Position numbers and translations under genes: made by a program
Part shown: positions 1 to 64,000 of the stretch, piece after piece
Numbering within the stretch: position 1 is the stretch's first letter
Layout: every line of letters starts with the position of its first letter
NCBI RefSeq assembly: GCF_014204915.1
Contig: NZ_JACHMH010000001.1
Location: 744,001-808,000 of the forward strand
Direction: 5' to 3'
Length of the DNA stretch: 64,000 nucleotides
Source: Crossiella cryophila
GTDB lineage: Bacteria > Actinomycetota > Actinomycetes > Mycobacteriales > Pseudonocardiaceae
Notes under the pieces: generated by a model
Database searches by the model: none
What the model was told of the DNA's origin: nothing
Seen by the model: the letters and a program-made list of their open reading frames with translations, nothing else

Positions 1-44
1 GGCCTGGTGCGGAACTCCGCACCAGGCCCGCGACGCGGGATATC

Positions 45-650
45 TCAGGCGACCAGCTTGGCCGAGATGATCACGTTGTCCTGGTAGCTGTGCGCCGCCT
101 TGTCGAAGGCGCCGCCGCAGGTGATCAGGCGCAGGATCGGGTCGGGGCTGTCGCCGTAGACCGCCTCGGTCGGGAACTCGTTCTTGGGCTTCTGTTCCTT
201 GGTGGTCACGACGAACTTCACCTCCTTGCCGTCACTGCGCTTGACGAAGACCTCATCGCCGACGGCCAGCTCGTGCAGCTTGTAGAAGATGCCGGGCTGC
301 TTGTTGCCGTCGACGTGGCCGAGGATGATCGCCGGGCCCTTGTCGCCGGGCACCGGGCTCATCCGGTACCAGGCGGCCTGCATCGGCTTGTCCGCCTTGG
401 GCACCTCGAGCGACCCATCCGGGTTGATCGCGGTGCTGATCAGCGAGGACTGCGCGTTGAGCTTGGGAATGCGCACATCCGTCGGCTTGAGCTTGGTCTC
501 GGCCGCCGCCGCTGCCGAGGTGCTGGTCTGCGGCGCGGGGTTCTGCGGGGTGGCGGGCTCGCCGCCGCCACACGCGCCCACCAGCAACGCGGTGGCCAGC
601 AGGACGGTGGCCACGAGTCCGCGGCCACCGCCGCTCTTGGTCATCTGCAT
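45..650 (-). CDS. class F-type sortase, lipoprotein-like N-terminus
   Basis: This is a 201-residue secreted cysteine transpeptidase-like protein. The N-terminus is a signal peptide ending in a lipobox-like LLVGAC, followed by a Ser/Ala/Pro-rich linker. The sortase fold follows, with the catalytic histidine in ILGHVDG, the cysteine in LITCGG, and an arginine just before that cysteine. Sortases cut a sorting signal in surface proteins and join the product to an amine; class F enzymes are the common housekeeping type in actinomycetes. The start chosen is the ATG at 650, two bases after the stop of the upstream gene, so the two genes are almost certainly co-transcribed. The frame stays open upstream, but that segment overlaps the neighbour and does not look like protein. 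The class assignment is recognition only. Confidence 0.85.
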   Translation of the reverse strand: MQMTKSGGGRGLVATVLLATALLVGACGGGEPATPQNPAPQTSTSAAAAAETKLKPTDVRIPKLNAQSSLISTAINPDGSLEVPKADKPMQAAWYRMSPVPGDKGPAIILGHVDGNKQPGIFYKLHELAVGDEVFVKRSDGKEVKFVVTTKEQKPKNEFPTEAVYGDSPDPILRLITCGGAFDKAAHSYQDNVIISAKLVA

Positions 651-652
651 GC

Positions 653-1318
653 TCAGGCGGTGCCGCCGAAGCCGGTCTCCACGCCGCCGCGCGGGGTGAA
701 GCCGATCTGCGAGTTCTTCTTGCCCTTGCCCGGCTTGCCCAGCACCGGGGTCTTGCCGCCGCCGGGCTTCTCCTCGCCGATCACGCGGAAGGAGAAGGTC
801 AGCGTCTTGGCGCCGCACTTGGCGGTGATCTGGTACTCGCCCAGCTCGACACCGGCCTTGAGCTTGGCCAGCGCGACGTAGACGCGCGGGTCGACCTCGC
901 TCTGGATGGCCTCGTCGATGGTGAGCGCGACCGAGCTGATGTCGGTCGGCTTACCGGCGGCGCAGCCCAGCACGATCGCGGCCTGGGTCGGGTCGTTCGG
1001 GTTGCTGACCAGGCCGAAGATCTGGTCCTGCCACGGCTTGCCACTCGGGTCCGGCTTCTCGCTGGTCGAGGTGGTCGGCCGGGTCGAGGAGGTCGACGTG
1101 GTCGGCTTGGGGCTGGAGGTGGTGCTGGTCACCGGGCTGGTGCTGGACGGCGAGGTCGTCGGCACCGAGCTGGAGGTGGTGGTGGCCGCCGCCGAGGAGG
1201 TGGTGCCGGGCGGGGTGGTCGGGGTGCTGGTCTGCGCGAGCGCCATCGGCGCGGCGACAACAGCCAGCACGGCCGCGCCGGCGACGGCGCGGGTCAACAG
1301 GCCCAAAGGCTTCTTCAA
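653..1318 (-). CDS. secreted Thr/Ser-rich protein, probable sortase partner
   Basis: The 221-residue product has a signal peptide (ending near MALAQT), a roughly 60-residue Thr/Ser/Pro linker typical of a wall-spanning or O-mannosylated stalk, and a small globular domain with two cysteines. The tail ends in FTPRGGVETGFGG followed by two residues. It lies 2 bp upstream of the sortase gene in the same direction. The Pro-x-Gly-Gly-Val-x-Thr-Gly tail recalls a sorting motif but lacks the usual hydrophobic anchor and basic tail. I chose a TTG start at 1318 because GGGGA lies five bases upstream; a TTG at 1330 is possible and the frame is open further upstream. Function is inferred from context. 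Confidence 0.7.
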   Translation of the reverse strand: MKKPLGLLTRAVAGAAVLAVVAAPMALAQTSTPTTPPGTTSSAAATTTSSSVPTTSPSSTSPVTSTTSSPKPTTSTSSTRPTTSTSEKPDPSGKPWQDQIFGLVSNPNDPTQAAIVLGCAAGKPTDISSVALTIDEAIQSEVDPRVYVALAKLKAGVELGEYQITAKCGAKTLTFSFRVIGEEKPGGGKTPVLGKPGKGKKNSQIGFTPRGGVETGFGGTA

Positions 1319-1374
1319 GGTATTCCCCAAAATGTGTACGCGCCCCCAGGCGCGATCCCAGTCCCCCCGGGAAG

Positions 1375-1428
1375 TCCGGTTGGGATGGCGTGAGCTTGCC
1401 CGAAGAGGCAGCTCAAGGTGTAACCGGA
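1375..1428 (-). promoter_or_regulatory. structured 5' leader of the sortase operon
   Basis: On the minus strand a 7-bp stem (TCCGGTT at 1428-1422 with AACCGGA at 1381-1375) encloses a second stem, TGAGCT with AGCTCA, capped by a GC-rich loop. It lies about 60-110 bases before the proposed TTG start. This could be a cis-acting RNA or an mRNA-stabilising fold. It matches no riboswitch consensus that I can recall. Confidence 0.35.
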
Positions 1429-1520
1429 ATGGGGTGAGAAAAAGCACCGGAAAGTGACGTAACGATCGACATCGGACAACCGATACACACTGTCGCAGAC
1501 GTCGCCCGGCGTAGAATGGT

Positions 1521-1552
1521 CCGGTCGCGGTGTCCTCACTCACCGCGACCGG
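1521..1552. promoter_or_regulatory. 12-bp inverted repeat in divergent promoter region
   Basis: The arms CCGGTCGCGGTG (1521-1532) and CACCGCGACCGG (1541-1552) pair perfectly across an 8-base loop, with a further GAATG/CATTC pairing outside. It lies between two divergent genes, so an operator or transcript leader is more likely than a terminator. There is no T-tract. Confidence 0.4.
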
Positions 1553-1630
1553 CGATGATCATTCTAGGCGCGGCTCCTGAGCGTGCGCTGAAGATACGCG
1601 TAGAACCCCGGCGAGGGGGTACTCGAGACC

Positions 1631-2050
1631 ATGAGATCCGGTGCGGCGCAACAAGTTCCCACGGTGCGTGCACGGGTCGGCCGCCGGGTCGGGCGGACCC
1701 GCGGCCGGATCGGGCGCGCCTGGGCCTTCGCCTATTTCCTGCTCGGCCTCCAGGTGTTCACCCTCGCCCTGGGCACCCACGGTGACGCGGCCCTGCAGTA
1801 CCTGGCACTGCTCGCGTTCAGCCTGTTCCTCTACGTGGTGCGGCATGAGCCCAGCGTGGCCAAGGTGGCGGGCGTGGTGGTGTTCTTCGCCGGGGCCCGG
1901 ATGCTGGCCCTTGGCGAGAGCCACGCGGGCTGGCTGGTCGCGCTGGCCACCCTGGCCGGACTCACCGTGGCGCTGGTGCCGAACTGGCCGCAGCCGACCC
2001 CATGGGCGCGTTCGGCGGAGGCCCGCGGACCTGACGAAAGTCAGGGGTAA
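1631..2050 (+). CDS. small integral membrane protein of unknown function
   Basis: The 139-residue product has a basic, arginine-rich N-terminus (residues 1-28) followed by about four hydrophobic segments from roughly residue 31 to 117, and a short polar tail. No catalytic motif is visible and I do not recognise the family. The ATG at 1631 precedes a basic leader that suits the positive-inside rule. It is followed after 54 bp by the PAP2 gene in the same direction, so co-transcription is possible. Confidence 0.6.
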   Translation: MRSGAAQQVPTVRARVGRRVGRTRGRIGRAWAFAYFLLGLQVFTLALGTHGDAALQYLALLAFSLFLYVVRHEPSVAKVAGVVVFFAGARMLALGESHAGWLVALATLAGLTVALVPNWPQPTPWARSAEARGPDESQG

Positions 2051-2104
2051 CCGCTGCCGATCGCGCACTGTGGAGAGCGGGGTGCGCTACCTAACTTTCG
2101 GTAG

Positions 2105-2701
2105 GTGTCCCTGATACCCGACGTGAGCATCGACCTCTACCGCGCAGTCACCGGTTTCGCCGCGAGTACCCCGGAATGGGTGCGTACGGCAGTCGAATTC
2201 GGCACCGACGGCGGCCTTTTCGTATTCGGCGCCTTCTTCCTGATCCTGTTCTGGCGGGCCCGCGACCGCACGCCGGCCGCACTGGCCACCGCGCTCGCGG
2301 TGCCGCTGGCGGTGGTGGGCGGCTACCTGCTCTCCGAGGTGCTCAAGCTGATCGTGCAGGAGGAACGGCCCTGCCGAGCGGTCACCGGCGCCGCGGTGCT
2401 GACGCACTGCCCGCCGGTGGGCGACTGGTCCTTCCCCAGCAACCACGCCACCCTGGCCGCCGCCTCGGCCGCCGCGCTGGCCTACGTGTGGCGGCGCACC
2501 GCGCTGTGGCTGCTGCCGCTGGCGGTGCTGATGGCCTACTCGCGGGTGTTCCTCGGCGTGCACTACCCGCACGACGTGCTGGCCGGGTTCCTGCTCGGCC
2601 TGGTGTTCGCGCCCGCGCTGGCCTTCCTGGGCATCCAGCTGCTGGAACCGGTGCTGGCGCGCTGGGTTCAGTCCAGGCCGCGGACCAGTCCGGCCTCGTA
2701 G
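2105..2701 (+). CDS. PAP2-family membrane phosphatase
   Basis: This is a 198-residue membrane phosphatase of the type-2 phosphatidic acid phosphatase superfamily. All three signature motifs are present: K81-x6-R88-P89, P111-S-N-H114, and S146-R-x6-H153-x3-D157. Several hydrophobic helices flank them. Such enzymes dephosphorylate lipid phosphates, undecaprenyl pyrophosphate or phosphatidylglycerol phosphate at the membrane; the substrate cannot be told here. The GTG start at 2105 is used; a GTG at 2123 is also in frame. The 3' end overlaps the convergent response regulator by 34 bp. Confidence 0.85.
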   Translation: MSLIPDVSIDLYRAVTGFAASTPEWVRTAVEFGTDGGLFVFGAFFLILFWRARDRTPAALATALAVPLAVVGGYLLSEVLKLIVQEERPCRAVTGAAVLTHCPPVGDWSFPSNHATLAAASAAALAYVWRRTALWLLPLAVLMAYSRVFLGVHYPHDVLAGFLLGLVFAPALAFLGIQLLEPVLARWVQSRPRTSPAS

Positions 2702-3327
2702 GCCAGGATCGCCGCCTGCACCCGGTTGCGCACGCCGAGCCTGCTCAGGATGGTGCTGACGTAGGCCTTCACGGTGCCCTCGACCAGGTGCAGGCGGCGG
2801 GCGATCTCGGCGTTGGACAGGCCGCCGCCGAGGAAGGCCAGCACCTCCCGCTCGCGTTCGGTGAGCCTGCCGGTCTGCTCCCTGGCGGCCGCGCCGCGGG
2901 CCATCAGGCCGCCGCTGAGTTCGGTGAGCACCCGGTGCGCCACCTTGGGCGAGAGGTAGGCCGCGCCCTCGGCCACCGCGCGCACCCCGGCGATCAGCTC
3001 CCGAGGGTCGCCTGCCTTGAGCAGGAAGCCGCTGGCCCCGTCGCCGAGCGCACGGGCGATGTAGGCGTCCTCGGAGAAGGTGGTGAGCATGACCACCGCG
3101 GTCGCCGGGACCAGGCGGCGGATCTCGGCGCAGGCGGCCAGTCCGTCCAGCTTGGGCATCCGGATGTCCAGCAGCACCACGTCCGGCCGCAGCTCGCGCA
3201 CCCGCTCCACGGCCGCCTGCCCGTCCGCCGCCTCGCCGACCACCTCGATCTCGGGGTCGACGGCCAGGATGGCCCGGACCCCGGCCCGGATCACCGCCTC
3301 GTCGTCGGCCAGCACCACTCGGATCAC
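2668..3327 (-). CDS. NarL/LuxR-type response regulator
   Basis: The 219-residue protein has an N-terminal receiver domain with the acidic pair at residues 8-9, the phospho-acceptor D54 in VLLDIRMPK and the conserved lysine in LLKAGDP. A C-terminal LuxR-type HTH follows (LTEREREVLAFLGGGLSNAEIA and VEGTVKAYVSTIL). Its GTG start overlaps the stop of the upstream kinase gene (GTGA), so the pair is translationally coupled and forms a two-component system. The output genes are unknown; the neighbouring PAP2 gene is convergent rather than co-transcribed. Confidence 0.93.
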   Translation of the reverse strand: MIRVVLADDEAVIRAGVRAILAVDPEIEVVGEAADGQAAVERVRELRPDVVLLDIRMPKLDGLAACAEIRRLVPATAVVMLTTFSEDAYIARALGDGASGFLLKAGDPRELIAGVRAVAEGAAYLSPKVAHRVLTELSGGLMARGAAAREQTGRLTEREREVLAFLGGGLSNAEIARRLHLVEGTVKAYVSTILSRLGVRNRVQAAILAYEAGLVRGLD

Positions 3328-4859
3328 CGCAGCCCCCGTGGGATCACGTACTTGAGGATCAACGTCTCGCCCGCGAAGCAGAGCTGGTGCACGTCGACCT
3401 GGTTGAACACGCCGGTCGAGGAACGGTAGTACGCGCAGCGCACCCCCGCCTCCGGCCGCAGCCCCAGCTCGGACGGTGGGTCGGCCATCTCGTAGCGCGG
3501 CAGCACCTCGGCCAGTTCGGCCCTGGTCTGGCCGGTCCGCAGCTCGGCGAACGGGCCGGGTTTGAGCACCGAGTTGACCGTGATGAACAGGTAGACCGCG
3601 AGCACGCCCAGCACCAGCACGATGCCGGCGCCGACCGGGATGAACACCGCGGCGAGCAGTCCGCGCCAGACCCGGCGCTGGGCCTTGGCCAGCTGACTGG
3701 CCGACTCCGAGCGTTCGGGCGGATCCGCTTGCGGGGCAACGGATCTGCTCCGGTGTGGCAGCCGGGCGGCCACCCGGAACCCACGCTGGTGCGGCCCGGC
3801 CTCCAGGCTGCCGCCGAGCAGCCGGACCCGTTCCCGCAGCCCGAGCAGGCCGCGCTGCCCTGAGGCCAGTCCGGTGCCGGGCTGCCGAGGCTGCTCGTTG
3901 ACCACGGACACCGCGGTCTCGCCCGCGCCGTGCTCGACCCGCACGGTGACCAATGCGCCGGGGGCGTGCTTGGTGGCGTTGGTCAGCGCCTCCTGCACCA
4001 CCCGGTAGAGCGCGCGGTCCACCATTGGCGGCAGGGTGGCCGTGCCGGTGCTCACCAGGTCGATGGCCATGCCGGAGGCGCGGGCGCGGTCGACCAGCTC
4101 GGCGACCTGCTCGCCGACCGGCTCCAGCGGCACCGGATCGGTCTCATCGCGCAGCACGCCGATGATGTCGCGCAGGGATTCGGTGGCCGCGGTGGCGGTG
4201 GCCCGCAGTTCCCCGGCCGCGGTGCGCTGCCGCTCACCCAGGTCGGGCGCGATCTCCAGGGCGCCCGCGCGCAGGGCGATCAGGCTCAGTTCGTGGCCGA
4301 GTGAGTCGTGCATGTCCTGGGCGATCCGGGCCCGCTCGCGCAGCCGGGCCCGGTCGGCCAGGATCCGCTGCTGGCTCTCCAGTTCCTCGGCCCGCCGCCA
4401 GCCGGCGGAGACCAGCTCCTGGTAGAGCCGCCAGCAGCGGCCGGCCAGCACCGGGAAGATCACCGCGAACAGCAGCACGTAGACGCCGGTGAACAGCTCG
4501 CCGACCGGCTGGGTGGCCAGGGTCAGGCCGAGCGCGGCGAGGGTGACCGCACCGGCCAGCCAGAGCAGCGGCGGCGGTCCGCGGTGCGGGCGGCGGCCGG
4601 CCAGGAAGCTGAGCGCGGTGAGCGGGAAGACGAAGTAGAGCAGCCAGGCGGTGCCCAGCAGGGCCAGCGCCAGGCCGAGGGCCGGGCTGATCCGGCTGAC
4701 GAACACGGCCACCCCGACCAGCAGCACCAGGCCGGCCACCACCGGCCAGAACCACGGACTGGTCAGGGGAAGCTGCAGGCCACCGACGGTGACCAGGCTG
4801 AACGCCAGCCACAGCGACAGGTCGAGCAGCAACGTCGACCGGGTCCAGCGAGAGCGCAC
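3324..4859 (-). CDS. HisKA_3 sensor kinase with extra C-terminal membrane-anchored tail
   Basis: The product is 511 residues. Residues 1 to about 150 hold several hydrophobic helices. A HisKA_3 dimerisation helix carries the phospho-acceptor H184 (MHDSLGHE), and a HATPase domain has the N-box EALTNATKHA and a GxRGLLGLRER glycine motif. This is the usual partner of a NarL-type regulator. Unusually the protein continues past the kinase core: a further transmembrane helix (about 399-428) is followed by an 80-residue tail with two cysteines that should lie outside the cell. I place the start at the GTG at 4859, ahead of the first hydrophobic stretch; the frame stays open to 5408 but overlaps other genes. 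Confidence 0.85.
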   Translation of the reverse strand: MRSRWTRSTLLLDLSLWLAFSLVTVGGLQLPLTSPWFWPVVAGLVLLVGVAVFVSRISPALGLALALLGTAWLLYFVFPLTALSFLAGRRPHRGPPPLLWLAGAVTLAALGLTLATQPVGELFTGVYVLLFAVIFPVLAGRCWRLYQELVSAGWRRAEELESQQRILADRARLRERARIAQDMHDSLGHELSLIALRAGALEIAPDLGERQRTAAGELRATATAATESLRDIIGVLRDETDPVPLEPVGEQVAELVDRARASGMAIDLVSTGTATLPPMVDRALYRVVQEALTNATKHAPGALVTVRVEHGAGETAVSVVNEQPRQPGTGLASGQRGLLGLRERVRLLGGSLEAGPHQRGFRVAARLPHRSRSVAPQADPPERSESASQLAKAQRRVWRGLLAAVFIPVGAGIVLVLGVLAVYLFITVNSVLKPGPFAELRTGQTRAELAEVLPRYEMADPPSELGLRPEAGVRCAYYRSSTGVFNQVDVHQLCFAGETLILKYVIPRGLR

Positions 4860-4983
4860 GAGCGCGAGGCTACGCAGCCGGGCCTTGGGCCGGGTACTGC
4901 CGAAAGTCAAGGAGCGGCTGGCCTCGCGGACACCCACTGTGCCAGCATCGACACACAGTGCGACCGCCAGCCTTGGGAGAGCC

Positions 4984-5331
4984 ATGCCGGAACCAGTCCT
5001 CGCCGACGTCGCCGCCGCGCTGGCCACCGGCGGATACGCCGGGCTGTACGAGCTGGTCAAGGTGCGCTTCGAGGTCGACCGGAAGGCCAAGCGGGCACTG
5101 GCGGAGGCCGACGGCGCACCCGAGGACTCGCCGCGGGTGCTCGAACTGACCGCCGCGCTGGCCAGGATCGTCGCGGCGGATCCGGCGTTCCGGGCGAAAC
5201 TGCGCGGGGAGTGGGACAAGGTGGACGTGTCCCAGCACGCCGAGACCGGCGGGGTGGTGAACCACATCTCCGGCAAGGTCACCGGGAACGTGGTGCAGGC
5301 CAGGGACATCCACGGCGACATCCGGTTCTGA
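4984..5331 (+). CDS. small helical protein ending in a RHIM/BASS-like amyloid motif
   Basis: The 115-residue product has an alpha-helical domain (residues 1 to about 85) resembling small actinobacterial effector-like proteins found near NLR genes. Its last 26 residues have the pattern N-x-x-S-G-x-V-x-G-N-V-V-Q-A-R-D-I-H-G. This fits the RHIM-like bacterial amyloid signalling sequences reported for bacterial NLR proteins and their partners. The N-termini of the two NLR genes in this window carry related strings (VQAGVVHGG, and GNAVLARDI). I infer that this is an adaptor or executor recruited by amyloid templating. The ATG at 4984 follows a GGGAGA site. The gene is divergent from the kinase and 79 bp ahead of the GT-B-like gene. 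Confidence 0.75.
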   Translation: MPEPVLADVAAALATGGYAGLYELVKVRFEVDRKAKRALAEADGAPEDSPRVLELTAALARIVAADPAFRAKLRGEWDKVDVSQHAETGGVVNHISGKVTGNVVQARDIHGDIRF

Positions 5332-5410
5332 GGCCGTAAGATCGCCGCTCGTGGCTGCGCAGCGGTGGGTGAAGGTGCCGATCGGCCCGCACAGTCCACA
5401 GTGGACAACA

Positions 5411-7001
5411 GTGCGGACCGAACGAACCGTGCTCGCGGTAGTGCACAACCTGACCGCCGCCACCCGCCTGCTCGACGTGCTGCCCCTGGTCGCCGACGAC
5501 CCCCGGGTGCAGGTGGTGTTCACCTGTCCGGGCTCCTCAGCGTTCTCCGGGCGGACCGAGGAATGGCTGCACGAGCAGGGCATGGCGGTCATTCCGTGGA
5601 GCCAGGCGATCCAGGTCGAGTTCGACCTGGTGCTGGCCGCCAGCTACGGCGGTGACCTGCGGGATCTGTTGGGCCCCTTGGTGGTTCTCCCGCACGGAAT
5701 GGGCTACAATAAATACTCGCCCGGAAATCGGAAATCGGAAATCGGAAATCGGAAATCGGAAATCGGTTTTCGGTCTTTCGCCGCGCTGGCTGCTTTCCGA
5801 CGGCGAGCTGGTCCCAGAACTGATCGTGCTCTCGCACGAGGAGCAACGCACCCGCCTGACCCAGGCCGTACCCGAGGCCGAGGGCCACACCCTGGTCGCC
5901 GGTGACCCCTGCTTCGACCGCCTGCTCGCGGGCGAACCACTGCGCCCCAGCTACCGCGCCACCCTGGGCGCCACCGACACCCAGCGCCTGCTCCTGGTCA
6001 CCTCCACCTGGGGCCCGGATTCCTTGTACGGCACCGATCCCCTGCTGATCCGCCGCCTACTCGAAGCCCTCCCCCTTGACGACTACCGGATCGCGGTCGC
6101 CCTGCACCCAGGGGTCTGGGACGCCCATTCCCGCTGGCAGCTCAAACGCTGGCTGGCCGAATGCACCCGAGCGGGCGCGATCGTGCTGCCACCGGAGGAA
6201 GGCTGGCGCGCCGCCACCATCGCCGCCGACCTGGTAATCGGCGACCATTCCAGCCTCTCGTTCTACGCCGCAGCCCTGGGTCGCCCGGTCCTACTGGCCA
6301 CCGCCCCCGCCAACACCGTCGACCCGGACTCCGCGGTCGGCAAATTCCTCGCCATAGCCCCAAAACTGGCCCCCGAAGCCGACCTCCGCAGCACAATCGA
6401 CCACACCATCGCCACCCACGACCCGACCACCACCAGCTCCGTCACCAGCCTCGCCACCTCAGCCCCCGGCCAGTCAGCTTCCTTGCTGCGCAAGGCTTTC
6501 TACGACCTCCTGCCCCTCCCCGAACCCGAAACCCCAGCCCACCTCGCCGCCCCACCCCAACCCCCAGCAGCCCCAGAACCCGTTGCCGCCCAACTGGTCC
6601 AGGTCGACCTGGACCTCCCCAAGGCCACCATCACCCGCCACCCAGCCGAACTCCTCCGCCAGCAGGCCACCATGCCGCCCGGCGCCCACCTGGCCACCAA
6701 CACCACCGAGCCCTACCGCGCCTGGCTGGACCTGGCCGAGGTGGTCCTGCACACCCACACCCCGATCACCCCGGAGTGGATCACCGCCACCCTGGCCGCG
6801 CTGCCGTCCTGCCAGGTCGCGGCGGGTCCGGTGGACGCGGACAGTTGGCTCGCGGGTACCCGGGACGGCCGGTTCTTCCGCTACCGGGCCGACGGCTTGG
6901 CCGGGCGGCTGGTGGCTTCGGTGTTGTGCGTGGCGGGGGAGTTGCCCGCGGAGCTGACCATCGAGGTCGGCGGCCGGACCGTTCAGGCAGCCCGCAGGTA
7001 G
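5411..7001 (+). CDS. GT-B-like protein A, split into two frames by a heptanucleotide repeat
   Basis: The first part (5411 to about 5763) encodes a Rossmann-like segment reading VLAVVHNLTAATRLL and later LPHGMGYNKYSP. The second part (about 5764-7001) continues in the +1 frame as VFGLSPRWLLSDGELVPE and includes GDHSSLSFYAAALGRPVLL, recalling CDP-glycerol transferase/GT-B folds. The paralogue at 11049 aligns through both halves, so this was one gene of about 525 codons. Six copies of CGGAAAT at the junction leave the halves out of frame; five or eight copies would join them. The GTG at 5411 aligns with the paralogue's start. The last 19 bp overlap the convergent NLR gene. The substrate is unknown. 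It could be phase-variable, dependent on +1 frameshifting, or a young pseudogene. Confidence 0.7.
5722..5763 (+). repeat. (CGGAAAT)x6 coding microsatellite
   Basis: Six perfect tandem copies of the 7-mer CGGAAAT run from 5722 to 5763, followed by degenerate copies CGGTTTT and CGGTCTT. Because 7 is not a multiple of 3, each copy gained or lost changes the frame of everything downstream. All three frames of the tract read the same cyclic heptapeptide NRKSEIG, so the tract itself never creates a stop. The A/T-rich units are very unlike the surrounding GC-rich DNA. Confidence 0.95.
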
Positions 7002-9082
7002 GCCACCGCACGCTGGACCTGGCGCACCAGGCCCTGTGCCGCGTAGATGTCCGCCGCGATCCGGTAGTGCCGCTGCGCCAACTCCACCTCACCCCGCGCG
7101 GCAGCGAGCCCGGCCAGGGCCTCCTGCGCCTCGCCACGATCAAAATCGCGGTTCAGCCTGGTCATCGTGTCCAGCGCGGCGGCGAGCGGTGCGCCCGCCG
7201 CCGCCAGGCGCTGGGCCTCGATGAGCTTGTTCCCCTGCCAGAGCTGGACCTTCGCCCCGTTGTACTCGTCAGCCAGCTCGCTGAAAGTCGCGGCCGCGGC
7301 TTCGAGCAGTTCGAGCGCCCGGTCCGGTTCCTCCGCCTTGGCGCAGTGGAACGCGGCGAGCGCGGTCCGGCGCTCGTCCTCGAGCACCCGCGCACCGGCC
7401 AGGTTCTCCCGCAGCAACTCCAACGCGGCCGGACTCTGCCCCTGATCCAGGCGCATGAGACCCAGCCCTTCAATCGCGGTCAACCGCGCCTCCAGGTCCC
7501 CGGACTCCCTGGCCAGCGCGATCCCCGCGTCGAAGGCACGCTGACCGGCGTCGAACTCCTCGCAGTGCCGGTGCACGTACCCGATCTGGGTCAGCAGCAC
7601 GCTTTCCACCAGCGGCGATCCCAGTAGCCGGGCGGATTCCGCCGCCGCCTCGAACACCGCCAGCGCTTCCTGGTGCCGCTTCAGCACCAGGAACAGCGCC
7701 CACAGCGTGATGCCGAACCGGACGACCTTGTCGTGCGCACCCGCCGCCTTGGCCAGTTCCACGATTGGCTGGAGGTTCTCCACCTCGACGAGCAGCCACC
7801 GCTGGGCCTTCTCCGGCTCAACTCGGGCACTCGTCCGCAGATCCGCGAACATCCTCCGGCGCCACGGCCGCTGCGAGCACAGCGTCTCGTCAACCCCGGT
7901 GCAGACGAGCAGGTAGTAGCCGACCGCCCTGGCCAGGACCGCGTCGTCGTTGTCCGCAGGGAACCGCCGCACCAGCTGGGTGGCATGCGACCGGATCCAG
8001 AGGTGCATCGCGTACCGGTCCGCCTGCGGCGGCTGCACCAGACGTCGCCGCTGAAGTTCCCGCATCCCTTGGCGCACCGCCGCTTCCGTCAGTCCGGTGG
8101 CCTCGGCCACCACCCCGACGGACAGCGCGGCGAACCCCGGGTGCAGGCCATAACAGCGGTAGCAGGCGGCGGCCTCGAACCCGAGTTTGCCGACCACCAT
8201 GTCGAAGATCGCGTCCACCGGCTCACCACCGGAGGTCAGCATCGTGGTCATGCCGTGCCCGGCCGCGCCGAGTTCGTCGAGCAGGTCCTGGAAACCGAGG
8301 CCAGGGGTCTCCAGCAGCATCGCGCGCACCGCGTCCAGCAGCACCGGCACGCCATGGCAGAGGTCGATCACGGCCTTCATCTCGGCGGCCTGCGCCGTCA
8401 TCAGCGGGATCAGCCGCGGCGCGAGAGTGAGGAACAGCTCGGCCATCTCCGGCTCCAGCGGCTCCAGCTCGATCGGCCGCGCACCGTGTGCCTCCAGTGC
8501 GGCCAGGTTGTCCGCGCCGATGGCCAGCACCACCGAACGGCCCCGCCCCGGCAACAACCTGGCCACCTGGTTGGCCGCGACGACGTCATCAAGCACCAGC
8601 AGGTATGCCTTGTCCCTGGTCAGCTCACGAAGCAGGCTGGACATCGCGTCGAAGTCGGTCGGCTGCCCGGCTCTGGCGCAGCCCAGCTGTTCCAGCACGT
8701 CGGCGAGCACCTCGGCCGCGCCGCGTGGGCGGTCGGTCCAGGCGCCGAAGTTGGCGTAGATCAGGCCGTCCGGGAATTCCTGTTCCCGCAGGTTCCCCCA
8801 GTACAGGCACAGCGCGGTCTTGCCGAATCCCCGGCCGGCCGAGATCGTCGCGACGATGGGTTCGTGCTCATCCGGCCGGTCCGGCAACAACGCGTCGAGC
8901 GCGCCCAGTGGGCCGACCTGGTTGACCAAGGTCCGCGGTCCGCTCGGCAGGCTCGGCCGCCGCACCGCGGAGAGCGAGCCGTTGTAGTTGACGTGCACGC
9001 CACCGTGCACGACACCGGCCTGGACCAGGTCGCCCATCATCTGCTCGACCTGATTCTGGACCTTCGGTTGTCCGTCCCGCAT
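6983..9082 (-). CDS. NLR-like protein 1: amyloid motif, NB-ARC, winged helix, TPRs
   Basis: The product is 699 residues. A short motif at about 13-31 (centre LVQAGVVHGGVHV) resembles a RHIM/BASS-like amyloid sequence. It is followed by an NB-ARC/STAND NTPase with Walker A GRGFGKTA (83-90), Walker B LLVLDD (161-166) and a GVP-type motif (CHGVPVLL). A winged-helix region and about 250 residues of helical TPR-like repeats finish the protein. STAND proteins are switches that oligomerise with ATP after ligand binding by the repeats; here that would align N-terminal motifs to template a partner. The ATG at 9082 follows GGGGGAG; the frame is open further upstream but that part does not look native. 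The 3' end overlaps GT-B-like gene A. Confidence 0.85.
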   Translation of the reverse strand: MRDGQPKVQNQVEQMMGDLVQAGVVHGGVHVNYNGSLSAVRRPSLPSGPRTLVNQVGPLGALDALLPDRPDEHEPIVATISAGRGFGKTALCLYWGNLREQEFPDGLIYANFGAWTDRPRGAAEVLADVLEQLGCARAGQPTDFDAMSSLLRELTRDKAYLLVLDDVVAANQVARLLPGRGRSVVLAIGADNLAALEAHGARPIELEPLEPEMAELFLTLAPRLIPLMTAQAAEMKAVIDLCHGVPVLLDAVRAMLLETPGLGFQDLLDELGAAGHGMTTMLTSGGEPVDAIFDMVVGKLGFEAAACYRCYGLHPGFAALSVGVVAEATGLTEAAVRQGMRELQRRRLVQPPQADRYAMHLWIRSHATQLVRRFPADNDDAVLARAVGYYLLVCTGVDETLCSQRPWRRRMFADLRTSARVEPEKAQRWLLVEVENLQPIVELAKAAGAHDKVVRFGITLWALFLVLKRHQEALAVFEAAAESARLLGSPLVESVLLTQIGYVHRHCEEFDAGQRAFDAGIALARESGDLEARLTAIEGLGLMRLDQGQSPAALELLRENLAGARVLEDERRTALAAFHCAKAEEPDRALELLEAAAATFSELADEYNGAKVQLWQGNKLIEAQRLAAAGAPLAAALDTMTRLNRDFDRGEAQEALAGLAAARGEVELAQRHYRIAADIYAAQGLVRQVQRAVAYLRAA

Positions 9083-9174
9083 CGCCCGCTCCCCCGTCAT
9101 CGACGAGGCCAGGCTACTCACAGGGTCACCGGGCCCGCACGATTTGTGACGAGCGGGCGAGGCGGGCGGAGTCC

Positions 9175-10257
9175 TCAGCGGACGGTGTGCCTGATCTGTG
9201 GCACCAGATCGCCCCGCCGCCCAACGCCGACCGCCCACACCGCGTTCGACCCCGGCACCGTGCTCACCGCCCTGGTCACGATCCCCGGATCGGTCAGCCG
9301 CTCCCAGCCGTTCGCGGCGGGATTCCACCGCAGCAGCACCGAAACCGCCCCCTTGCCGCCCGCGGCCAGCAACTCGCCACCGGCGGTCCGGCCGATCGAG
9401 CGCAGCCGACCGTCCGGAATGGACGGAACCCGGGTGCTCGCCCAGGTCGAGCCGTTCCAGCGCAGGGCCAGTGGCTGTTCGACGCCGTTGGTCGTGGTCG
9501 CGCCGACTGCCCAGGCCTCACTGGCGCCGAGGCTGGTCACGGCGGTGAGCCAGCTGTGGCCGGTGACGGTGGGGGCTGGTTCGGGGCGCCATTGGCCGTT
9601 GGTCAGGCGTAGGAGCAGGGGGCGTTGGGGTTGGGATGGGGTGGCGAACTGGGCGCCGACGGCGAGGGCCTGGCCCGCGCCGAGGGAGACGATGCCGTTG
9701 AGTTCGCCCTTGCCCAGGTCGGGCAGGGGCTGGCGGCGCCAGGCTGTGCCGTCCCAGCGTTGGAGCGCGGGGGTGGCGTCCTTGATCGAGCCGGGGACCG
9801 CCTTGCCCGCCACCCAGACCGCGTTGTTCTCCGCCAGGGCAAGGGATTCCGGGGTCATGGCGCCGCCGGGGTCACTGGCCAGGGTGCGGCGGATCCAGGT
9901 GGAGCCGGTCCACTGGGCGGTGCCCGCGCCCGCGGCCCACATGTCGGTGGTGGAGCGGACCGCCAGTGTCTGCGGGAAGCTCTCCGCGGGCAGGGTGGAG
10001 TGCTGGGTCCAGTTCCGGCCGTCCCAGCGCAGGGCCAGGGCGTCCACGGCGGTGTTGCCGCGCAGGCGATAACCCACCGCGTAGGCCTGGGTGTCGCCGA
10101 GTGCGGTCACCGCGGTGAGGTCGCCCTTGGCCACCGGGGTGAGCAGCGCCCGCCAGTCCTGGGCCACCGCGCTGGAGGTGGGTGCGGCCAGGATGCCCAG
10201 CGCGCACAACGCGGTCATGGTCGTCGCGGCCCAGCGCGACGCTTTCCGCCCGCTCAT
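9175..10257 (-). CDS. secreted beta-propeller-like repeat protein
   Basis: The 360-residue product starts with a signal peptide ending near SSAVAQ. It then shows repeated blocks of about 45-50 residues of the type A-V-T-A-L-G...A-W-A-V-G...L-R-W-(D/N)-G-(R/S)-x-W, repeated about six times. This is typical of secreted Kelch-like or YVTN-like beta-propellers; no enzyme motif is seen. Its start overlaps the stop of the upstream dioxygenase gene (ATGA), so the two are coupled. The pair sits between the two NLR modules without obvious relation to them. Binding of glycans or proteins outside the cell is possible but is inference. Confidence 0.7.
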   Translation of the reverse strand: MSGRKASRWAATTMTALCALGILAAPTSSAVAQDWRALLTPVAKGDLTAVTALGDTQAYAVGYRLRGNTAVDALALRWDGRNWTQHSTLPAESFPQTLAVRSTTDMWAAGAGTAQWTGSTWIRRTLASDPGGAMTPESLALAENNAVWVAGKAVPGSIKDATPALQRWDGTAWRRQPLPDLGKGELNGIVSLGAGQALAVGAQFATPSQPQRPLLLRLTNGQWRPEPAPTVTGHSWLTAVTSLGASEAWAVGATTTNGVEQPLALRWNGSTWASTRVPSIPDGRLRSIGRTAGGELLAAGGKGAVSVLLRWNPAANGWERLTDPGIVTRAVSTVPGSNAVWAVGVGRRGDLVPQIRHTVR

Positions 10258-10964
10258 CGCACGCTCCGCTTCACCACGAAGTCGAACCGGCCGCCATAGG
10301 CGCTGGAACCGTTGGCGTTCAACAGGATCGTGCAGGATCGGTTGATCAGCGCGTCCTGGGCGTTGAGCGCGGCGAAGTCCCGCCCGTAGGCCACCGTGTT
10401 GTCCGGGAAGTACAGCTGTGTCACCAGGATCGGGCCGCCGGGGGCCTGGACCTGGGTGTGGATGTGCGGGGCCCGGCGGCCCCAGCGGCCGTAGTAGTCC
10501 CGCGGGATGATCGTCTCCAGCCGGTAACCACCGTCGGCCCCGGTGCGCTGGTGCCCGCGCAGCGAGAACCCGCTGACGTCGTAGTCACCGTGCTGGTCGC
10601 ACTGCCAGAACTCCAGCAGCGCACCGGGAATCGGCTTGCAGGCGGGGTCGTAGACCACCCCGCGCAAGGACAGGAACACCCCGGTGATGGACGGGGTGCG
10701 CAGGTCGGTCCGCTCCGGCGACTCCGGCCGGAACAGCGGACCCTCCATCGCCGCCGGGGTCTCGTGCCCCGAACAGGCCGGCGTCACCGGCAACGGCGAA
10801 CCATCGCCTGGCGGCCGAACCGGTTGCCCCGTGGCCGCCACGGCGGGCTGGCCACTGGCGGTGACCCCGCCGGCCACCAGTGCCGCCGCGGTCACCCCCA
10901 GCGCGCCGGATCGGATGAACTGTCGTCGGGAACTTGACTGTGTTGGTGCGTCATCGCGCCACAT
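10254..10964 (-). CDS. Tat-exported intradiol ring-cleavage dioxygenase-like protein
   Basis: The 236-residue product carries a twin-arginine signal (SSRRQFIRSGALG) and an intradiol dioxygenase core: GxVYDPACKPIPGALLEFWQCD, then RDYYGRWGRRAPHIH with the expected Tyr and His non-haem iron ligands. Enzymes of this fold open catechol-type rings with oxygen; exported versions in actinomycetes have mostly unassigned substrates. The ATG at 10964 has no clear ribosome binding site, and an AT-rich stretch just upstream (10968-10985) suggests a nearby promoter and perhaps a leaderless transcript. It is coupled to the beta-propeller gene. Confidence 0.82.
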   Translation of the reverse strand: MWRDDAPTQSSSRRQFIRSGALGVTAAALVAGGVTASGQPAVAATGQPVRPPGDGSPLPVTPACSGHETPAAMEGPLFRPESPERTDLRTPSITGVFLSLRGVVYDPACKPIPGALLEFWQCDQHGDYDVSGFSLRGHQRTGADGGYRLETIIPRDYYGRWGRRAPHIHTQVQAPGGPILVTQLYFPDNTVAYGRDFAALNAQDALINRSCTILLNANGSSAYGGRFDFVVKRSVR

Positions 10965-11048
10965 GATTCAAAGTTAAACTAGATCGTCCGGGCCGGGGGT
11001 CCCCCATAGGACGGATGGCCTTGCGACTTTCGTGGTTAAAGTCTGGAC

Positions 11049-12690
11049 ATGTCGACGCGCCAGGACACCCGCCGGGTGCTCTTCGTCGTGCACACGGTGG
11101 CCTCCGCCAACCGGCTGCTGGACCTGGTGCCGATATTCGACTCCGACCTCCGCGTCGAACTGCTTTTCACCTGTCCGGACGCCTCGGCCATTCCCACCGG
11201 GGTCGACCACTGCTTCGCCCAGCTCGGCATCCTGCCGATTTCCTGGACCCAGGCGCTGGACAGCAAGTTCGACCTCGCGATCACCGCGAATCACCGGGGC
11301 GACCTGCGTAAACTCAGCGCGCCGCTGATGATTGTCTCGCATGGCGTCGGCTATACTAAGAATTCAGCCCGGAAAACGGAAAACGGAAAACGGAAAACGG
11401 AAAACGGAAAACGGAAACACGGTCTACGGTCTGACCCGGGACTGGCTGTTGCACGATGGCGAGGTCATCCCGGACGCCCTCGTCCTTTCCCACCGCGAGC
11501 AGTGGCACCGGCTGGCCCGTGACGTGCCGGAGGCGCTCGGCACCGCCGTGCTGGCGGGCGACCCGTGCCTGGACCGCCTGCGCGCCAGCGCCTTCCTGCG
11601 CGAGCGCTACCGGGAACGGCTCGGCGTGCGCCCGCACCAGCAGCTGGTGGTGATCTCCTCCACCTGGTTCAGCCGCTCGGTCTTCGGGTCGTGGCCGGAC
11701 CTGTTCCGCCAGCTCATCGCCGAACTCCCGGCCGATGAGTACCGGGTGGCCGCGATCTTGCACCCGCACGTGTGGTTCGGGCACAGCCCGCATCAGCTGC
11801 GCCTGTGGCTGGCCGACTGCCTGCGCGCCGGGCTGCTGCTGGTGCCGCCGGTGGAGGGCTGGGGCGCGACGCTGGTGGCCGCGGACGTGGTGGTCGGCGA
11901 TCACGGCGCGGTGACCACCTACGCGGCCGCGCTGGACCATCCGGTGCTGCTGGCCGCGTTCCCGGAAACCGATGTGGCACCGGGGACCTGCGTGCACGAG
12001 CTGGGCAGGCGGGCGCCGCTGCTCGACCGGGACCGCCCGCTGCGCCCGCAGCTCGACCAGGTCATCGCCGGGTTCCGGCCAGGTCAGCACCGCGCGGTCG
12101 CCGACCTGGTCACCGACCTGCCGGGAGAGGCGGCCGCCCGGCATCGCGCGCTCGCCTACGAACTGCTGGGCCTGGCCGAACCGGCTGAGCCGGTGCTGAC
12201 TCCCCCGCTCGACCCGGATCGACTGGTCCCCGACACCCATGGAAAACCCGGTTCCGCCTTGGCTTTCCGGGTCACCGGCGGCCGTCGGGCGGACGGTGTG
12301 GTCACCCTGCGGCGGCATCCGGCCGATGTGTTCCGGGCCCGGCCGCTGGCCGCGCCCCGGCTGACCGACCAGCACCTGGTGGTGCACACCGAGCACCCCG
12401 ACCCGGCACTGCGGCAGGCCGCGGAGATCGTCTTCTGTCACCCGGCGGAACTGGGCGGCGGTCCGGAGATCCTGTTGGCGGCCAACCCGTTCTGCACCAT
12501 GCTGGCCGAACTGACCGCCGAGGGCTGCCTGCTGCACCACCGCGACGGCACCCGATCCCGGCTGACCCCGGAAGCCGCCGTCGACCCGCTGGTGCTCGCC
12601 TCCGCCGCGTTCCTGCACGAGCAGCTGCCGGCACGGTTCGTGGTGCAGGTCGCGGCGCAGCGGGTGGTCGTCCGGGTGACGCCCGGCTAG
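11049..12690 (+). CDS. GT-B-like protein B, split into two frames by a heptanucleotide repeat
   Basis: This is a paralogue of the gene at 5411-7001. The first part (11049 to about 11411) reads VLFVVHTVASANRLLDLVP and VSHGVGYTKNS. The rest (to 12690) is in the +1 frame and reads VYGLTRDWLLHDGEVIPD, HPHVWFGHSPHQLRLWLAD and GDHGAVTTYAAALDHPVLL. Six copies of CGGAAAA at the junction put the downstream half out of frame by the same offset as in paralogue A; five or eight copies would fuse them. The stop codon overlaps that of the convergent NLR gene 2 (CTAG). Function is unknown; a nucleotide-sugar or CDP-alcohol transferase-like fold is inferred. The matching disruption in two diverged copies argues against a chance sequencing error. 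Confidence 0.7.
11370..11411 (+). repeat. (CGGAAAA)x6 coding microsatellite
   Basis: Six perfect copies of CGGAAAA run from 11370 to 11411, followed by one degenerate copy, CGGAAAC. The encoded heptapeptide is KRKTENG in every frame, similar to NRKSEIG in the paralogue. Position in the gene, unit length, copy number and resulting frame offset all match the tract at 5722-5763, although the unit differs by one base. Confidence 0.95.
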
Positions 12691-14753
12691 TCCTCGATGC
12701 CGAGCCGCGCGTTGATCTCCCGGATCGGTTGCCGGTACTGGTCTTCTCCGGTGAGATCGGCCAGCAGGCGCAGCACGGTGAGCATGCTGCGCAGCGAGCC
12801 GTCCGCGGTGAAGATCGTCAGCGCTTCGCGCAGCACCTCGACGGCGCCGGGATCGGCCAGACCGGCCAGTGCCTCGCCGTTGACCTGCAACACCTTCGCC
12901 CGGTTGTCCGACTCGCCAGCGGTGTCGAAGAAGCCCGCGATCTCCGGCTCGGCCAGCTCGCGCACCGCGTCCTCGAACCGCCGCTGCGCCACGAACAGCC
13001 GGGCGCGCTGCAGCCGGAGCAGGGCCAGCATGCGTGGGCGTTCCGCGGCGGGCGCCTCGAACGCGGCCGTCCAGGACTGCTCGTAGCAGGCCAGCGCGCC
13101 CTCGGCATCGCCAAGCCTGGCCCGGATCTTGCCCAGCCACTCGTGGCTGCTCTGCACCTGGATCAACCCGGCCTCGCCACCGAGTGTCCCGGCGATCTCC
13201 AGCGCCTCCTGGAACTCCGCAGTGGCCAGCGTGTACTCGCGCACGGCGAAGTGCGCGGACCCGAGCTGGGACAGCATCCGCATGATCGCCGCCGGGTTCT
13301 CCGCCCGGCGCGCGGCGACGAGTCCGGCCCGGTGCGTGGCCAGCCAGTCCTCGTAGTGCCCGTGCACGTGCAGCAGGCCCCACATCGCCTCGCAGAGCTG
13401 CCAGGTCAGGTCGTGGAGCAGGTACTCCTCGGCCTGGAAGACGGCCAGCCGCAACATCTCGCGCTGCTGTTCGAGCTGGGCGAGCAGCCCGGCCCGCCGC
13501 ACCCGGTCGGCCAGGTCCATCGAGAGGTAGGGCAGGTACAGCGGGTTGATCCGCGGCCGCCTGGACAGTCGGGCGTCTTTGTCCACAGTGGACCGCAGTG
13601 CCTGGGTGAGGATCCGCTCGACGGTGCTCCGGCGTTCCGGCTCGGGCAGGGCGGCCTTGACCTCGGCCCGCGCGTGCCACCACACCGGCCGATCGAGCCG
13701 GATCTGCTCGCCGTCCTCGGTGACCAGGTTGGCCCGCACCAGCTGGTCCAGCGCCCGCCGGGCCGCTCGCTCGGACAGTCCGGCCAGGTCCGGCAGGTCG
13801 GCGATCCCGGCCACCGGCGCCGGGTGCAGGCCGAACAGCCGGAAGAGCAGGGCCGCGTCCGGTTCCAGCCGCCCGCAGACGAGCCGGAGTCCCTTGACGA
13901 CCAGCTCCTGGTCCTCAACCTCCAGCGCGTCCAGCCCCAGCTCGACGAACTCCCGCAGGTCGCGCTCGGTACGCCGCGGATCCTGGTGGAACAGCCCCGC
14001 CAGGATCTTGATCAACTGTGGACTGCCATGGCAGCGGGCCAGCGCGGTGGCCACCAGCTTCGGCTCGGCCTGGTCGAACCGGTCCCCGGTCAGCTTGCGG
14101 AGCAGTTCGGCGTCGTGCGGCTCGGTCATCCCGGCCACCTCCAGCGGGATGAAGGCTTCCCGTTCGAGCCAGCGCTGCCGCTCGTCCGCGATCACCACCA
14201 GCGCGGATCCCGGTGAGTTCGCCAGGAACGGCTCGATCTCGGTCCGGTCGCGCACATCGGTGAGCACGATCAGCAGCTGCCGCGAGGCCATCAGGGTGCG
14301 CAGCCGCGCGGCCTGCTCGGCCAGACCGGCCGGGATCTCCGCCCTGGGCACCCCGAGCGCGGCCAGCGCCTCGCGCAGGGTGGCCGCCGGGCCGAGCCGG
14401 TCATCGCGTTCCGCCCTGGACAACGAGATGTACAGCGTCCCGTCCGGGAACAGCGCCTCGTGGTCCAGGCCCGCCTTGGTGACCACGCTGCGCCTGCCGC
14501 TGCCGATCCGGCCGTTGACCGCGATCCTGGCCAGGCGCACCTCGGCCAAAGCGGCTTGGAACTCCCGCTCCAGGGCGGTCAACAGGTGGTCCTGGTTGGT
14601 GTACCGCGGATCAGGGGCAGGGAGGTGCCGGGGGATCTCCGCCCGCGGCACGGTGTTGATGGTCAGCGACTCGATGTCCCTGGCCAGGACCGCGTTGCCG
14701 AGCACATCACCGCTGATCGAGTTCTGTGTCCCGTCCCCCTGCTGCTTCGCCAC
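12687..14753 (-). CDS. NLR-like protein 2: amyloid-like motif, degenerate NB-ARC, TPRs
   Basis: The 688-residue product begins with NSISGDVLGNAVLARDI (residues 11-27), which matches the C-terminal motif of the 115-residue protein at 4984 (NHISG...GNVVQARDI). A STAND-type NTPase follows, but the Walker A reads GRIGSGRRSV (81-90), with arginine where lysine is expected. The Walker B region is LLIVLTDV rather than the usual LLVLDD. Winged-helix and TPR-like repeats complete the protein. It may bind nucleotide weakly or act as a partner of an active NLR. The start is the GTG at 14753. It overlaps GT-B-like gene B by four bases at the stop codons. Confidence 0.8.
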   Translation of the reverse strand: MAKQQGDGTQNSISGDVLGNAVLARDIESLTINTVPRAEIPRHLPAPDPRYTNQDHLLTALEREFQAALAEVRLARIAVNGRIGSGRRSVVTKAGLDHEALFPDGTLYISLSRAERDDRLGPAATLREALAALGVPRAEIPAGLAEQAARLRTLMASRQLLIVLTDVRDRTEIEPFLANSPGSALVVIADERQRWLEREAFIPLEVAGMTEPHDAELLRKLTGDRFDQAEPKLVATALARCHGSPQLIKILAGLFHQDPRRTERDLREFVELGLDALEVEDQELVVKGLRLVCGRLEPDAALLFRLFGLHPAPVAGIADLPDLAGLSERAARRALDQLVRANLVTEDGEQIRLDRPVWWHARAEVKAALPEPERRSTVERILTQALRSTVDKDARLSRRPRINPLYLPYLSMDLADRVRRAGLLAQLEQQREMLRLAVFQAEEYLLHDLTWQLCEAMWGLLHVHGHYEDWLATHRAGLVAARRAENPAAIMRMLSQLGSAHFAVREYTLATAEFQEALEIAGTLGGEAGLIQVQSSHEWLGKIRARLGDAEGALACYEQSWTAAFEAPAAERPRMLALLRLQRARLFVAQRRFEDAVRELAEPEIAGFFDTAGESDNRAKVLQVNGEALAGLADPGAVEVLREALTIFTADGSLRSMLTVLRLLADLTGEDQYRQPIREINARLGIED

Positions 14754-14798
14754 GCCACCCGACCCTACACAGGCCGGTGACCAGCAGTGCGCGTTCCA

Positions 14799-15692
14799 TC
14801 ACAGCTGGCGCAGAACCTGCCCGACCGGGCGACCGGTGGCCGCCTGACGCAGGTAGGCGCCCGCGGCGTGCGGCTCAGGGCCGTTGTCCACCAGCACGTG
14901 CGGCTCGACCACGCCCGCGGCGCCGGGGAAGAGCCGGGCCAGGTCGGGCCGGGCGGCGATCAGGTCGTCCGGGTCCAGGATGTTCACCCAGCGGGCCAGC
15001 CCCGGCGGCACCCGGGCCGGTTGCGGGCGCAGGCGCTCGTAGATGACCGTGCGCAGGCCCAGCGGCGAGCCGAGGGTGATCAGCAGTGGCAGTGGCCGCC
15101 CGAGCTGGTGCAGTGCCTCGTAGGCGACCACCGTGCCCAGCGAGTGCGCGATCACCACCCTGGTGTCCGGGCCGATCAGCCCGGCCACCCGCTCGCGCAC
15201 GGCTGTCCGGATCCGCTCGTCGGTGAAGTACTGGGTGACCTGCCACAACGGCATCCGGACATACCGTTCGGCCACGCTGAACCCGTGCCTGCCGAAGGTG
15301 CTGACCCTGGTGATCGCGTTGAGCAGCGGGCGGATCAGCGCCCTCGGTCCCTGTGCGCCGGCGTGCTCGCCGTCGGCCTGGCGCAGCGCGCGTTCGGCCT
15401 GGCGCCGGTCGGCGGGTTCCGGGCCACGCTCGGCGGCCTGCCGGAGCAGGTCGAGCAGGAGCCGCTCGAACAGCTCCTCCTGTTCCGGGGTGCCGGTGGT
15501 GATCTCGCCGCCCTGGCCGCCGGGGCGGCTGAACAGGTCGGCGTAGTAGGCCAGCCGGGCGGTCGTGGTCAGCTGCGGGTGACCCGCGGCGGCCAGCCCC
15601 TCCGCCAGCGCGCCCACCATGGCCGTCTCCAGCTCAGCCTGGTCCCTGTCTTCCTGCCCGATTCCGTGGACAAGCACGATCCCGGCCACCAT
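14799..15692 (-). CDS. alpha/beta hydrolase, lipase-like
   Basis: The 297-residue product opens with VLVHGIG, the oxyanion-hole region of lipase-like alpha/beta hydrolases. It has the nucleophile elbow AHSLGT with S184, plus plausible Asp and His later (NILDPDD and VEPH). There is no signal peptide, so it acts in the cytoplasm, perhaps on membrane lipids. It is transcribed divergently from the caspase-like STAND gene with only about 80 bp between starts, which suggests shared control and a role as an effector of that system; this is inference. The start ATG at 15692 directly precedes the conserved VLVHG strand. Confidence 0.75.
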   Translation of the reverse strand: MVAGIVLVHGIGQEDRDQAELETAMVGALAEGLAAAGHPQLTTTARLAYYADLFSRPGGQGGEITTGTPEQEELFERLLLDLLRQAAERGPEPADRRQAERALRQADGEHAGAQGPRALIRPLLNAITRVSTFGRHGFSVAERYVRMPLWQVTQYFTDERIRTAVRERVAGLIGPDTRVVIAHSLGTVVAYEALHQLGRPLPLLITLGSPLGLRTVIYERLRPQPARVPPGLARWVNILDPDDLIAARPDLARLFPGAAGVVEPHVLVDNGPEPHAAGAYLRQAATGRPVGQVLRQL

Positions 15693-15773
15693 CGCCCCCT
15701 TCCGCGCACACCTGCGGGTGCACGGTAACCGGGACGCTTGCCCCCGGCCCTGGCCGTAGGGGATCTTGACCTG

Positions 15774-18437
15774 GTGGGTGGGCGACTGGTGCTGGTGATC
15801 GGGTCTCAGACCGACGGCGGAGCGCGGCTGGAGGTGCTGCCCGGGGCGGCGCACAACCTCGCCGAGGTGCTCATCCATCCCGATCTCGGCCGCTGCCGAC
15901 CAGCGCTGCCCGCCGGACCGACCGTGATCGATCCGACCTACCGGGAGCTGGACGCGGCCCTGCACGAGGCGTTCCGGCAGGCGCACGAGCAGCGCGCCAC
16001 GTTGATCATCGCCTTCATCGGGCACGGCGACCTCAACGACGACGACTACTACCTGATGGCCAGGGACAGCACCGGTCCGGACTCGCAGGACTCGCTGCTG
16101 GTCGGCCAGCGGGTCAAGGAACTGCTGCGCCGCTACCCGCGGATCGACGGGCTGGTGCTGCTGATCGACGCCTGCCACGCCGCGTTCGGCCTGGAGGCGG
16201 TGGCCAGGGACTGCCTGACGCCGATCCGCCGGTCGCTGAGCCGGTTCGAGGTGCTCACCGCGGCCGATGACGGCAAGGCGTACAACGCGTGCATGTCGCG
16301 TTCGCTGACCGAGCTGGCGCGGACCGGGCACCGGGACTTCGGGGAGCACCTGCGCGCGGAGGACATCCGAGGGCGGCTGCTCAGCTCCTGCGGGTACCAG
16401 CTGTCCCTGCACCTGTCCTTCAACGGCACCGACGAGGTGGCGGGCAGCGACCGCGGCCTGTGGCTGCTGGCCAACCGCGGCAGCCACTGGCAGGGCTCGC
16501 CGCTGGCGGGCACCGCGTTCGTGCCGGTGGCCGAGGGCCTGCGCACCCGCCTGATCCGGCGGCCGGTGGAGTCGGAGGTGGCCAAGGCGCTGGACACGGC
16601 AGGGCGATGCGTGTTGCTGCACGGGCCCAGGGACAGCGGGAAGTCGACGCTGCTGGCCGGGCTGCTCCAGCCGGCGCACGCCGGACTGCTGCTCAGCGGC
16701 GGCGAGCTGCTGGAGTCGATCGCCGGTGAGCTGCGCCGTCAGCTCGAACTGACCCTCGACGGCTTCGCCGAGGCGGTGACCGGCTACTGGGACACCGTGC
16801 CGGATCAGGCCGGGGCCAGGGCGGATGCCTTCGAGCTGAACGTGCTCGGCCCGCTGCGCCGACTGGCTCCGCGCGGCGAGGTGCGGATCGTGGTCGACGG
16901 CATCGACGGGTTCTCCGGCGGCGACCGGGACCGGTTGTGGGGACTGCTCACCCGGCTGCTCGACGAGCCGGAACTCGGTGCGGTGCGGGTGATCACCGCG
17001 ACCAGGGACCTGCCTGCCGGACTGCCCGCGGCCGTCGTCACCGTGCCGCCCGCCACCGACGCGGAGATCGACCAGGTCATCCGGTCGCACGAGGTGCCGG
17101 TGCACCGGGTGCCGGAGCTGGTGCGGATGGCCGGCCGGAGCTGGACCGCCGCCAGGCTGTTCAGCGAGGCCGTGGCCGCCGCGGCGATCTCGGCCGACGG
17201 CGCCCGGCTGCCCCGCGAGCTGACCGAGGCATTCGACGAGCTGCTGCGCCGGGCGAAGATCAGGACTCCCGGCCCGATCGGCGAGCAGGGCCGGGACGTG
17301 CTGGCGCTGCTGGCCGCCGCCGGCCCTGGTCCGGTGCTGCCGATCACCGTGCTGGCCGCCGCACTGGGTCAGGAGATCGCGGCGGTGCGCACGGTGCTGG
17401 CCAGGCTGGACGCGATCATCGTGCGGGCACACCCTGGCGAGGACCACGAGCTGGTCGGACTCGCCCTGCCCGCGCTGGCCGACTACCTCGCCGACGGCGT
17501 CGTGCTCGGCGTGGACCCGGTTCGCCGGCACGCCCGGCTCGCCGACGTCCTGGCCGGGGCACCTCGGCGGGGCACCCCGGCCGCGGACTACGCGCTGGCC
17601 GCCGAGGTCCGGCACCGGTGGCTGGGTGGGCGGCACGCCGAGGCGCTGGCCTGCCTGGACCAGCGGGAGGCGCGGATCCCGGCGGAGCAGCGGGAACGCT
17701 GGAGCGGGCTGGCCCAGCTGGTGAGTGAGCGTTTCGGCGCCGACCACCCGCTCAGCCTGCGCGCCGAGGGCCGGGTGGCCACCTGGACGGCCAAGTCGGG
17801 TGACCCGGCGGCCGCGTTGCGCGCCTTCGGTTACCTGCTCGACCGGGTGCACACGCTGCTCGGCCCGGCACACGAGGAGGCGCTGAACCTGCGGGAGAAC
17901 ATCGCCTTCTGGACGCGGGCGAGCGGGGATTCGGCGCCGGCCAGGGAGATGTACGACCTGCTGCTCGCCGACTGCCTGCGCCTGCTCGGCCCCGAGCACC
18001 CACAGACGCTGATGACCAGGCACGACCGGGTGCTCGCCCTCCCGGACACCGACGCGCTGACCGAGTTCCGGGCGGTGCTGCCAGTGCGCGAACGAGTGCT
18101 CGGCCCCACCCACCTGGACACTCTCCGTACCCGGACCAACATCCTGTACCGGGAGTCCGAAGTACCGCACCCCCCCCCCGTCGCCTCTCGGTGGTCGGCC
18201 TTGGTCGCCGATCTCACCAACACGGTCGGGGCGGACCACCCGGACACGCTCACTGTGCGTTGCTTCGCGGCCATGTTCCTGGCCAAGTCCGGCGAGGTCG
18301 GCGCGGCGCTGGAGCTGTGGCAGGACATGCGCCCGGCCACCGAGCAGGTCTTCGGCCGGTGGCACCCGCAGCTGCGCGAGGTGGACAAGCAACTCGGCCA
18401 CTGGCGGCCGATCTATGAGGAATCCATTGGCGGGTAA
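15774..18437 (+). CDS. caspase-like protease fused to STAND NTPase and TPRs
   Basis: The 887-residue product has an N-terminal caspase-like (C14) domain with the His in AFIGHGD (H84) and the Cys in LLIDACHAAF (C134). A STAND/AAA NTPase follows with an intact Walker A, GPRDSGKST (about 283-291). The C-terminal half holds TPR-like repeats of the LGPxHPxTLxxR type. Such proteins are known bacterial immune proteases activated on sensing infection. I start at the GTG at 15774, ten bases after AGGGGAT; a TTG at 15738 is in frame. A run of ten C at 18170-18179 interrupts the last TPRs and could slip. Confidence 0.85.
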   Translation: MGGRLVLVIGSQTDGGARLEVLPGAAHNLAEVLIHPDLGRCRPALPAGPTVIDPTYRELDAALHEAFRQAHEQRATLIIAFIGHGDLNDDDYYLMARDSTGPDSQDSLLVGQRVKELLRRYPRIDGLVLLIDACHAAFGLEAVARDCLTPIRRSLSRFEVLTAADDGKAYNACMSRSLTELARTGHRDFGEHLRAEDIRGRLLSSCGYQLSLHLSFNGTDEVAGSDRGLWLLANRGSHWQGSPLAGTAFVPVAEGLRTRLIRRPVESEVAKALDTAGRCVLLHGPRDSGKSTLLAGLLQPAHAGLLLSGGELLESIAGELRRQLELTLDGFAEAVTGYWDTVPDQAGARADAFELNVLGPLRRLAPRGEVRIVVDGIDGFSGGDRDRLWGLLTRLLDEPELGAVRVITATRDLPAGLPAAVVTVPPATDAEIDQVIRSHEVPVHRVPELVRMAGRSWTAARLFSEAVAAAAISADGARLPRELTEAFDELLRRAKIRTPGPIGEQGRDVLALLAAAGPGPVLPITVLAAALGQEIAAVRTVLARLDAIIVRAHPGEDHELVGLALPALADYLADGVVLGVDPVRRHARLADVLAGAPRRGTPAADYALAAEVRHRWLGGRHAEALACLDQREARIPAEQRERWSGLAQLVSERFGADHPLSLRAEGRVATWTAKSGDPAAALRAFGYLLDRVHTLLGPAHEEALNLRENIAFWTRASGDSAPAREMYDLLLADCLRLLGPEHPQTLMTRHDRVLALPDTDALTEFRAVLPVRERVLGPTHLDTLRTRTNILYRESEVPHPPPVASRWSALVADLTNTVGADHPDTLTVRCFAAMFLAKSGEVGAALELWQDMRPATEQVFGRWHPQLREVDKQLGHWRPIYEESIGG
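18170..18179 (+). repeat. homopolymer C10 inside the caspase/STAND gene
   Basis: Ten consecutive C residues encode HPPP between two TPR-like repeats near the 3' end of the gene. Tracts of this length are slippage-prone in vivo and in sequencing. A one-base change would truncate or alter roughly the last 85 residues. Confidence 0.9.
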
Positions 18438-18449
18438 CGCGGTGGCGGC

Positions 18450-19718
18450 GTGACGCGACCGTTGCGGATCGCGCTGCTGAGCTACCGCGGCGCCCCGCAT
18501 TCCGGTGGTCAGGGCGTGTACGTGCGGCAGCTCAGCCGCGAACTGCACGCACTCGGCCACACCGTCGAGGTCTTCGCCGGTCCGCCCTACCCCGACCTCG
18601 ACCCCGGCATCCCACTCACCCGACTGTCCACTTTGGACATTTTCGGCGAGCCGGATCCGTTCCGGTTACCGCCGCTGCACCGGGTGCGCGGCCTGGCCGA
18701 CTGGGTGGAGTACCTGGATTTCCGCTACCGCGGCAACTACCCCGAACCGCTGTCGTTCTCGCTGCGGGCACTGCCGGAGCTGTCCGCGCGCCGGGCACAA
18801 TTCGATCTGGTGCACGACAACCAGGGGCTGGGTTACGGCCTGCTCGGCCTGCGCTGGCTGGGGTTGCCGCTGGTGGCCACCGTGCACCACCCGGTGGCCA
18901 TCGACCGGGACTTCAAGCTCGCCGCCACCACCGGCGCGGACCGGCTGGGTGCGCAACGCTGGCACCGTTTCCTCGGCATGCAGGGCCGGGTGGCCAGGCA
19001 GGCCACCTCGGTGCTGACCGTGTCGGCGGCCGCGCGGGCGGCGATCGTGCGCCGGATGCGGGTGCCGGCCGAGCGCGTTTCCGTGGTGCCACTGGGCGTG
19101 GACCACTCGGTGTTCCGGCCGGGAACCGGGCCGAGGGTGCCGGGGCGGATCGTGGTCACCGCCAGCGCGGACGTGCCGATCAAGGGCCTGCGCACGCTGC
19201 TGGCCGCGGTGGCGCTGGTGCGGCGGCGGATGCCTGCCGAACTCGTCGTGGTCGGCAGGCCCAAGGCGGACAGCCCGGCGGCGGCGCTGCTGGCCCACCC
19301 CGATCTCGCCGGTGCGGTGCGGTTCCAGCCCGACCTGACCACCGGGCAGCTCGCCGGGTTGCTCCGGTCGGCGGCGGTGGTCTGCGTGCCCTCGCTGTTC
19401 GAGGGATTCTCGCTGCCCGCGGCCGAGGCGATGGCCTGCGGCACCCCGCTGGTCACCACCACCGCGGGTGCGCTGCCGGAGGTGGTCGGCCGGGACGAGC
19501 AGGCCGGACTGCTGGTGCCACCGGCGGATCCGGACGCGCTGGCGGCGGCGCTGTGCCGGGTGCTCGCCGATCCGGAGCTGCGCGCGCGGCTGGGCGCCGG
19601 TGGCGTGCGCCGGGCGGCCGCGCTGACCTGGCGGCGCACCGCGCTGGCCACCGTCGAGCAGTACCAACGGGTTCTCCCTGATTCCGCCTGCCACCGGAGC
19701 GCACTTGCTGACCATTGA
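18450..19718 (+). CDS. GT4 family glycosyltransferase
   Basis: The 422-residue product is a retaining GT-B glycosyltransferase. The N-terminal domain has the glycine-rich acceptor loop SGGQGVYVRQL. The C-terminal domain has VPLGVDHSVF and the EGFSLPAAEAMACGTP motif (E-x7-E) that binds the nucleotide sugar. It starts with GTG at 18450, 12 bp after the caspase/STAND gene, but function ties it to the genes downstream: its 3' end overlaps the methyltransferase gene by 14 bp. Sugar and acceptor are unknown; a lipid-linked or natural product glycan is plausible from the operon. Confidence 0.9.
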   Translation: MTRPLRIALLSYRGAPHSGGQGVYVRQLSRELHALGHTVEVFAGPPYPDLDPGIPLTRLSTLDIFGEPDPFRLPPLHRVRGLADWVEYLDFRYRGNYPEPLSFSLRALPELSARRAQFDLVHDNQGLGYGLLGLRWLGLPLVATVHHPVAIDRDFKLAATTGADRLGAQRWHRFLGMQGRVARQATSVLTVSAAARAAIVRRMRVPAERVSVVPLGVDHSVFRPGTGPRVPGRIVVTASADVPIKGLRTLLAAVALVRRRMPAELVVVGRPKADSPAAALLAHPDLAGAVRFQPDLTTGQLAGLLRSAAVVCVPSLFEGFSLPAAEAMACGTPLVTTTAGALPEVVGRDEQAGLLVPPADPDALAAALCRVLADPELRARLGAGGVRRAAALTWRRTALATVEQYQRVLPDSACHRSALADH

Positions 19719-20415
19719 CTTCGACCGGTTCCCGATCGCCGCCGGGCACCGGGTGCTCGACTTCGGCTGCGGGCAGGGGCGGCACGCCTACGCGGCCTAC
19801 CGGCGTGGCGGACGGGTGCTGGCACTGGACTTGGACGGCGCGGTGCTCAAAGAGGTCAGGGACATGTTCGGCGCGATGGCCTACGTCGGCGAGGCCCCGC
19901 CGGGCGCGAGCGCGCACGCGGTGCACGGTGACGGCGCCGCGTTGCCCTTCCCGGACAACGCCTTCGACCGGATCATGGCCGCCGAGGTGCTCGAGCACGT
20001 GCCCGACGACGACGCGGTGCTCGGCGAACTGGCCAGGGTGCTCGCGCCTGGCGGGCTGCTCGCGGTGACCGTGCCGCGCTGGCTGCCGGAGCGGATCTGC
20101 TGGGCGCTGTCCAGGGAGTACCACGAGGTCGAGGGCGGGCACGTGCGCGTCTACCGGCGGCGGGTGCTGCGGAAGCTGTTGCGCGAGCACGGGTTGACCC
20201 CGATCGGCAGCCATCACGCGCACGCGCTGCACATGCCGTACTGGTGGCTCAAGTGCGCGGTCGGGCCGAGCCGGGAGACCAGGCTGGTCCGGCGCTACCA
20301 CGAGTTCCTGTGCTGGGACATCGAACGCGGCAACTGGGCCTCGCGCACCGCGGACCGGCTGCTGAACCCGGTGATCGGCAAGAGCCTGGTCCTCTACGCG
20401 GTCAAACCGGCATGA
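19705..20415 (+). CDS. class I SAM-dependent methyltransferase
   Basis: The 236-residue product has motif I VLDFGCGQGRHA, an acidic ribose-binding residue in LALDLDG, motif II DRIMAAEVLEHVPD and motif III LAPGGLLAVTVP. These identify a Rossmann-fold methyltransferase, with C, N or O as possible acceptor atom. The start is a TTG at 19705 inside the end of the glycosyltransferase gene. Its stop overlaps the ATG of the next gene. The tight coupling suggests that the enzymes modify one molecule in turn. Confidence 0.9.
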   Translation: MLTIDFDRFPIAAGHRVLDFGCGQGRHAYAAYRRGGRVLALDLDGAVLKEVRDMFGAMAYVGEAPPGASAHAVHGDGAALPFPDNAFDRIMAAEVLEHVPDDDAVLGELARVLAPGGLLAVTVPRWLPERICWALSREYHEVEGGHVRVYRRRVLRKLLREHGLTPIGSHHAHALHMPYWWLKCAVGPSRETRLVRRYHEFLCWDIERGNWASRTADRLLNPVIGKSLVLYAVKPA

Positions 20416-21407
20416 CCCCGGAGGACCGGGCCGCCACCGCGCGCTGGATCCAGGCCATCCAGCGCGCGGACGGCTCGATCCCCTGGGACGACAACGGTCA
20501 TCTCGACCCGTGGAACCACGTCGAGGCGGCCATGGGCCTGGACGCGGCAGGCTGCCACCCGGCGGCCGCGGCGGCGTTGCGCTGGCTGGCCGGGCGACAG
20601 CGGCCGGACGGTTCCTTCGCCACCGCCTACCAGGACGGCGTGGTCACCGACCCGCACGGCGACAGCAACTACACCGCCTACCTCGCGGTCGGCCTCCGGC
20701 ATCACCTGCGGCACACCGGAAACCTCGCGCTGGCCAGGGAGCTGTGGCCGACGGTGCGCGCGGCCATGGCCTTCGTGCTGGACCTGCAGGCCCCGGACGG
20801 CACCATCGGCTGGCACCGCAGGCCGGACGGCAGCACCTGCGCGCTCGCGCTGCGTGCCGGTTGCGCCAGCATCCACCACGCACTGCACTGCGCGATCGCC
20901 CTTGGCCACCGGCTGGGCGCGCCCACCGCGGACTGGTCGGCCGCGGCGAGCAGGCTGCGCACCGCGCTGCTGGACGCCACCCTGTTCCTGCCCAAACCGC
21001 ATTCGATGGACTGGTACTACCCGGTGCTCGGCGGCGCGGTCACCGAGTCGGCGGCGCTGAGCTGGTTGCAGGCCGACTGGCACCGGTTCGTGGAACCCGG
21101 CCTCGGCGTGCGCTGCGTGCACGACCAGCCCTGGGTGACCGGTGGGGAGACCGCGGAACTGGCGCTGACCCTCGCGGTGCTGGGCGACTCCGCACGGGCC
21201 GGGGCACTGCTGGCCGACCTGGCCGCGCTGCGCTGCCCGGACGGCGGGTACTGGACCGGTTACCAGTTCGCCAACCGGGTGCGCTGGCCGGAGGAACGCA
21301 CCACCTGGACCGCGGGCGCGGTGCTGCTCGCCACCGCGGCGCAGGCGGGCGACCGTGCCACACTCGGCACGTTCGCCCCGGTCCCCGCCGAGAAGGAAAC
21401 GTCGTGA
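20412..21407 (+). CDS. terpene-cyclase/prenyltransferase-fold protein
   Basis: The 331-residue product shows the alpha/alpha-barrel repeats of the squalene cyclase/prenyltransferase superfamily: blocks such as RADGSIPW, RPDGSFATA, APDGTIGWH and CPDGGYWTGYQF resemble QW-type repeats. I see no DxDD cyclase motif or clear zinc ligands, so catalysis is uncertain. The ATG overlaps the preceding stop (ATGA), and its own stop overlaps the GTG of the CobW-like gene. In actinomycetes this protein type is often found with a GT4 enzyme and a methyltransferase; the joint product is not known to me. Confidence 0.75.
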   Translation: MTPEDRAATARWIQAIQRADGSIPWDDNGHLDPWNHVEAAMGLDAAGCHPAAAAALRWLAGRQRPDGSFATAYQDGVVTDPHGDSNYTAYLAVGLRHHLRHTGNLALARELWPTVRAAMAFVLDLQAPDGTIGWHRRPDGSTCALALRAGCASIHHALHCAIALGHRLGAPTADWSAAASRLRTALLDATLFLPKPHSMDWYYPVLGGAVTESAALSWLQADWHRFVEPGLGVRCVHDQPWVTGGETAELALTLAVLGDSARAGALLADLAALRCPDGGYWTGYQFANRVRWPEERTTWTAGAVLLATAAQAGDRATLGTFAPVPAEKETS

Positions 21408-22453
21408 GCAAGCAGCAGATCCCGGTCATCGTGGTCGCCGGATTCCTCGGCTCCGGCAAGACCACCCTGCTCAACCACCTGCTGCACAACAGTCACGGCG
21501 CCCGGATCGGGGTGGTGGTCAACGACTTCGGGCAGGTCAACATCGACGCGATGCTGGTGGCGGGGCAGGCGGACTCGATGGTGTCGCTGTCCAACGGGTG
21601 CCTGTGCTGCGTGGCCGACACCTCCGAACTGGACGAGATGCTGGACCGGCTGGCCCGGCCGCAGGCGCGGATCGACGTGATCGTGATCGAGGCCAGCGGC
21701 CTGGCCGAACCGCAGACGCTGGTGCGGATGGTGGTCACCAGCGAGAACCCGCGGCTGGCCTACGGCGGGCTGGTCGAGGTGGTGGACGCGGTGGAGTTCG
21801 AGGCCACCCGGCAGCGGCATCCGGAGCTGGACAAGCACCTGCGGCTGGCGGATCTGGTGGTGCTCAACAAGGTCGACCGGATCGACGACACCGAACGGCT
21901 GCTGCTGCTCAACGAGTTGGAGCACCTGGCACCGGGCACGCCGGTCCTGCCAACCAGCCACGGCCAGGTCGACACCGCACTGCTGTTCGACCACGAACCG
22001 CGGACCGAGGACCTGTCCCAGCCACGCCAGCTCACCCTGGACGAACTGCTCCGCGAGCACGACGCGGACCACCCGCACGAGCACCTGCACACCGCCTACG
22101 ACAGCGTGAGCTTCACCGAGTCCGCGCCACTGCACCCCGGCAGGCTGATGGACTTCCTGCGGGACCGGCCGACCGGGGTCTACCGGATCAAGGGCTTCGT
22201 CCACTTCGGACTCCCGGACCATGACCAGCGGTTCACCCTGCACACCGTCGGCAGCCACCTCCAGGTGAGCCGATCCCCTTGGCCGCGCCGGGAAAACCGG
22301 CTCAACCAGCTGGTGCTGATCGGCGCGGAGCTGGACGCCGAACAGGTCCGGCGCAGGCTCGCCGAGTGCGTGGACACGGACCCGGCGAGCACCGAGGAGC
22401 GCAGCATGCTGCGGTTGCTGGCCGCGCTGGACGAGCCTCAGCCGGAAAACTGA
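21404..22453 (+). CDS. CobW/COG0523-family metal-chaperone GTPase
   Basis: The 349-residue product has a G1 motif GFLGSGKTT, the metal-binding CxCC motif in NGCLCC, and G4 NKVD. Histidine-rich patches (DADHPHEHLH) link to a C-terminal CobW_C domain. Members deliver zinc, cobalt or iron to target enzymes using GTP. The GTG at 21404 overlaps the previous stop, so this GTPase is coupled to the glycosyltransferase/methyltransferase/cyclase-fold operon and may load metal into one of those enzymes, which is inference. No Zur box was found upstream. The 3' end overlaps the convergent HEAT-repeat gene by 16 bp. Confidence 0.88.
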   Translation: MSKQQIPVIVVAGFLGSGKTTLLNHLLHNSHGARIGVVVNDFGQVNIDAMLVAGQADSMVSLSNGCLCCVADTSELDEMLDRLARPQARIDVIVIEASGLAEPQTLVRMVVTSENPRLAYGGLVEVVDAVEFEATRQRHPELDKHLRLADLVVLNKVDRIDDTERLLLLNELEHLAPGTPVLPTSHGQVDTALLFDHEPRTEDLSQPRQLTLDELLREHDADHPHEHLHTAYDSVSFTESAPLHPGRLMDFLRDRPTGVYRIKGFVHFGLPDHDQRFTLHTVGSHLQVSRSPWPRRENRLNQLVLIGAELDAEQVRRRLAECVDTDPASTEERSMLRLLAALDEPQPEN

Positions 22454-23976
22454 CCGAGCACCGCCTCGAACCGGTCCGCCCAGCCGTGGTCCGGATGCCA
22501 GTTGTCCTCGCCGCGGGCCAGCAACAGCACCCGCGCGGGGACGCCTGCCTCGGCGTAGGCGGCCAGTTTGTGGTGCCCGTCCAGCACCGCGCCGACCAGG
22601 AAGCGTTCCTCGAACTCGGCCTCCACCCAGGTGTCCTCGATCCAGCCGAGCACCACCGCCGCTGGTCGAGCCCCGGCCGCGATGGCCGCGCGGTGCCGGG
22701 CGACGGTGTCCGGGTCGAGCCGGGGCTGGGAGGGCAGCAGCACGCCGTAGGTCGGCATCGGCCCCGGAATGCGTTCCGGCAGCTGGAAATGCTCGACCCC
22801 CGGCCAGTCCTCGTCGGTCCTGACCGCGCCCTCGCGATCGTCCCAGCGGCGCACCCACCAGGACTTCCCGGGTTCGGTCACACGCTGCACCGGCAGGTCG
22901 ACCAGGTAGGCCCGGTAGTGCCCGGTCGGCAACTCCAGCACCAGCGGCGCGAGCGCGGCCAGCACGCCGTCCGCCAGCGAGTCCACAGTGGACAGAGCGG
23001 CACGCAGCCGGTCCGCCGAGGCGGCGCTGACCCGCTCCGGCCAGCCGAGCAGCCACAGCATGGTCTGGCAGGTGCCGCAGTCCGAACCGACCTGGTACAG
23101 CGGCTGCCCGCCGACCAGCAGCGACCGGTTCCAGCGCGGCCAGACCGAGCCCGGCACCGGCGGGTCGTAGCCGAACCGGATCCGGCCGCGCCCCTCGTGC
23201 AACTCGAACTCGGCTCGCCGCGCGCCGAGCACCAGCTCCCGGATCTCCGGCTCGGCCCGCACCGCCAGGTCGACCTCGGACCACCTGCGCCACAACGTCT
23301 GCCGGGATTCCGCGGACGGCCCGGTCCACAGCGGCAACAGCGGATCCCGCCCGGTCAGCCGCACCAGCGCGTGCAGCAGATCCCCCGGCGCGACCGCGTC
23401 CTTGAGCTGCCGCACCAGGTACGGCGCCGCGGCCGGATCCCCGAGCAGTTCCAGCGCGACCACGAACGCGGTGTGCTCCAGCCCGACCACCTCCGCGAGC
23501 CGCCGCGCGATCGGCTCGGTCCAGCGCCGATCCCCCAACCGCCCCAGCGCCATCGCCGCCGCGGCCCGCTTTCCCTTGCTGCCCAGCCGCGCACCGAGGT
23601 AGTCGGCGAACCCCGGATCCGCGGCGAGTCCCATCGCGTGCAGCACCGGCTCGGCATCACCCAGATCCGCCGCCAGCCGCCACAACAGCTCACCCGGCAA
23701 CCGCAGCCCACGACGCACCGCCGTGCCGAGCAGGTCGTGCGCGTCATCGCCGGTGTGCGCGGCGAGCAACCGCAGCACCGCGGCCGCACCGGGATCCCCG
23801 AGGTGGCCGAGCAGCCAGCTCAACCGCCGCCGCTGCTCAGCCTCGGCCGTGGCGTACCGCGCCTCCGCGACCTGCGCCAGATCCGGCGCAGGCGCCTCGA
23901 CCAACGCACCCAGCTCGGCCCACGGATCCGCCGCCACGAGCGCCGCGTCCAGCGCCGCCTGAGTCGTCCCAGCCAT
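22438..23976 (-). CDS. HEAT-repeat protein with C-terminal DGHHKL domain
   Basis: The 512-residue product has an N-terminal half of HEAT-like helical repeats (for example AAAAMALGRLGDRRWTEPIARRL) and a C-terminal part containing CGTC and FLVGAVLDGHHKLAAYAEAG. The latter resembles the ParB/Srx-like fold in which a DGHH(R/K) loop binds nucleotide. I do not recognise a named family. The ATG at 23976 is chosen over the adjacent TTG at 23979. It is convergent with the CobW-like gene. Its 5' end abuts the remnant of a TetR gene. Confidence 0.55.
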   Translation of the reverse strand: MAGTTQAALDAALVAADPWAELGALVEAPAPDLAQVAEARYATAEAEQRRRLSWLLGHLGDPGAAAVLRLLAAHTGDDAHDLLGTAVRRGLRLPGELLWRLAADLGDAEPVLHAMGLAADPGFADYLGARLGSKGKRAAAAMALGRLGDRRWTEPIARRLAEVVGLEHTAFVVALELLGDPAAAPYLVRQLKDAVAPGDLLHALVRLTGRDPLLPLWTGPSAESRQTLWRRWSEVDLAVRAEPEIRELVLGARRAEFELHEGRGRIRFGYDPPVPGSVWPRWNRSLLVGGQPLYQVGSDCGTCQTMLWLLGWPERVSAASADRLRAALSTVDSLADGVLAALAPLVLELPTGHYRAYLVDLPVQRVTEPGKSWWVRRWDDREGAVRTDEDWPGVEHFQLPERIPGPMPTYGVLLPSQPRLDPDTVARHRAAIAAGARPAAVVLGWIEDTWVEAEFEERFLVGAVLDGHHKLAAYAEAGVPARVLLLARGEDNWHPDHGWADRFEAVLGQFSG

Positions 23977-24041
23977 CAATACCCCCTGATCACCGAGCCA
24001 CCGGGCCCGCCACCGCCAGATGACCGCGGCCGCGGACAGGT

Positions 24042-24437
24042 GTGCAACGGTACTTCCACACCAAGGACGAGCTGCCGCTTTTCGCCTTCGACCACCTGGT
24101 GGAACAGACCCTGGCCCGGCTCGCGGCAGCCGAACACGTTGGCTCGATCCGGATCCGGCTGTACCGCGGCCTGCACAGCCCGCAACTACGCAAGGTGATC
24201 GACGCGGCCGCGCAGATGGTCCGCAAGCAGTGCGCCGCCACCCTGCGCTGGGCCCAGGAACTCGGTGAGGCCCCGGCCCAGCTGGACGCCGACTTCGAGG
24301 CCGCCATGCTGGTCGCCTTCACCGACGGCCTGACCGCGACCCTGGTCGCCGATCCGACCGCGATCAGCCCGGCCCAGGCCGAGGAGATGCTGCTCCGCTA
24401 CCTCGACCGCGTTTTCGAGGTGCCACAGACGCGATAG
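24042..24437 (+). pseudogene. TetR-family regulator, 5'-truncated
   Basis: The open frame starts with QRYFHTKDEL, which is the end of the TetR DNA-binding domain (usual pattern YxYFxxKDEL), and continues through a TetR-type ligand domain to 24437. The preceding ~45 residues of helix-turn-helix are missing, and only 65 bp separate this point from the start of the opposite-strand HEAT-repeat gene. A deletion has therefore removed the promoter and DNA-binding part. No functional repressor is expected. Confidence 0.75.
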
Positions 24438-24460
24438 CAACACCTTGGGGGGAAACAGGA

Positions 24461-24816
24461 ATGCTTGCTGTCACGCTGTCCTTTGGAGCTGGCTGGATTC
24501 CAGCCGGGACAAGAAGAATCCGGACCGTCACCGCAACCGCGAGCCCCGGCTGCCGATCACCGACCGCCTGCCCGCATTGTTCGGCCTCGGCCTGGCGGTC
24601 TCGGTGCTGGAGTTCTCCACCGCACTGCCGTTCCTGGCCGTGCACCGCCTGCTCAGCGAAACCCGGCGGGCGAAGCTGGCGCGGTTGCGGGACCGGCTGG
24701 CCGCCAACACCCGCAAGACCGTGCAGTGGATCGCCGCCATCGTCGGTTTCCTGTTGGCCCGCAACGCCGTCTTCTACTTCGCGGTCTTCTTCGGTTGGTA
24801 TGCGCCGAAGTCCTGA
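24461..24816 (+). pseudogene. remnant of a multi-spanning membrane protein (Sap/GAP-like)
   Basis: An excellent ribosome binding site (GGGGGGAAACAGGA) precedes the ATG at 24461, but that frame loses sense within about 15 codons. The neighbouring frame (24445-24816) then encodes two membrane helices, LFGLGLAVSVLEFSTALPF and TVQWIAAIVGFLLARNAVF. These resemble the C-terminal end of the actinobacterial Sap/GAP family linked to lipid export. A normal member has about six helices, so an internal deletion with a frameshift is likely. It sits next to the broken TetR gene, probably its former regulator. Confidence 0.6.
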
Positions 24817-24834
24817 CCGCACCAGACTGGGCCG

Positions 24835-25818
24835 ATGCACCCCGAGGAGACCGCGGCCATCGAGATCGCGCTGGGCGGCCGGGTGCTCGCGACCCGCACC
24901 CTGGCCGGCGGTTTCTCGCACCAGACCTGCCTGCTCACGCTGACCACCGGCCAGGTCGTCGCCCGGTTCGGCGGGCCGGACCCGGTGATCGAGGCCGCGG
25001 TGATGGCGGCGGCGCGGCCGCACGTGCCGGTGCCCCAGGTGCTGCTGGTCCGGCCAGGCACCGCCGTCACCCGGCCGGTCATGGTCATCGAGTACCGCAC
25101 CGGCGCCCTGCTCAGCCACGTGCTCGCGGACGACTCGCTCACCCCGGCCGAGCTGGGTGCGCTCGGCGCCGAGGTGGGCCGGGTCGCCGCGGCCATCAGC
25201 GCGGTGGAGTTCGACCGGCCGGGGTTCTTCACCGACGAGCAGCTCACCGTCGGCCCGGAACGCCCCTGGTCGGCCCAGCTGCCGGAGCTGGTCGCGAGCT
25301 GGCTGGCGGACACCCCGGACACCCGGCTGGACGCCGCCGCGCAGGCGGCCTGGCTGGAGTTGTGCACCGCACACGCCCCTGCGCTGACCGCGGTCGACGG
25401 CCAGTCCCGGCTGGTGCACTCCGACCTGAACCCGAAGAACATCCTGGTCAGCCGGGTCGGTGCGGACTGGCGGGTGGACGCGGTGCTGGACTGGGAGTTC
25501 AGCTACGCGGGCTGCCCGTACGGCGACGCGGCCAACATGGCCCGCTTCGGCACCGAGTACCCGACCGGCTTCCTGCCCGCCTTCCACACCGCCTTCGCCG
25601 CCCACCAGCCAGCGACACCGCCTGCGAACTGGGCTTATCTGGGCCGGGTGCTGGACATGTTCGCGCTCACCGAGCTGGTCACCCGCCCGGCCCCGCACCC
25701 GATCGCGGACCAGGCGGCGACCCGCATCCGACACCTGATCGAACATACGTTCGAGTTGTCCACAGACTTGTCCACAGCGGGGGATAACTCGGCCGCGCCA
25801 GCCGATGACACACCCTGA
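24835..25818 (+). CDS. aminoglycoside phosphotransferase-fold kinase
   Basis: The 327-residue protein has the APH/ChoK kinase motifs: the Brenner-type catalytic loop LVHSDLNPKNILV with its Asp and Asn, and the metal-binding DWEFSYAGCPYGD. A weak glycine-rich loop (LAGGFSHQT) lies near residue 23. Substrates of this superfamily range from antibiotics to small metabolites, and resistance cannot be claimed. The ATG at 24835 is 18 bp after the membrane remnant. The tail (after about residue 305) is low-complexity and includes DnaA-box-like DNA. Confidence 0.85.
   Translation: MHPEETAAIEIALGGRVLATRTLAGGFSHQTCLLTLTTGQVVARFGGPDPVIEAAVMAAARPHVPVPQVLLVRPGTAVTRPVMVIEYRTGALLSHVLADDSLTPAELGALGAEVGRVAAAISAVEFDRPGFFTDEQLTVGPERPWSAQLPELVASWLADTPDTRLDAAAQAAWLELCTAHAPALTAVDGQSRLVHSDLNPKNILVSRVGADWRVDAVLDWEFSYAGCPYGDAANMARFGTEYPTGFLPAFHTAFAAHQPATPPANWAYLGRVLDMFALTELVTRPAPHPIADQAATRIRHLIEHTFELSTDLSTAGDNSAAPADDTP
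25756..25790. promoter_or_regulatory. cluster of DnaA-box-like 9-mers
   Basis: Two perfect copies of TTGTCCACA, the preferred actinobacterial DnaA box, lie at 25756-25764 and 25768-25776, twelve bases apart. A weaker box in the opposite orientation (GTTATCCCC on the minus strand) lies just downstream. They sit at the 3' end of the phosphotransferase gene. No dnaA or dnaN is nearby, so this is not the obvious chromosomal origin. Confidence 0.45.
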
Positions 25819-25825
25819 CGCCAAG

Positions 25826-25869
25826 TGGTGCCAACTCAGACTTGCAATGGTGCCAAAGTGGTGCCATAG
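25826..25869 (+). promoter_or_regulatory. three TGGTGCCA operators over a probable leaderless promoter
   Basis: Direct copies of TGGTGCCA occupy 25826-25833, 25848-25855 and 25859-25866, starting 22 and 11 bases apart, that is two and one turns of B-DNA. They overlap a -35-like TTGCAA (25842-25847) and a -10-like CATAGT (25864-25869) with 16 bases between. The initiating ATG of the ribbon-helix-helix gene lies 8 bases after the -10, so the mRNA is probably leaderless. Autoregulation by that protein is the simplest reading. Confidence 0.6.
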
Positions 25870-25876
25870 TTACGCC

Positions 25877-26389
25877 ATGGACCTGACGCCCTACGTCGAG
25901 AACCTCCGCAACGAGCTGGCGGTGGCCGCCGAAGCCGGCGGCGCGGAAGCTCGGGCGCTGGCCGATCGGCTCAGCGCGCCACTGGACTCGGCGGTGCGAT
26001 TGACGCTGCTCGAGGCGCTGTCGACGGCCGCGGACGAGATCACCAGGGAGCTGGCTCCCGGGTCGGTCGACCTGCGACTGCGCGGTGGTTCGCCCACCTT
26101 CGTGGTGACGCCGGCACCTGGCGGTGTGGCGCTCGAGGACGTGGCGCGACAGCAGGATGGCACCACTGGTGTGCCATCGGTGGCACCAGAGGGCGATGAC
26201 GGTCCCATGTCGCGGATCAACCTGCGACTGCCGGAACAGCTCAAGGCCCGGATCGAGGAGGCCGCCGGCCGCGACCGGCTCTCGGTCAACGCCTGGCTGG
26301 TCCGGGCCGCCGCCGCGGCACTGGAGCCGGAACCCCCGGCTCGCCGCGGCGCGGCCTTCGGCCAGAAGTTCACCGGCTGGGTGCGCTAG
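25877..26389 (+). CDS. ribbon-helix-helix (HicB-like) regulator
   Basis: The 170-residue product has a helical N-terminal domain (residues 1 to about 70), a linker, and a C-terminal ribbon-helix-helix reading RINLRLPEQLKARIEEAA and RLSVNAWLVRAAAAAL. This C-terminal form is typical of HicB-family antitoxin-like repressors. No HicA toxin gene adjoins; the downstream partner is a DUF4097 protein, a pairing I recall from other actinomycetes. Three phased TGGTGCCA sites overlap the promoter, and two inverted copies (TGGCACCA at 26158-26165 and 26181-26188) lie inside the gene. The ATG at 25877 appears leaderless. Confidence 0.75.
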   Translation: MDLTPYVENLRNELAVAAEAGGAEARALADRLSAPLDSAVRLTLLEALSTAADEITRELAPGSVDLRLRGGSPTFVVTPAPGGVALEDVARQQDGTTGVPSVAPEGDDGPMSRINLRLPEQLKARIEEAAGRDRLSVNAWLVRAAAAALEPEPPARRGAAFGQKFTGWVR

Positions 26390-26466
26390 CCCCACCGGTT
26401 CCAGCTCCACTCCATACGTTCCCGACCTGCGGGAACGCTCATCAACGACCCTGGAAGGGCACAGCC

Positions 26467-27321
26467 ATGCCTATTTTCGACACCCCCGCCCCGATCACCG
26501 TCGAACTGTCGCTGATCTCGGCCAACATCCGGATCAACGCCACCGACCGCATCGACACCGCGGTCGAGGTGCGCCCCAGCACGGAGAGCAGCAAGAAGGA
26601 CGTCGCCCTGGCCGACCTCACCGAGGTCCGCTTCAGCAACGGCACCCTGGTGATCAAGACCCCCAAGCCGAAGCCCCTGCTGGGCGGCCGCGGCAGCATC
26701 GACGTGGTGATCGACCTGCCCGTCGGCTCCCGCCTGCGCGGCGACTCGGCCGTCGCCGACCTGCGCGCCACCGGCCTGCTCGGCGAATGCCGCTTCAGCA
26801 TCGCCAGCGGCGACCTGGAGTTCAACCAGACCGGCCCGCTGAACCTGAACACCACCACCGGCCGGATCTCGGTCGAACACGCCACCGGCCACGCCGACAT
26901 CACCACCGGCTCCGGCGAGGTGTGGCTGCACCAGATCGACGGCACCGCCGTCATCCGCAACTCCAACGGCCCCACCACGATCGGCGACATCACCGGCGAC
27001 CTGCGAGTCAAGGTCGCCAACGGCGACACCACCATCCACCGCGCCCAGTCCACCGTCGCGGTGAAGTCAGCGGCCGGCAACATCCGCCTCAACGAGGTAA
27101 TCCGCGGCTCAATCGTCCTGGACACCAACGTCGGCGACCTGGAAGTCGGCATCCGCAAGGGCACCGCGGCCCACCTCGACGTCAGCGCCCTGACCGGCCG
27201 CCTGATCAACGAACTCGCCACCACCGGCGGCCCCGAAACCAACGACGAAATCGTCAAAATCCAAGCCCGCACCCTGGCCGGCGACATCCGAGTCCACCGC
27301 ACCCAGCCCCAGACCGTGTGA
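26467..27321 (+). CDS. DUF4097 beta-helix-like protein
   Basis: The 284-residue product consists of repeated short beta strands with alternating D/T/N-G turns (for example TTTGRISVEHATGHADITT and VWLHQIDGTAVIRNSNG), the pattern of the DUF4097 adhesin-like fold. There is no signal peptide, so it is probably cytoplasmic. The ATG at 26467 follows GGAAGGG. It is 77 bp downstream of the ribbon-helix-helix gene and likely in its operon. The biochemical role is unknown; a partner or stress function with the regulator is inference. Confidence 0.75.
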   Translation: MPIFDTPAPITVELSLISANIRINATDRIDTAVEVRPSTESSKKDVALADLTEVRFSNGTLVIKTPKPKPLLGGRGSIDVVIDLPVGSRLRGDSAVADLRATGLLGECRFSIASGDLEFNQTGPLNLNTTTGRISVEHATGHADITTGSGEVWLHQIDGTAVIRNSNGPTTIGDITGDLRVKVANGDTTIHRAQSTVAVKSAAGNIRLNEVIRGSIVLDTNVGDLEVGIRKGTAAHLDVSALTGRLINELATTGGPETNDEIVKIQARTLAGDIRVHRTQPQTV

Positions 27322-27340
27322 CCTGAGAAGGGAAACGACC

Positions 27341-27703
27341 GTGGAGCGGATCGTGGACCTGGACGCCGCGGCAGGAGAAATCCACGCTCGCCGGGCTGTC
27401 TGGGAAGCCGCCGGGTTCACCGTGGGGCCGGTGACCTGGCGGGATCACGCCGAGAACTGGCCCCAACACCTGATCACCGAGCGAACCGCGGTGTTCGATC
27501 CCGATTCCGTCGGCGTGCGGGTGGACCACGGAGACTGCTGTGTCGCGTACGTGGTCCTGTTCCGCGGCGGGTGGGCCGATGTCGATGTCATCGACCCGCA
27601 CACTGAGGAAGTACACGAAGTGGACGGCAGCGGGATCACCAGCGTGGAAGCCTTCGGGAAGCTGCTCGACCAGGTGACCGCGCGCCTCCTGGGCGGGTCC
27701 TGA
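27341..27703 (+). CDS. hypothetical protein, 120 residues
   Basis: This is a soluble alpha/beta protein with acidic composition, containing VRVDHGDCCVAYVVLFRGGWADVDVI. I do not recognise the family. The GTG at 27341 has a clear GAGAAGGGA site. It lies 19 bp after the DUF4097 gene and before a terminator, so it closes that operon. Confidence 0.6.
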   Translation: MERIVDLDAAAGEIHARRAVWEAAGFTVGPVTWRDHAENWPQHLITERTAVFDPDSVGVRVDHGDCCVAYVVLFRGGWADVDVIDPHTEEVHEVDGSGITSVEAFGKLLDQVTARLLGGS

Positions 27704-27709
27704 CACGCA

Positions 27710-27738
27710 AAACCCCCAGGCCGATGACCTGGGGGTTT
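27710..27738. terminator. bidirectional intrinsic terminator
   Basis: AAACCCCCAGG (27710-27720) pairs with CCTGGGGGTTT (27728-27738) around a 7-base loop. It lies between the 3' end of the 120-residue gene and the 3' end of tRNA-Lys on the other strand, and could serve both. Confidence 0.75.
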
Positions 27739-27740
27739 GG

Positions 27741-27813
27741 TGGGCCGCGTGGGACTCGAACCCACAACCCGCGGATTAAAAGTCCGCTGCTCTGCCAGTT
27801 GAGCTAGCGGCCC
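27741..27813 (-). tRNA. tRNA-Lys (anticodon UUU)
   Basis: The minus strand folds as a standard 73-nt tRNA. The acceptor GGGCCGC pairs with GCGGCCC plus discriminator A, the D-arm has AGCTCAACTGGCAGAGC, the anticodon loop is CTTTTAA with anticodon TTT, and the T-loop is GGTTCGAGTCC. CCA is not encoded. The gene is single and not followed by an integrase, so I see no sign of element insertion at it. Confidence 0.95.
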
Positions 27814-27860
27814 GGGGACACTCTACCGATACCGGGCTGGGTCGTGCGTCGTGGTTGCGA

Positions 27861-28343
27861 TCACGGGGGGCTGGGGCGTTGCCAGTTGGCCACCAGGGTG
27901 GGGAGTTCGGTTTGCAGGAACTCGAAGAAGTCCCTGGTTAGTTCCAGGCGGTGGCCTGCGGGGGTGGTGGGGCCTACGGCCTGGATGCCTTCCTTGACGC
28001 TTTGGACCCAGCGGGAGATCTGCTGTTCGCGGCGCATCAGGGTCTCGAACCACAGGTCGTCGCGGACTCGGTAGTGGTCTCGGCGGGCGCCAGGGGAGCG
28101 TTCCTTGGTGGCCAGGCCGATGTCGGTCAGGTAGCGGACGCCTCCGCTGACGGCGGCGGGGCTGATCTGCAGGTGGGTGGCCAGGTCGGCGGCGGTGCGG
28201 GTGCCGTCGTCGCTGGCGAGCAGGCTGGCGAAGATCCTCGACGGCATGCGGGGCCAGCCCGCGTCGGTGAGGATCAGGGCGAAGCGTTCCACGAAGCGGG
28301 CCACGGCCGCCTCGTCCCTGGCGGGTGGGGTGGGACCGGTCAT
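27861..28343 (-). CDS. MarR/GbsR-like transcriptional regulator
   Basis: The 160-residue product has a winged helix with LATHLQISPAAVSGGVRYLTDIGLATKERSPGARRDHYRV, resembling GbsR-type MarR relatives that often control an adjacent transporter. The ATG at 28343 is nine bases after GGAGAGG; in-frame ATG at 28352 and GTG at 28364 are alternatives. It is divergent from the lysA-like gene, and the AT-rich stretch GTTTAGTTTAGCTG at 28380-28393 is a possible promoter or operator. No drug efflux pump adjoins directly. Confidence 0.8.
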   Translation of the reverse strand: MTGPTPPARDEAAVARFVERFALILTDAGWPRMPSRIFASLLASDDGTRTAADLATHLQISPAAVSGGVRYLTDIGLATKERSPGARRDHYRVRDDLWFETLMRREQQISRWVQSVKEGIQAVGPTTPAGHRLELTRDFFEFLQTELPTLVANWQRPSPP

Positions 28344-28571
28344 GTAGGCCATCCTCTCCGTCACCCCCTTGACCTGCCGGTTTAGTTTAGCTGTTTCAGG
28401 AAGATGTGAAGCTAGTGCGGTGTGGTCGGGGCCACCTGGCGCGTCAGGGTTGCGGAAACGTGGCTGGGTGGGGCGTCAGGGGCGCGTAGGGACGGCTGAC
28501 GGCGGGGGCTGGGCGGCGTTTTCTCGTCATTGGCGGGCAACGTGCCCGTGACAGTGCCCGCGGAGGCCGTC

Positions 28572-29912
28572 GTGACTCTGGAGTACCTCATACCGTCGCT
28601 GCACCGCTCGCTGCGCTCGCACCTGGAGCCGGGGATCTGGCCGGCGGGTACCGAACTGGGGCCGGACAACGACCTGGTGGTGGGGGGTGTGTCGCTGCGG
28701 CGGGTCGCGGCCGACTTCGGGACGCCGTCCTACGTGCTGGACGAGGCCCAGGTGCGGCAGCGGTGCCGGGACTACCGGGCCGCGCTGCCGGACATGGAGA
28801 TCGCCTACGCCAGCAAGGCCCTGCTCACCAAGGCCGTGGCGCGGTGGGTGCGGGAGGAGGGGCTTTCGCTGGACGTGTGTTCGGCGGGGGAACTCGCCGT
28901 CGCGCGGGCCGTTGACTTCCCGGCGGAGCGGATCATCCTGCACGGCAACGCCAAGACGCCGGAGGACCTGAAGGCCGCGGTGGGGTACGGGGTTGGGCGG
29001 GTGGTGCTCGATTCCTTCGACGAGATCGAGCAGCTGGGCGCGTTGGCCCGGTATCCGCAGCAGGTGCTGGTGCGGGTGACGCCGGGCGTTGACGGGCACA
29101 CGCACAAGGCGATCGCCACCGGGGTGGAGGACCAGAAGTTCGGGTTCTCGCTGGCCAGTGGCGCGGCGGCGGAGGCGGTGCGGCGGGTGCTCGGGCAGCC
29201 GAACCTGCACCTGGCCGGGTTGCACTGCCACATCGGCTCGCAGATCGGGCGGGTGGCCGGGTTCGAGCTGGCCGCGCGGCGGATGGTCGGGTTGCTGGCG
29301 GCGATCCGGGATGAGCACGGGATCGTGTTGCCGCAGTTGAACATCGGCGGTGGGCACGCGGTGGCCTACCTGCCGGGCGAGGAGGAGTTCGACCTCCAGG
29401 GCTTCGCGGCGCGGATCCGGTGCGCGGTGAACTACGAGTGCTCGGCGCGCGCCCTGCCGGTGCCGCGGCTGGTGGTGGAGCCGGGGCGGTCGCTGGTCGC
29501 GCGGGCCGGGGTGACGCTGTACCGGGTGGTCGTGGTCAAGGACGTGCCAGGGGTGCGGACCTTTGTCGCGGTGGACGGCGGGATGAGCGACAACCTGCGG
29601 CCCTCGCTCTACGGATCCCGTTACGCGGTAAGGATGTTCGGCCGCCCCAGCCTGGCGGCGCCACGCACGGTGACCGTGGTCGGACGGCACTGCGAGGCCG
29701 GGGACATCATCGCCAAGGACGTGCAACTGCCCGGCGACATCCACAGCGGCGACCTGCTGGCGGTGCCCTGCTCAGGCGCCTACCACCACTCGCTGGCGTC
29801 CAACTACAACCTGGTCGGCCGCCCGCCGGTGATCGCGGTGGCCGACGGGCGGTACCGGCCGGTCATCCGGCGGGAGACGGATGAGGACGTGCTGGCCCGG
29901 GATCTGGGCTGA
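28572..29912 (+). CDS. lysA: diaminopimelate decarboxylase-family PLP enzyme
   Basis: The 446-residue product is a fold-III PLP decarboxylase: PLP lysine in YASKALLTKA, GLHCHIGSQI, a glycine-rich phosphate loop NIGGGHAVAYL, EPGRSLVARAG and CSGAYHHSLASNYN near the C-terminus. The family makes lysine from meso-diaminopimelate, but a paralogue acting on a related substrate cannot be excluded, since no lysine genes adjoin. The GTG at 28572 is preceded by GGAGG with 5-base spacing; TTG and GTG codons upstream are in frame but lack such a site. The 3' end overlaps the convergent exporter gene by 50 bp. Confidence 0.85.
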   Translation: MTLEYLIPSLHRSLRSHLEPGIWPAGTELGPDNDLVVGGVSLRRVAADFGTPSYVLDEAQVRQRCRDYRAALPDMEIAYASKALLTKAVARWVREEGLSLDVCSAGELAVARAVDFPAERIILHGNAKTPEDLKAAVGYGVGRVVLDSFDEIEQLGALARYPQQVLVRVTPGVDGHTHKAIATGVEDQKFGFSLASGAAAEAVRRVLGQPNLHLAGLHCHIGSQIGRVAGFELAARRMVGLLAAIRDEHGIVLPQLNIGGGHAVAYLPGEEEFDLQGFAARIRCAVNYECSARALPVPRLVVEPGRSLVARAGVTLYRVVVVKDVPGVRTFVAVDGGMSDNLRPSLYGSRYAVRMFGRPSLAAPRTVTVVGRHCEAGDIIAKDVQLPGDIHSGDLLAVPCSGAYHHSLASNYNLVGRPPVIAVADGRYRPVIRRETDEDVLARDLG

Positions 29913-30798
29913 GCCGGACGGTGGACCCTCGGCCGGTGCGTTCGCGCCAGCCGAGGGCGGTCACCGCCAGCACCAGCAGCCCGAAGCCCAGCCACTGGGT
30001 GCCGGACAGGTGCGCGCCGAGCAGGCCGACGCCGATCAGCGCGGCGGTGGCCGGGAAGGCCAGTTCGGCCAGGGTGGCGCGGGTGGCCGGGGTGTTGCGC
30101 AGGCCCAGGTAGTACAGGCTCAGCGCGAGCAGGCCGGGCACGATCGCGAGCAGCAGCAGCGCGGGCGCGTTCGCCCAGTCCACCAGGAACGGGGCGCCCT
30201 GACCGGCCACCACCACCGCGGTCGCGGGCAGGCCGATGGTGAAGCGCAGCACCGTGACGTCCCACGGGCGCAGGTCGGCGCTGACCAGCCTGCCCAGCAC
30301 GGTGCCGCCTGCCCACAGCGCGGCCGCGCCGAGTGCGAGCAGCGCCGGGACCACCGCGCTGACCTGCACCCGGAACGGATCGGGGAAGCTCAGCAGCCAG
30401 GCGCCGAGCAGGGCGGGCAGCGCGAAGTAGAGGTAGTGCGCGCGGGGGCGTTCGCCGAGCAGGGCGAAGGCGGCCAGCAGCACGAACACCGGCTGGAACT
30501 TCTGCAGCACCAGCGGGGTCACCGGGTCGCCGTAGCGGAAGGCCGCGGTGAACAAGGCGGTCGCCACCGCCGAGGAGCCGATGCCGATCACCAGCACCGC
30601 CAGCCGCCGCGGCCAGTTCAGCCCGGCGAAGGCACGCAGGGCGCGGGGCACCCAGGGCAGCAGCAGGGCCACCACGATCAGGTGCTCCCAGAAGACCACC
30701 GTGGCCGAGGGCAGTGCCTGCGCCAGCGGCAGCCGGAGCAGGGCGTCGGTGCCCCACAACGCCGCGGCCAGCGCCACCAGCCAGGTCCGGTCCCGCAT
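29863..30798 (-). CDS. EamA/DMT-family transporter
   Basis: The 311-residue product has ten predicted transmembrane helices in two EamA repeats, the first from about residue 5 and the second from about 150, with LVLQKFQPVFVLLAAFALLGE and LAELAFPATAALIGVGLLG as the conserved ends. DMT exporters move small metabolites out of the cell; the substrate is unknown. The ATG at 30798 begins MRDRTWLVALAAALWG, typical for the family. The tail overlaps the end of the lysA-like gene. Confidence 0.88.
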   Translation of the reverse strand: MRDRTWLVALAAALWGTDALLRLPLAQALPSATVVFWEHLIVVALLLPWVPRALRAFAGLNWPRRLAVLVIGIGSSAVATALFTAAFRYGDPVTPLVLQKFQPVFVLLAAFALLGERPRAHYLYFALPALLGAWLLSFPDPFRVQVSAVVPALLALGAAALWAGGTVLGRLVSADLRPWDVTVLRFTIGLPATAVVVAGQGAPFLVDWANAPALLLLAIVPGLLALSLYYLGLRNTPATRATLAELAFPATAALIGVGLLGAHLSGTQWLGFGLLVLAVTALGWRERTGRGSTVRLSPDPGPARPHPSPAG

Positions 30799-30878
30799 GC
30801 CCCTACCCCCATATCAACCGGCCATACCATCGCTGCCTGCCGCTGCCGGAACTCACCGACCGTGCCAGGGTGAGCACC

Positions 30879-31469
30879 ATGCGACGTCTTCCCCTTGCCG
30901 CGACCGGCGTCGCGGCAGTGTTGGTGTTGGCCACCGGCAGCACGGCGCCCGCCGGCGCCGATCCGGTCAACTCGCTCTCCACCGATTCCATTCCCGTGCT
31001 CACCGTCGGCCGGTTCGCGCCCTATGCCGAGGGCGCCAAGGCCGTCACCCACGATCCCAAGCTGGTGCCGACCGGCGCCGGGGTCACCGTCGCCGCGACG
31101 CACGTCCGGCGCGGCGGCACCCTGGTGCTGCTCGCGGTGCGCGGGCTGGTGCCCGGCCGCACCTACGGCGCGCACGCGCACACCAAGCCGTGCGGGCCCG
31201 CGCCAGCCGACTCCGGGCCGCACTTCCAGAACGTGCTCGACCCGGTGCAGCCCTCGGTCGACCCCAAGTACGCCAACGCCGCCAACGAGATCTGGCTGGA
31301 CTTCACCACCAACCGGCACGGCGTCGCGCTCAGCAAGACCGTGGTGCCGTGGCACTTCGGGGCTCGTCGAGCGCGCTCCGTAGTGATCCACTTCGAGAAG
31401 ACGAGCACGCACCAGGGTCACGCCGGTACCGCCGGAGCCCGGCTGGCCTGCGTGAACGTGGCCTTCTAG
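30879..31469 (+). CDS. secreted SodC-like protein, probable copper-only type
   Basis: The 196-residue product has a signal peptide ending near PAGADP and a Cu/Zn superoxide dismutase-like fold. Copper ligands are in HAHTKPCG, SGPHFQN and VVIHFE, and the disulfide cysteines are CGP and ACVNV. The zinc loop is altered: the segment after PHFQN reads PKYANAANEIW and lacks the usual His-x-x-Asp zinc ligands, as in copper-only enzymes. It would detoxify extracellular superoxide, or it may be non-catalytic. ATG 30879 is used; GTG 30870 is in frame. It is convergent with the next gene, overlapping by 4 bp. Confidence 0.72.
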   Translation: MRRLPLAATGVAAVLVLATGSTAPAGADPVNSLSTDSIPVLTVGRFAPYAEGAKAVTHDPKLVPTGAGVTVAATHVRRGGTLVLLAVRGLVPGRTYGAHAHTKPCGPAPADSGPHFQNVLDPVQPSVDPKYANAANEIWLDFTTNRHGVALSKTVVPWHFGARRARSVVIHFEKTSTHQGHAGTAGARLACVNVAF

Positions 31470-32563
31470 ACCGAACCCAGCAGCTTCGGCACGATCTGCT
31501 CGGCCAGCGCCTTCTCCAGACCGCGACGGGCCTCGTCGGTGCGGTTGTCGCCCAGTGCCATCAGCCGCACCGCGAGCAGGTTGTCCATCTTGTCCCGCAG
31601 CAGCACCCCGGTGCCGCTGAGCACGCTGCCCACCTTGGCCGGACGGCCCGCGACGGTGATCTCCGCGCCGTTGTACAGCCCGCCGTCCAGCTTGGTGGAC
31701 AGGATCTGGATCCACACCGTGTGCGCGCCGCCCTTGAACGGCTCGCCGCCGGAGATCGTGCAGTCGCCGCCGTAGGTGAGCTGCCGCTCGCGCACCGGCG
31801 CGCCCAGGATGGTCTGGAACATCTCGTCGGTGGCCGCGGTGCACAGCGCGGCGGCGCGCTGCGGATGCGGCAGGTCGACCACGGCGCCGTCGGCAGGCGG
31901 CGGGAACGGGGTGAACGGCAGCGCGCCCTTCTCCCCCGGCACCGGCGCGGCCGGACCGGGCTTGGTCAGCTCGCCGAGCAGCCTGCCCGCCAGCTCGTGC
32001 AGCACCTGGCGGGCCGCCTTGGGCGGGTTGTTGCCGGGGGTCGCGGTCAGGTGCAGGGTGCCCTTGGGCACGGCGTCCTCGCTGTTGCCGAACTTCTGCC
32101 TGTCCAGCTCCTGCTCGCCGAAGTGGTTGAACGGCACGCAGAGCACCTCGCCGCCGGAGTTGGTGCTCACCGCGGTCGCCGCCCGGCCGGCCACGTCGAC
32201 CTGCTGCGGGTTGGCCAGCGTCTTGCACGGCTGCTGCCAGCTCAGCGCCGCGTACACGGTGAGGTGCCCGCCCTCGATCAGGCAGCCACCCCGCTGCGAC
32301 CACCGGCTCTGCACCGGCCCGCCCAGCACCGTCGACCAGTCCGCCGCGGACAGCGCGCCGCAGAGCAGCTGCCCGGTCGGCTCCGGGTTGAGCAGGGAGA
32401 CCAGCTCGCCACCGGGCGAGGGGACCTTGCGCGCCGCGGAGCCACGCTTGTCGTAGCCCTCCACCGGGTCGCCCGCCTCGGCAACGCCACCCACCCTGGT
32501 GCACCCGGCCAGCAGCGCGGTGGCGGCCAGCAGCAGCGCGCCGATACGGCGGGCGTTGGTCAT
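31466..32563 (-). CDS. lipoprotein with two DUF3558-like halves
   Basis: The 365-residue product has a lipobox LLAGC at about residues 17-21. Two similar halves follow: LLCGALSAADWSTVLGGPVQ with GGCLIEGG, and AALCTAATDEMFQTILGAPV with GGDCTISGG, each with paired cysteines. This repeats the DUF3558-type lipoprotein core. Function is unknown; such lipoproteins are abundant on actinomycete membranes. The ATG at 32563 follows GGAGG with suitable spacing. Confidence 0.7.
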   Translation of the reverse strand: MTNARRIGALLLAATALLAGCTRVGGVAEAGDPVEGYDKRGSAARKVPSPGGELVSLLNPEPTGQLLCGALSAADWSTVLGGPVQSRWSQRGGCLIEGGHLTVYAALSWQQPCKTLANPQQVDVAGRAATAVSTNSGGEVLCVPFNHFGEQELDRQKFGNSEDAVPKGTLHLTATPGNNPPKAARQVLHELAGRLLGELTKPGPAAPVPGEKGALPFTPFPPPADGAVVDLPHPQRAAALCTAATDEMFQTILGAPVRERQLTYGGDCTISGGEPFKGGAHTVWIQILSTKLDGGLYNGAEITVAGRPAKVGSVLSGTGVLLRDKMDNLLAVRLMALGDNRTDEARRGLEKALAEQIVPKLLGSV

Positions 32564-32782
32564 CAGTCCTCCATTTGGCACAGCGGTTCCAAGATGTGAT
32601 GTTCCCAGCAGGGGGTGAGCGCTGTCCTGGCAACTCCGAGAATCGGACGACGATGTGCTGTCCGGGACGTCTTCCGGATGGTTGGGCCAACGAGGTGACG
32701 ACGACCGAACCGGCTGATCGGAACACCAGCTCCGCTCTAACCTCCGGACACCGTGTTCAGCACATCGGGTGTGAGGTAGCTC

Positions 32783-33421
32783 TTGTTCGGTTGGACTTTC
32801 AGCAGGCGAGGGTCGGAGGGCCGTGCTGAGGCCGAACTACCGCCCGGCCGTCCGACTTCGAGCACCCACCTCGCCCCCGAGGCCCTGCTCGAACTCGTCC
32901 GCTGGCACCTCGACCGCTACGACCGGCTGCGCGCCTCCACCTCCACCCGCGCCTCGATCCTGCTCACCGCGGGGTCAGTCCTGTTCACCGGACTGTCCTT
33001 GCTCATCACCTACCGGCTGCAGACCCGGGACATCAATCCGGTCGACGGCGCCGACATCGCGGTGGCGGCAGTCGGAATGGTCACCATCCTGCTCAACCTG
33101 GCCTCGATCCTGAGCTGCATCGGCGCCATCGCCGCTCGCAAGACCAGCAGGGCAGTGCACGACAAGGAGATCCCACCCCGCTTCTTGTTCAACTGGGGGG
33201 ACACGCACAAGTCCGCTGACGGGTACACCAGCTTCGCGCAACAGGTCTCGGCGCTCACCCATGCCTCGATCCTCGGCCACGGCATCGCCGAACTCTGGAC
33301 CGCGACGATCCAACATCGAGACCGCCACCGATATCTCCGAGCTGGGATCAGGTACTTCCGCTACGCCCTCACCTCGTTCGGGCTGCTCACCGCGCTGCTG
33401 CTTGTCACGGCGCTCGTCTAG
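32783..33421 (+). CDS. Pycsar-effector-like membrane protein
   Basis: The 212-residue product has an amphipathic N-terminal helix, two transmembrane segments (RASILLTAGSVLFTGLSLLI and ADIAVAAVGMVTILLNLAS), a cytosolic stretch with KEIPPRFLFNWGD, and a third hydrophobic helix at the C-terminus preceded by YLRAGIRYFRYAL. This layout resembles PycTM/DUF5706 effectors that breach the membrane after cyclic-nucleotide sensing. The TTG at 32783 follows GAGG at suitable spacing. A TIR gene follows after 47 bp. There is no cyclase gene nearby, so this would be a non-canonical pairing. The family assignment is from pattern, not a search. Confidence 0.6.
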   Translation: MFGWTFSRRGSEGRAEAELPPGRPTSSTHLAPEALLELVRWHLDRYDRLRASTSTRASILLTAGSVLFTGLSLLITYRLQTRDINPVDGADIAVAAVGMVTILLNLASILSCIGAIAARKTSRAVHDKEIPPRFLFNWGDTHKSADGYTSFAQQVSALTHASILGHGIAELWTATIQHRDRHRYLRAGIRYFRYALTSFGLLTALLLVTALV

Positions 33422-33468
33422 CATCCGCGACGCGCGAATCACGCACCATCGAGGGAGGCAGCCGAGTC

Positions 33469-33987
33469 TTGAGTGTTGTCTTCGTCAACTACCGCAACCG
33501 GGACAGCGAGTACGGCGCTGCGCTGCTCGACGACCGGCTGTCCGCGATCTTCGGGGCCGAGGCCATCTTCCGCGCGGGTCGCTCACTGACCGCCGGTTCC
33601 GACTACAAGATCGGCATCATCGAAGCCGTCCGCCGGAGTCGGGTCATGCTCGCCGTGGTCGGCCCTGGTTGGCACGAACGGTTCCAGTCAGACGCCGCCG
33701 AGGGCGTGGAGGACTGGGTGCGGAAGGAGATCAGGGAGGCACTGCACACGGGCATCCCCGTCGTGCCTGTCTTGCTCACCGGTGCCGCCAGGCTGAGTCA
33801 GGTCTCATTGCCCGCGGACATCGCCGACCTCTCGCAGGCGCAGTACCTGCGGTTCGAGCACCGGAACATCACCGAGGACGCGAATCGCATCGCCGCTGAG
33901 CTGCGGACCCTATGCCCAGAGCTGGCTGCCCTGCCCCGAGCGCGGCAAGGACGCTCGGGCCTGTGGTCTCGGATCCGAGGGCGGTAA
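33469..33987 (+). CDS. TIR-domain protein
   Basis: The 172-residue product begins directly with a TIR-like fold: VVFVNYRNRDSE as strand A, the BB-loop region IFRAGRSLTAGSDY, and WVRKEIREALHTGIPVVPVLL carrying the conserved glutamate of catalytic TIR NADases. A basic C-terminal tail (RARQGRSGLWSRIRGR) follows. Bacterial TIR proteins cleave NAD or make cyclic-ADP-ribose-like signals in defence. The TTG start at 33469 has GGGAGG 10 bases upstream. It is in tandem with the membrane protein gene, suggesting that the two form a defence module; this is inference. Confidence 0.75.
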   Translation: MSVVFVNYRNRDSEYGAALLDDRLSAIFGAEAIFRAGRSLTAGSDYKIGIIEAVRRSRVMLAVVGPGWHERFQSDAAEGVEDWVRKEIREALHTGIPVVPVLLTGAARLSQVSLPADIADLSQAQYLRFEHRNITEDANRIAAELRTLCPELAALPRARQGRSGLWSRIRGR

Positions 33988-34062
33988 TCCGCTGGAGTGG
34001 TTGTCAGTGTGACCTGAATGGCATCACCCGAATGCGAACCGGGTCAGTTCCACAATGATCAG

Positions 34063-34401
34063 ATGAGCGCGAGTCGCAGGCAGGGCGTGGTGGACGCGTT
34101 GGAGGCGCTGGCCGGGTTCACCCCGGCCACCGTCAACGGCTGGCCGGATCTCAGCGGCACCGTGCAGGTGCTGCTCACCGACACCTGGTGGGACCGGTTC
34201 GACCCGGCGGAGAGCGTTGGCGAGCTGCTGCGGGACGAGGCGGAGGCGGTCGCGGTCAGGGCCGCGGTGCAGCCGTTGCTGGCGGTGCTCGCGGACTACA
34301 ACCCGGCCACCCCGGATGAGATCTACCTCACCCATCCGCGGTGGCCGGAGGTGGCGGCCAGGGCGGGCGCGGCGCACGAGTTGCTCGCCAAGCACCCCTG
34401 A
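34063..34401 (+). CDS. SCO4402-family protein
   Basis: The 112-residue product opens with SRRQGVVDALEALAG and contains VQVLLTDTWWDRFDPAESVGELLRDE and THPRWPEVAARAGAAHELL. This is the pattern of a conserved actinobacterial family named after SCO4402, of unknown function. The ATG at 34063 is preferred over the upstream GTG-type start because the family begins with this segment. Its stop overlaps a possible ATG of the dihydrouridine synthase gene. Confidence 0.65.
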   Translation: MSASRRQGVVDALEALAGFTPATVNGWPDLSGTVQVLLTDTWWDRFDPAESVGELLRDEAEAVAVRAAVQPLLAVLADYNPATPDEIYLTHPRWPEVAARAGAAHELLAKHP

Positions 34402-34439
34402 TGGCGGCCGGCACTCGAAACGTGCCGGACAATGGACGG

Positions 34440-35573
34440 GTGAACGCACGTCCGCCCTTGCTGCGGGTCGGCCCCTACCAGGTCGATCCGCCGGTGGTGC
34501 TCGCGCCGATGGCCGGGATCACCAACGTGGCCTTCCGGCAGCTCTGCCGTCAGTACGGGGCCGGGCTGTACGTGTGCGAGATGGTCACCACCCGGGCGCT
34601 GGTCGAGCGGGATCCGATGACCATGCACATGATCACCTTCAACGCCGACGAGCACCCGCGCTCGTTGCAGCTCTACGGCGTGGACCCGGTGAACATGGCC
34701 AAGGCCGTCCGGATGATCGTGGACGAGAACCTGGCCGATCACATCGACATGAACTTCGGCTGTCCGGTGCCCAAGGTGACCCGCAAGGGCGGCGGGGCGG
34801 CGCTGCCCTACAAGCGGCGGCTGTTCGGGGACATCGTGCGGGCCGCGGTGCGGGCCGCTGAGCCTGCCGGGATCCCGGTGACGGTGAAGTTCCGGATCGG
34901 GATCGACGCGGAGCACCTGACCTACCTGGACGCCGGGCGGATCGCCGAGGCGGAGGGCGCGGCCTGGGTCGCGCTGCACGGTCGCACCGCGGCGCAGCGG
35001 TACTCCGGGCAGGCCGACTGGTCGGCGATCGCGCGGCTCAAGGAGGCGGTGACCACGATCCCGGTGCTCGGCAACGGGGACATCTTCTCCGCTGACGACG
35101 CGCTGCGGATGGTGGCCGAGACCGGCTGCGACGGGATCGTGGTCGGGCGGGGCTGCCTTGGCAGGCCGTGGCTGTTCCGGGACCTGGCCGCGGCCTTCGC
35201 CGGGCAGCCGGTGCCCGAGGGCCCCTCGCTTGGCGGGGTGGCCGCGGTGCTGCACCAGCACGCCGAGCTGCTCATCGACCACCTCGGCGCGGACAAGGGC
35301 ATCAGGGACCTGCGCAAGCACATGGCCTGGTACCTGCGCGGCTTCCCGGTGGGCGGGGACCTTCGCCGTAGTTTCGCGATGGTGTCCAGCCTGGCCGAGC
35401 TGGAGGACCTGCTCGCCGAGCTGCCGCCGGAGGTGCCGTTCCCCGAGGACGCCGAGGGACCGCGCGGACGCCAGGGCTCGCCGGCCAAGGTCACGCTGCC
35501 GCACGGCTGGCTGGACGATCCGGAGGACGCCTCGGTCCCGGTCGGCGCGGAGCTGATGCACTCCGGCGGGTGA
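34440..35573 (+). CDS. dusB: tRNA-dihydrouridine synthase
   Basis: The 377-residue product is a TIM-barrel flavoenzyme that reduces uridine in tRNA D-loops. It has the FMN-binding start VLAPMAGITNVAFR, DMNFGCPVPKVTRKGGGAAL with the catalytic cysteine, HGRTAAQRYSG, and GNGDIFSADDALRM with VVGRGCLGRPWLF. The GTG at 34440 is chosen since residues before it are not conserved; an ATG at 34401 is an alternative that would overlap the previous stop. It is coupled (GTGA) to the following lipoprotein gene. Confidence 0.92.
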   Translation: MNARPPLLRVGPYQVDPPVVLAPMAGITNVAFRQLCRQYGAGLYVCEMVTTRALVERDPMTMHMITFNADEHPRSLQLYGVDPVNMAKAVRMIVDENLADHIDMNFGCPVPKVTRKGGGAALPYKRRLFGDIVRAAVRAAEPAGIPVTVKFRIGIDAEHLTYLDAGRIAEAEGAAWVALHGRTAAQRYSGQADWSAIARLKEAVTTIPVLGNGDIFSADDALRMVAETGCDGIVVGRGCLGRPWLFRDLAAAFAGQPVPEGPSLGGVAAVLHQHAELLIDHLGADKGIRDLRKHMAWYLRGFPVGGDLRRSFAMVSSLAELEDLLAELPPEVPFPEDAEGPRGRQGSPAKVTLPHGWLDDPEDASVPVGAELMHSGG

Positions 35574-36016
35574 GCGTGCGGCTGGCCGTTCCGCTGGTGT
35601 TCGCGCTGCTCACGGCCGGGTGCGCGGTCGGGGTGGCCGGGACGCCGCAGGCCGCGCCCACCGAGACGATCGATGCCGGGCTGGTCGGCGGGTACTTCAC
35701 CGACGGGCTGGCCGCGGCGCGGGGCGGTGCGGGGCCGCAGCGGGCGTTCCTGCAGCGCACCCAGCATCCCGACTTCCGCACCGACGCCTGCGACCTGGGC
35801 AACCTGGTGCTGGCGGTGGAGCCCGCGCTGTCCACGCTGCGGCCGGATCCGGACTGGGCGGCCGGCCGGGGTGGCGTGCCGCGCGGGCGGGTGTACGTGG
35901 TGGCGGTCTCGGTGACCGCGAAACGGGACGGCACGACGGTCGGGGTCCAGATCGGGTCACAGCACGTGGTCGTCCTGGACGGGGCGGCCTACGGATTCGC
36001 CCCCTGCCCACGCTGA
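35570..36016 (+). CDS. small lipoprotein of unknown function
   Basis: The 148-residue product has a lipobox LLTAGC (cysteine at about residue 18) and a small domain with two cysteines (DACDLGN and FAPCPR) likely to form a disulfide. The GTG at 35570 overlaps the stop of dusB; a second GTG at 35576 is possible. I do not recognise the family. Confidence 0.65.
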   Translation: MSVRLAVPLVFALLTAGCAVGVAGTPQAAPTETIDAGLVGGYFTDGLAAARGGAGPQRAFLQRTQHPDFRTDACDLGNLVLAVEPALSTLRPDPDWAAGRGGVPRGRVYVVAVSVTAKRDGTTVGVQIGSQHVVVLDGAAYGFAPCPR

Positions 36017-36268
36017 GCGTGACCGGGCCCACACACCTTGGGCTACCGGCAGTTTCCTGCTGGGCCAAGTGGGTGGGCTATGGCCGAACAGCTTGGGACG
36101 TCCCGCCATTTCCGGGTACACAACCAAGAGCGTGGTGGATCACGCTGAGTCACCGGGTTGGAGCAGCTCACGGTCAACCAGTTAAGTGAAATGCGACACC
36201 AGCCCGGTCCAGTGGCTCAAGCGTGCCGCCGTAGCCGACGACACCACCGTGGTAGGGAGGTGAACGCG

Positions 36269-37189
36269 GTGACCGTACTGCGACCTGACATCGCCGAGTC
36301 TGATCCGCTCCGCGATGGCACGCGGCCGGTCTGCTCCGCGCCCACCCCGCCACGCTCACCGGCCACCGCGGCCGGTCATCCTGGCCCGGCCGCCGCGCCA
36401 CCCGCCAACTCCGGGCTGGTCCAGTTACACGAGTCCATCGCCGCGCTGTTCGCCTCCAGGGGGCAGTGGCGGCAGGCCTACCAGCACCTGCGCTCCGCAC
36501 TGGACCTGCTCTCCTCCGAGCAGACCAACCCGCCGCAGGTGCCCGAACAGCTGCGCCGCGAGGTGGACCGGCTGCGCCGCGAGCACGCCGAGGCGCGCGA
36601 GCAGAGCCTGCGGGACAGCCTCACCGCCAGCTACAACCGGCGTTACCTGGACCAGCGGCTGCTCGGCCTGCTCGGCGAGGCCGACCGGCAGGGCGGGCTG
36701 GCCGTGGCCCTGGTCGACCTGGACTTCTTCAAGCAGGTCAACGACACCTTCGGCCACCTCATCGGCGACCGGGTGCTGCAACGCGTGGTGGAGCTGCTGC
36801 AGGACGGGCTGCCCGAGGGCGCCTTCTGCGCCCGCTACGGCGGCGAGGAATTCGTGCTGGTGGTGCCGGGAATCGACACTGGGACCGCGGTCGCCGTCTG
36901 TGAAGCGGCACGTGCGCGCGTCGAGCGGTACCCGTGGACCCAGCTGGCCCCTGACCTCCGCGTCACGGTGAGTATCGGGCTGGCGCACGAGCTGACCGGC
37001 TCACCTGCGCACACGCCCGCGACCGACCCGAAGGAACAGCTGCTGCGCGCGGACAGCTTGCTCTACGTGGCCAAGCAGTCCGGCCGCAACGCCGTCGCGT
37101 ACCGGGAAGAGGACGGACGCGTTCGGCTCGCCGGAGCGGCCGGTGGGCGACGGGCTGTGGCCCAGCCAAGGCCGGTTGGTTATAACTGA
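36269..37189 (+). CDS. GGDEF diguanylate cyclase
   Basis: The 306-residue product has a helical, TPR-like segment (about residues 50-110), a linking coiled coil rich in E/R, and a GGDEF domain. The active-site motif is YGGEEFVLVVPG, with DLDFFKQVNDTFGH upstream and SIGLAH downstream. It is therefore expected to make c-di-GMP. No RxxD inhibitory site precedes GGEEF. GTG 36269 is eight bases after GGGAGG; the open frame begins earlier but lacks signals. No membrane helix is present. A c-di-GMP-binding RsiG-like protein is encoded at 57985. Confidence 0.88.
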   Translation: MTVLRPDIAESDPLRDGTRPVCSAPTPPRSPATAAGHPGPAAAPPANSGLVQLHESIAALFASRGQWRQAYQHLRSALDLLSSEQTNPPQVPEQLRREVDRLRREHAEAREQSLRDSLTASYNRRYLDQRLLGLLGEADRQGGLAVALVDLDFFKQVNDTFGHLIGDRVLQRVVELLQDGLPEGAFCARYGGEEFVLVVPGIDTGTAVAVCEAARARVERYPWTQLAPDLRVTVSIGLAHELTGSPAHTPATDPKEQLLRADSLLYVAKQSGRNAVAYREEDGRVRLAGAAGGRRAVAQPRPVGYN

Positions 37190-37386
37190 TCTTGCTCGGT
37201 ACGGCCCGATCGGGCTAAGCGACTCGGCAATTTTCCGTACAGGACGTGACAAAGCTCGCGGCCGTGCTCGTGTGTCCTACCCGTTATCCGTACTATCGGG
37301 CACCGGGCGATCCGTCGGGGGTTACAACCCGTGCGGTTCGCCCTGCGTCATTAGTCGGAGAGTCACACGATCGGGAAGGAGCATGG

Positions 37387-40224
37387 GTGCCGGACGACCA
37401 CCGCGAGGGCGGCTACGGTTCCCGCTCCGGACGACGTCGGCGGGCCGAGGACGACACCCCCGATCTGGACCAGCCGAGCAGGCGCCGCCGGTCACTCGAC
37501 GACGGTGGCGGCACCTCGGTCTCGGACCTGCTCGCCAAGCACGGCGGCACCTCCGACAAGCTCCCCCGCCCGACCCCGCCGCCGCCCGCGCGCGATCTTT
37601 CCCCGCCTCCGCTGCCGCCCGTGCCGCCGATGCCGCCCAGGGAGAGCGCGCCGCCGCCCATGGCGCCGCCGCAGATGCCGCCCCCGCAGGGTCTGCCGTC
37701 GCGCGAGCCCATGCCGCCGAGGGACGCGCCGCCGATGCCGCCCAGGGGCGCGCCGCCCAGGGCCCAGCCGCCGCGACCGCCGATGCCGCCGCAGGGCGAT
37801 CTCGGTCAGCCGACCGGTGGGCGGATGCCCGGTGGCGAGCACGGGCGGATGCCTGGTGGCGATCCCGGCCAGCCGTTGCGGCCGCCCATGCCGCCGCAGA
37901 CAGACCTGAACCAGCCCAGTGGCGGCCAACTGCCGCCGCCCCGGTCCGCGCCGCCACGGCCGCCGCGGGGACGGCCGCAGGGTGGACCGCCCCCTGGTGG
38001 GCCATCGCAGGGTGGACCGCCGCTTGGCGCGCCGCCGCAGAGTGGGCCGCCGCCGTTGGACCAGCCGTCCAATGGCGGGTTCGCCGCGCTGGACGAGCCG
38101 TCCCGGCCGCCCGGCCCGCCGCCGGGGGTGCGCCCCGGTGGGCCGCCGCCGGGCAACCGGCCGATGCGGCCCGGCCCTCCGGTGGACCAGCCCTCGCGGC
38201 CGGCGATGCCGATGGAGCCGCCGCGACCGGGGATCGACCAGCCTTCTCGCCCTGCCATGCCCGCTGGCCAGCCGCCGCGGCCGCCGCAGGGCGGACCGCC
38301 CCAGGGCGCACCCGGACAGCCGCCAGCCGGTGCCCGGCCCGGTAACCGGCCGCCCGCGAAACCCGCCAAGCCGGCCGAGCCCGTTGTCGACGGGGAGATG
38401 GACGACAAGCGGCGCAAGATCGACGCGACGCTGTCCCGGTTCTCCGCCGTGCACGACGAGATGGCCGAGATCGAGGAGGCCGAGCGGGAGCGGCGCGGCA
38501 AGCTGACCCAGTTCATCCGGATCGGCGGCAAGGACAAGGACAAGGGCGACAAGCCGGCGGCCAAGGACGAGCCCGCGGAGCAGACCCAGCTGGTCGAGCG
38601 GCCCGGTTCGGTGGACGTGGCCACCGTCGGGGTGCCCTACCACGAGCTGGTCGAGGACGACGAGGACGAGCCGCCGCGCGAGCCCGCCTACGCGGGCCCG
38701 CCGCCCGAGGACGAGCCGGACTCGCTGCGCAAGCGGCGGCTGGTGCTGGTCGGCAAGGCGCTGGCGATCGCGGTGGCCGCGATCGTGCTGGTGGCCACCG
38801 GGATCGGCTGGGCAGGCAAGCAGTGGTTCAACAGCATGATCCGCGAGGTGTCCGCCCTGGACCCGAACGCCGATGAGATCCAGGACAAGGACAAGCAGTA
38901 CGGCGCGGAGAACTTCCTCATGATCGGCTCGGACAGCCGGGCCGGGGCCACCGCCGAGGACGGCGTGGGCGATGAGAAGATCGCCGGCGGCGCGCGCACG
39001 GACACCGTGATGGTGGCGCACGTGCCTGCGGACCGGAAGCGCGTGGTGATCGTGTCCTTCCCGCGCGACATGGATGTCACCATCCCGGCCTGTGAGGGCT
39101 GGGACGCCAAGACCGGCAAGTACACCGGCAAGACCGAGCCGGCGCGGAAGAACCAGAAGCTCAACTCGGCCTACGCCATCGGCGGCCCGAAGTGCATCAC
39201 CAAGCTGGTGCTGCAGCTGTCCGGGCTGAACATCAACCACTTCGTCGGCATCGACTTCCACGGCTTCAAGGCCATGGTGGACGCGATCAAGGGCGTCGAG
39301 GTGTGCGTGCCCAAGCCGATGATCGACGAGAAGATCGGCCCGGTGATCACCCAGACCGGGCGGCAGACCATCTCCGGCGACACCGCGCTGAGCTACGTGC
39401 GGGCGCGCACGCTCAAGGGCGACCCGATCCAGAGTGACTACGGCCGGATCCAGCGGCAGCAGAAGTTCCTGTCCTCGTTGCTGCGCAAGGTGATGTCCCA
39501 GCAGGTGCTCACCAGTCCCGGTCAGCTCCAGGACTTCGTGAAGGCATTCGCGGGCTCCACCTACGGCGAGAACATCGGCATCGACCAGATGCTCACCCTC
39601 GGCACCTCGTTGCAGGGCCTGGAAGCCGGGCGGGTCACCTTCGTGCAGGTGCCGGTGCGCACCGTCGAGGTCGGCAAGGGCTACCGCGAGGAGTTCCGGG
39701 AGAAGGACGCCAAGAACCTGTTCCAGGCGATCATCAACGGAACCCCGCTGCCGCATGAGAAGCCGGCCGGTGGCGGCAACCAGAACCCGTTGCCGCAGGC
39801 GCAGAACAACCCGCCAGCCGACCTGAGCCCGGCCGCGCTGGTGGACCCCAAGACGGTGAAGATCCAGGTGCTCAACGGTTCCAACAAGGCAGGCAACGCG
39901 AACAAGGCGGTCACCGGCCTGGAGGAACTCGGTTTCTCGGTGGTGAAGAAGGGCAACTCGCCGACGCCGAGCGACAAGACGGTGATCCGGTTCAGCGATG
40001 AGCGCCGGGACGCCGCGCGCACGCTGGCCGCCTCGGTGCCGGGTGCCACGATGACCCCGGATCCCAGCATGGGCGGCTCGATCCAGCTCGTGCTCGGCCC
40101 GGAGTTCGACGGCAAGATCGTCAAGCCGGGCAACGGATCCGGCGGCGGTGGCACGCCGACCTCGACCCCCAAGCTGCCCGGTGATCTGTCCACTGTGAAC
40201 GGTGCCGACAACAGCTGCACCTGA
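37387..40224 (+). CDS. LytR-CpsA-Psr wall-polymer ligase with giant proline-rich N-terminus
   Basis: The 945-residue product has a cytoplasmic Pro/Gly/Met/Gln-rich region of about 330 residues, then a charged stretch and one transmembrane helix (about 452-482). The LCP domain follows (IGSDSRAG, RTDTVMVAHV, VSFPRDMDV, NHFVGIDFHGFKAMVDAIKGV), then a LytR_C domain (KIQVLNGSNKAGNA). LCP enzymes attach lipid-linked glycopolymers such as arabinogalactan to peptidoglycan. The GTG at 37387 follows GGAAGGAG. Typical family members have far shorter cytoplasmic tails, so this one may bind signalling or division proteins. Confidence 0.9.
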   Translation: MPDDHREGGYGSRSGRRRRAEDDTPDLDQPSRRRRSLDDGGGTSVSDLLAKHGGTSDKLPRPTPPPPARDLSPPPLPPVPPMPPRESAPPPMAPPQMPPPQGLPSREPMPPRDAPPMPPRGAPPRAQPPRPPMPPQGDLGQPTGGRMPGGEHGRMPGGDPGQPLRPPMPPQTDLNQPSGGQLPPPRSAPPRPPRGRPQGGPPPGGPSQGGPPLGAPPQSGPPPLDQPSNGGFAALDEPSRPPGPPPGVRPGGPPPGNRPMRPGPPVDQPSRPAMPMEPPRPGIDQPSRPAMPAGQPPRPPQGGPPQGAPGQPPAGARPGNRPPAKPAKPAEPVVDGEMDDKRRKIDATLSRFSAVHDEMAEIEEAERERRGKLTQFIRIGGKDKDKGDKPAAKDEPAEQTQLVERPGSVDVATVGVPYHELVEDDEDEPPREPAYAGPPPEDEPDSLRKRRLVLVGKALAIAVAAIVLVATGIGWAGKQWFNSMIREVSALDPNADEIQDKDKQYGAENFLMIGSDSRAGATAEDGVGDEKIAGGARTDTVMVAHVPADRKRVVIVSFPRDMDVTIPACEGWDAKTGKYTGKTEPARKNQKLNSAYAIGGPKCITKLVLQLSGLNINHFVGIDFHGFKAMVDAIKGVEVCVPKPMIDEKIGPVITQTGRQTISGDTALSYVRARTLKGDPIQSDYGRIQRQQKFLSSLLRKVMSQQVLTSPGQLQDFVKAFAGSTYGENIGIDQMLTLGTSLQGLEAGRVTFVQVPVRTVEVGKGYREEFREKDAKNLFQAIINGTPLPHEKPAGGGNQNPLPQAQNNPPADLSPAALVDPKTVKIQVLNGSNKAGNANKAVTGLEELGFSVVKKGNSPTPSDKTVIRFSDERRDAARTLAASVPGATMTPDPSMGGSIQLVLGPEFDGKIVKPGNGSGGGGTPTSTPKLPGDLSTVNGADNSCT

Positions 40225-40337
40225 TCCACCGGGCACCGGCGCTGACCGGGGCTTGTGCACCAGTTGTTCGGAGCCCGTTTACGGCTGGTTCACCAATGGA
40301 TGCAGACCCCGCGACCCGCGCACCGTAGGCTGACCAC

Positions 40338-40991
40338 ATGCGCGAGGCCTATCACGAGCAGCTCGATCGTTTCGCCGAGATCCTGGGCGACATGACCGCC
40401 GATGTCGCGAAAGCGATGGAGAAGTCGACCGCAGCACTGCTGAACGTCGACCTCGGCCTTGCCGAACAGGTGATCGACGAGGACGCGAAGATCGACGACG
40501 CCCGCGCCGCGGCGGAGGAGCAGGCGTTCGCGCTGCTCGCCCTGCAGGCGCCGGTGGCCACCGACCTGCGGGTCGTCGTCGCCGCGATCCACGCCGCCGA
40601 GGACCTGGAGCGGATGGGCGATCTGGCGCTGCACGTGGCCAAGGCCACCCGGCGCAGGCACCCCAACGGCGTGCTGCCCGATCAGGTGCGCGAGGACTTC
40701 GCGCAGATGGGCCGGGTCGCGGTGGAGCTGGCCAAGAAGGCCGAGCTGGTCATCCGCAACCGCGATGTCGCGCTGGCCCAGCAGCTCGAGCAGGACGACG
40801 ACGAGATGGACGCCCTGCACAAGCACCTGTTCAGCGTGCTGATGGACAAGGACTGGCCGCACGGCGTGGCCCCCGCGGTGGACATCACGCTGCTCGGCCG
40901 CTTCTACGAGCGCTTCGCCGACCACGCGGTGGCGCTGGCCCGCCGGGTCGTGTTCATCGCCACCGGCAAGATGCCCGGCCGCGAGGACTGA
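40338..40991 (+). CDS. phoU: PhoU phosphate-signalling protein
   Basis: The 217-residue product is made of two PhoU three-helix repeats with the acidic metal motifs, for example [20 protein letters not shown] and [20 protein letters not shown]. PhoU links the Pst transporter to the sensor kinase and keeps the phosphate regulon off when phosphate is ample. It is convergent with pstB, with a terminator between. This arrangement mirrors phoY2 next to pst genes in mycobacteria. Confidence 0.95.
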
Positions 40992-41010
40992 TTTCCCTTA
41001 CGACACAACG

Positions 41011-41043
41011 AAGGCCGGGTCCCTCCGATGGGGACCCGGCCTT
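41011..41043. terminator. terminator between phoU and pstB
   Basis: AAGGCCGGGTCCC (41011-41023) pairs perfectly with GGGACCCGGCCTT (41031-41043) around a 7-base loop. It lies between convergent genes and likely ends both transcripts. Confidence 0.85.
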
Positions 41044-41067
41044 TGTGGTTAGAGAAACCCTTGTGCT

Positions 41068-41844
41068 TTAACCGAATCGGCCCGAGATGTAGTCCTCAGT
41101 GGCCTTCTGGGTCGGGTTGGAGAAGATCTTCTCGGTGTCGTCGACCTCGACCAGGCGGCCCGGCTGGCCGACACCCGCCAGGTTGAAGAACGCCGTCTGG
41201 TCGCTCACCCGCGCGGCCTGCTGCATGTTGTGGGTGACGATGACGATCGTGTATTCCTTCTTCAGCTCGGTGATCAGGTCCTCGATCGCCAGCGTGGAGA
41301 TCGGGTCCAGGGCCGAACAGGGCTCGTCCATCAGCAGCACGTCCGGCTGCACCGCGATGGCGCGCGCGATGCACAGTCGCTGCTGCTGACCGCCGGAGAG
41401 GCCGCCGCCGGGCTTGTCCAGCCGGTCCTTGACCTCTTCCCAGAGGTTCGCGCCGCGCAGCGAGCGCTCGCAGACCTCCTCCAGCTTCTTCTTGCCCTTC
41501 ATCCCGGCCAGCTTCAGCCCGGCCACCACGTTGTCCTTGATGGACATGGTGGGGAACGGGTTGGGCCGCTGGAACACCATGCCGATGGTGCGGCGGACCG
41601 ACACCGGGTCCACGGCGGTGGCGTAGATGTCCTCGCCGTCGAGCAGGACCTGCCCGTCCACCCTGGCGCCGGGGATCACCTCGTGCATCCGGTTCAGCGA
41701 GCGCAGCACGGTGGACTTGCCGCAACCCGAGGGCCCGATGAACGCGGTGACACTGCGCGGCGGCACCTGGAGGGTGACCCCGTCCACGGCGTGGAACTTG
41801 CCGTAGTAGATGTTGAGGTCTTTGACATCGATGCGCTTGGCCAT
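41068..41844 (-). CDS. pstB: phosphate ABC transporter ATP-binding protein
   Basis: The 258-residue ATPase has Walker [10 protein letters not shown], signature [14 protein letters not shown], Walker [14 protein letters not shown] and the H-loop histidine in VTHNM. Together with PstA/PstC it drives phosphate uptake. It is the last gene of pstSCAB, 16 bp after pstA. Confidence 0.97.
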
Positions 41845-41860
41845 TGCTCCTACCGCCCGC

Positions 41861-42775
41861 TCACTTGGTCTTGATGGCCGAGAGCCGCGAGATGATCGAG
41901 GCTACGAGGTTGAACAACATGATCACGATCACCAGGGTGAGCGCCGCGCCCCAGGTCCGGTCGAAACCGGCGGTCTCGGGGTTGGCGAACTCCGAGTTCA
42001 TCATCAGCGGCAGGTTGGCCATGTTGCCGTCGAAGATGTTGAAGTTGATGAAGGGCGCGTAGGCCACCAGCACCAGCGCCGGCGCGGTCTCGCCCATCAC
42101 CCTGGCCACGCCGAGCATCGCGCCGGTCACGATGCCGGACATCGCGGTCGGGATGACCACCTTGACGATCGTCTTCCACTTGGGGATGCCCAGCGCGTAG
42201 GAGGCCTCGCGCAGCTCGTTCGGCACGATCTTGAGCATCTCCTCGGTGACCCGGATGACCACCGGGACCATGAGCAGCATCAGCGCCAGCGTCACCGCGA
42301 AGGAGCTGCGGGAGAAGCCGAAGATGCTGATCCACACCGAGTAGACGAACAGCGCGGCCACGATCGAGGGCACACCGGTGAGGATGTCCACCATGAACGT
42401 GGTGATCTTGCCGAGCTTGCTGCCCACCCCGTACTCGACCAGGTAGATGCCCACCATCACGCCGATCGGCACCGACATGACCGCGGTGACCAGGCCTTGC
42501 ACGATGGTGCCGAAGATCGCGTGGTACGCGCCGCCGCCCTCGTCGTAGGGCCGCAGGCCGGAGAGCGAATGGGTCCACCAGGTGCTGGACAGGATCGGGC
42601 CGAGGCCGCGGGACAGGGTGGTGTAGAGCACCCAGACCAGCGGCACGATCGCGATCAGGAAGGCCAGGCCCACCAGCACGGTGGCCGCCACGTTCTTGGC
42701 CTTGCGGGCACCGCTCACCGGCTGGAAGGCCGGCGGCGCCGCCGGGCGTTCGAGGTCGACACTCGCCGTGGTCAC
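41861..42775 (-). CDS. pstA: phosphate ABC transporter permease PstA
   Basis: The 304-residue membrane protein has six helices and the EAA coupling loop ([17 protein letters not shown]). The GTG start at 42775 overlaps the pstC stop (GTGA), showing translational coupling. Confidence 0.95.
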
Positions 42776-43725
42776 GAGTACTCCTTCTTGCGGGCGACGA
42801 TCGAGCGCGCGGTGGCGTTGACCGCGAAGGTCAGCACGAACAGCACCAGGCCCGCGGCGATGTAGGCGCCAGCGGCCAGTGGGCTGCTCGCCGCCTCGCT
42901 GATGCCAAGGGCGATCTTGGAGGCGAAGGTCGAACCACCGTCGAAGAGGCTGAAGAACGGCTGCTGCGCGGTGGTGGACAGGATCAGGTACAGCGCCATC
43001 GTCTCGCCGAGCGCGCGGCCGAGGCCGAGCATGGAGGCGTTGACGAAGCCCGCCTTGCCGAAGGGCAGCACCGTGGTCTGGATGACCTCCCAGCGGGTCG
43101 CGCCGAGGGCCAGCGCGCCCTCGATGTGCTCGCGGGGGGTGCGGGCGAAGACCTCGCGGCTGACCCCGGTGACCGTGGGCAGGATCATCACCGCGAGCAC
43201 CACGCCGGCGGTGAAGATGTGCCCGCCGCCCGCCGGGTTCACGTTGCCCTTGGCGAACAACGGGAACCAGCCGAGGTTGGCGGTGAGCCACTCGGCGAAG
43301 GGGGTCAGCACCGGGGCGAGCACCTGGATGCCCCAGAGCCCGAAGATGATCGAGGGCACCGCGGCCAGCAGGTCGACCACGTAGGCGAAGGGCCGGGCCA
43401 GGCGGCGCGGGGCGTACTGGGTGAGGAACAGCGCGATGCCCAGCGAGATCGGCATCGCCAGCAGCAGGGCCAGCAGGGAGGAGGCCACGGTCACCCAGAG
43501 CAGGTCCGGGATGCCGAAGCGCAGGTTGTTGAGGTCGTTGGTGTCCCAGGCGTAGGAGAACAGGAAGTTCGCGTTGTTGGCCTGGAGCGAGGGAATGGCC
43601 TGCAGCAGCAGGAAGATCCCGATGGCGCCGATCAGCGCGACGATGAAGACTCCGGTGCCGCTGGCGATGCCGCTGAAGATGCGGTCACCCGGACGTCGGA
43701 CCGGCTTGCTCGGCGCGGTGGTCAC
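42772..43725 (-). CDS. pstC: phosphate ABC transporter permease PstC
   Basis: The 317-residue permease has six helices and an EAA-type loop ([17 protein letters not shown]). It starts with GTG at 43725, downstream of a hairpin that separates it from pstS. It pairs with PstA to form the phosphate channel. Confidence 0.95.
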
Positions 43726-43756
43726 GGTGGAGATGTGTGCCTCCGGTAGTTCCGGC

Positions 43757-43791
43757 GATGCGGGCGGTCCTGGTTGGGGACCGCCCGCATC
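43757..43791 (-). terminator. pstS-pstC intercistronic hairpin
   Basis: GATGCGGGCGGTCC (43757-43770) pairs with GGACCGCCCGCATC (43778-43791). It lies between pstS and pstC on the operon strand, so it should stop part of the transcription or protect the pstS mRNA 3' end. That would give more binding protein than permease, as is common in such operons. Confidence 0.75.
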
Positions 43792-43847
43792 GGGTCGCTC
43801 ATGGCGTCGCGATCAGCTTGGCAGAGCCGCCGACCGAACGATGTGGG

Positions 43848-44963
43848 TCAGGAGATCGACTTGATCGACTCGGTGAGCTTGGTGCGGAACTCCGCGGGGA
43901 CCGGCACGTAACCGATCTTGGGCAGCCGGTCCTGGCCGGTGGTGGAGGCCACGGTCAGGAAGTTCTTCAGCGCCTTGGCGGTGTCCGCGTCGGCGCTCTT
44001 GGCGCAGACGATCTCGTAGGTGACCAGCACCAGCGGGTAGGAGCCCGCGGTCTTGTCGGCGTAGAGGGCCTTCAGGTCCAGCACCAGGTCGCCGGGGGTG
44101 GTGGCGGTCTGCAGCTTGGCGTTGGCGATGGCCTTGCCCGCGGTGGCGTCGGTCAGCTCGACCGCACCGGCGCCGGAGTCCAGCTTGGCGATGCCCAGCT
44201 TGTTGGACTTGGCGAAGGAGACCTCGACGTAGGTGATGCCGCCCTCGGTGGCCTTCACCGCGCTGGCCACGTCGGCCGACTTGGCCTTGCCGTCGCCGAT
44301 GCCGCCCTTGAACTCCTTGCCGTCACCCTTGGTCCAGGCCTGCGGGGCCGCGGCGGCGAGGTACTTCTGGAAGTTGTCGGTGGTGCCCGACTGACCGGAG
44401 CGGAAGACCACGCCGATCGCCTTCTCCGGCAGGTTGGCCGAGGGGTTGGCGGCCTTGATGGCCGGGTCGTTCCAGTTCTTGATGACGCCGCTGAAGACCT
44501 TGGCGACCAGGTCGGGGGTCAGGGTCAGCTCGACGCCGGGCAGGTTGTAGGCGATCGCGACCGGGCCGAAGACCAGCGGCAGGTGCAGCGGGGCTGACCC
44601 GGCGCAGCGCTCGGTGGCCTTGGTGATCTCGTCGGCCTTCAGCGGCGAGTCGGAGCCGGCGAAGTCGACCTGCTTGGCGAGGAAGTTCTTGATGCCATCG
44701 CCGGAGGAGGAGACGTTGTAGGCGACGTTGAAGTCCTTGCACGCCTCGACGTAGGAGGCGGTGAACTCGGTCATGGCGTTGCCCTGGGCGGACGAGCCAT
44801 CACCGTTGACCGACTTCTTGCCGCCGCAGGCGACCGAACCGGCCGCGGAGCTGGTGGCCCCGCTGGTGTTGTTCCCGGCGTTGTTGTCCGAACCACACGC
44901 CGAGAGCAGAAGCGCGCCCGCGGCCACGAATCCGAGCACGGCAGCGTGCTGCTTGATCTTCAC
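43848..44963 (-). CDS. pstS: phosphate-binding lipoprotein PstS
   Basis: The 371-residue product has a lipobox LLSACGS (about 18-24) and the phosphate-binding loops of PstS: GDGSSAQGNAMTEF, FAGSDSPL and FRSGQSGTTDNFQKYL. It delivers phosphate to PstCA. A PHO box lies about 85-105 bp upstream of its start. Confidence 0.96.
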   Translation of the reverse strand: MKIKQHAAVLGFVAAGALLLSACGSDNNAGNNTSGATSSAAGSVACGGKKSVNGDGSSAQGNAMTEFTASYVEACKDFNVAYNVSSSGDGIKNFLAKQVDFAGSDSPLKADEITKATERCAGSAPLHLPLVFGPVAIAYNLPGVELTLTPDLVAKVFSGVIKNWNDPAIKAANPSANLPEKAIGVVFRSGQSGTTDNFQKYLAAAAPQAWTKGDGKEFKGGIGDGKAKSADVASAVKATEGGITYVEVSFAKSNKLGIAKLDSGAGAVELTDATAGKAIANAKLQTATTPGDLVLDLKALYADKTAGSYPLVLVTYEIVCAKSADADTAKALKNFLTVASTTGQDRLPKIGYVPVPAEFRTKLTESIKSIS

Positions 44964-45047
44964 CTGAGTCCTCCAGAACGTGGACGGGCGGCGGCACCCG
45001 CCCTTCGGAACGGGACGTTAGGGACCGAGGATGGATAGTTGGCCGTC

Positions 45048-45069
45048 AGAAGATGAACGGAGGGTGAAC
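45048..45069 (-). promoter_or_regulatory. PHO box (two 11-bp PhoP repeats)
   Basis: On the minus strand two adjacent 11-mers read GTTCACCCTCC and GTTCATCTTCT. This is the direct-repeat form of actinobacterial PhoP sites (GTTCA every 11 bp). It lies upstream of pstS in the right orientation for activation under phosphate starvation. Confidence 0.75.
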
Positions 45070-45088
45070 AAGCCACCTTCAGTGACCA

Positions 45089-45109
45089 TTCACACCCCAT
45101 TGGTGTGAA
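45089..45109. promoter_or_regulatory. perfect 8-bp inverted repeat upstream of pstS
   Basis: TTCACACC (45089-45096) and GGTGTGAA (45102-45109) flank a 5-base spacer. It could be a second regulator site for pstS (GlnR and PhoP are both possible) or the terminator of mshD; the short stem and lack of a T-tract favour a protein site. Confidence 0.45.
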
Positions 45110-45176
45110 CCCGTGACCCGGGTGCGACCTGCACGTTTGCACTCCGTGACCCCACCGTCATCTGGCGGAGTGCCGG

Positions 45177-46070
45177 TCAGCGTGACCGCGCGTACTGCAC
45201 GTCGCTGTCCCAGTGCGCGAAGCCGAGCTTCTCGTATACCCGGATGGCGGTGGTGTTGTCCGACTCCACGTACAGCATCACCGAGGGCAGACCGCGTTCC
45301 CGCAGGTGACGCAGGCCGGCCAGGGTGAGCACCGAACCGAGGCCGCCGCCCTGGGCGTCCGGGTCCACGCCGACCACGTAGACCTCCCCGATCGGTTGGT
45401 TTCCGGTGTCCGGGCGCGCCGCGTGCACCTTGGTCCAGTGGAAGCCGACGATCCGGCCGTCCCGGACCGCCAGGAAGAAGCCCGCCGGGTCGAACCAGGA
45501 CTCGGCCTCGCGCAGCTCGATGTCCGCGGTGGTCCAGCCGCCCTGCTCCGGGTGCCAGGAGAACGCCTTGTTGTTGACCTCGACCACGGCGGCCTCGTCC
45601 TGGCCGGGCACGAAGGCGCGCAGGCTCAGGCCGTCCGGCAGCGCGCGCTCGGGCAGCTCGCCGGTGAAGGCCATCCTCATCCGCCACAGGTCACGGGCGC
45701 GGGTGAAGCCGAGGCGGGCGCCGATGGCCTGGCCGCCGGGGTGGTCGCCGTGCGCCCAGATCCGCAGGTCGCCCTCGCCCGCGCGCTGGAGCAGCTGGGT
45801 GACCAGTTCGGTGCCCAGGCCACGACGGCGGTGCCCGGGGTGCACGGCGAGTTCGGCGACGTAGCGGCCGTCGTTGTCACGGTCCAGGTTGACGTACCCG
45901 CCGAGCTGGCCGTCGGCCTGCCTGGCCAGGAGGTGTTCGCCGGAGAGGGTCATCAGCACGTGCTCCCCGACCGGCGCGCGGCCGTCGGCCTCGGCGGCCG
46001 CGGCCACCAGGGAGCGGACGGCTGCTGCTTCGTCAGGGGAGAGCTGGCCTGCCCACGTCATCTGCACCAC
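45177..46070 (-). CDS. mshD: mycothiol synthase MshD
   Basis: The 297-residue product is a tandem GNAT protein: domain 1 carries AVHPGHRRRGLGTEL and domain 2 VGVDPDAQGGGLGSVL with LYVESDNTTAIRVYEKLGF. MshD acetylates Cys-GlcN-Ins in the last step of mycothiol synthesis, the actinobacterial redox thiol. Gene order glnR-mshD next to pst/phoU matches mycobacteria. GTG 46070 is used; an ATG at 46061 is equally possible. Confidence 0.93.
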   Translation of the reverse strand: MVQMTWAGQLSPDEAAAVRSLVAAAAEADGRAPVGEHVLMTLSGEHLLARQADGQLGGYVNLDRDNDGRYVAELAVHPGHRRRGLGTELVTQLLQRAGEGDLRIWAHGDHPGGQAIGARLGFTRARDLWRMRMAFTGELPERALPDGLSLRAFVPGQDEAAVVEVNNKAFSWHPEQGGWTTADIELREAESWFDPAGFFLAVRDGRIVGFHWTKVHAARPDTGNQPIGEVYVVGVDPDAQGGGLGSVLTLAGLRHLRERGLPSVMLYVESDNTTAIRVYEKLGFAHWDSDVQYARSR

Positions 46071-46115
46071 GGCTTCACCGTAGTGCCGGAAACGCGGGCA
46101 GGCAGCCGCTGGTGA

Positions 46116-46853
46116 TCAGGAGGACACGTAGTCCGGGGCCAGCTCGTCCTGGCCCAGCTCGACCCGGCCGGCGCCGGCCCGCGGCGGGCGGACGAACTTG
46201 TAGCCGACGTTGCGCACGGTGCCGATCAGGGTCTCGTGCTCAAGGCCGAGCTTGGCGCGCAGCCGTCGCACGTGCACGTCCACCGTGCGGGTGCCGCCGA
46301 AGAAGTCGTAGCCCCAGACCTCCTGCAGCAGCTGCGCCCTGGTGAAGACCCGGCCCGCGTGCTGGGCCAGGTACTTGAGCAGCTCGAACTCCTTGTAGGT
46401 GAGTTCCAGCGGGCGGCCGCGCAGCCGGGCGGTGTAGGTGGTGTCGTCGATGACCAGCTCACCGAGCACCAGCGCGCCGTCGTTGCCGCGGTGCGCGGCG
46501 GCGCGGCGGGAGCGGACCAGGCGCAGCCGGGCGTCCACCTCGGCCGGGCCCGCGGTGGGCAGCAGGATCTCGTCGATGCCCCAGTCGGCGCTGACGCCGA
46601 CCAGGCCGCCCTCGTTGACCACGGCGATCACCGGGACGTCGATGCCGCTGCTGGTCAGCAGGCGACAGAGGCTGCGGGCGCCGACCAGGTCGGTGCGCGC
46701 GTCGACCAGCACCGCGTCATGCGGGCCTGCCTCCAGCAGCGCGGAGACATCGGGCACCAGCGGGCGCACCTGGTGCGGGAGCAGCGAGAGGGCCGGGAGC
46801 ACGGACTCCGGGTCGCGGTCCGTGGTCAGCAGAAGCAGGTCCACGCTGGTCAT
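46116..46853 (-). CDS. glnR: GlnR-type nitrogen response regulator
   Basis: The 245-residue product has an atypical receiver domain ([20 protein letters not shown]), lacking the standard acidic pair, and an OmpR-type winged helix ([44 protein letters not shown]). Its position beside mshD matches mycobacterial GlnR, the global regulator of nitrogen assimilation, and no kinase gene adjoins, as expected. The identification leans on synteny; another orphan OmpR-type regulator is the alternative. The ATG at 46853 follows GGAAAGGAGG. Confidence 0.82.
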
Positions 46854-46951
46854 GGCGCCGCCTCCTTTCCACGCTCACCGGGTCGCCCCGGTCGCGCGAG
46901 GTAGTCAGGCTTCGGCGCCATTGCCGCTGGATGAACGGGAGAATACTCGGC

Positions 46952-47782
46952 ATGGCACTCGTGACAACAGGCCACGAAACCGGTGTCACACTTCTGACCT
47001 CGGACAAGGTGCGGCTGAACGGGTTACTGCTCGGCCCGAGGACCCCCTCGGCGCACCCGACCGCGGTGGTCGTCGCACACGGTTTCACCAAGCACACCGG
47101 CCGCCCCGATGTTCGCCGGTTGTTACGCCGATTGGCCTTGCGGCACACCGTTCTCGGCTTGGACCTGCGTGGCCACGGACGCTCCGGCGGGCGGTCCTCG
47201 GTGGGTCTGGACGAGCAGTTCGACGTGGCCGCCGGGGTGGAGTTCCTGCGTGCTCTCGGCCATCCGAGAGTGACCACATTGGGATGTTCCCTCGGCGGGT
47301 CGGTGGTGTTGCGGCAGGCGGCGCTGGCCGAGGGCGCGGCCAAACCGGACGCGGTGGTGGCGGTCAGCCCGCCCGCGCGCTGGTGGGTGCGCGAGACGAC
47401 CAAGATGCGCCGGGTCAACCAGCTGCTGGAGCTGCCGGGCGGGCCGGCGTTCGGGCTGCTGATGCTGGGCGTGCGGCTGGGGCCGCGGTGGACCACGGCA
47501 CCCGCCTCGCCGATCGAGCTGGCGCCGCGGATCGCGCCGACGCCACTGCTGTTCGTGCACGGCACCGCGGACAACTACTTCCCGGTGGCCGATGTCACCG
47601 CCATGCACCGGGCCTGCGGGCCGAGCGCGGAGTTGTGGCTGGAAGAGGGCATGGGGCACGCCGAGTCCTCGTTGACGCCCGGTCTGGTCGATCGGATCCG
47701 GGAGTGGCTGGGCGCAACCTCGGGGTCAGTACCCTCGTCTTTGGAGTTAACTACCTCCGACTTTCGGAACGGGTCCGTGTGA
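46952..47782 (+). CDS. alpha/beta hydrolase
   Basis: The 276-residue product has VVVAHGFTKH, a DLRGHGRSGG loop, the nucleophile elbow GCSLGG with S113, an Asp in HGTADNYFPV and a His in GMGHAES, giving a full catalytic triad. No signal peptide is present. The substrate is unknown. ATG 46952 is nine bases after GGGAGA. The stop overlaps the GTG of the lmeA-like gene, so the two are coupled; a link to envelope lipid metabolism is possible. Confidence 0.85.
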   Translation: MALVTTGHETGVTLLTSDKVRLNGLLLGPRTPSAHPTAVVVAHGFTKHTGRPDVRRLLRRLALRHTVLGLDLRGHGRSGGRSSVGLDEQFDVAAGVEFLRALGHPRVTTLGCSLGGSVVLRQAALAEGAAKPDAVVAVSPPARWWVRETTKMRRVNQLLELPGGPAFGLLMLGVRLGPRWTTAPASPIELAPRIAPTPLLFVHGTADNYFPVADVTAMHRACGPSAELWLEEGMGHAESSLTPGLVDRIREWLGATSGSVPSSLELTTSDFRNGSV

Positions 47783-48591
47783 AGAAGCTAGCCATCGTCC
47801 TGGTCGTGCTCATCGGTCTGCTGGTCGCCGGCGATTTCGGCGCCGCCGCGGCCGCGGAGTACCAGGTCTCCACCCGGTTGCGGGCCCAGCTCAAGCTGGC
47901 CGACGACCCGGCGGTGCGGATCAACGGCTTCCCGTTCCTCTACCAGGCACTGGCCGGGGACTACCGCGAGGTCGAGGTCAAGGCCAGCGGGGTGCCAGTG
48001 GCCGACCTGCGCAACGTGGAGGTCGAGGCGACCCTGCGGCACGTGCGCGCGCCACTGTCCGAACTGCTCTCCGGCTCGGCGCAGAACGTGACCATCGACG
48101 AGGTCACCGGCCGGGTGAAGCTGCTGGCCGCCGAGGTGGGCAAGCTGATCAACGTGGCCGACCTCAAGATCGAGCCTGCCAACCCGGACGAGCTGCTGGA
48201 ACGCAAGCCCAACGGCGATCCGATCGTGCCGACCGGCAAGCCGCAGGTGGTGGATGAGAAGACCGCGCCGGTGAAGCTGACCGGCAGCACCGACATCGCG
48301 GGCACCCGCACCCAGGTGACCGTGGTCGGGGTGCTCTCGCTGGTGGACAACCAGATCGAGGTCAGCCCGAAGCGGCTGCGGGTGAGCAACGAGACCGGCG
48401 AGGTGGCGCTGCCGCCGGCGGTGGACCGGCTGATCCGGCGGGCCTTCAGCACCCGGATCGATCCGGGCGGGCTGCCCTTCACCGTGGTGCCCACCGGCGT
48501 GCGGGCGGAGAATGGGGCACTGGTCGTCGAGGGCAGCGCGAAGAACGTGCAGCTCGGCGGCGGCGCGGTGCCGAACCGGGGTGGTCAGTGA
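47779..48591 (+). CDS. lmeA: LmeA-like DUF2993 lipid-binding protein
   Basis: The 270-residue product has an N-terminal membrane anchor (KKLAIVLVVLIGLLVAGDFG) and a DUF2993 domain with VRINGFPFLYQALAGDYREVEVKA. In mycobacteria the syntenic gene (Rv0817c) encodes LmeA, a periplasmic phospholipid-binding factor needed for lipomannan elongation. Length and neighbours (glnR, thioredoxin) agree. The GTG at 47779 overlaps the previous stop and its own stop overlaps the thioredoxin start. Confidence 0.8.
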   Translation: MKKLAIVLVVLIGLLVAGDFGAAAAAEYQVSTRLRAQLKLADDPAVRINGFPFLYQALAGDYREVEVKASGVPVADLRNVEVEATLRHVRAPLSELLSGSAQNVTIDEVTGRVKLLAAEVGKLINVADLKIEPANPDELLERKPNGDPIVPTGKPQVVDEKTAPVKLTGSTDIAGTRTQVTVVGVLSLVDNQIEVSPKRLRVSNETGEVALPPAVDRLIRRAFSTRIDPGGLPFTVVPTGVRAENGALVVEGSAKNVQLGGGAVPNRGGQ

Positions 48592-49001
48592 CGCAGGTGT
48601 GGGTGGTCCTTGGCGTGCTGGCGCTGACCGGCGCGCTGGGTCTGCTGTACCGCTGGCGGAACGGGAAGGTGCGCGCCGCGGTGCCGATCGAGCAGTTGCC
48701 TGAAGAAATCCGGACCGTGTTGGCGGCCGCCCCGGCGATCACGCTGGTGCAGCTGTCCACCACCTTCTGCGCGCCCTGCCGGCACACGAAGGTGCTGCTC
48801 GGCGACGTGGTCCGGCAGGAGCCGCGGCTGCACCACGTGGAACTGGACGTCACCGAACGGCCGGAGCTGGCCGAACGCCTCAAGATCATGCGCACGCCCA
48901 CCACGCTGGTGGTGGATGCCAGGGAGCGGGAGTTGTTCCGCATCTCGGGACTGCCGAAGCGGGACGAGCTGCTCAACGCGCTGCGCCCTTTGCTCGACTA
49001 G
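48588..49001 (+). CDS. membrane-anchored thioredoxin-like protein
   Basis: The 137-residue product has an N-terminal hydrophobic helix (VWVVLGVLALTGALGLLYRW) and a thioredoxin fold with the redox pair C61-A-P-C64. The cis-proline region is MRTPTTLVV. It corresponds in position to Rv0816c (thiX) of M. tuberculosis. It is coupled to the lmeA-like gene by overlap. Confidence 0.87.
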   Translation: MTQVWVVLGVLALTGALGLLYRWRNGKVRAAVPIEQLPEEIRTVLAAAPAITLVQLSTTFCAPCRHTKVLLGDVVRQEPRLHHVELDVTERPELAERLKIMRTPTTLVVDARERELFRISGLPKRDELLNALRPLLD

Positions 49002-49398
49002 GGCCTGTCCGCGGGGTCGCGTCTGCGAGAGTCGTGATCGAGGTGGTTCCTGGTGGCGCGGCCGGGCCGCCCTCATACCGGGCGTATTCGGGCGGTCCGG
49101 CCGTGCCGCCAGGGGCCGCCTCGGCGCGGCTATCGCGGGCGCGGCCCCGTGGACCGGCCCTTGGTCCCATCCAGTGGACGCCTCTCCCGTAGAGCGGGCT
49201 CCGCGAGTAACCTCGCCGACGTGTACGTGCTGCTTACTCAACGTCGCGCGGTGGACAACTGCCGCGTGGACAGCAGCCTGTGTCGGCTCGGCTGACTTCG
49301 GCGGCTTGATCTGGCTTGCCCGCTGCGCCTGACGCGCGGATGTGCCGATAACCGCCACTGACGGACCCATTCCGTGTCCCACCGTCAGGAGGTCCCCC
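49002..49398 (+). other. long leader region of the sulfur operon
   Basis: This 397-bp gap precedes the DUF4395-sulfurtransferase-DUF1416 operon. It contains a short cysteine-bearing open frame at 49221-49295, listed separately, followed by about 100 bases to the next start in which attenuation structures could form. I found no other convincing gene. Confidence 0.5.
49221..49295 (+). CDS. cysteine-containing leader peptide (uORF)
   Basis: A 24-residue frame starts with GTG and reads VYVLLTQRRAVDNCRVDSS then LCRLG. It matches the R-R-x-V-D-x-x-R-V-x-S-x-x-C-R pattern of short leader peptides seen upstream of sulfur-metabolism genes in actinomycetes. It ends 103 bp before the DUF4395 start. Stalling at its two cysteine codons when cysteine is scarce is the likely control, by inference. 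Confidence 0.7.
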   Translation: MYVLLTQRRAVDNCRVDSSLCRLG

Positions 49399-49830
49399 AT
49401 GCCCGGCGATGTTCCCGTAGACCCCCGAGGCCCGCGCTTCACCGCGTGGATGACCAGTCTGGTGCTGGTCATCGTGCTGCTCACCGGGGTCTGGCAGCTG
49501 CTTGCCGCACAGACCGTCATCTTCGCGATGTGCGCGTTCATCGGGCTGCGCCTCAACCCCTATGGCCAGCTCTTCCGCACGGCCATCCGGCCGAGGCTCA
49601 AGCCGACCAGTGAGCGCGAGGCTCCTGAGCCGCTGCGCTTCGCCCAGGGTGTCGGGTTCGTCTTCGCGCTGGTCGGCACGATCGGTTACGCCTCCGGGCT
49701 GACCACGCTCGGTGTGGTGGCGACCGCGGCCGCGCTGGTGGCCGCGCTGCTCAACGCCGCGTTCGGGCTGTGCCTCGGCTGCGAGATGTACCTGATCATC
49801 CGCCGGTTCGCCCCGGCCAAAAGCACCTGA
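49399..49830 (+). CDS. DUF4395 membrane protein
   Basis: The 143-residue product has four transmembrane segments and the DUF4395 pattern DPRGPRFTAWMTSLVL and FGLCLGCEMYLIIRR, including two conserved cysteines near the C-terminus. Members commonly neighbour thioredoxins and sulfurtransferases, suggesting a part in sulfur or thiol transfer across the membrane. The ATG at 49399 has a strong AGGAGG site. It leads the sulfur operon. Confidence 0.85.
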   Translation: MPGDVPVDPRGPRFTAWMTSLVLVIVLLTGVWQLLAAQTVIFAMCAFIGLRLNPYGQLFRTAIRPRLKPTSEREAPEPLRFAQGVGFVFALVGTIGYASGLTTLGVVATAAALVAALLNAAFGLCLGCEMYLIIRRFAPAKST

Positions 49831-49872
49831 TCGTCCACAGTAGACAGAAGTAGACAAGAGGAGCCGCGTCAG

Positions 49873-50712
49873 ATGAGCCGCGAGAACGTCCTGGTATCGG
49901 CCGCGTGGGTCGAAGAGAACCTCGACGCCGCCGGCGTCGTGTTCGCCGAGGTGGACGAGGACACCACCGCCTACGAGGGGGGTCACATCCCCGGGGCGGT
50001 CCGGATCGACTGGAAGACCGAGCTGCAGGACCAGGTCCGGCGGGACTTCGTCGACCGCGAGGGCTTCGAGAAGCTGCTGTCCGCCAAGGGCATCGGCAAC
50101 GACGACACGGTCATCCTCTACGGCGGCAACAACAACTGGTTCGCCGCCTACGCCTACTGGTACTTCAAGCTCTACGGGCACGACAACGTCAAGCTGCTCG
50201 ACGGCGGCCGCAAGAAGTGGGAGCTGGACGGCCGTCCGCTGACCAAGGACACGGTCAGCCGCGAGGCCACCGCGTACAAGGCGCAGGAGCAGGACCTGTC
50301 CATCCGGGCCTTCCGGGACGAGGTCGTGGCCGCGATCAGCGCCAAGAACCTGGTCGACGTGCGCTCCCCTGACGAGTTCTCCGGCAAGCTGCTCGCGCCC
50401 GCGCACCTCCCGCAGGAGCAGGCGCAGCGCGGCGGGCACATCCCCAGCGCGATCAACGTGCCGTGGAGCAAGGCGGCCAACGAGGACGGCACCTTCCGCT
50501 CCGACACCGAGCTGACCGAGATCTACGGCGAGGCCGGCCTGGACGGCGGCAAGTCCACCATCGCCTACTGCCGTATCGGCGAGCGCAGCTCGCACACCTG
50601 GTTCGTGCTGCGTGAGCTGCTCGGCCACGGCGATGTGAAGAACTACGACGGATCGTGGACCGAGTACGGCTCGCTGGTCGGCGTGCCGATCGAAACCGGC
50701 GCCGGAAAGTAA
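49873..50712 (+). CDS. cysA: thiosulfate sulfurtransferase (rhodanese)
   Basis: The 279-residue product has two rhodanese domains. The active-site loop is C233-RIGERSSH in the second domain, matching the actinobacterial CysA/SseA type. It moves sulfane sulfur from thiosulfate to acceptors and corresponds to Rv0815c (cysA2). It sits 42 bp after the DUF4395 gene and 11 bp before the DUF1416 gene. The symbol follows the mycobacterial name and should not be confused with the sulfate-permease ATPase. Confidence 0.88.
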   Translation: MSRENVLVSAAWVEENLDAAGVVFAEVDEDTTAYEGGHIPGAVRIDWKTELQDQVRRDFVDREGFEKLLSAKGIGNDDTVILYGGNNNWFAAYAYWYFKLYGHDNVKLLDGGRKKWELDGRPLTKDTVSREATAYKAQEQDLSIRAFRDEVVAAISAKNLVDVRSPDEFSGKLLAPAHLPQEQAQRGGHIPSAINVPWSKAANEDGTFRSDTELTEIYGEAGLDGGKSTIAYCRIGERSSHTWFVLRELLGHGDVKNYDGSWTEYGSLVGVPIETGAGK

Positions 50713-50723
50713 AGGGAGACAAC

Positions 50724-51032
50724 ATGAGTGACGGCTGCGGCGCTCCGGTCCAGGGCAGCGCGCTGCCCGCGGGCGTGGACGCGGGCAAGGAGATCGTGGT
50801 GACCGGCAAGGTCACCGCCGACGGGTCGCCGGTGGGCGGCGCGTTCGTGCGGCTGCTCGACTCGGGCGGCGAGTTCACCGCCGAGGTGGTCTCCTCCGCC
50901 GAGGGCGACTTCCGGTTCTTCGCCGCACCCGGCGACTGGACCGTGCGGGCGCTGCACCGCACCGGCACCGGCCAGGCCGAGCTGCACGCGGACGGTCCGG
51001 GGCTGCACAGCCTCGAGGTCGCGGTGGCCTGA
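50724..51032 (+). CDS. DUF1416 protein (SseC-like)
   Basis: The 102-residue product opens with SDGCGAPVQG, carrying a conserved cysteine, and has a transthyretin-like beta fold (GKVTADGSPVGGAFVRLLDSGGEFTAEVV). It matches the SseC family always paired with CysA/SseA in actinomycetes. It ends the sulfur operon before a strong terminator. Confidence 0.9.
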   Translation: MSDGCGAPVQGSALPAGVDAGKEIVVTGKVTADGSPVGGAFVRLLDSGGEFTAEVVSSAEGDFRFFAAPGDWTVRALHRTGTGQAELHADGPGLHSLEVAVA

Positions 51033-51046
51033 TACGACGCTCGACC

Positions 51047-51094
51047 AGTGGTCCCGGTTGCCCCGGAATTGGGGTGATCGGGACCACTTTTTTA
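51047..51094 (+). terminator. intrinsic terminator with T-tract
   Basis: AGTGGTCCCG (51047-51056) pairs with CGGGACCACT (51079-51088), with an inner CCCC/GGGG stem, followed by six T residues. This is a classic Rho-independent terminator for the sulfur operon. Confidence 0.9.
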
Positions 51095-51215
51095 TGCCGG
51101 AACCACGGCAACCGGCCCGGCCGGAAAAGCGTGTTGATGATGTCGGCGCCCCGGGGAGAACCCCGGTGGCGCAAGGGGAATCCACATTCATCACACACAC
51201 CGCTGGGGATTTGTC

Positions 51216-51833
51216 ATGCGTAAGTTCGGGGCCCGTTCGCTCATCGTCGCACTGCTCGCACTGGTCACCGTCGGCCTGACCGCCTCGGCAGGCGCCACCA
51301 ACGCCATGGCCTGTGGTTCGGAGCAGGACTCGCGGGCCTTCGCCGCCGCGCTGCCCCAGGTCAACCCGGGCGACCGCGGTCCTGAGGTGCGCGGCATGCA
51401 GCACCGGCTGGCCGAACTCGGCTACGGCCTGCGCGGCACCGGCCTGTACGCGGACAACACGCTGGGCGCGGTCAAGGACTTCCAGCGCAAGCACGGCATC
51501 AACGACAGCGGCATCGTCGGCGCCAAGACCTGGCAGAAGCTGGTCGGCGTGCTGCCGCTGGGCCGGACCAGCACCCCGGCGGAGGAGCTGCACCAGATGC
51601 AGCCGGGCGCGCACAACCCGCGCGGGGTGGAGCTGCTGGCCATCTACTTCGAGCGGCTGCCCAACGCGGGCGCGGTGCCCGCCTGGGGCAGCCCGGTCTA
51701 CCACCAGGGCTGGCAGCAGGTGGTGCGCGAGTTCCAGCGCTCGGTGGGCATCAACGACAGCGGCATCGTCGGGGTTCAGACCTGGCGCGCGCTGGCCAGG
51801 GTGACCGCGGTCGCCGGGCAGTGGGGCTGCTGA
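51216..51833 (+). CDS. secreted protein with two peptidoglycan-binding domains, copy 1
   Basis: The 205-residue product has a signal peptide beginning MRKFGARS and ending near NAMA. A PG_binding_1 domain follows (GDRGPEVRGMQHRLAELGYG, then AVKDFQRKHGINDSGIVGAKTW), then a second diverged copy (VVREFQRSVGINDSGIVGVQTW) and a C-terminal QWGC. There is no catalytic domain, so it should simply bind the wall, perhaps as a structural or immunity-like factor. It is the first of three tandem paralogues that share the start context GGGATTTGTC before ATG. Confidence 0.85.
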   Translation: MRKFGARSLIVALLALVTVGLTASAGATNAMACGSEQDSRAFAAALPQVNPGDRGPEVRGMQHRLAELGYGLRGTGLYADNTLGAVKDFQRKHGINDSGIVGAKTWQKLVGVLPLGRTSTPAEELHQMQPGAHNPRGVELLAIYFERLPNAGAVPAWGSPVYHQGWQQVVREFQRSVGINDSGIVGVQTWRALARVTAVAGQWGC

Positions 51834-51913
51834 CCGCGGTCGGCCTTTTCCCAAAAGCAATTCAGCACCAATTCTCAGCAAAAACCTCCACAGCTAACTC
51901 AAGGGGATTTGTC

Positions 51914-52528
51914 ATGCGTAAATTCGCTGCCCGCGGCATGGTTATGGCACTGCTGGCACTGGCCACCGCCGGAATCGCCGCCACCAGCACCGCGCCGACC
52001 GCCTCGGCCTGTTCCAGCCAGGAGAACTCCTCGGCGTACGCGGCGACCTTGCCGCAGGTCAACCCGGGCGACCGCGGCGCGGAGGTGAAGGGCATGCAGC
52101 TCCGGCTGCGCGAACTCGGCTACGGCCTCAACGGCACCGGGCTCTACGCCGACAACACGCTGAGCGCGGTCAAGGACTTCCAGCGCAAGCACGGCATCAA
52201 CGACAGCGGCATCGTCGGCTCGAAGACCTGGCAGAAGCTGGTCGGCGTGCTGCCGAAGTTCCGCACCGAGAACCTCTGGGCCACCACACCGCAGCTCAAC
52301 CCGGGCGACCGCAACCCGGCCGCGGTGACCCAGGTGATCGACCACCTCATGCGGATCACCGACGGCGAGGTGCCCGGCGGGGCGAACGGGGTCTACGACG
52401 CGCCGCTGGCCGACGTGGTCAAGCAGTTCCAGCGGCAGGTCGGCATCAAGGACAGCGGCATCGTGGGGGCCAAGACCTGGCACGCGCTCAGCACCGTGGT
52501 CTCGGTCCGGGGCAACTGGGGCTGCTGA
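51914..52528 (+). CDS. secreted protein with two peptidoglycan-binding domains, copy 2
   Basis: The 204-residue product is closest to copy 1 in its first domain (GTGLYADNTLSAVKDFQRKHG) and ends NWGC. The signal peptide MRKFAARGMVMALLALAT is followed by the shared ACSSQENSSAYAATLPQVN mature start. Both peptidoglycan-binding repeats appear intact. The ATG at 51914 is used, within the same conserved start context. It lies 80 bp after copy 1. Confidence 0.85.
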   Translation: MRKFAARGMVMALLALATAGIAATSTAPTASACSSQENSSAYAATLPQVNPGDRGAEVKGMQLRLRELGYGLNGTGLYADNTLSAVKDFQRKHGINDSGIVGSKTWQKLVGVLPKFRTENLWATTPQLNPGDRNPAAVTQVIDHLMRITDGEVPGGANGVYDAPLADVVKQFQRQVGIKDSGIVGAKTWHALSTVVSVRGNWGC

Positions 52529-52578
52529 GCCCGCTCAACCGGCGACAAATTCGGAAATAATCACAGGGGGGAATTGTC

Positions 52579-53187
52579 ATGCGTAAGTTCGCTGCACGGG
52601 GATTGGTCATGGCCATGCTGGCGCTGGGGACCATCGGGGTGAGTTCGACCGTCGGCGCGACACCGGCGTCGGCCTGTTCCAGCCAGGAGAACTCCTCGGC
52701 GTTCGCGGCCACGTTGCCGCAGGTCAACCAGGGTGATCGGAGTGCGGAGGTGCGGGGGATGCAGCTCGCGCTCAAAGACAAGGGGTACGGGCTGACCGGC
52801 ACCGGCTTCTACGGCGACAACACACTGGCCGCGGTCAAGGACTTCCAGCGCGAGCACGGGATCAAGGACAGCGGGATCGTCGGCTCGAAGACCTGGCAGG
52901 CACTGGTCGGCCGGATGCCGCAGCACCAGACCTACGCCGGTGAGCCGCCTGCCACGGTGTTCCAGCCGGGCGGGCACTACCCGGAGGACATGTTCTTCCT
53001 GCACAACGCGCTGAACCGGATCAACGGCAGCACCGGGGAGTACGGCGACACCTACGACGCCGGGACCCAGGCCAAGGTGCGCGAATTCCAGCGCACGGTC
53101 GGCCTGCCGGAGGACGCCGTGGTGAACGCGCCGACCTGGCGGGCGCTCTACACCACCTTCCGCGTCGCGGGCCGCTCCGGCTGCTGA
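52579..53187 (+). CDS. secreted protein with two peptidoglycan-binding domains, copy 3
   Basis: The 202-residue product shares the signal peptide and mature N-terminus of copies 1 and 2 but has a more diverged second half (TFQP-like replaced by VFQPGGHYPEDMFFLHNAL) and ends RSGC. The first domain keeps GDRSAEVRGMQLALKDKGYG. It lies 50 bp after copy 2 and before a terminator, so the three may be one transcript. Confidence 0.85.
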   Translation: MRKFAARGLVMAMLALGTIGVSSTVGATPASACSSQENSSAFAATLPQVNQGDRSAEVRGMQLALKDKGYGLTGTGFYGDNTLAAVKDFQREHGIKDSGIVGSKTWQALVGRMPQHQTYAGEPPATVFQPGGHYPEDMFFLHNALNRINGSTGEYGDTYDAGTQAKVREFQRTVGLPEDAVVNAPTWRALYTTFRVAGRSGC

Positions 53188-53202
53188 CCTATAACGCTCA
53201 TC

Positions 53203-53244
53203 ACGGCCGGGGTGGCGGGGCAGGTGTCCCGTCGCCCCGGCCGT
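53203..53244 (+). terminator. terminator after the paralogue array
   Basis: ACGGCCGGGGTGGCGGG (53203-53219) pairs with CCCGTCGCCCCGGCCGT (53228-53244) with one mismatch. It ends the three-gene array and lies 14 bp before the next small gene. Confidence 0.7.
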
Positions 53245-53258
53245 TATGCTGCGTCGTT

Positions 53259-53357
53259 GTGGAAATCTTCTTCACCGGCCTGCTCGTGGCGGCCTGCCTG
53301 GTGATCACCTGGTTCGCCGTGTACGTGGTGTACCGGCTGTACTCCGACCAGCGCTGA
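53259..53357 (+). CDS. 32-residue single-pass membrane protein
   Basis: The GTG at 53259 opens a 32-codon frame whose product is one hydrophobic helix (FFTGLLVAACLVITWFAVYV) followed by YRLYSDQR. It ends 3 bp before the nitrobindin-like gene, and similar tiny proteins precede that gene in related genomes as far as I recall. No RNA or catalytic role is implied. Confidence 0.6.
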   Translation: MEIFFTGLLVAACLVITWFAVYVVYRLYSDQR

Positions 53358-53360
53358 CCC

Positions 53361-54002
53361 ATGACGGAACCGACCACGCCCCAGCCCGGCAGCGGTGACG
53401 CGGCGATCCAGGCCGCCGAAGCGCGGGCCGCGGCCACCCGTGACCGCAACCTGCCGCAGTTCGACGATCTGCCGGTGGCAGCCGACACCGCGAACCTGCG
53501 GCTCGGCCCGAACCTGCACGACCAGCTACTCGCCCTGCTGCCCCTGGTCGGGGTCTGGCGCGGCGAGGGCGAGGTGGCCTACAGCTCCCTGGAGGGCGGG
53601 CCGTACCGCTTCGGGCAGCAGATCACCTTCGCGCACGACGGCAGGCCGTTCCTGTACTACGAGTCGCGCTCCTGGCTGCTCAACGAGGACGGCAGCGTGC
53701 TGCGGCCGGCCGCCCGCGAGGTTGGCTGGTGGCGGGTGCAGGCCGACGACACCATCGAGGTCCTGCTCGCGCACGCGACCGGGATCATGGAGATGTACTA
53801 CGGCAAGCCGCGCAACCAGACCTCCTGGGAGATCGCCACGGACGCCATCGTGCGCACCGTGGGCGCCAAGGAGGTCACCGCCAGCCAGCGGCTCTACGGC
53901 ATCGTCGACGGCGGCGACCTGGCCTACGTGGACGAGCGCGCCATGGTCGGCGAGGAAATGCAGCCCCACCTGTCAGCCCGCTTGATCCGCATCGCTGGTT
54001 GA
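53361..54002 (+). CDS. nitrobindin-like (FABP-like) haem protein
   Basis: The 213-residue product has a disordered N-terminus and a beta-barrel of the THAP4/nitrobindin type: PLVGVWRGEGEVAYSSLEG (the GxWxGxG signature) and a C-terminal HLSARLIRIAG, where the histidine would bind haem. Rv0813c, in the same gene neighbourhood of M. tuberculosis, is of this family and handles nitric oxide or peroxynitrite. The stop overlaps the pxpB start region. Confidence 0.85.
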   Translation: MTEPTTPQPGSGDAAIQAAEARAAATRDRNLPQFDDLPVAADTANLRLGPNLHDQLLALLPLVGVWRGEGEVAYSSLEGGPYRFGQQITFAHDGRPFLYYESRSWLLNEDGSVLRPAAREVGWWRVQADDTIEVLLAHATGIMEMYYGKPRNQTSWEIATDAIVRTVGAKEVTASQRLYGIVDGGDLAYVDERAMVGEEMQPHLSARLIRIAG

Positions 54003-54610
54003 TGCGGCTGCTGCCCTGCGGGGCGCACGCCCTGCTGGTCGAGCTGGACTCGGCGGCCGCGGTGCAGGCGGTGCACGCCACACTGCGGGCCGCCGGGCTG
54101 CCCGAGGTGCTCGACCTGGTGCCCGCCGCGCGGACCGTGCTGGTCGAGGTGCGGCCGGGCGCCGGGCTGGCCGGGGTCCGGGCTGTGCTGGAGACGCTGG
54201 ACGAGCGGGAGCCGCCCGCGCTGGGCCGCGATGTGCTGCTGCCGGTGGTCTACGACGGCCCCGACCTGGACCTGGTCGCCCGGACCGCTGGGCTGAGCAC
54301 CGCCGAGGTGGTCGAGTTGCACACCGGCGCGGCGTACACGGTGGCCTTCTGCGGGTTCGCGCCCGGCTTCGGCTACCTCACCGGCCTGCCCGAAGCCCTG
54401 CGCCAGCCCCGGCTGGACTCACCGCGGGAGCGGGTGCCTGCCGGGTCGGTCGGCCTGGCCGGGGAGTACACCGGGGCCTATCCGCGGGCCTCGCCCGGTG
54501 GCTGGCGGCTGATCGGGCGGACCGCGGCGACGCTGTTCGACGTCGACCGCGACCCGCCCGCACTACTGGCACCCGGTGACCGGGTGCGTTTCCAGGCTCA
54601 GTCCCGGTAG
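54002..54610 (+). CDS. pxpB: 5-oxoprolinase subunit PxpB-like, orphan
   Basis: The 202-residue product matches the PxpB/KipI (allophanate hydrolase C-terminal N-half) fold: VAFCGFAPGFGYLTGLPE, PRERVPAGSVGLAGEYTGAYP and GGWRLIGRT. PxpB normally works with PxpC and PxpA to open 5-oxoproline with ATP. Neither partner is here: the next gene is the convergent pabC, overlapping by 13 bp. Either the partners are elsewhere, or this copy has been separated from them. Confidence 0.85.
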   Translation: MRLLPCGAHALLVELDSAAAVQAVHATLRAAGLPEVLDLVPAARTVLVEVRPGAGLAGVRAVLETLDEREPPALGRDVLLPVVYDGPDLDLVARTAGLSTAEVVELHTGAAYTVAFCGFAPGFGYLTGLPEALRQPRLDSPRERVPAGSVGLAGEYTGAYPRASPGGWRLIGRTAATLFDVDRDPPALLAPGDRVRFQAQSR

Positions 54611-55449
54611 TTGGACTCGTACAGCTCGCTGAGTTCGGCGTGCAGCTCGGCACTGGCCGCCACCGGCTGCCCGTTCAACGTGCGGATCTGGGTGACCCGG
54701 CGCACGCTGGAGAGGAACCAGAGGCCGTCCGCGCTGGTCAGCTCCTCGGCCTGGATCGGCTCGATCCTGGTCTCCCAGCCTGCCTTCTCCGCCGCGCGGA
54801 ACAACGCGGCCTGGGTGGTGCCGGGCAGGATGCCGATCACCGGCGGGGTGGTGCGCAGGGTGCGGCCGTTGGCCACCACCACGTTCGCGGTCGGGCCCTC
54901 CAGCACGCTGCCGTCGGCCGCGGTGAAGATGACCTCGTCAACGCCGTTGGCCTCGGCGTGGCGGATGGCGGCCATGTTCACCGCGTAGGACAGCGACTTG
55001 GCGCCCAGCAGCAGCCAGGGCGAGCGCTCGGCCTCGGCCGGTTCGAACCCGCGGGCCAGGGTCAGCGCGGACACGCCGTCCTGGCGGCGGCGCACCACGC
55101 CTGCGCCGATCTGCAGGCCCATCGCGTAGGCGGTCTGGCCCTCGCCGAACTCCGGACCGCGGCTGTAGACCAGCTTGAGCGCCATCTCCGGGCTGGCCGC
55201 CCAGTCCCAGGCGTCGATGACGGCCTTGGCGCAGTGCTCCCACTCGGCCGAATCCGGCTCGGGCAGTTCCAGCATGTGCGCCGATCGCGCCAGGCGATCC
55301 AGGTGCGGCCCCAGTTCGCGGGGCTTGCCATCCACCACGAGCACGGTCTCGAAGACACCGTCGCCGCGGAGAACGCCCAGATCATCGGCACGCAGCAGCG
55401 GGGCGTCCGGGTCGAGGATTGTTCCGTCCAGCAATGCCAGCACGCGCAT
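54598..55449 (-). CDS. pabC: aminodeoxychorismate lyase-like class IV aminotransferase
   Basis: The 283-residue product is a fold-IV PLP enzyme: RGDGVFETVLVVDG, PLP lysine in LLLGAKSLSYAVNM, and DEVIFTAADGSVLEGPTANV with GILPGTTQ. It is expected to release pyruvate from aminodeoxychorismate to give p-aminobenzoate for folate, although branched-chain or D-amino acid specificities cannot be excluded from sequence. The synteny with ygfZ (Rv0811c/Rv0812) supports this. The ATG at 55449 is chosen. Confidence 0.85.
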   Translation of the reverse strand: MRVLALLDGTILDPDAPLLRADDLGVLRGDGVFETVLVVDGKPRELGPHLDRLARSAHMLELPEPDSAEWEHCAKAVIDAWDWAASPEMALKLVYSRGPEFGEGQTAYAMGLQIGAGVVRRRQDGVSALTLARGFEPAEAERSPWLLLGAKSLSYAVNMAAIRHAEANGVDEVIFTAADGSVLEGPTANVVVANGRTLRTTPPVIGILPGTTQAALFRAAEKAGWETRIEPIQAEELTSADGLWFLSSVRRVTQIRTLNGQPVAASAELHAELSELYESNYRD

Positions 55450-55493
55450 GTTGTCCAAGCGTAGACCTGCTAAGGACGCCTAGGATCTGGGGT

Positions 55494-55934
55494 GTGGACA
55501 CCGCGCCGGAGCAGCTTCGCCGGACCTTGCACGAACGCGGCCTGCGGATGACGCCGCAACGACAGCTGGTGCTGGACGCGATCACCGCGCTGGCGCACGC
55601 CACCCCCGAGCAGATCTGCGCGCACGTGCGGCGGATCACACCGACGGTGAACATAACCACGGTCTACCGGACGTTGGAACTGTTGGAGCGGCTCGGCGTG
55701 GTCCGGCATACCCACCTCGGCCACGGTGCGCCGGTCTACTCCCTGGACGAGCACGAGCACGTGCACCTGGTGTGCCACCGTTGTGGCCGGGTGGACGAGG
55801 TCCCCTGCGAGGCGCTGGCGGACCTGGGCGAGGCGTTGCGGGCGGCCAAGAACTTCCGCCTGGACCCGAGCCACCTCGCACTTTCCGGGGTGTGCGGGCA
55901 GTGTGGTGCGAAAGAGCCGAGGGAGACATCGTGA
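55494..55934 (+). CDS. Fur-family metalloregulator
   Basis: The 146-residue product has the Fur winged helix (RMTPQRQLVLDAI, TVNITTVYRTLELLERLGVV), a metal site HEHVHLVCHRCGRVDEV, and two C-x-x-C pairs (CHRC and CGQC) for structural zinc. The metal could be iron, zinc or peroxide-linked iron. It lies divergent from pabC with 44 bp between, and its stop overlaps the ygfZ start (GTGA), so it is coupled to ygfZ. Confidence 0.9.
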   Translation: MDTAPEQLRRTLHERGLRMTPQRQLVLDAITALAHATPEQICAHVRRITPTVNITTVYRTLELLERLGVVRHTHLGHGAPVYSLDEHEHVHLVCHRCGRVDEVPCEALADLGEALRAAKNFRLDPSHLALSGVCGQCGAKEPRETS

Positions 55935-57028
55935 GTTCACCGTTGCTGGGCAGGCCGGGCGCGATCGCCGCGCCGGAGGGTTCACCGGACCTGGGCGTGC
56001 CATGGCACTTCGGTGACCCGCCTGCCGAGGCCCGCACCGCGGCCCGGCGCGCGGCCGTGGTGGACCGCTCGCACCGGGTGATCATCGCGGTGCCCGGCGC
56101 GGACCGGCTGGACTGGCTGCACTCGCTGACCTCCCAGCACTTCCACCAGCTCGCCCCCGGCACCGGCGGGGAGGCACTGGTGCTGGACGCGCAGGGCCGG
56201 GTGGAGCACCACATGCTGGTCGCCCACCACGGCGAGACGATCTACCTGGACACCGAGGCGGAGACCGCGCCCGCGCTGCTGTCCTACCTGACCAAGATGG
56301 TCTTCTGGAGCAAGGTCGAGCCCAAGGACGTCAGCGCGGAGTTCGCACTGCTCACCGTGCTCGGCCCGGACACCGCCGAGGTGCTGGCCAAGGTCGGCGC
56401 CGAGGTCCCGGACACCGCCTACGCGCTGACCGACCTGCCCGGCGGCGGCTTCGTCCGCCGGATGCCCTGGCCCACCCTGGACGTGGTGGACCTGCTGGTG
56501 CCGCACGCCGAGCTGATCACCTGGTTCCAGCGGCTGGCCGACGCCGGGGCCCGGCCCACCGGCACGCTGGCGTACGAGGCCCTGCGGGTGGAGGCGTTGC
56601 GGCCGCGGCTGGGCCAGGACACCGACAACCGGACCATCCCGCAGGAGGTCAACTGGATCGGGGTGGCGGTGCACCTGGACAAGGGCTGCTACCGCGGTCA
56701 GGAGACCGTGGCCAGGGTGCACAACCTGGGCCGCCCGCCGCGCCGGATGGTGCTGCTGCACCTGGACGGCTCCGCCGACGCGGTGCCCGAGACCGGCGAT
56801 CCGGTGACCCTGGACGGCCGGGCGGTCGGCAGGCTGGGCAGCGTGGTGATGCACCACGAGCTGGGCCCGATCGGGCTGGCGCTGCTCAAGCAGTCCGTGC
56901 CGGTGGACGCCCAGCTGCTGGCCGGGGCCGAGGACCGGCTGGTCGCGGCCACCGTGGACCCCGACTCGGTGCCCGCGCCGACCGGCGAGCCGCCGGGCAA
57001 GGCCGCGCTGCGCCGGCTGAGGGGCTGA
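55931..57028 (+). CDS. ygfZ: YgfZ folate-binding Fe-S assembly protein
   Basis: The 365-residue product resembles GcvT-like folate-binding proteins and has the YgfZ signature K-G-C-Y-R-G-Q-E (about residues 252-259) with the active cysteine. YgfZ helps build or repair certain Fe-S enzymes with tetrahydrofolate. The GTG at 55931 overlaps the Fur-family stop, which is a meaningful tie between metal sensing and Fe-S assembly. Rv0811c is syntenic. Confidence 0.92.
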   Translation: MSSPLLGRPGAIAAPEGSPDLGVPWHFGDPPAEARTAARRAAVVDRSHRVIIAVPGADRLDWLHSLTSQHFHQLAPGTGGEALVLDAQGRVEHHMLVAHHGETIYLDTEAETAPALLSYLTKMVFWSKVEPKDVSAEFALLTVLGPDTAEVLAKVGAEVPDTAYALTDLPGGGFVRRMPWPTLDVVDLLVPHAELITWFQRLADAGARPTGTLAYEALRVEALRPRLGQDTDNRTIPQEVNWIGVAVHLDKGCYRGQETVARVHNLGRPPRRMVLLHLDGSADAVPETGDPVTLDGRAVGRLGSVVMHHELGPIGLALLKQSVPVDAQLLAGAEDRLVAATVDPDSVPAPTGEPPGKAALRRLRG

Positions 57029-57077
57029 GACTGCCGGATGCTGACTTGTCCGGGGCCTGCCTGGCAGGATCCCGGAC

Positions 57078-57923
57078 ATGACAGCGCCGTTGCCCACCAC
57101 CGGCACGCTTCTCACCGTCGCCCCCACCGGGGCCGAGCATGAGAAGGCCGAGGTCCCCAACCTCCCGGTCACCCTGGACGAGCTGGTCAAGACCGCCGCG
57201 GACTGCCAGCGGGTCGGGGCGGGGCTCATCCACGTGCACATCCGGGACGACGATGCCGAGCCCACCCTCGACCTCGGCAGGCTGAAGGAGACCGTGGACG
57301 CACTGCGGTCGGAGACCGACCTGGTCGTGCAGCTCTCCACCGGCGGCGCGGTGACCGACCCGGAGGAGGACCGGCTGGCGGTGCTGGACGCGCTGCCCGA
57401 CTCGGCCTCCTGCACCATGGGCACGGTCAACTTCGGCGACGCGGTGTTCATGAACCGCTGGGAGTTCATCGTCGAGCTGCACAAGCGGATGCAGGAACGC
57501 CAGATCGTGCCCGAGTACGAGATCTTCGACCTCGGCCAGCTCTCCTCGCTGCAGCGGCTGCTGGACCAGCACGGCCTGCCGGCGGGCGGTCATGTGCACG
57601 TCGACCTGGTCATGGGTGTGCCCGGCGGGATGCCAGGGGACACCACCACGCTGACCGCGGCGCTGCGGCTGTTGCCGGAGGGCGCTACCTTCTCCGCCAC
57701 CGGGGTCGGGAGGAGCACGTTGCCAGTGCTGCTCGCCTCTCTGTCCGCGGGCGGTCATCTGCGGGTCGGGATGGAGGACACGCTCTCCTATGCCAGGGGC
57801 GAGCGGGTCCGGGACAACGCCCAGCTCGTCGCGCGGGCCGCGGCCGTGTCCAGGATTGCCCAACGTCCCCCGCTGACGCCGGAGCAGGCCCGAAAGCTGC
57901 TCGGGGTGCGTCAGGCTGGGTGA
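57078..57923 (+). CDS. beta-keto acid cleavage enzyme (BKACE, DUF849)
   Basis: The 281-residue TIM-barrel protein has the zinc motif HVHIRD near residue 54, STGGAV, and DLVMGVPGGMPGD. BKACE enzymes join a beta-keto acid and acetyl-CoA to give acetoacetate and a new CoA ester; 3-keto-5-aminohexanoate is one known substrate. The native substrate is open. ATG 57078 is used. No clear operon partners are present. Confidence 0.85.
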   Translation: MTAPLPTTGTLLTVAPTGAEHEKAEVPNLPVTLDELVKTAADCQRVGAGLIHVHIRDDDAEPTLDLGRLKETVDALRSETDLVVQLSTGGAVTDPEEDRLAVLDALPDSASCTMGTVNFGDAVFMNRWEFIVELHKRMQERQIVPEYEIFDLGQLSSLQRLLDQHGLPAGGHVHVDLVMGVPGGMPGDTTTLTAALRLLPEGATFSATGVGRSTLPVLLASLSAGGHLRVGMEDTLSYARGERVRDNAQLVARAAAVSRIAQRPPLTPEQARKLLGVRQAG

Positions 57924-57984
57924 ATAACCGGGAGAGGCGAAACGATTGTTGGCGGCTGACCGAAACGTCCCGCAGGATGGTCAT

Positions 57985-58572
57985 GTGATGGAGGTCCGTC
58001 CAGGTGGGCGCCGGCGCATCGACCGGGTGCTCGCCCCGGACTACGCCCAGGACTGTGAGCAGCGAGCGCTGAACGAGGTGCGCGCGCTGCGGGACGAGGC
58101 CGCGCAGGAGGAGACCGACCTGTCCTACGTGCGCAGGCTGCTGCACGGCCGGATAGACATCGTGCAGGCCGAGCAGCAGCGGCGGCGGGACGGCGGGTCC
58201 ACCTCGGTGGTCGAGCAGCTGGTGGCGATCCTGGCCAAGAACGCGGTGGGCCCGGCTACCGGGCTCGGCCGCTACCAGACCCAGGAGCCCTCCAGGGCCG
58301 AGGCGCACCGGCGGCATGTGGAGGCGCTGGTCTCCGACGTGGACTTGTCGGATGTCACATCGCTCTCCGATGACAAGCTGCTGGAGACCCTGCGAGCCTA
58401 TAGAGCCGAGGAAGAGGCCGTGTCCAGGCACCGGCGCGAGGTTCAGCTGGTCGTGGACCGGTTGAACGAGGAGATCGCGCGGCGCTACCGGGACGGCGGC
58501 GCCTCGGTGGACGAGCTGCTGAACGCGCAACGCACCCGGCAGCCGGTCGTGGAGCCACGCGAGGAGGAGTAG
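57985..58572 (+). CDS. rsiG: RsiG-like c-di-GMP-responsive anti-sigma factor
   Basis: The 195-residue product is largely coiled coil. It has two candidate c-di-GMP motifs of the E-x3-S-x2-R-x3-Q-x3-D type known from Streptomyces RsiG. The second is perfect (EEAVSRHRREVQLVVD), and the first (ETDLSYVRRLLHGRID) has His for Gln. RsiG holds the WhiG sigma factor when c-di-GMP is high and thus delays sporulation. GTG 57985 follows AGGA; the adjacent ATG at 57988 is an alternative. The next gene starts directly downstream. Confidence 0.8.
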   Translation: MMEVRPGGRRRIDRVLAPDYAQDCEQRALNEVRALRDEAAQEETDLSYVRRLLHGRIDIVQAEQQRRRDGGSTSVVEQLVAILAKNAVGPATGLGRYQTQEPSRAEAHRRHVEALVSDVDLSDVTSLSDDKLLETLRAYRAEEEAVSRHRREVQLVVDRLNEEIARRYRDGGASVDELLNAQRTRQPVVEPREEE

Positions 58573-58574
58573 CC

Positions 58575-59525
58575 CTGAGCACCGAACTGGTCGAGGTGGT
58601 CCGTTCCGGCTTCCGGGAAGGAGTGCACCGCGGTTCGGTGGTCATCGTCCGGCCCGACGGCGTGCTCCGGCACGTGCGCGGCAACGGACGGCAGGTGGTG
58701 CTGCCCCGCTCCTCGAACAAGCCGTTCCAGGTACTGGGCATGCTGCGCTGCGGCCTGGACCTGCCCGATGACACCGACCTGGCGCTGGGCTGCGGTTCGC
58801 ACAACGGCGAGCCGGAGCACGTGGCCAGGGTGCGCGCCATCCTGGCCAAGCACGGGCTGTCCGAGGCCGATCTGCGCTGCCCGCCGGACCTGCCGGTGCA
58901 CGAGGCCAGCGCGGACGCGATCCTGGCCGCCGGCGGCAAGGCCGAGCCGGTGACCATGAACTGCTCCGGCAAGCACGCGGCCATGCTGACCACCTGCGTG
59001 CAGCGCGGCTGGAACACCGCGAACTACACCGATCCCTCGCACCCGCTGCAGGTCACCATCAGGGACACCATGGCCGACCTCGGCGAGGAGCCGATCACGG
59101 TGACCACGGTGGACGGCTGCGGCGCGCCGATGTTCGGACTGTCCCTGGTGGGGCTGGCCAGGGCCTTCGGCAAGCTGGTGCAGGGCGCCGACGGCAGCCA
59201 CGAGCGGCGGATCGCCGACGCCATGCGGGCCAACCCGTTCATGGTGGCCGGGACCGGCCGCGAGGACACCCGGCTGATGAACGCGGTGCCGGGGCTGCTG
59301 TCCAAGGCGGGCGCGGAGGGCGTGTACGGGGCGGCGCTGCCGGACGGCACCGCGATCGCGATCAAGATCGACGACGGGCACCAGCGGGCCCGGCTGCCGG
59401 TGATGGCAGGCGCACTCCGGTTCCTCGGCGCGGGCACCCCTGAACTGGCCGAACTGGCCGAGGAGACCATCCTCGGCGGCGGTCGCCCTGTCGGCTCCGC
59501 GCGGCTGCTGCCCGGCGTGTTCTGA
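58575..59525 (+). CDS. type II-like L-asparaginase
   Basis: The 316-residue product belongs to the actinobacterial/R. etli-type asparaginase family: SNKPFQVLGML, GCGSHNGEPEH, MNCSGKHAAML and VDGCGAPMFG, which carry the nucleophile serine, lysine and metal cysteine. It hydrolyses asparagine to aspartate. The frame's best start is CTG at 58575: it follows GAGGAGGAG by five bases and gives the expected LSTELVEVVRSGF N-terminus, whereas the GTG at 58596 lacks such a site. It is almost certainly co-transcribed with the RsiG-like gene. Confidence 0.87.
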   Translation: MSTELVEVVRSGFREGVHRGSVVIVRPDGVLRHVRGNGRQVVLPRSSNKPFQVLGMLRCGLDLPDDTDLALGCGSHNGEPEHVARVRAILAKHGLSEADLRCPPDLPVHEASADAILAAGGKAEPVTMNCSGKHAAMLTTCVQRGWNTANYTDPSHPLQVTIRDTMADLGEEPITVTTVDGCGAPMFGLSLVGLARAFGKLVQGADGSHERRIADAMRANPFMVAGTGREDTRLMNAVPGLLSKAGAEGVYGAALPDGTAIAIKIDDGHQRARLPVMAGALRFLGAGTPELAELAEETILGGGRPVGSARLLPGVF

Positions 59526-59582
59526 TCCCAGTCACCGGGAAAGTACTCCCGTATCGTGGGCGGGCGATCTAGCGTGAGGTGA

Positions 59583-60758
59583 GTGACCACCTCTGGGTAC
59601 CGCTGGGTCGTGCTGGCCGTCGGCGCGCTCGCCCAGGGGGTCAACGCGGCCGGGTTCCTCGGCCTGCCCGCGATCTCCCCGCAGCTGCGCGCGCACTTCG
59701 GCCTGGACCTGGCCGAGGTGGGACTGCTGGTCGGCGCGGTGAACCTGGGCAACGTGCTCGCGCTGGTCGCCTGGGGGCTGGCCGCGGACCGCTATGGCGA
59801 GCGGCTGGTGATGACCGTCGGCCTGGCCGGGACCGCGGGCTGCCTGGCGGTGGCCGGACTGGTCGACTCCCCGGTGCGGGCCGGATTGGCCCTGCTGGCC
59901 TCCGGAATATTCGGCGCGAGCACCAACGCGGCCAGCGGCCGGGCCGTGATGACCTGGTTCGCCAGTGGTCAGCGCGGCCTGGCCATGGGCGTGCGGCAGA
60001 CCGCGACCCCGCTCGGCGCCGCCTTGGCCGCGGTGCTGCTGCCCGCGGTGGCGGCCTGGTGGCAGGCCCCGGCGGCCTTCCTGGCGCTGGCCGCGCTGAA
60101 CGCGGTGGCCGGGGTGGCGGTGGCGATCTGGGTGCGCGAACCCCCCGGCCGGACCCGCCCGGCGAGTTCCCTCGGCGGCCTCGGCCTGCTGCGCGACCGC
60201 CGGATGCTGCGGATCAGCCTGGCCAGCGGACTGCTGGTGGTGCCGCAGTTCGTGGGCGCCTCGATGCTGGTGGAACTGCTGCACCGGTACGGCCTCTCAC
60301 TGGCCGCGGCCGGCGGCCTGCTCGCGGTGGCCCAGGTGATCGGCGGCTTCGGCAGGCTGGGCAACGGGGTGTGGTCGGACCGGGTCGGCAGCAGGCTGGG
60401 CCCGCTGCGGATGGTGGCCCTGGGCATCCTGGTGCTGTTCGCACTGGCCGCGGCACTGGACCCGCTGGCGGGCACGGTGCCGGTGTGGGTGCTGGTGGCG
60501 GTGCTGCTGCCCGCGGTGGGGCTGGCGATCAGCTGGAACGGGCTGGCGCTGACCGCGGCCGGGGAGATGGCCCCGCCGGAGCGCACCGGGGTGGCGCTGG
60601 GCATGCAGAACACGGCCAACTACGTGGGGGCCGCGCTGACCCCGGCCACGGCGGGCTGGGTGGCCACGGCGCTGTCCTGGCCTGCCGCGCTGCTGCTGGC
60701 GGCGGCTGGTGGCGGGCTGGCCTGGGTGGTGCTGCGCGGACTGCGCGAGGGCCGCTAG
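59583..60758 (+). CDS. MFS transporter
   Basis: The 391-residue product has twelve predicted helices with the A-motif loop GLAADRYGERLV between helices 2 and 3, and DRVGSRLG in the second half. Export of a small metabolite or drug is likely; the substrate is unknown. GTG 59583 is used. The 3' end overlaps the convergent hypothetical gene by 4 bp. Confidence 0.85.
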   Translation: MTTSGYRWVVLAVGALAQGVNAAGFLGLPAISPQLRAHFGLDLAEVGLLVGAVNLGNVLALVAWGLAADRYGERLVMTVGLAGTAGCLAVAGLVDSPVRAGLALLASGIFGASTNAASGRAVMTWFASGQRGLAMGVRQTATPLGAALAAVLLPAVAAWWQAPAAFLALAALNAVAGVAVAIWVREPPGRTRPASSLGGLGLLRDRRMLRISLASGLLVVPQFVGASMLVELLHRYGLSLAAAGGLLAVAQVIGGFGRLGNGVWSDRVGSRLGPLRMVALGILVLFALAAALDPLAGTVPVWVLVAVLLPAVGLAISWNGLALTAAGEMAPPERTGVALGMQNTANYVGAALTPATAGWVATALSWPAALLLAAAGGGLAWVVLRGLREGR

Positions 60759-61633
60759 TTGTGCTGCTCTCGGTTGACCAGTTCGTCCCAGAACTCGCGC
60801 AACTCGGCGTAGCGCTCGGCGACCTCCTCGGCGTCGCCGGACTCCAGGGCCGCGATCACGGCTTGGACGTCCTGGGCGGAGGTGTCGGCGAGCAGGGTGT
60901 CGTCGTCGATGAGCTGGACCAGGCCGCCGTAGTCGAGTTCGACCACCGAGCGGGGGTGGAAGTGGGCCAGCCAGCGGCCGGTGTCGCGCAGCACCTTGGC
61001 CGGGCTCTCCTCGCCGAGGGCGTTGTGCACCACGGTGAAGGCGTGTGCGACCCGGCTGCGCGCGTCGGTCATGCCGACCCGCCAGCAGCACATCCGGTCC
61101 GGGTCGTCCGGGGCGGCCAGCACCAGGTGCCTGGCCTCGGGTTCGACCATGGCGAACCAGGGCAGCGGCACGCTCCAGGTGGCCGAGATGACGTGCGCGG
61201 CGCCGCCGGGCATCTCCGCCAGTGCGGCGGCGGCGCGGGCCTTGACCACATCGGCCGGCTGCTGCAACGCGGCGTCCAGCAGCGGCAGGGTGGCGGTGCC
61301 GACGAAGCCGACCAGGCCGGCCGCGCTGCGCGCGCGGACGTCCAGCGGGCAGACCAGGGGGCCGGGGCCGATCTCCGCGCCCTCGGCCAGCGCTACCTCG
61401 GCCGGGTCAAGGACCAGCACGTCCAGCGGTTGCGCGCCGACCGTGTCGGCCGGTAGGAGGCGTGGCGGAGCGGCCAACTGTGATCGAAGCCACAGTTCGC
61501 GTTCCCGGTCACCCACCGCGTTCCGCGCCGTCCCGCCGACCCCAAGAGCCTGCTCCACTTGGGCGCGCAACGGCTGTTCCAGCACGGACAGTGGTTCGTA
61601 CACCCGCAGGTAGGCGACGAACGGACGTGGCAC
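60755..61633 (-). CDS. conserved hypothetical protein
   Basis: The 292-residue product starts PRPFVAYLRVYEPLSVLEQPL and has a middle section with DVLVLDPAEVALAEG and CPLDVRARSAAGLV, then HAFTVVHNALGEESPAKVLRDTG. It has no signal peptide, helix hairpin or catalytic motif. I think it is an actinobacterial conserved family of unknown function. The GTG at 61633 is used; the open frame upstream is not supported. Confidence 0.6.
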   Translation of the reverse strand: MPRPFVAYLRVYEPLSVLEQPLRAQVEQALGVGGTARNAVGDRERELWLRSQLAAPPRLLPADTVGAQPLDVLVLDPAEVALAEGAEIGPGPLVCPLDVRARSAAGLVGFVGTATLPLLDAALQQPADVVKARAAAALAEMPGGAAHVISATWSVPLPWFAMVEPEARHLVLAAPDDPDRMCCWRVGMTDARSRVAHAFTVVHNALGEESPAKVLRDTGRWLAHFHPRSVVELDYGGLVQLIDDDTLLADTSAQDVQAVIAALESGDAEEVAERYAELREFWDELVNREQHN

Positions 61634-61830
61634 GCCGGAATCGTGCCACGCGGGCAGAGCACGGCCGCACCCCGGTCGGCGGAGGTGGTGTGACGCACGC
61701 CTGCACAGGCGTGGCCACGTCGCGATCCGGGGCACTGACACGGTACTGTGGCGGCCAGGAAAATACCGTTGAGACGAGTGGGGCCGCCGTTCCCCCGGCC
61801 GCCCCCGTCCCTGTGCGAGGGGGTCGAGCC

Positions 61831-62031
61831 ATGGGGCGCGGCCGTGCCAAGGCCAAGCAGGCGAAGGTGGCCCGGGAGCTGAAGTACAGCACTCGGTCCA
61901 CGGACTTCGACGCCCTGCAGCGCGAGCTGTCGGGCGGCGAACTGTCGAGTGGCGATCAGTCCGATGGCGACCGGTCCGATGAGGACCGCGTCGACGACTC
62001 GTACGACGACGGACAAGACGACCGGCGTTGA
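61831..62031 (+). CDS. DUF3073 protein
   Basis: The 66-residue product starts GRGRAKAKQAKVARELKYS and ends in an Asp/Ser/Arg-rich tail, the pattern of DUF3073, a small basic-to-acidic actinobacterial protein of unknown function. The ATG at 61831 follows GAGGGGG. It precedes a perfect hairpin terminator. Confidence 0.88.
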   Translation: MGRGRAKAKQAKVARELKYSTRSTDFDALQRELSGGELSSGDQSDGDRSDEDRVDDSYDDGQDDRR

Positions 62032-62036
62032 ATGAC

Positions 62037-62081
62037 GCGCACTAGGCGGTGGCCGATCTTCCCGGCCACCGCCTAGTGCGC
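62037..62081 (+). terminator. 19-bp perfect hairpin terminator
   Basis: GCGCACTAGGCGGTGGCCG (62037-62055) pairs fully with CGGCCACCGCCTAGTGCGC (62063-62081) around a 7-base loop. It lies 6 bp after the DUF3073 stop. There is no T-tract, as is common in actinomycetes. Confidence 0.85.
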
Positions 62082-62190
62082 GCCTTCATGGTTGGGTCGC
62101 GCTTCCCCGAGTCAGCGCAGTGGGCAGGGACCGCCTTGGCGCTCGTTGCTGCCCTGCGCCGAATGGCCGATGGGCCGTCTCGGGTCGACA

Positions 62191-62742
62191 ATGCCGGGCA
62201 TGGGTGAGTTGCTGCTGCGGCGTTGGTGGCTGGTGGTCGTGCGTGGTGTGGCCGCGATCCTGTTCGGGGTGATCGGGCTGCTCTGGCCTGGGGTCACGGT
62301 GCTGGTGCTGGTGTTCCTGTTCGCCTTCTACACCCTTGTCGACGGGGTGGCCGCGATCGCGGGGGCGGCGGCGGACCGGGTGGCGCCCGCGGCGGATCGG
62401 TGGCTGGTGGGGCTGCTGGGTGGCCTGGGTGTGCTCGCCGGGCTGGTGGCCTTGTTCTGGCCGGGGATCACGGCGCTGGCGCTGTTGTTCGTGATCGGGG
62501 CCTGGGCGGTGGTGACCGGCGTGCTGGAGATCGCCACCGGGTGGCAGCTGCGGAAGGTGATCACCGGGGAGTGGCTGCTGTTCGTCAGTGGCGCGCTGTC
62601 GGTGGTGCTGGGGTTCCTGCTGTTCGCCTTCCCAGGACAGGGGGCGGTGGCGTTGATCGTGACCATTGCCGCGTTCGCGATCCTGTGGGGCATCGTGCTG
62701 GTCATGCTCGGGGTGCGTTTGCGCCGGTTGACGCGGGAGTGA
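62191..62742 (+). CDS. DUF308/HdeD-family membrane protein
   Basis: The 183-residue product has six helices in three DUF308 hairpins, each with the FGxxxLxWPGxT pattern (for example FGVIGLLWPGVT and LVALFWPGITALAL). HdeD in Escherichia coli is tied to acid resistance; here the role is open. ATG 62191 is used, and an ATG at 62200 is in frame. Confidence 0.85.
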   Translation: MPGMGELLLRRWWLVVVRGVAAILFGVIGLLWPGVTVLVLVFLFAFYTLVDGVAAIAGAAADRVAPAADRWLVGLLGGLGVLAGLVALFWPGITALALLFVIGAWAVVTGVLEIATGWQLRKVITGEWLLFVSGALSVVLGFLLFAFPGQGAVALIVTIAAFAILWGIVLVMLGVRLRRLTRE

Positions 62743-62844
62743 CCGGGGTCACAAAGCGGCGTTGAACCGTGCTGGCCCCACCGGCGTTTGAAAGGGCGCC
62801 GGACTTGGGAGCGACCTGGGTCCGAAGAACTCAGGGGTGCGTCA

Positions 62845-63729
62845 ATGTCTCGAACTCGCTTTGCGATGCTTGCTGCCGTCTTGACCGCCGGCGCCATTAC
62901 CCTTTCCGCCTGCAGTGGTGGCGGAGTGGAAAACGTGGCGAATACCGTGGCGGCGCCGGAAACGAGCCAGGACGGTATTCAGTTGCTGTCCGGGACGGCG
63001 CAGGGGAACAAAGCCGAGCGCAATACCGGGGACTGGGTGAAGCGGCGGGACAACGGCGAATCGGTTGACTCGGCCGCCGCGCAGCGGTGGGTCCAGCTCT
63101 CCGCGGGCAAGGCGGGGGCGCTGGACCCGGTGGTGCTGGACGGCGGCGGGTTCACGCTGTACCGATTCGACAAGGACACCGCGAACCCGTCCAAGACCAC
63201 CTGTGTGGACGAGTGCGCCAAGATCTGGCCGCCGGTGCTGCTCGCCAAGGGTGGGCGGGTGTTCGTGGACGGCGTGCAGCGTTCCGCGGTCGGCACCGTG
63301 ACCCGGCCGGACGGCACCCGGCAGCTGACCATCAAGGGCTGGCCGCTGTACCGGTTCAACAAGGACCTCAAGCCCGGTGACGCCAAGGGCCAGGGCGTGG
63401 GCGGGACCTGGTTCGGCATTACCCCGGACGGCAAGAAGGCGGGTCAGCCGACCGCGAGCCCGACCACTCCGGCGGGTGGGCGGGGTTCCGCGGTGCTGCA
63501 CGACGACGCGAATTTCAGTGACAATGGCGCGTCCCAGGGTCTGGCCGGGCCGGGTTGCCAGAATGTGGCCAGGGACAACGTCACCTCTTCGCTGCAGATT
63601 TCCGGCGGTCCGGTGAAGATCTGGACCGAGAAGAACTGCAAGGGCAAGTCGCTGGCCGTGGACGCCGATATCGCGGATCTGGCGAAGGTCGGTTTTGACA
63701 ACGACATCTCCTCCATTTTCTTCGGCTGA
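62845..63729 (+). CDS. lipoprotein with two COG4315 repeats and a crystallin-like tail
   Basis: The 294-residue product has a lipobox ITLSAC, two lipoprotein-15/COG4315 repeats (FTLYRFDKDTANPSKTTC...CAKIWPP and WPLYRFNKDLKPGDAKGQG), and a C-terminal module. That module (SAVLHDDANFSDNG, then ISGGPVKIWTEKNCKGKSL and FDNDISSIFFG) resembles a beta/gamma-crystallin or I36-type fold. The ATG at 62845 follows GGGG. Function is unknown; redox-linked roles are suggested for some members. Confidence 0.7.
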   Translation: MSRTRFAMLAAVLTAGAITLSACSGGGVENVANTVAAPETSQDGIQLLSGTAQGNKAERNTGDWVKRRDNGESVDSAAAQRWVQLSAGKAGALDPVVLDGGGFTLYRFDKDTANPSKTTCVDECAKIWPPVLLAKGGRVFVDGVQRSAVGTVTRPDGTRQLTIKGWPLYRFNKDLKPGDAKGQGVGGTWFGITPDGKKAGQPTASPTTPAGGRGSAVLHDDANFSDNGASQGLAGPGCQNVARDNVTSSLQISGGPVKIWTEKNCKGKSLAVDADIADLAKVGFDNDISSIFFG

Positions 63730-63750
63730 TCAGCGCACTGGCGAACGGGC

Positions 63751-64000
63751 TCAGCTCAGATACCGGAGCTGGGCCCGCTTGGCGTCCTGCGCCGCGGTGC
63801 GGGCGGCGCTGATCTCGGCGCGGTGCGAGGTCTCGGGCACGCCGACCTCCCACCAGGCGCCCGCCTCGGTCCAGGAGGACGGGTGGGTGCGGATGACCAC
63901 CACGGCCGGCCGGTGTTCGGTCAGCGCGGTCTGTTTGGCCTGGCGGTAGGCCTGGGCCAGGCCGGTCAGGCTGTCCACCGCGGTGACCGCGCAGCCCATG
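63751..64000 (-). CDS. iolD: 3' end of an iolD-like gene, cut by the window edge
   Basis: The last 82 residues in view read VVVIRTHPSS and GAWWEVGVPETSHRAEI, which fit the C-terminus of IolD, the ThDP-dependent trihydroxycyclohexane-dione hydrolase of myo-inositol catabolism. The 5' part lies beyond the window. Another ThDP enzyme is possible but less likely given the WWxVxVPE motif. Confidence 0.7.
   Translation of the reverse strand, partial: MGCAVTAVDSLTGLAQAYRQAKQTALTEHRPAVVVIRTHPSSWTEAGAWWEVGVPETSHRAEISAARTAAQDAKRAQLRYLS

Follow-up and report, generated by a model that had tools for sequence, protein, structure and literature searches.

A Putative Repeat-Switched, TagF-Like Gene Family Convergent With NLR-Like Genes in Crossiella and Other Actinomycetes

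Gene A of Crossiella cryophila is almost certainly a phase-variable (contingency) gene in which a tract of tandem CGGAAAT units acts as the frame switch, a reading that rests on natural alleles in related genomes. The gene lies in a 64,000-nucleotide stretch of contig NZ_JACHMH010000001.1 (assembly GCF_014204915.1, positions 744,001 to 808,000), hereafter the window. Its product appears to resemble GT-B transferases of the TagF type, and the evidence as a whole makes it rather probable that the gene is the repeat-switched component of an amyloid-NLR conflict module, a TagF-like GT-B partner to the NLR. Four elements of this reading are shown by the sequences: the tracts, the natural occurrence of alleles in frame and out of frame, selection on each half of the gene, and conserved convergence with an NLR-like gene.

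The Tract and the Split Frame

Six perfect CGGAAAT units occupy positions 5722–5763, where the reading frame of gene A shifts, as the preliminary description had claimed; the exact run extends to 5766 (Table 1). The conserved domain of gene A begins at about 5429, the N-terminal half ends in HGMGYNKYSP with the tract directly after it, and the C-terminal half is conserved from about 5766 on. That all frames of the tract are open and encode the same peptide is likewise borne out: no frame contains a stop codon and, because 7 = 1 mod 3, each yields the same rotated heptapeptide (RKSEIGN). No second site with three CGGAAAT units in a row exists in the 10.06-Mb genome.

Whereas the preliminary description had the gene A tract right, the tract of gene B, the pairing with NLR-like genes, and the putative upstream effector were absent from it. 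In gene B, a paralogue in the same window, the tract lies at the homologous place, likewise at a frame change, and both genes are OFF in the window assembly. Six family members are present in this genome, five of which carry an array (Table 1).

Table 1. Features of the window and further family members in the C. cryophila genome
Feature	Position	Strand	Details
Putative BELL-like effector, 115 aa	4984..5331	+	RHIM/BASS-like motif NHISGKVTGNVVQARDIHGDIRF at the C-terminus; distance to gene A domain 86 nt
Gene A, N-terminal half	5351..5905	+	Frame 2; aligns with family model positions 2–113
Gene A, C-terminal half	5652..7001	+	Frame 3; aligns with family model positions 107–506
CGGAAAT tandem tract (predicted gene A frame switch)	5722..5766	+	Exact period-7 run, 45 nt, 6.43 copies
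NLR-like NB-ARC/TPR protein converging on gene A	6983..9328	-	19-nt overlap of the 3′ ends; motif GDLVQAGVVHGGVHV at the N-terminus
Gene B (gene A paralogue), N-terminal half	11049..11522	+	Frame 3
Gene B, C-terminal half	11332..12690	+	Frame 1
CGGAAAA tandem tract (predicted gene B frame switch)	11370..11417	+	6.86 copies
Second NLR-like protein, converging on gene B	12687..14753	-	4-nt overlap of the 3′ ends; motif NSISGDVLGNAVLARDI at the N-terminus
Genome member	5.17 Mb		8-bp array, 11.62 copies; 5′ region
Genome member	6.00 Mb		CCCGAAT, 7.14 copies; internal tract, frame-split
Genome member	6.78 Mb		Without array
Genome member	7.21 Mb		GAGCCGG, 19.86 copies; array in 5′ region

Other repeat-bearing sites were also noted in this genome. 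Imperfect repeats of 9–30 bp cluster at 37609–38312 of the window, possibly encoding a proline/glycine-rich protein. At about 4,579,448 (locus L190, 14448–14497), outside the gene family, an 8-bp array of CGACCGAG (6.25 copies) lies amid degenerate CGACCGA..GGTTGG repeats between ORFs named by eye as MarR-like and DJ-1/PfpI-like.

Natural ON and OFF Alleles

Alleles of sister species were compared among Crossiella genomes, and alleles at strain level in a family member of Streptomyces anthocyanicus. The 11 internal-tract genes of five Crossiella genomes comprise five that are ON (one open frame) and six that are OFF (split). The gene A array is present in the assemblies of four species, with 6.43 copies and a split frame in three of them (G000, G002, and G004) and 5.43 copies in the fourth (G003), where the gene is a single open frame of 594 aa; this is a natural case of the claim that five copies restore the frame. 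Gene B is split at 6.86 copies in G000 and at 6.43 in G004, and open at 5.86 copies in G002 and at 5.43 in G003. The closest named relative found, Crossiella sp. S99.2 (probably identical to G002), has a gene B orthologue that is 96% identical, contains 5.86 copies, and forms one open frame.

A tblastn search of plasmid records found seven with a relative, and five were examined (L205–L209). Two of these (L205 and L206) come from the S. anthocyanicus strains NBC 01668 and NBC_01372. In the stretch around the gene, which spans 2,000 nt, 1943 of their 1944 aligned bases agree, i.e., they differ by one substitution, and their sole length difference is 56 nt, which equals eight units of GCCGGGA (17.57 versus 9.57 copies) and is drawn as two gaps in the BLAST alignment. 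L206 forms one open frame with a full CDS in the public annotation, whereas L205 is split and the CDS of its C-terminal half alone is annotated. The flanks diverge more than the gene: the 2,004 alignment columns upstream contain 18 mismatches along with 14 gap positions, and the 2,601 columns downstream contain 20 mismatches and one gap position. The other three relatives are split (L207 and L208) or whole (L209). Repeat counts in other isolates had been suggested as a check, and copy number and frame state do vary, both between sister species and between the two S. anthocyanicus strains; together with the equal constraint on the two sides of the tract, these differences back the phase-variable layout proposed at the outset.

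Selection on Split Genes

When gene A of G000 is compared with that of G002, both of them OFF, dN/dS is 0.215 for the C-terminal part (408 gap-free codons) and 0.222 for the N-terminal part. Loss of conservation downstream of the tract, one of the two marks by which a plain pseudogene was to be recognized, is not what these values show, and a plain pseudogene would not retain such constraint on both halves. Among nine pairs compared, dN/dS of the C-terminal part ranges from 0.13 to 0.50, the highest values being those of B_G000/B_G004 (0.50), B_G003/B_G004 (0.47), and the third gene (0.45).

Distribution of the Family and Position of the Tracts

A profile built from five intact members finds the family in at least 183 of 297 sampled genomes of the host's taxonomic family (E 1e-3) and in at least 40 of 394 sampled genomes of the class Actinomycetes, in 15 of 138 genera (E 1e-20). 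Members were sampled non-randomly from the best-scoring matches listed (up to five candidates per genome in the taxonomic family and up to three in the class), and 60 further loci were taken best-first among the taxonomic-family matches listed; outside the genus set, split (OFF) members are therefore under-sampled, and the lack of a match in a genome is not firm evidence that the family is missing there. The 108 non-redundant members, counted after leaving out 19 duplicate locus ids by hand and then one weak, one edge, and two duplicate rows, include 49 with an internal array (period 7 in 40, period 8 in eight, and period 5 in one), 21 with an upstream array, and 38 with none. With 28 members added from the class search, the total is 136 (63 internal, 25 upstream, 48 without array), a count from which L140 was removed as a repeat of L119 and which includes a few partial genes (e.g., L153, L155, L158, and L160). 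The description of the layout as rare in actinomycetes thus needs to be changed, as within this gene family arrays are common (88 of 136). Since 48 members have none, switching is inessential to the family.

Internal tracts begin at +300 to +312 of the family model in 61 of 63 cases. The internal set among the 136 was restricted to periods indivisible by 3; in unfiltered scans, no array with a period that is a multiple of 3 begins at the internal site, and L145 has a 9-bp array that starts 45 nt after the beginning of its 7-bp array. Repeat units vary widely, and all 88 lack stop triplets, as against 83% of shuffled internal units. The DNA that flanks other family members (854,210 bp) contains eight exact arrays with period 6 and one with period 4, and none with period 5, 7, or 8 (at least three copies and 18 bp). 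The family's tract is therefore far above chance expectation. A 400,000-bp sample of the window's genome has eight arrays (four of period 6, one of period 7 with 3.43 copies, one of period 5, and two of period 8); exact short-period arrays are rare in this genome, yet they occur outside the family too.

On a tree of the C-terminal part (FastTree), array presence requires 26 changes, at least 20 of them forced by starred branches, which suggests that tracts have been gained and lost and their units replaced while the site has stayed fixed. The sole 5-bp internal array (GCCGA, 15.6 copies, at +303 of L111) has as its nearest tree relative L118, which carries an 8-bp array at the same site. L113 and L122 are loci with a pair of family genes whose starts are some 4 kb apart, duplicated modules like those of the window; the arrays of the L113 pair differ, and in the L122 pair one gene has an array and the other has none.

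Upstream Tracts

The 25 upstream arrays lie in the 5′ region and have periods of 7 or 8 only (e.g., L017). A TANNNT hexamer, most commonly TAAGAT, is present within 26 nt before the tract in 20 of the 23 genes with enough sequence, against a background of 1.5%; the position of this −10-like box just before most of the tracts suggests that they start close to the site of transcription initiation. Stops close the frame between tract and gene in 12 of the 25 genes, so that a direct frame switch does not account for these. An in-frame ATG or GTG occurs at −60 to −66 in 13 of 25. ATG or GTG lies between the −10 box and the tract in six of 25, and in one of these it is in frame and open to the gene; a simple switch of a leaderless start was considered and fits few of the upstream tracts. 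Upstream arrays often end ahead of a likely start codon, and periods that are multiples of 3 are absent.

The GT-B-Like Protein

Residues invariant among 38 members include HG, H, Q, GD, D, TW, HP, W, D, and G, which we take to be colinear with the motifs of TagF. PF04464 (Glyphos_transf, TagF) matches 10 of the 38 weakly (best E 7.8e-4), below the curated cut-off of 22.1 bits where bits are given (P0002, 14.2; L009, 16.9), and hhalign against one true PF04464 member gives a probability of 5.8 and a P of 0.0065 with colinear motifs. Searches of Pfam, NCBIfam, PADLOC, and PDB sequences gave no family assignment.

The structure model is of low confidence (pLDDT 58.8, pTM 0.36, 7-row alignment) and the tract falls in a part of it where confidence is very low (residues 99–124), directly after the HG at 98–99. 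A Foldseek search of this poor model against PDB has TagF at the top (E 7.6e-7; TM-scores 0.27–0.30 by query length), and its further matches are mostly HepE, UDP-GlcNAc 2-epimerases, MshA, and LpxB, plus some unrelated chains, complex I among them; given the quality of the model, the fold matches serve as support only. The label GT-B-like, which had been attached to gene A from the start, therefore finds tentative support at the level of fold only, and the switched protein, as modeled, resembles a TagF-like GT-B and is not called a TagF. At E 1e-10, 20 of the 21 genomes searched lack a PF04464 protein, the window's own genome included, and the family therefore does not appear to be the host's ordinary teichoic polymerase; that identity for gene A is disfavored.

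The Convergent NLR-Like Gene and the Putative Effector

Each of the two window genes faces an NLR-like gene on the opposite strand (Table 1). The partner of gene A matches TPR_12 (E 5.5e-5) and NB-ARC (E 7.7e-4), and that of gene B matches TPR_2 (E 2.6e-5) and NB-ARC (E 0.085), all below the Pfam cut-offs; the real start of the former is probably downstream of the ORF start. Among 59 loci of 17 kb, 55 have one protein cluster of NLR type (NB-ARC/TPR) no farther than 2.5 kb away, and one has it at a distance of 4 kb or more; no other listed neighbor cluster is found within 2.5 kb in more than six of these loci. By a strict count, an NLR match is downstream, on the opposite strand, and within 2.5 kb in 100 of 108 genes (42/46 plus 58/62), the remaining eight having no NLR (four) or an NLR upstream (four). 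In 20 loci of other taxonomic families, 18 of 21 genes have a convergent NLR, with a weak match in L162 (64.7 bits) and another 1.4 kb away.

A V/x-Q-A-G-type motif precedes the P-loop in 32 of 55 NLRs (regular expression; shuffle mean 1.19), the L098 match being spurious by eye. The motif appears, by eye rather than by published profiles, to resemble the RHIM-related BASS motifs treated in the review PMC7889193. The putative effector upstream of gene A has no Pfam match and no PADLOC match. A profile seeded with two proteins that sit upstream of family genes matched 16 ORFs in the loci, and every one of the 16 precedes a family gene in the same orientation, at a distance of 35 to 691 nt; a small effector-like gene thus precedes 16 of 136 family genes and was not found by profile upstream of the other 120, in a count in which many loci reach 1.5 kb beyond the gene and seven of the 16 matches come from the 17-kb loci. 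To judge from these motifs, the NLR-like gene, the candidate effector, and the third, switched gene have the layout of an amyloid signalosome with an addition. PADLOC applied to eight proteins found no Pgl/BREX family, and its sole match was a generic TPR (E 8.9e-4) in one NLR.

In the two S. anthocyanicus plasmids, the NLR position holds short hypothetical CDSs alone (L205, 5247–5916; L206, 5191–6013) in a feature table that omits pseudogenes; at this position, a convergent gene for an ATP-binding (NLR-like) protein is present in three other Streptomyces plasmids. The partner in S. anthocyanicus has perhaps decayed. Near the family gene of these two plasmids, a large gene is annotated as a toxin glutamine deamidase domain protein (L205, 1–1208; L206, 1–1214).

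A Model for Switching and Its Alternatives

Gain or loss of a 7-bp unit, presumably by slipped-strand mispairing, would move the C-terminal half of gene A in or out of frame, and one clone should then hold both ON and OFF cells. As the tract follows the invariant HG in a loop that is unstructured in the model, in-frame repeats would only extend a hydrophilic linker. The GT-B protein may act together with the convergent NLR in an amyloid-signaling conflict module (defense or cell death), and switching may arm only some hyphae, thereby spreading cost or evading counter-adaptation. The link from the switch to NLR function is the weak step of this explanation; judging from synteny, it is equally plausible that the switched protein serves the NLR and that it does not.

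Surface-polymer variation is a rather unlikely alternative in which the GT-B protein adds decorations to a polymer of the wall or capsule, switching alters phage receptors or antigens as at classical contingency loci, and the NLR is a guard or a neighbor, in either case independent of the switch. The TagF-like fold matches and the weak PF04464 matches agree with it, as do glycosyltransferase-like clusters (named by eye) in eight of 59 loci, three of them within 2.5 kb, and the account in PMC3711429, as excerpted, that most known phase-variable genes encode proteins facing the cell's surroundings. Against it stands the neighborhood itself, in which an NLR is paired with nearly every gene under the strict count and every other listed cluster lies within 2.5 kb in six loci at most.

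Programmed ribosomal or transcriptional frameshifting, by which a split gene would still yield the full protein, could account for selection on both halves of OFF alleles, but it is very improbable: tract members occur in frame as well as out of frame within the genus, units differ among members, and tract length itself switches the frame between the S. anthocyanicus strains. Still less credence is due to an assembly or sequencing error in the window's repeat number; although repeats are error-prone, the gene A array recurs in the assemblies of four species, and two plasmid records differ by exactly eight units. A pseudogene or a neutral repeat expansion, which the two split window genes and the drift of copy number among species might suggest, is virtually dismissed by the constraint on both sides of the tract in OFF alleles of gene A, by the recurrence across families of the same site with almost only periods 7 and 8, and by intact alleles that retain the tract.

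Relation to Known Systems

Contingency loci based on simple sequence repeats (SSRs), e.g., in Haemophilus, Neisseria, and Campylobacter, contain tetranucleotide or homopolymer tracts. The present family shares with them a pure tandem repeat, a unit that is not a multiple of 3, ON/OFF control by frame, and several loci per genome. It differs in its 7- to 8-bp units that vary by member, in the location of the tract in a mid-protein loop or beside a −10 box, and in its occurrence in high-GC actinomycetes with a convergent NLR partner. TagF/TarL CDP-glycerol glycerophosphotransferases (PF04464) provide the best fold matches and colinear motifs (hhalign), whereas the family falls below the Pfam cut-off and contains some 140 residues toward the C-terminus that match no family. 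SSRs of 6–9 nt are, in the portion of PMC4692102 consulted, rarely reported in bacteria, and frame-split gene clusters have been classified, some of them as phase variation (PMC3711429, in part).

The actinomycete precedent is pglX of the Streptomyces coelicolor Pgl/BREX system, described in the relevant part of PMC4365076 as a phage-defense gene for a DNA methyltransferase with a G8 tract that switches at 10^-2 to 10^-4. Gene A is likewise an actinomycete gene with a variable tract, unlike pglX in encoding no methyltransferase and in its unit, and no Pgl/BREX family is among the eight proteins scanned. For soil actinomycetes, pglX is the only tract-switched gene among the literature matches listed. 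The BASS/BELL amyloid NLR signalosomes of actinobacteria (Dyrka et al., 2020, as covered by PMC7889193) combine an NLR bearing an N-terminal RHIM-like motif with a small protein bearing a C-terminal motif, as the present modules appear to do; in the sections consulted they differ from the present modules, which add as a third component a repeat-switched GT-B-like gene that faces the NLR gene tail-to-tail, and in which a putative effector was found upstream in 16 of 136 cases. BASS3 is presented as a RHIM-related motif of multicellular bacteria (PMC7885112, excerpt), and the biological role of RHIM/BASS-motif NLR genes in bacteria is called an open question (PMC7889193). A diversity generator is also coupled to an NLR-type conflict system in the STAND sensors of multicellular bacteria diversified by DGRs, which act by reverse-transcriptase mutagenesis of the sensor, as far as the excerpt of PMC10907252 goes, and not by repeat-number switching of a partner gene. 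Glycosyltransferase domains occur in NTP-dependent conflict systems (PMC7159879), and tandem repeat, slippage, and frameshift were not found in the main text of that article as retrieved. Among the titles and opening lines of abstracts of the open-literature matches listed, a repeat-switched family of NLR partners is not described.

Significance

The proposed module, a repeat-switched, TagF-like GT-B gene beside an NLR, would represent a family of contingency genes that spans several families of the class Actinomycetes and is tied to NLR-type genes with RHIM/BASS-like motifs. As natural ON/OFF allele pairs exist (e.g., in the two S. anthocyanicus strains), the switch is directly testable. More tentatively, and with the balance somewhat against it, repeat number might encode a heritable state of immunity or self-recognition in multicellular bacteria, with several NLR modules in each hypha and independent switching of their partner genes, so that a colony would be a mosaic of armed and disarmed genotypes. 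If so, such a mosaic may limit the spread of phage or mark kin, somewhat like the incompatibility NLRs of fungi.
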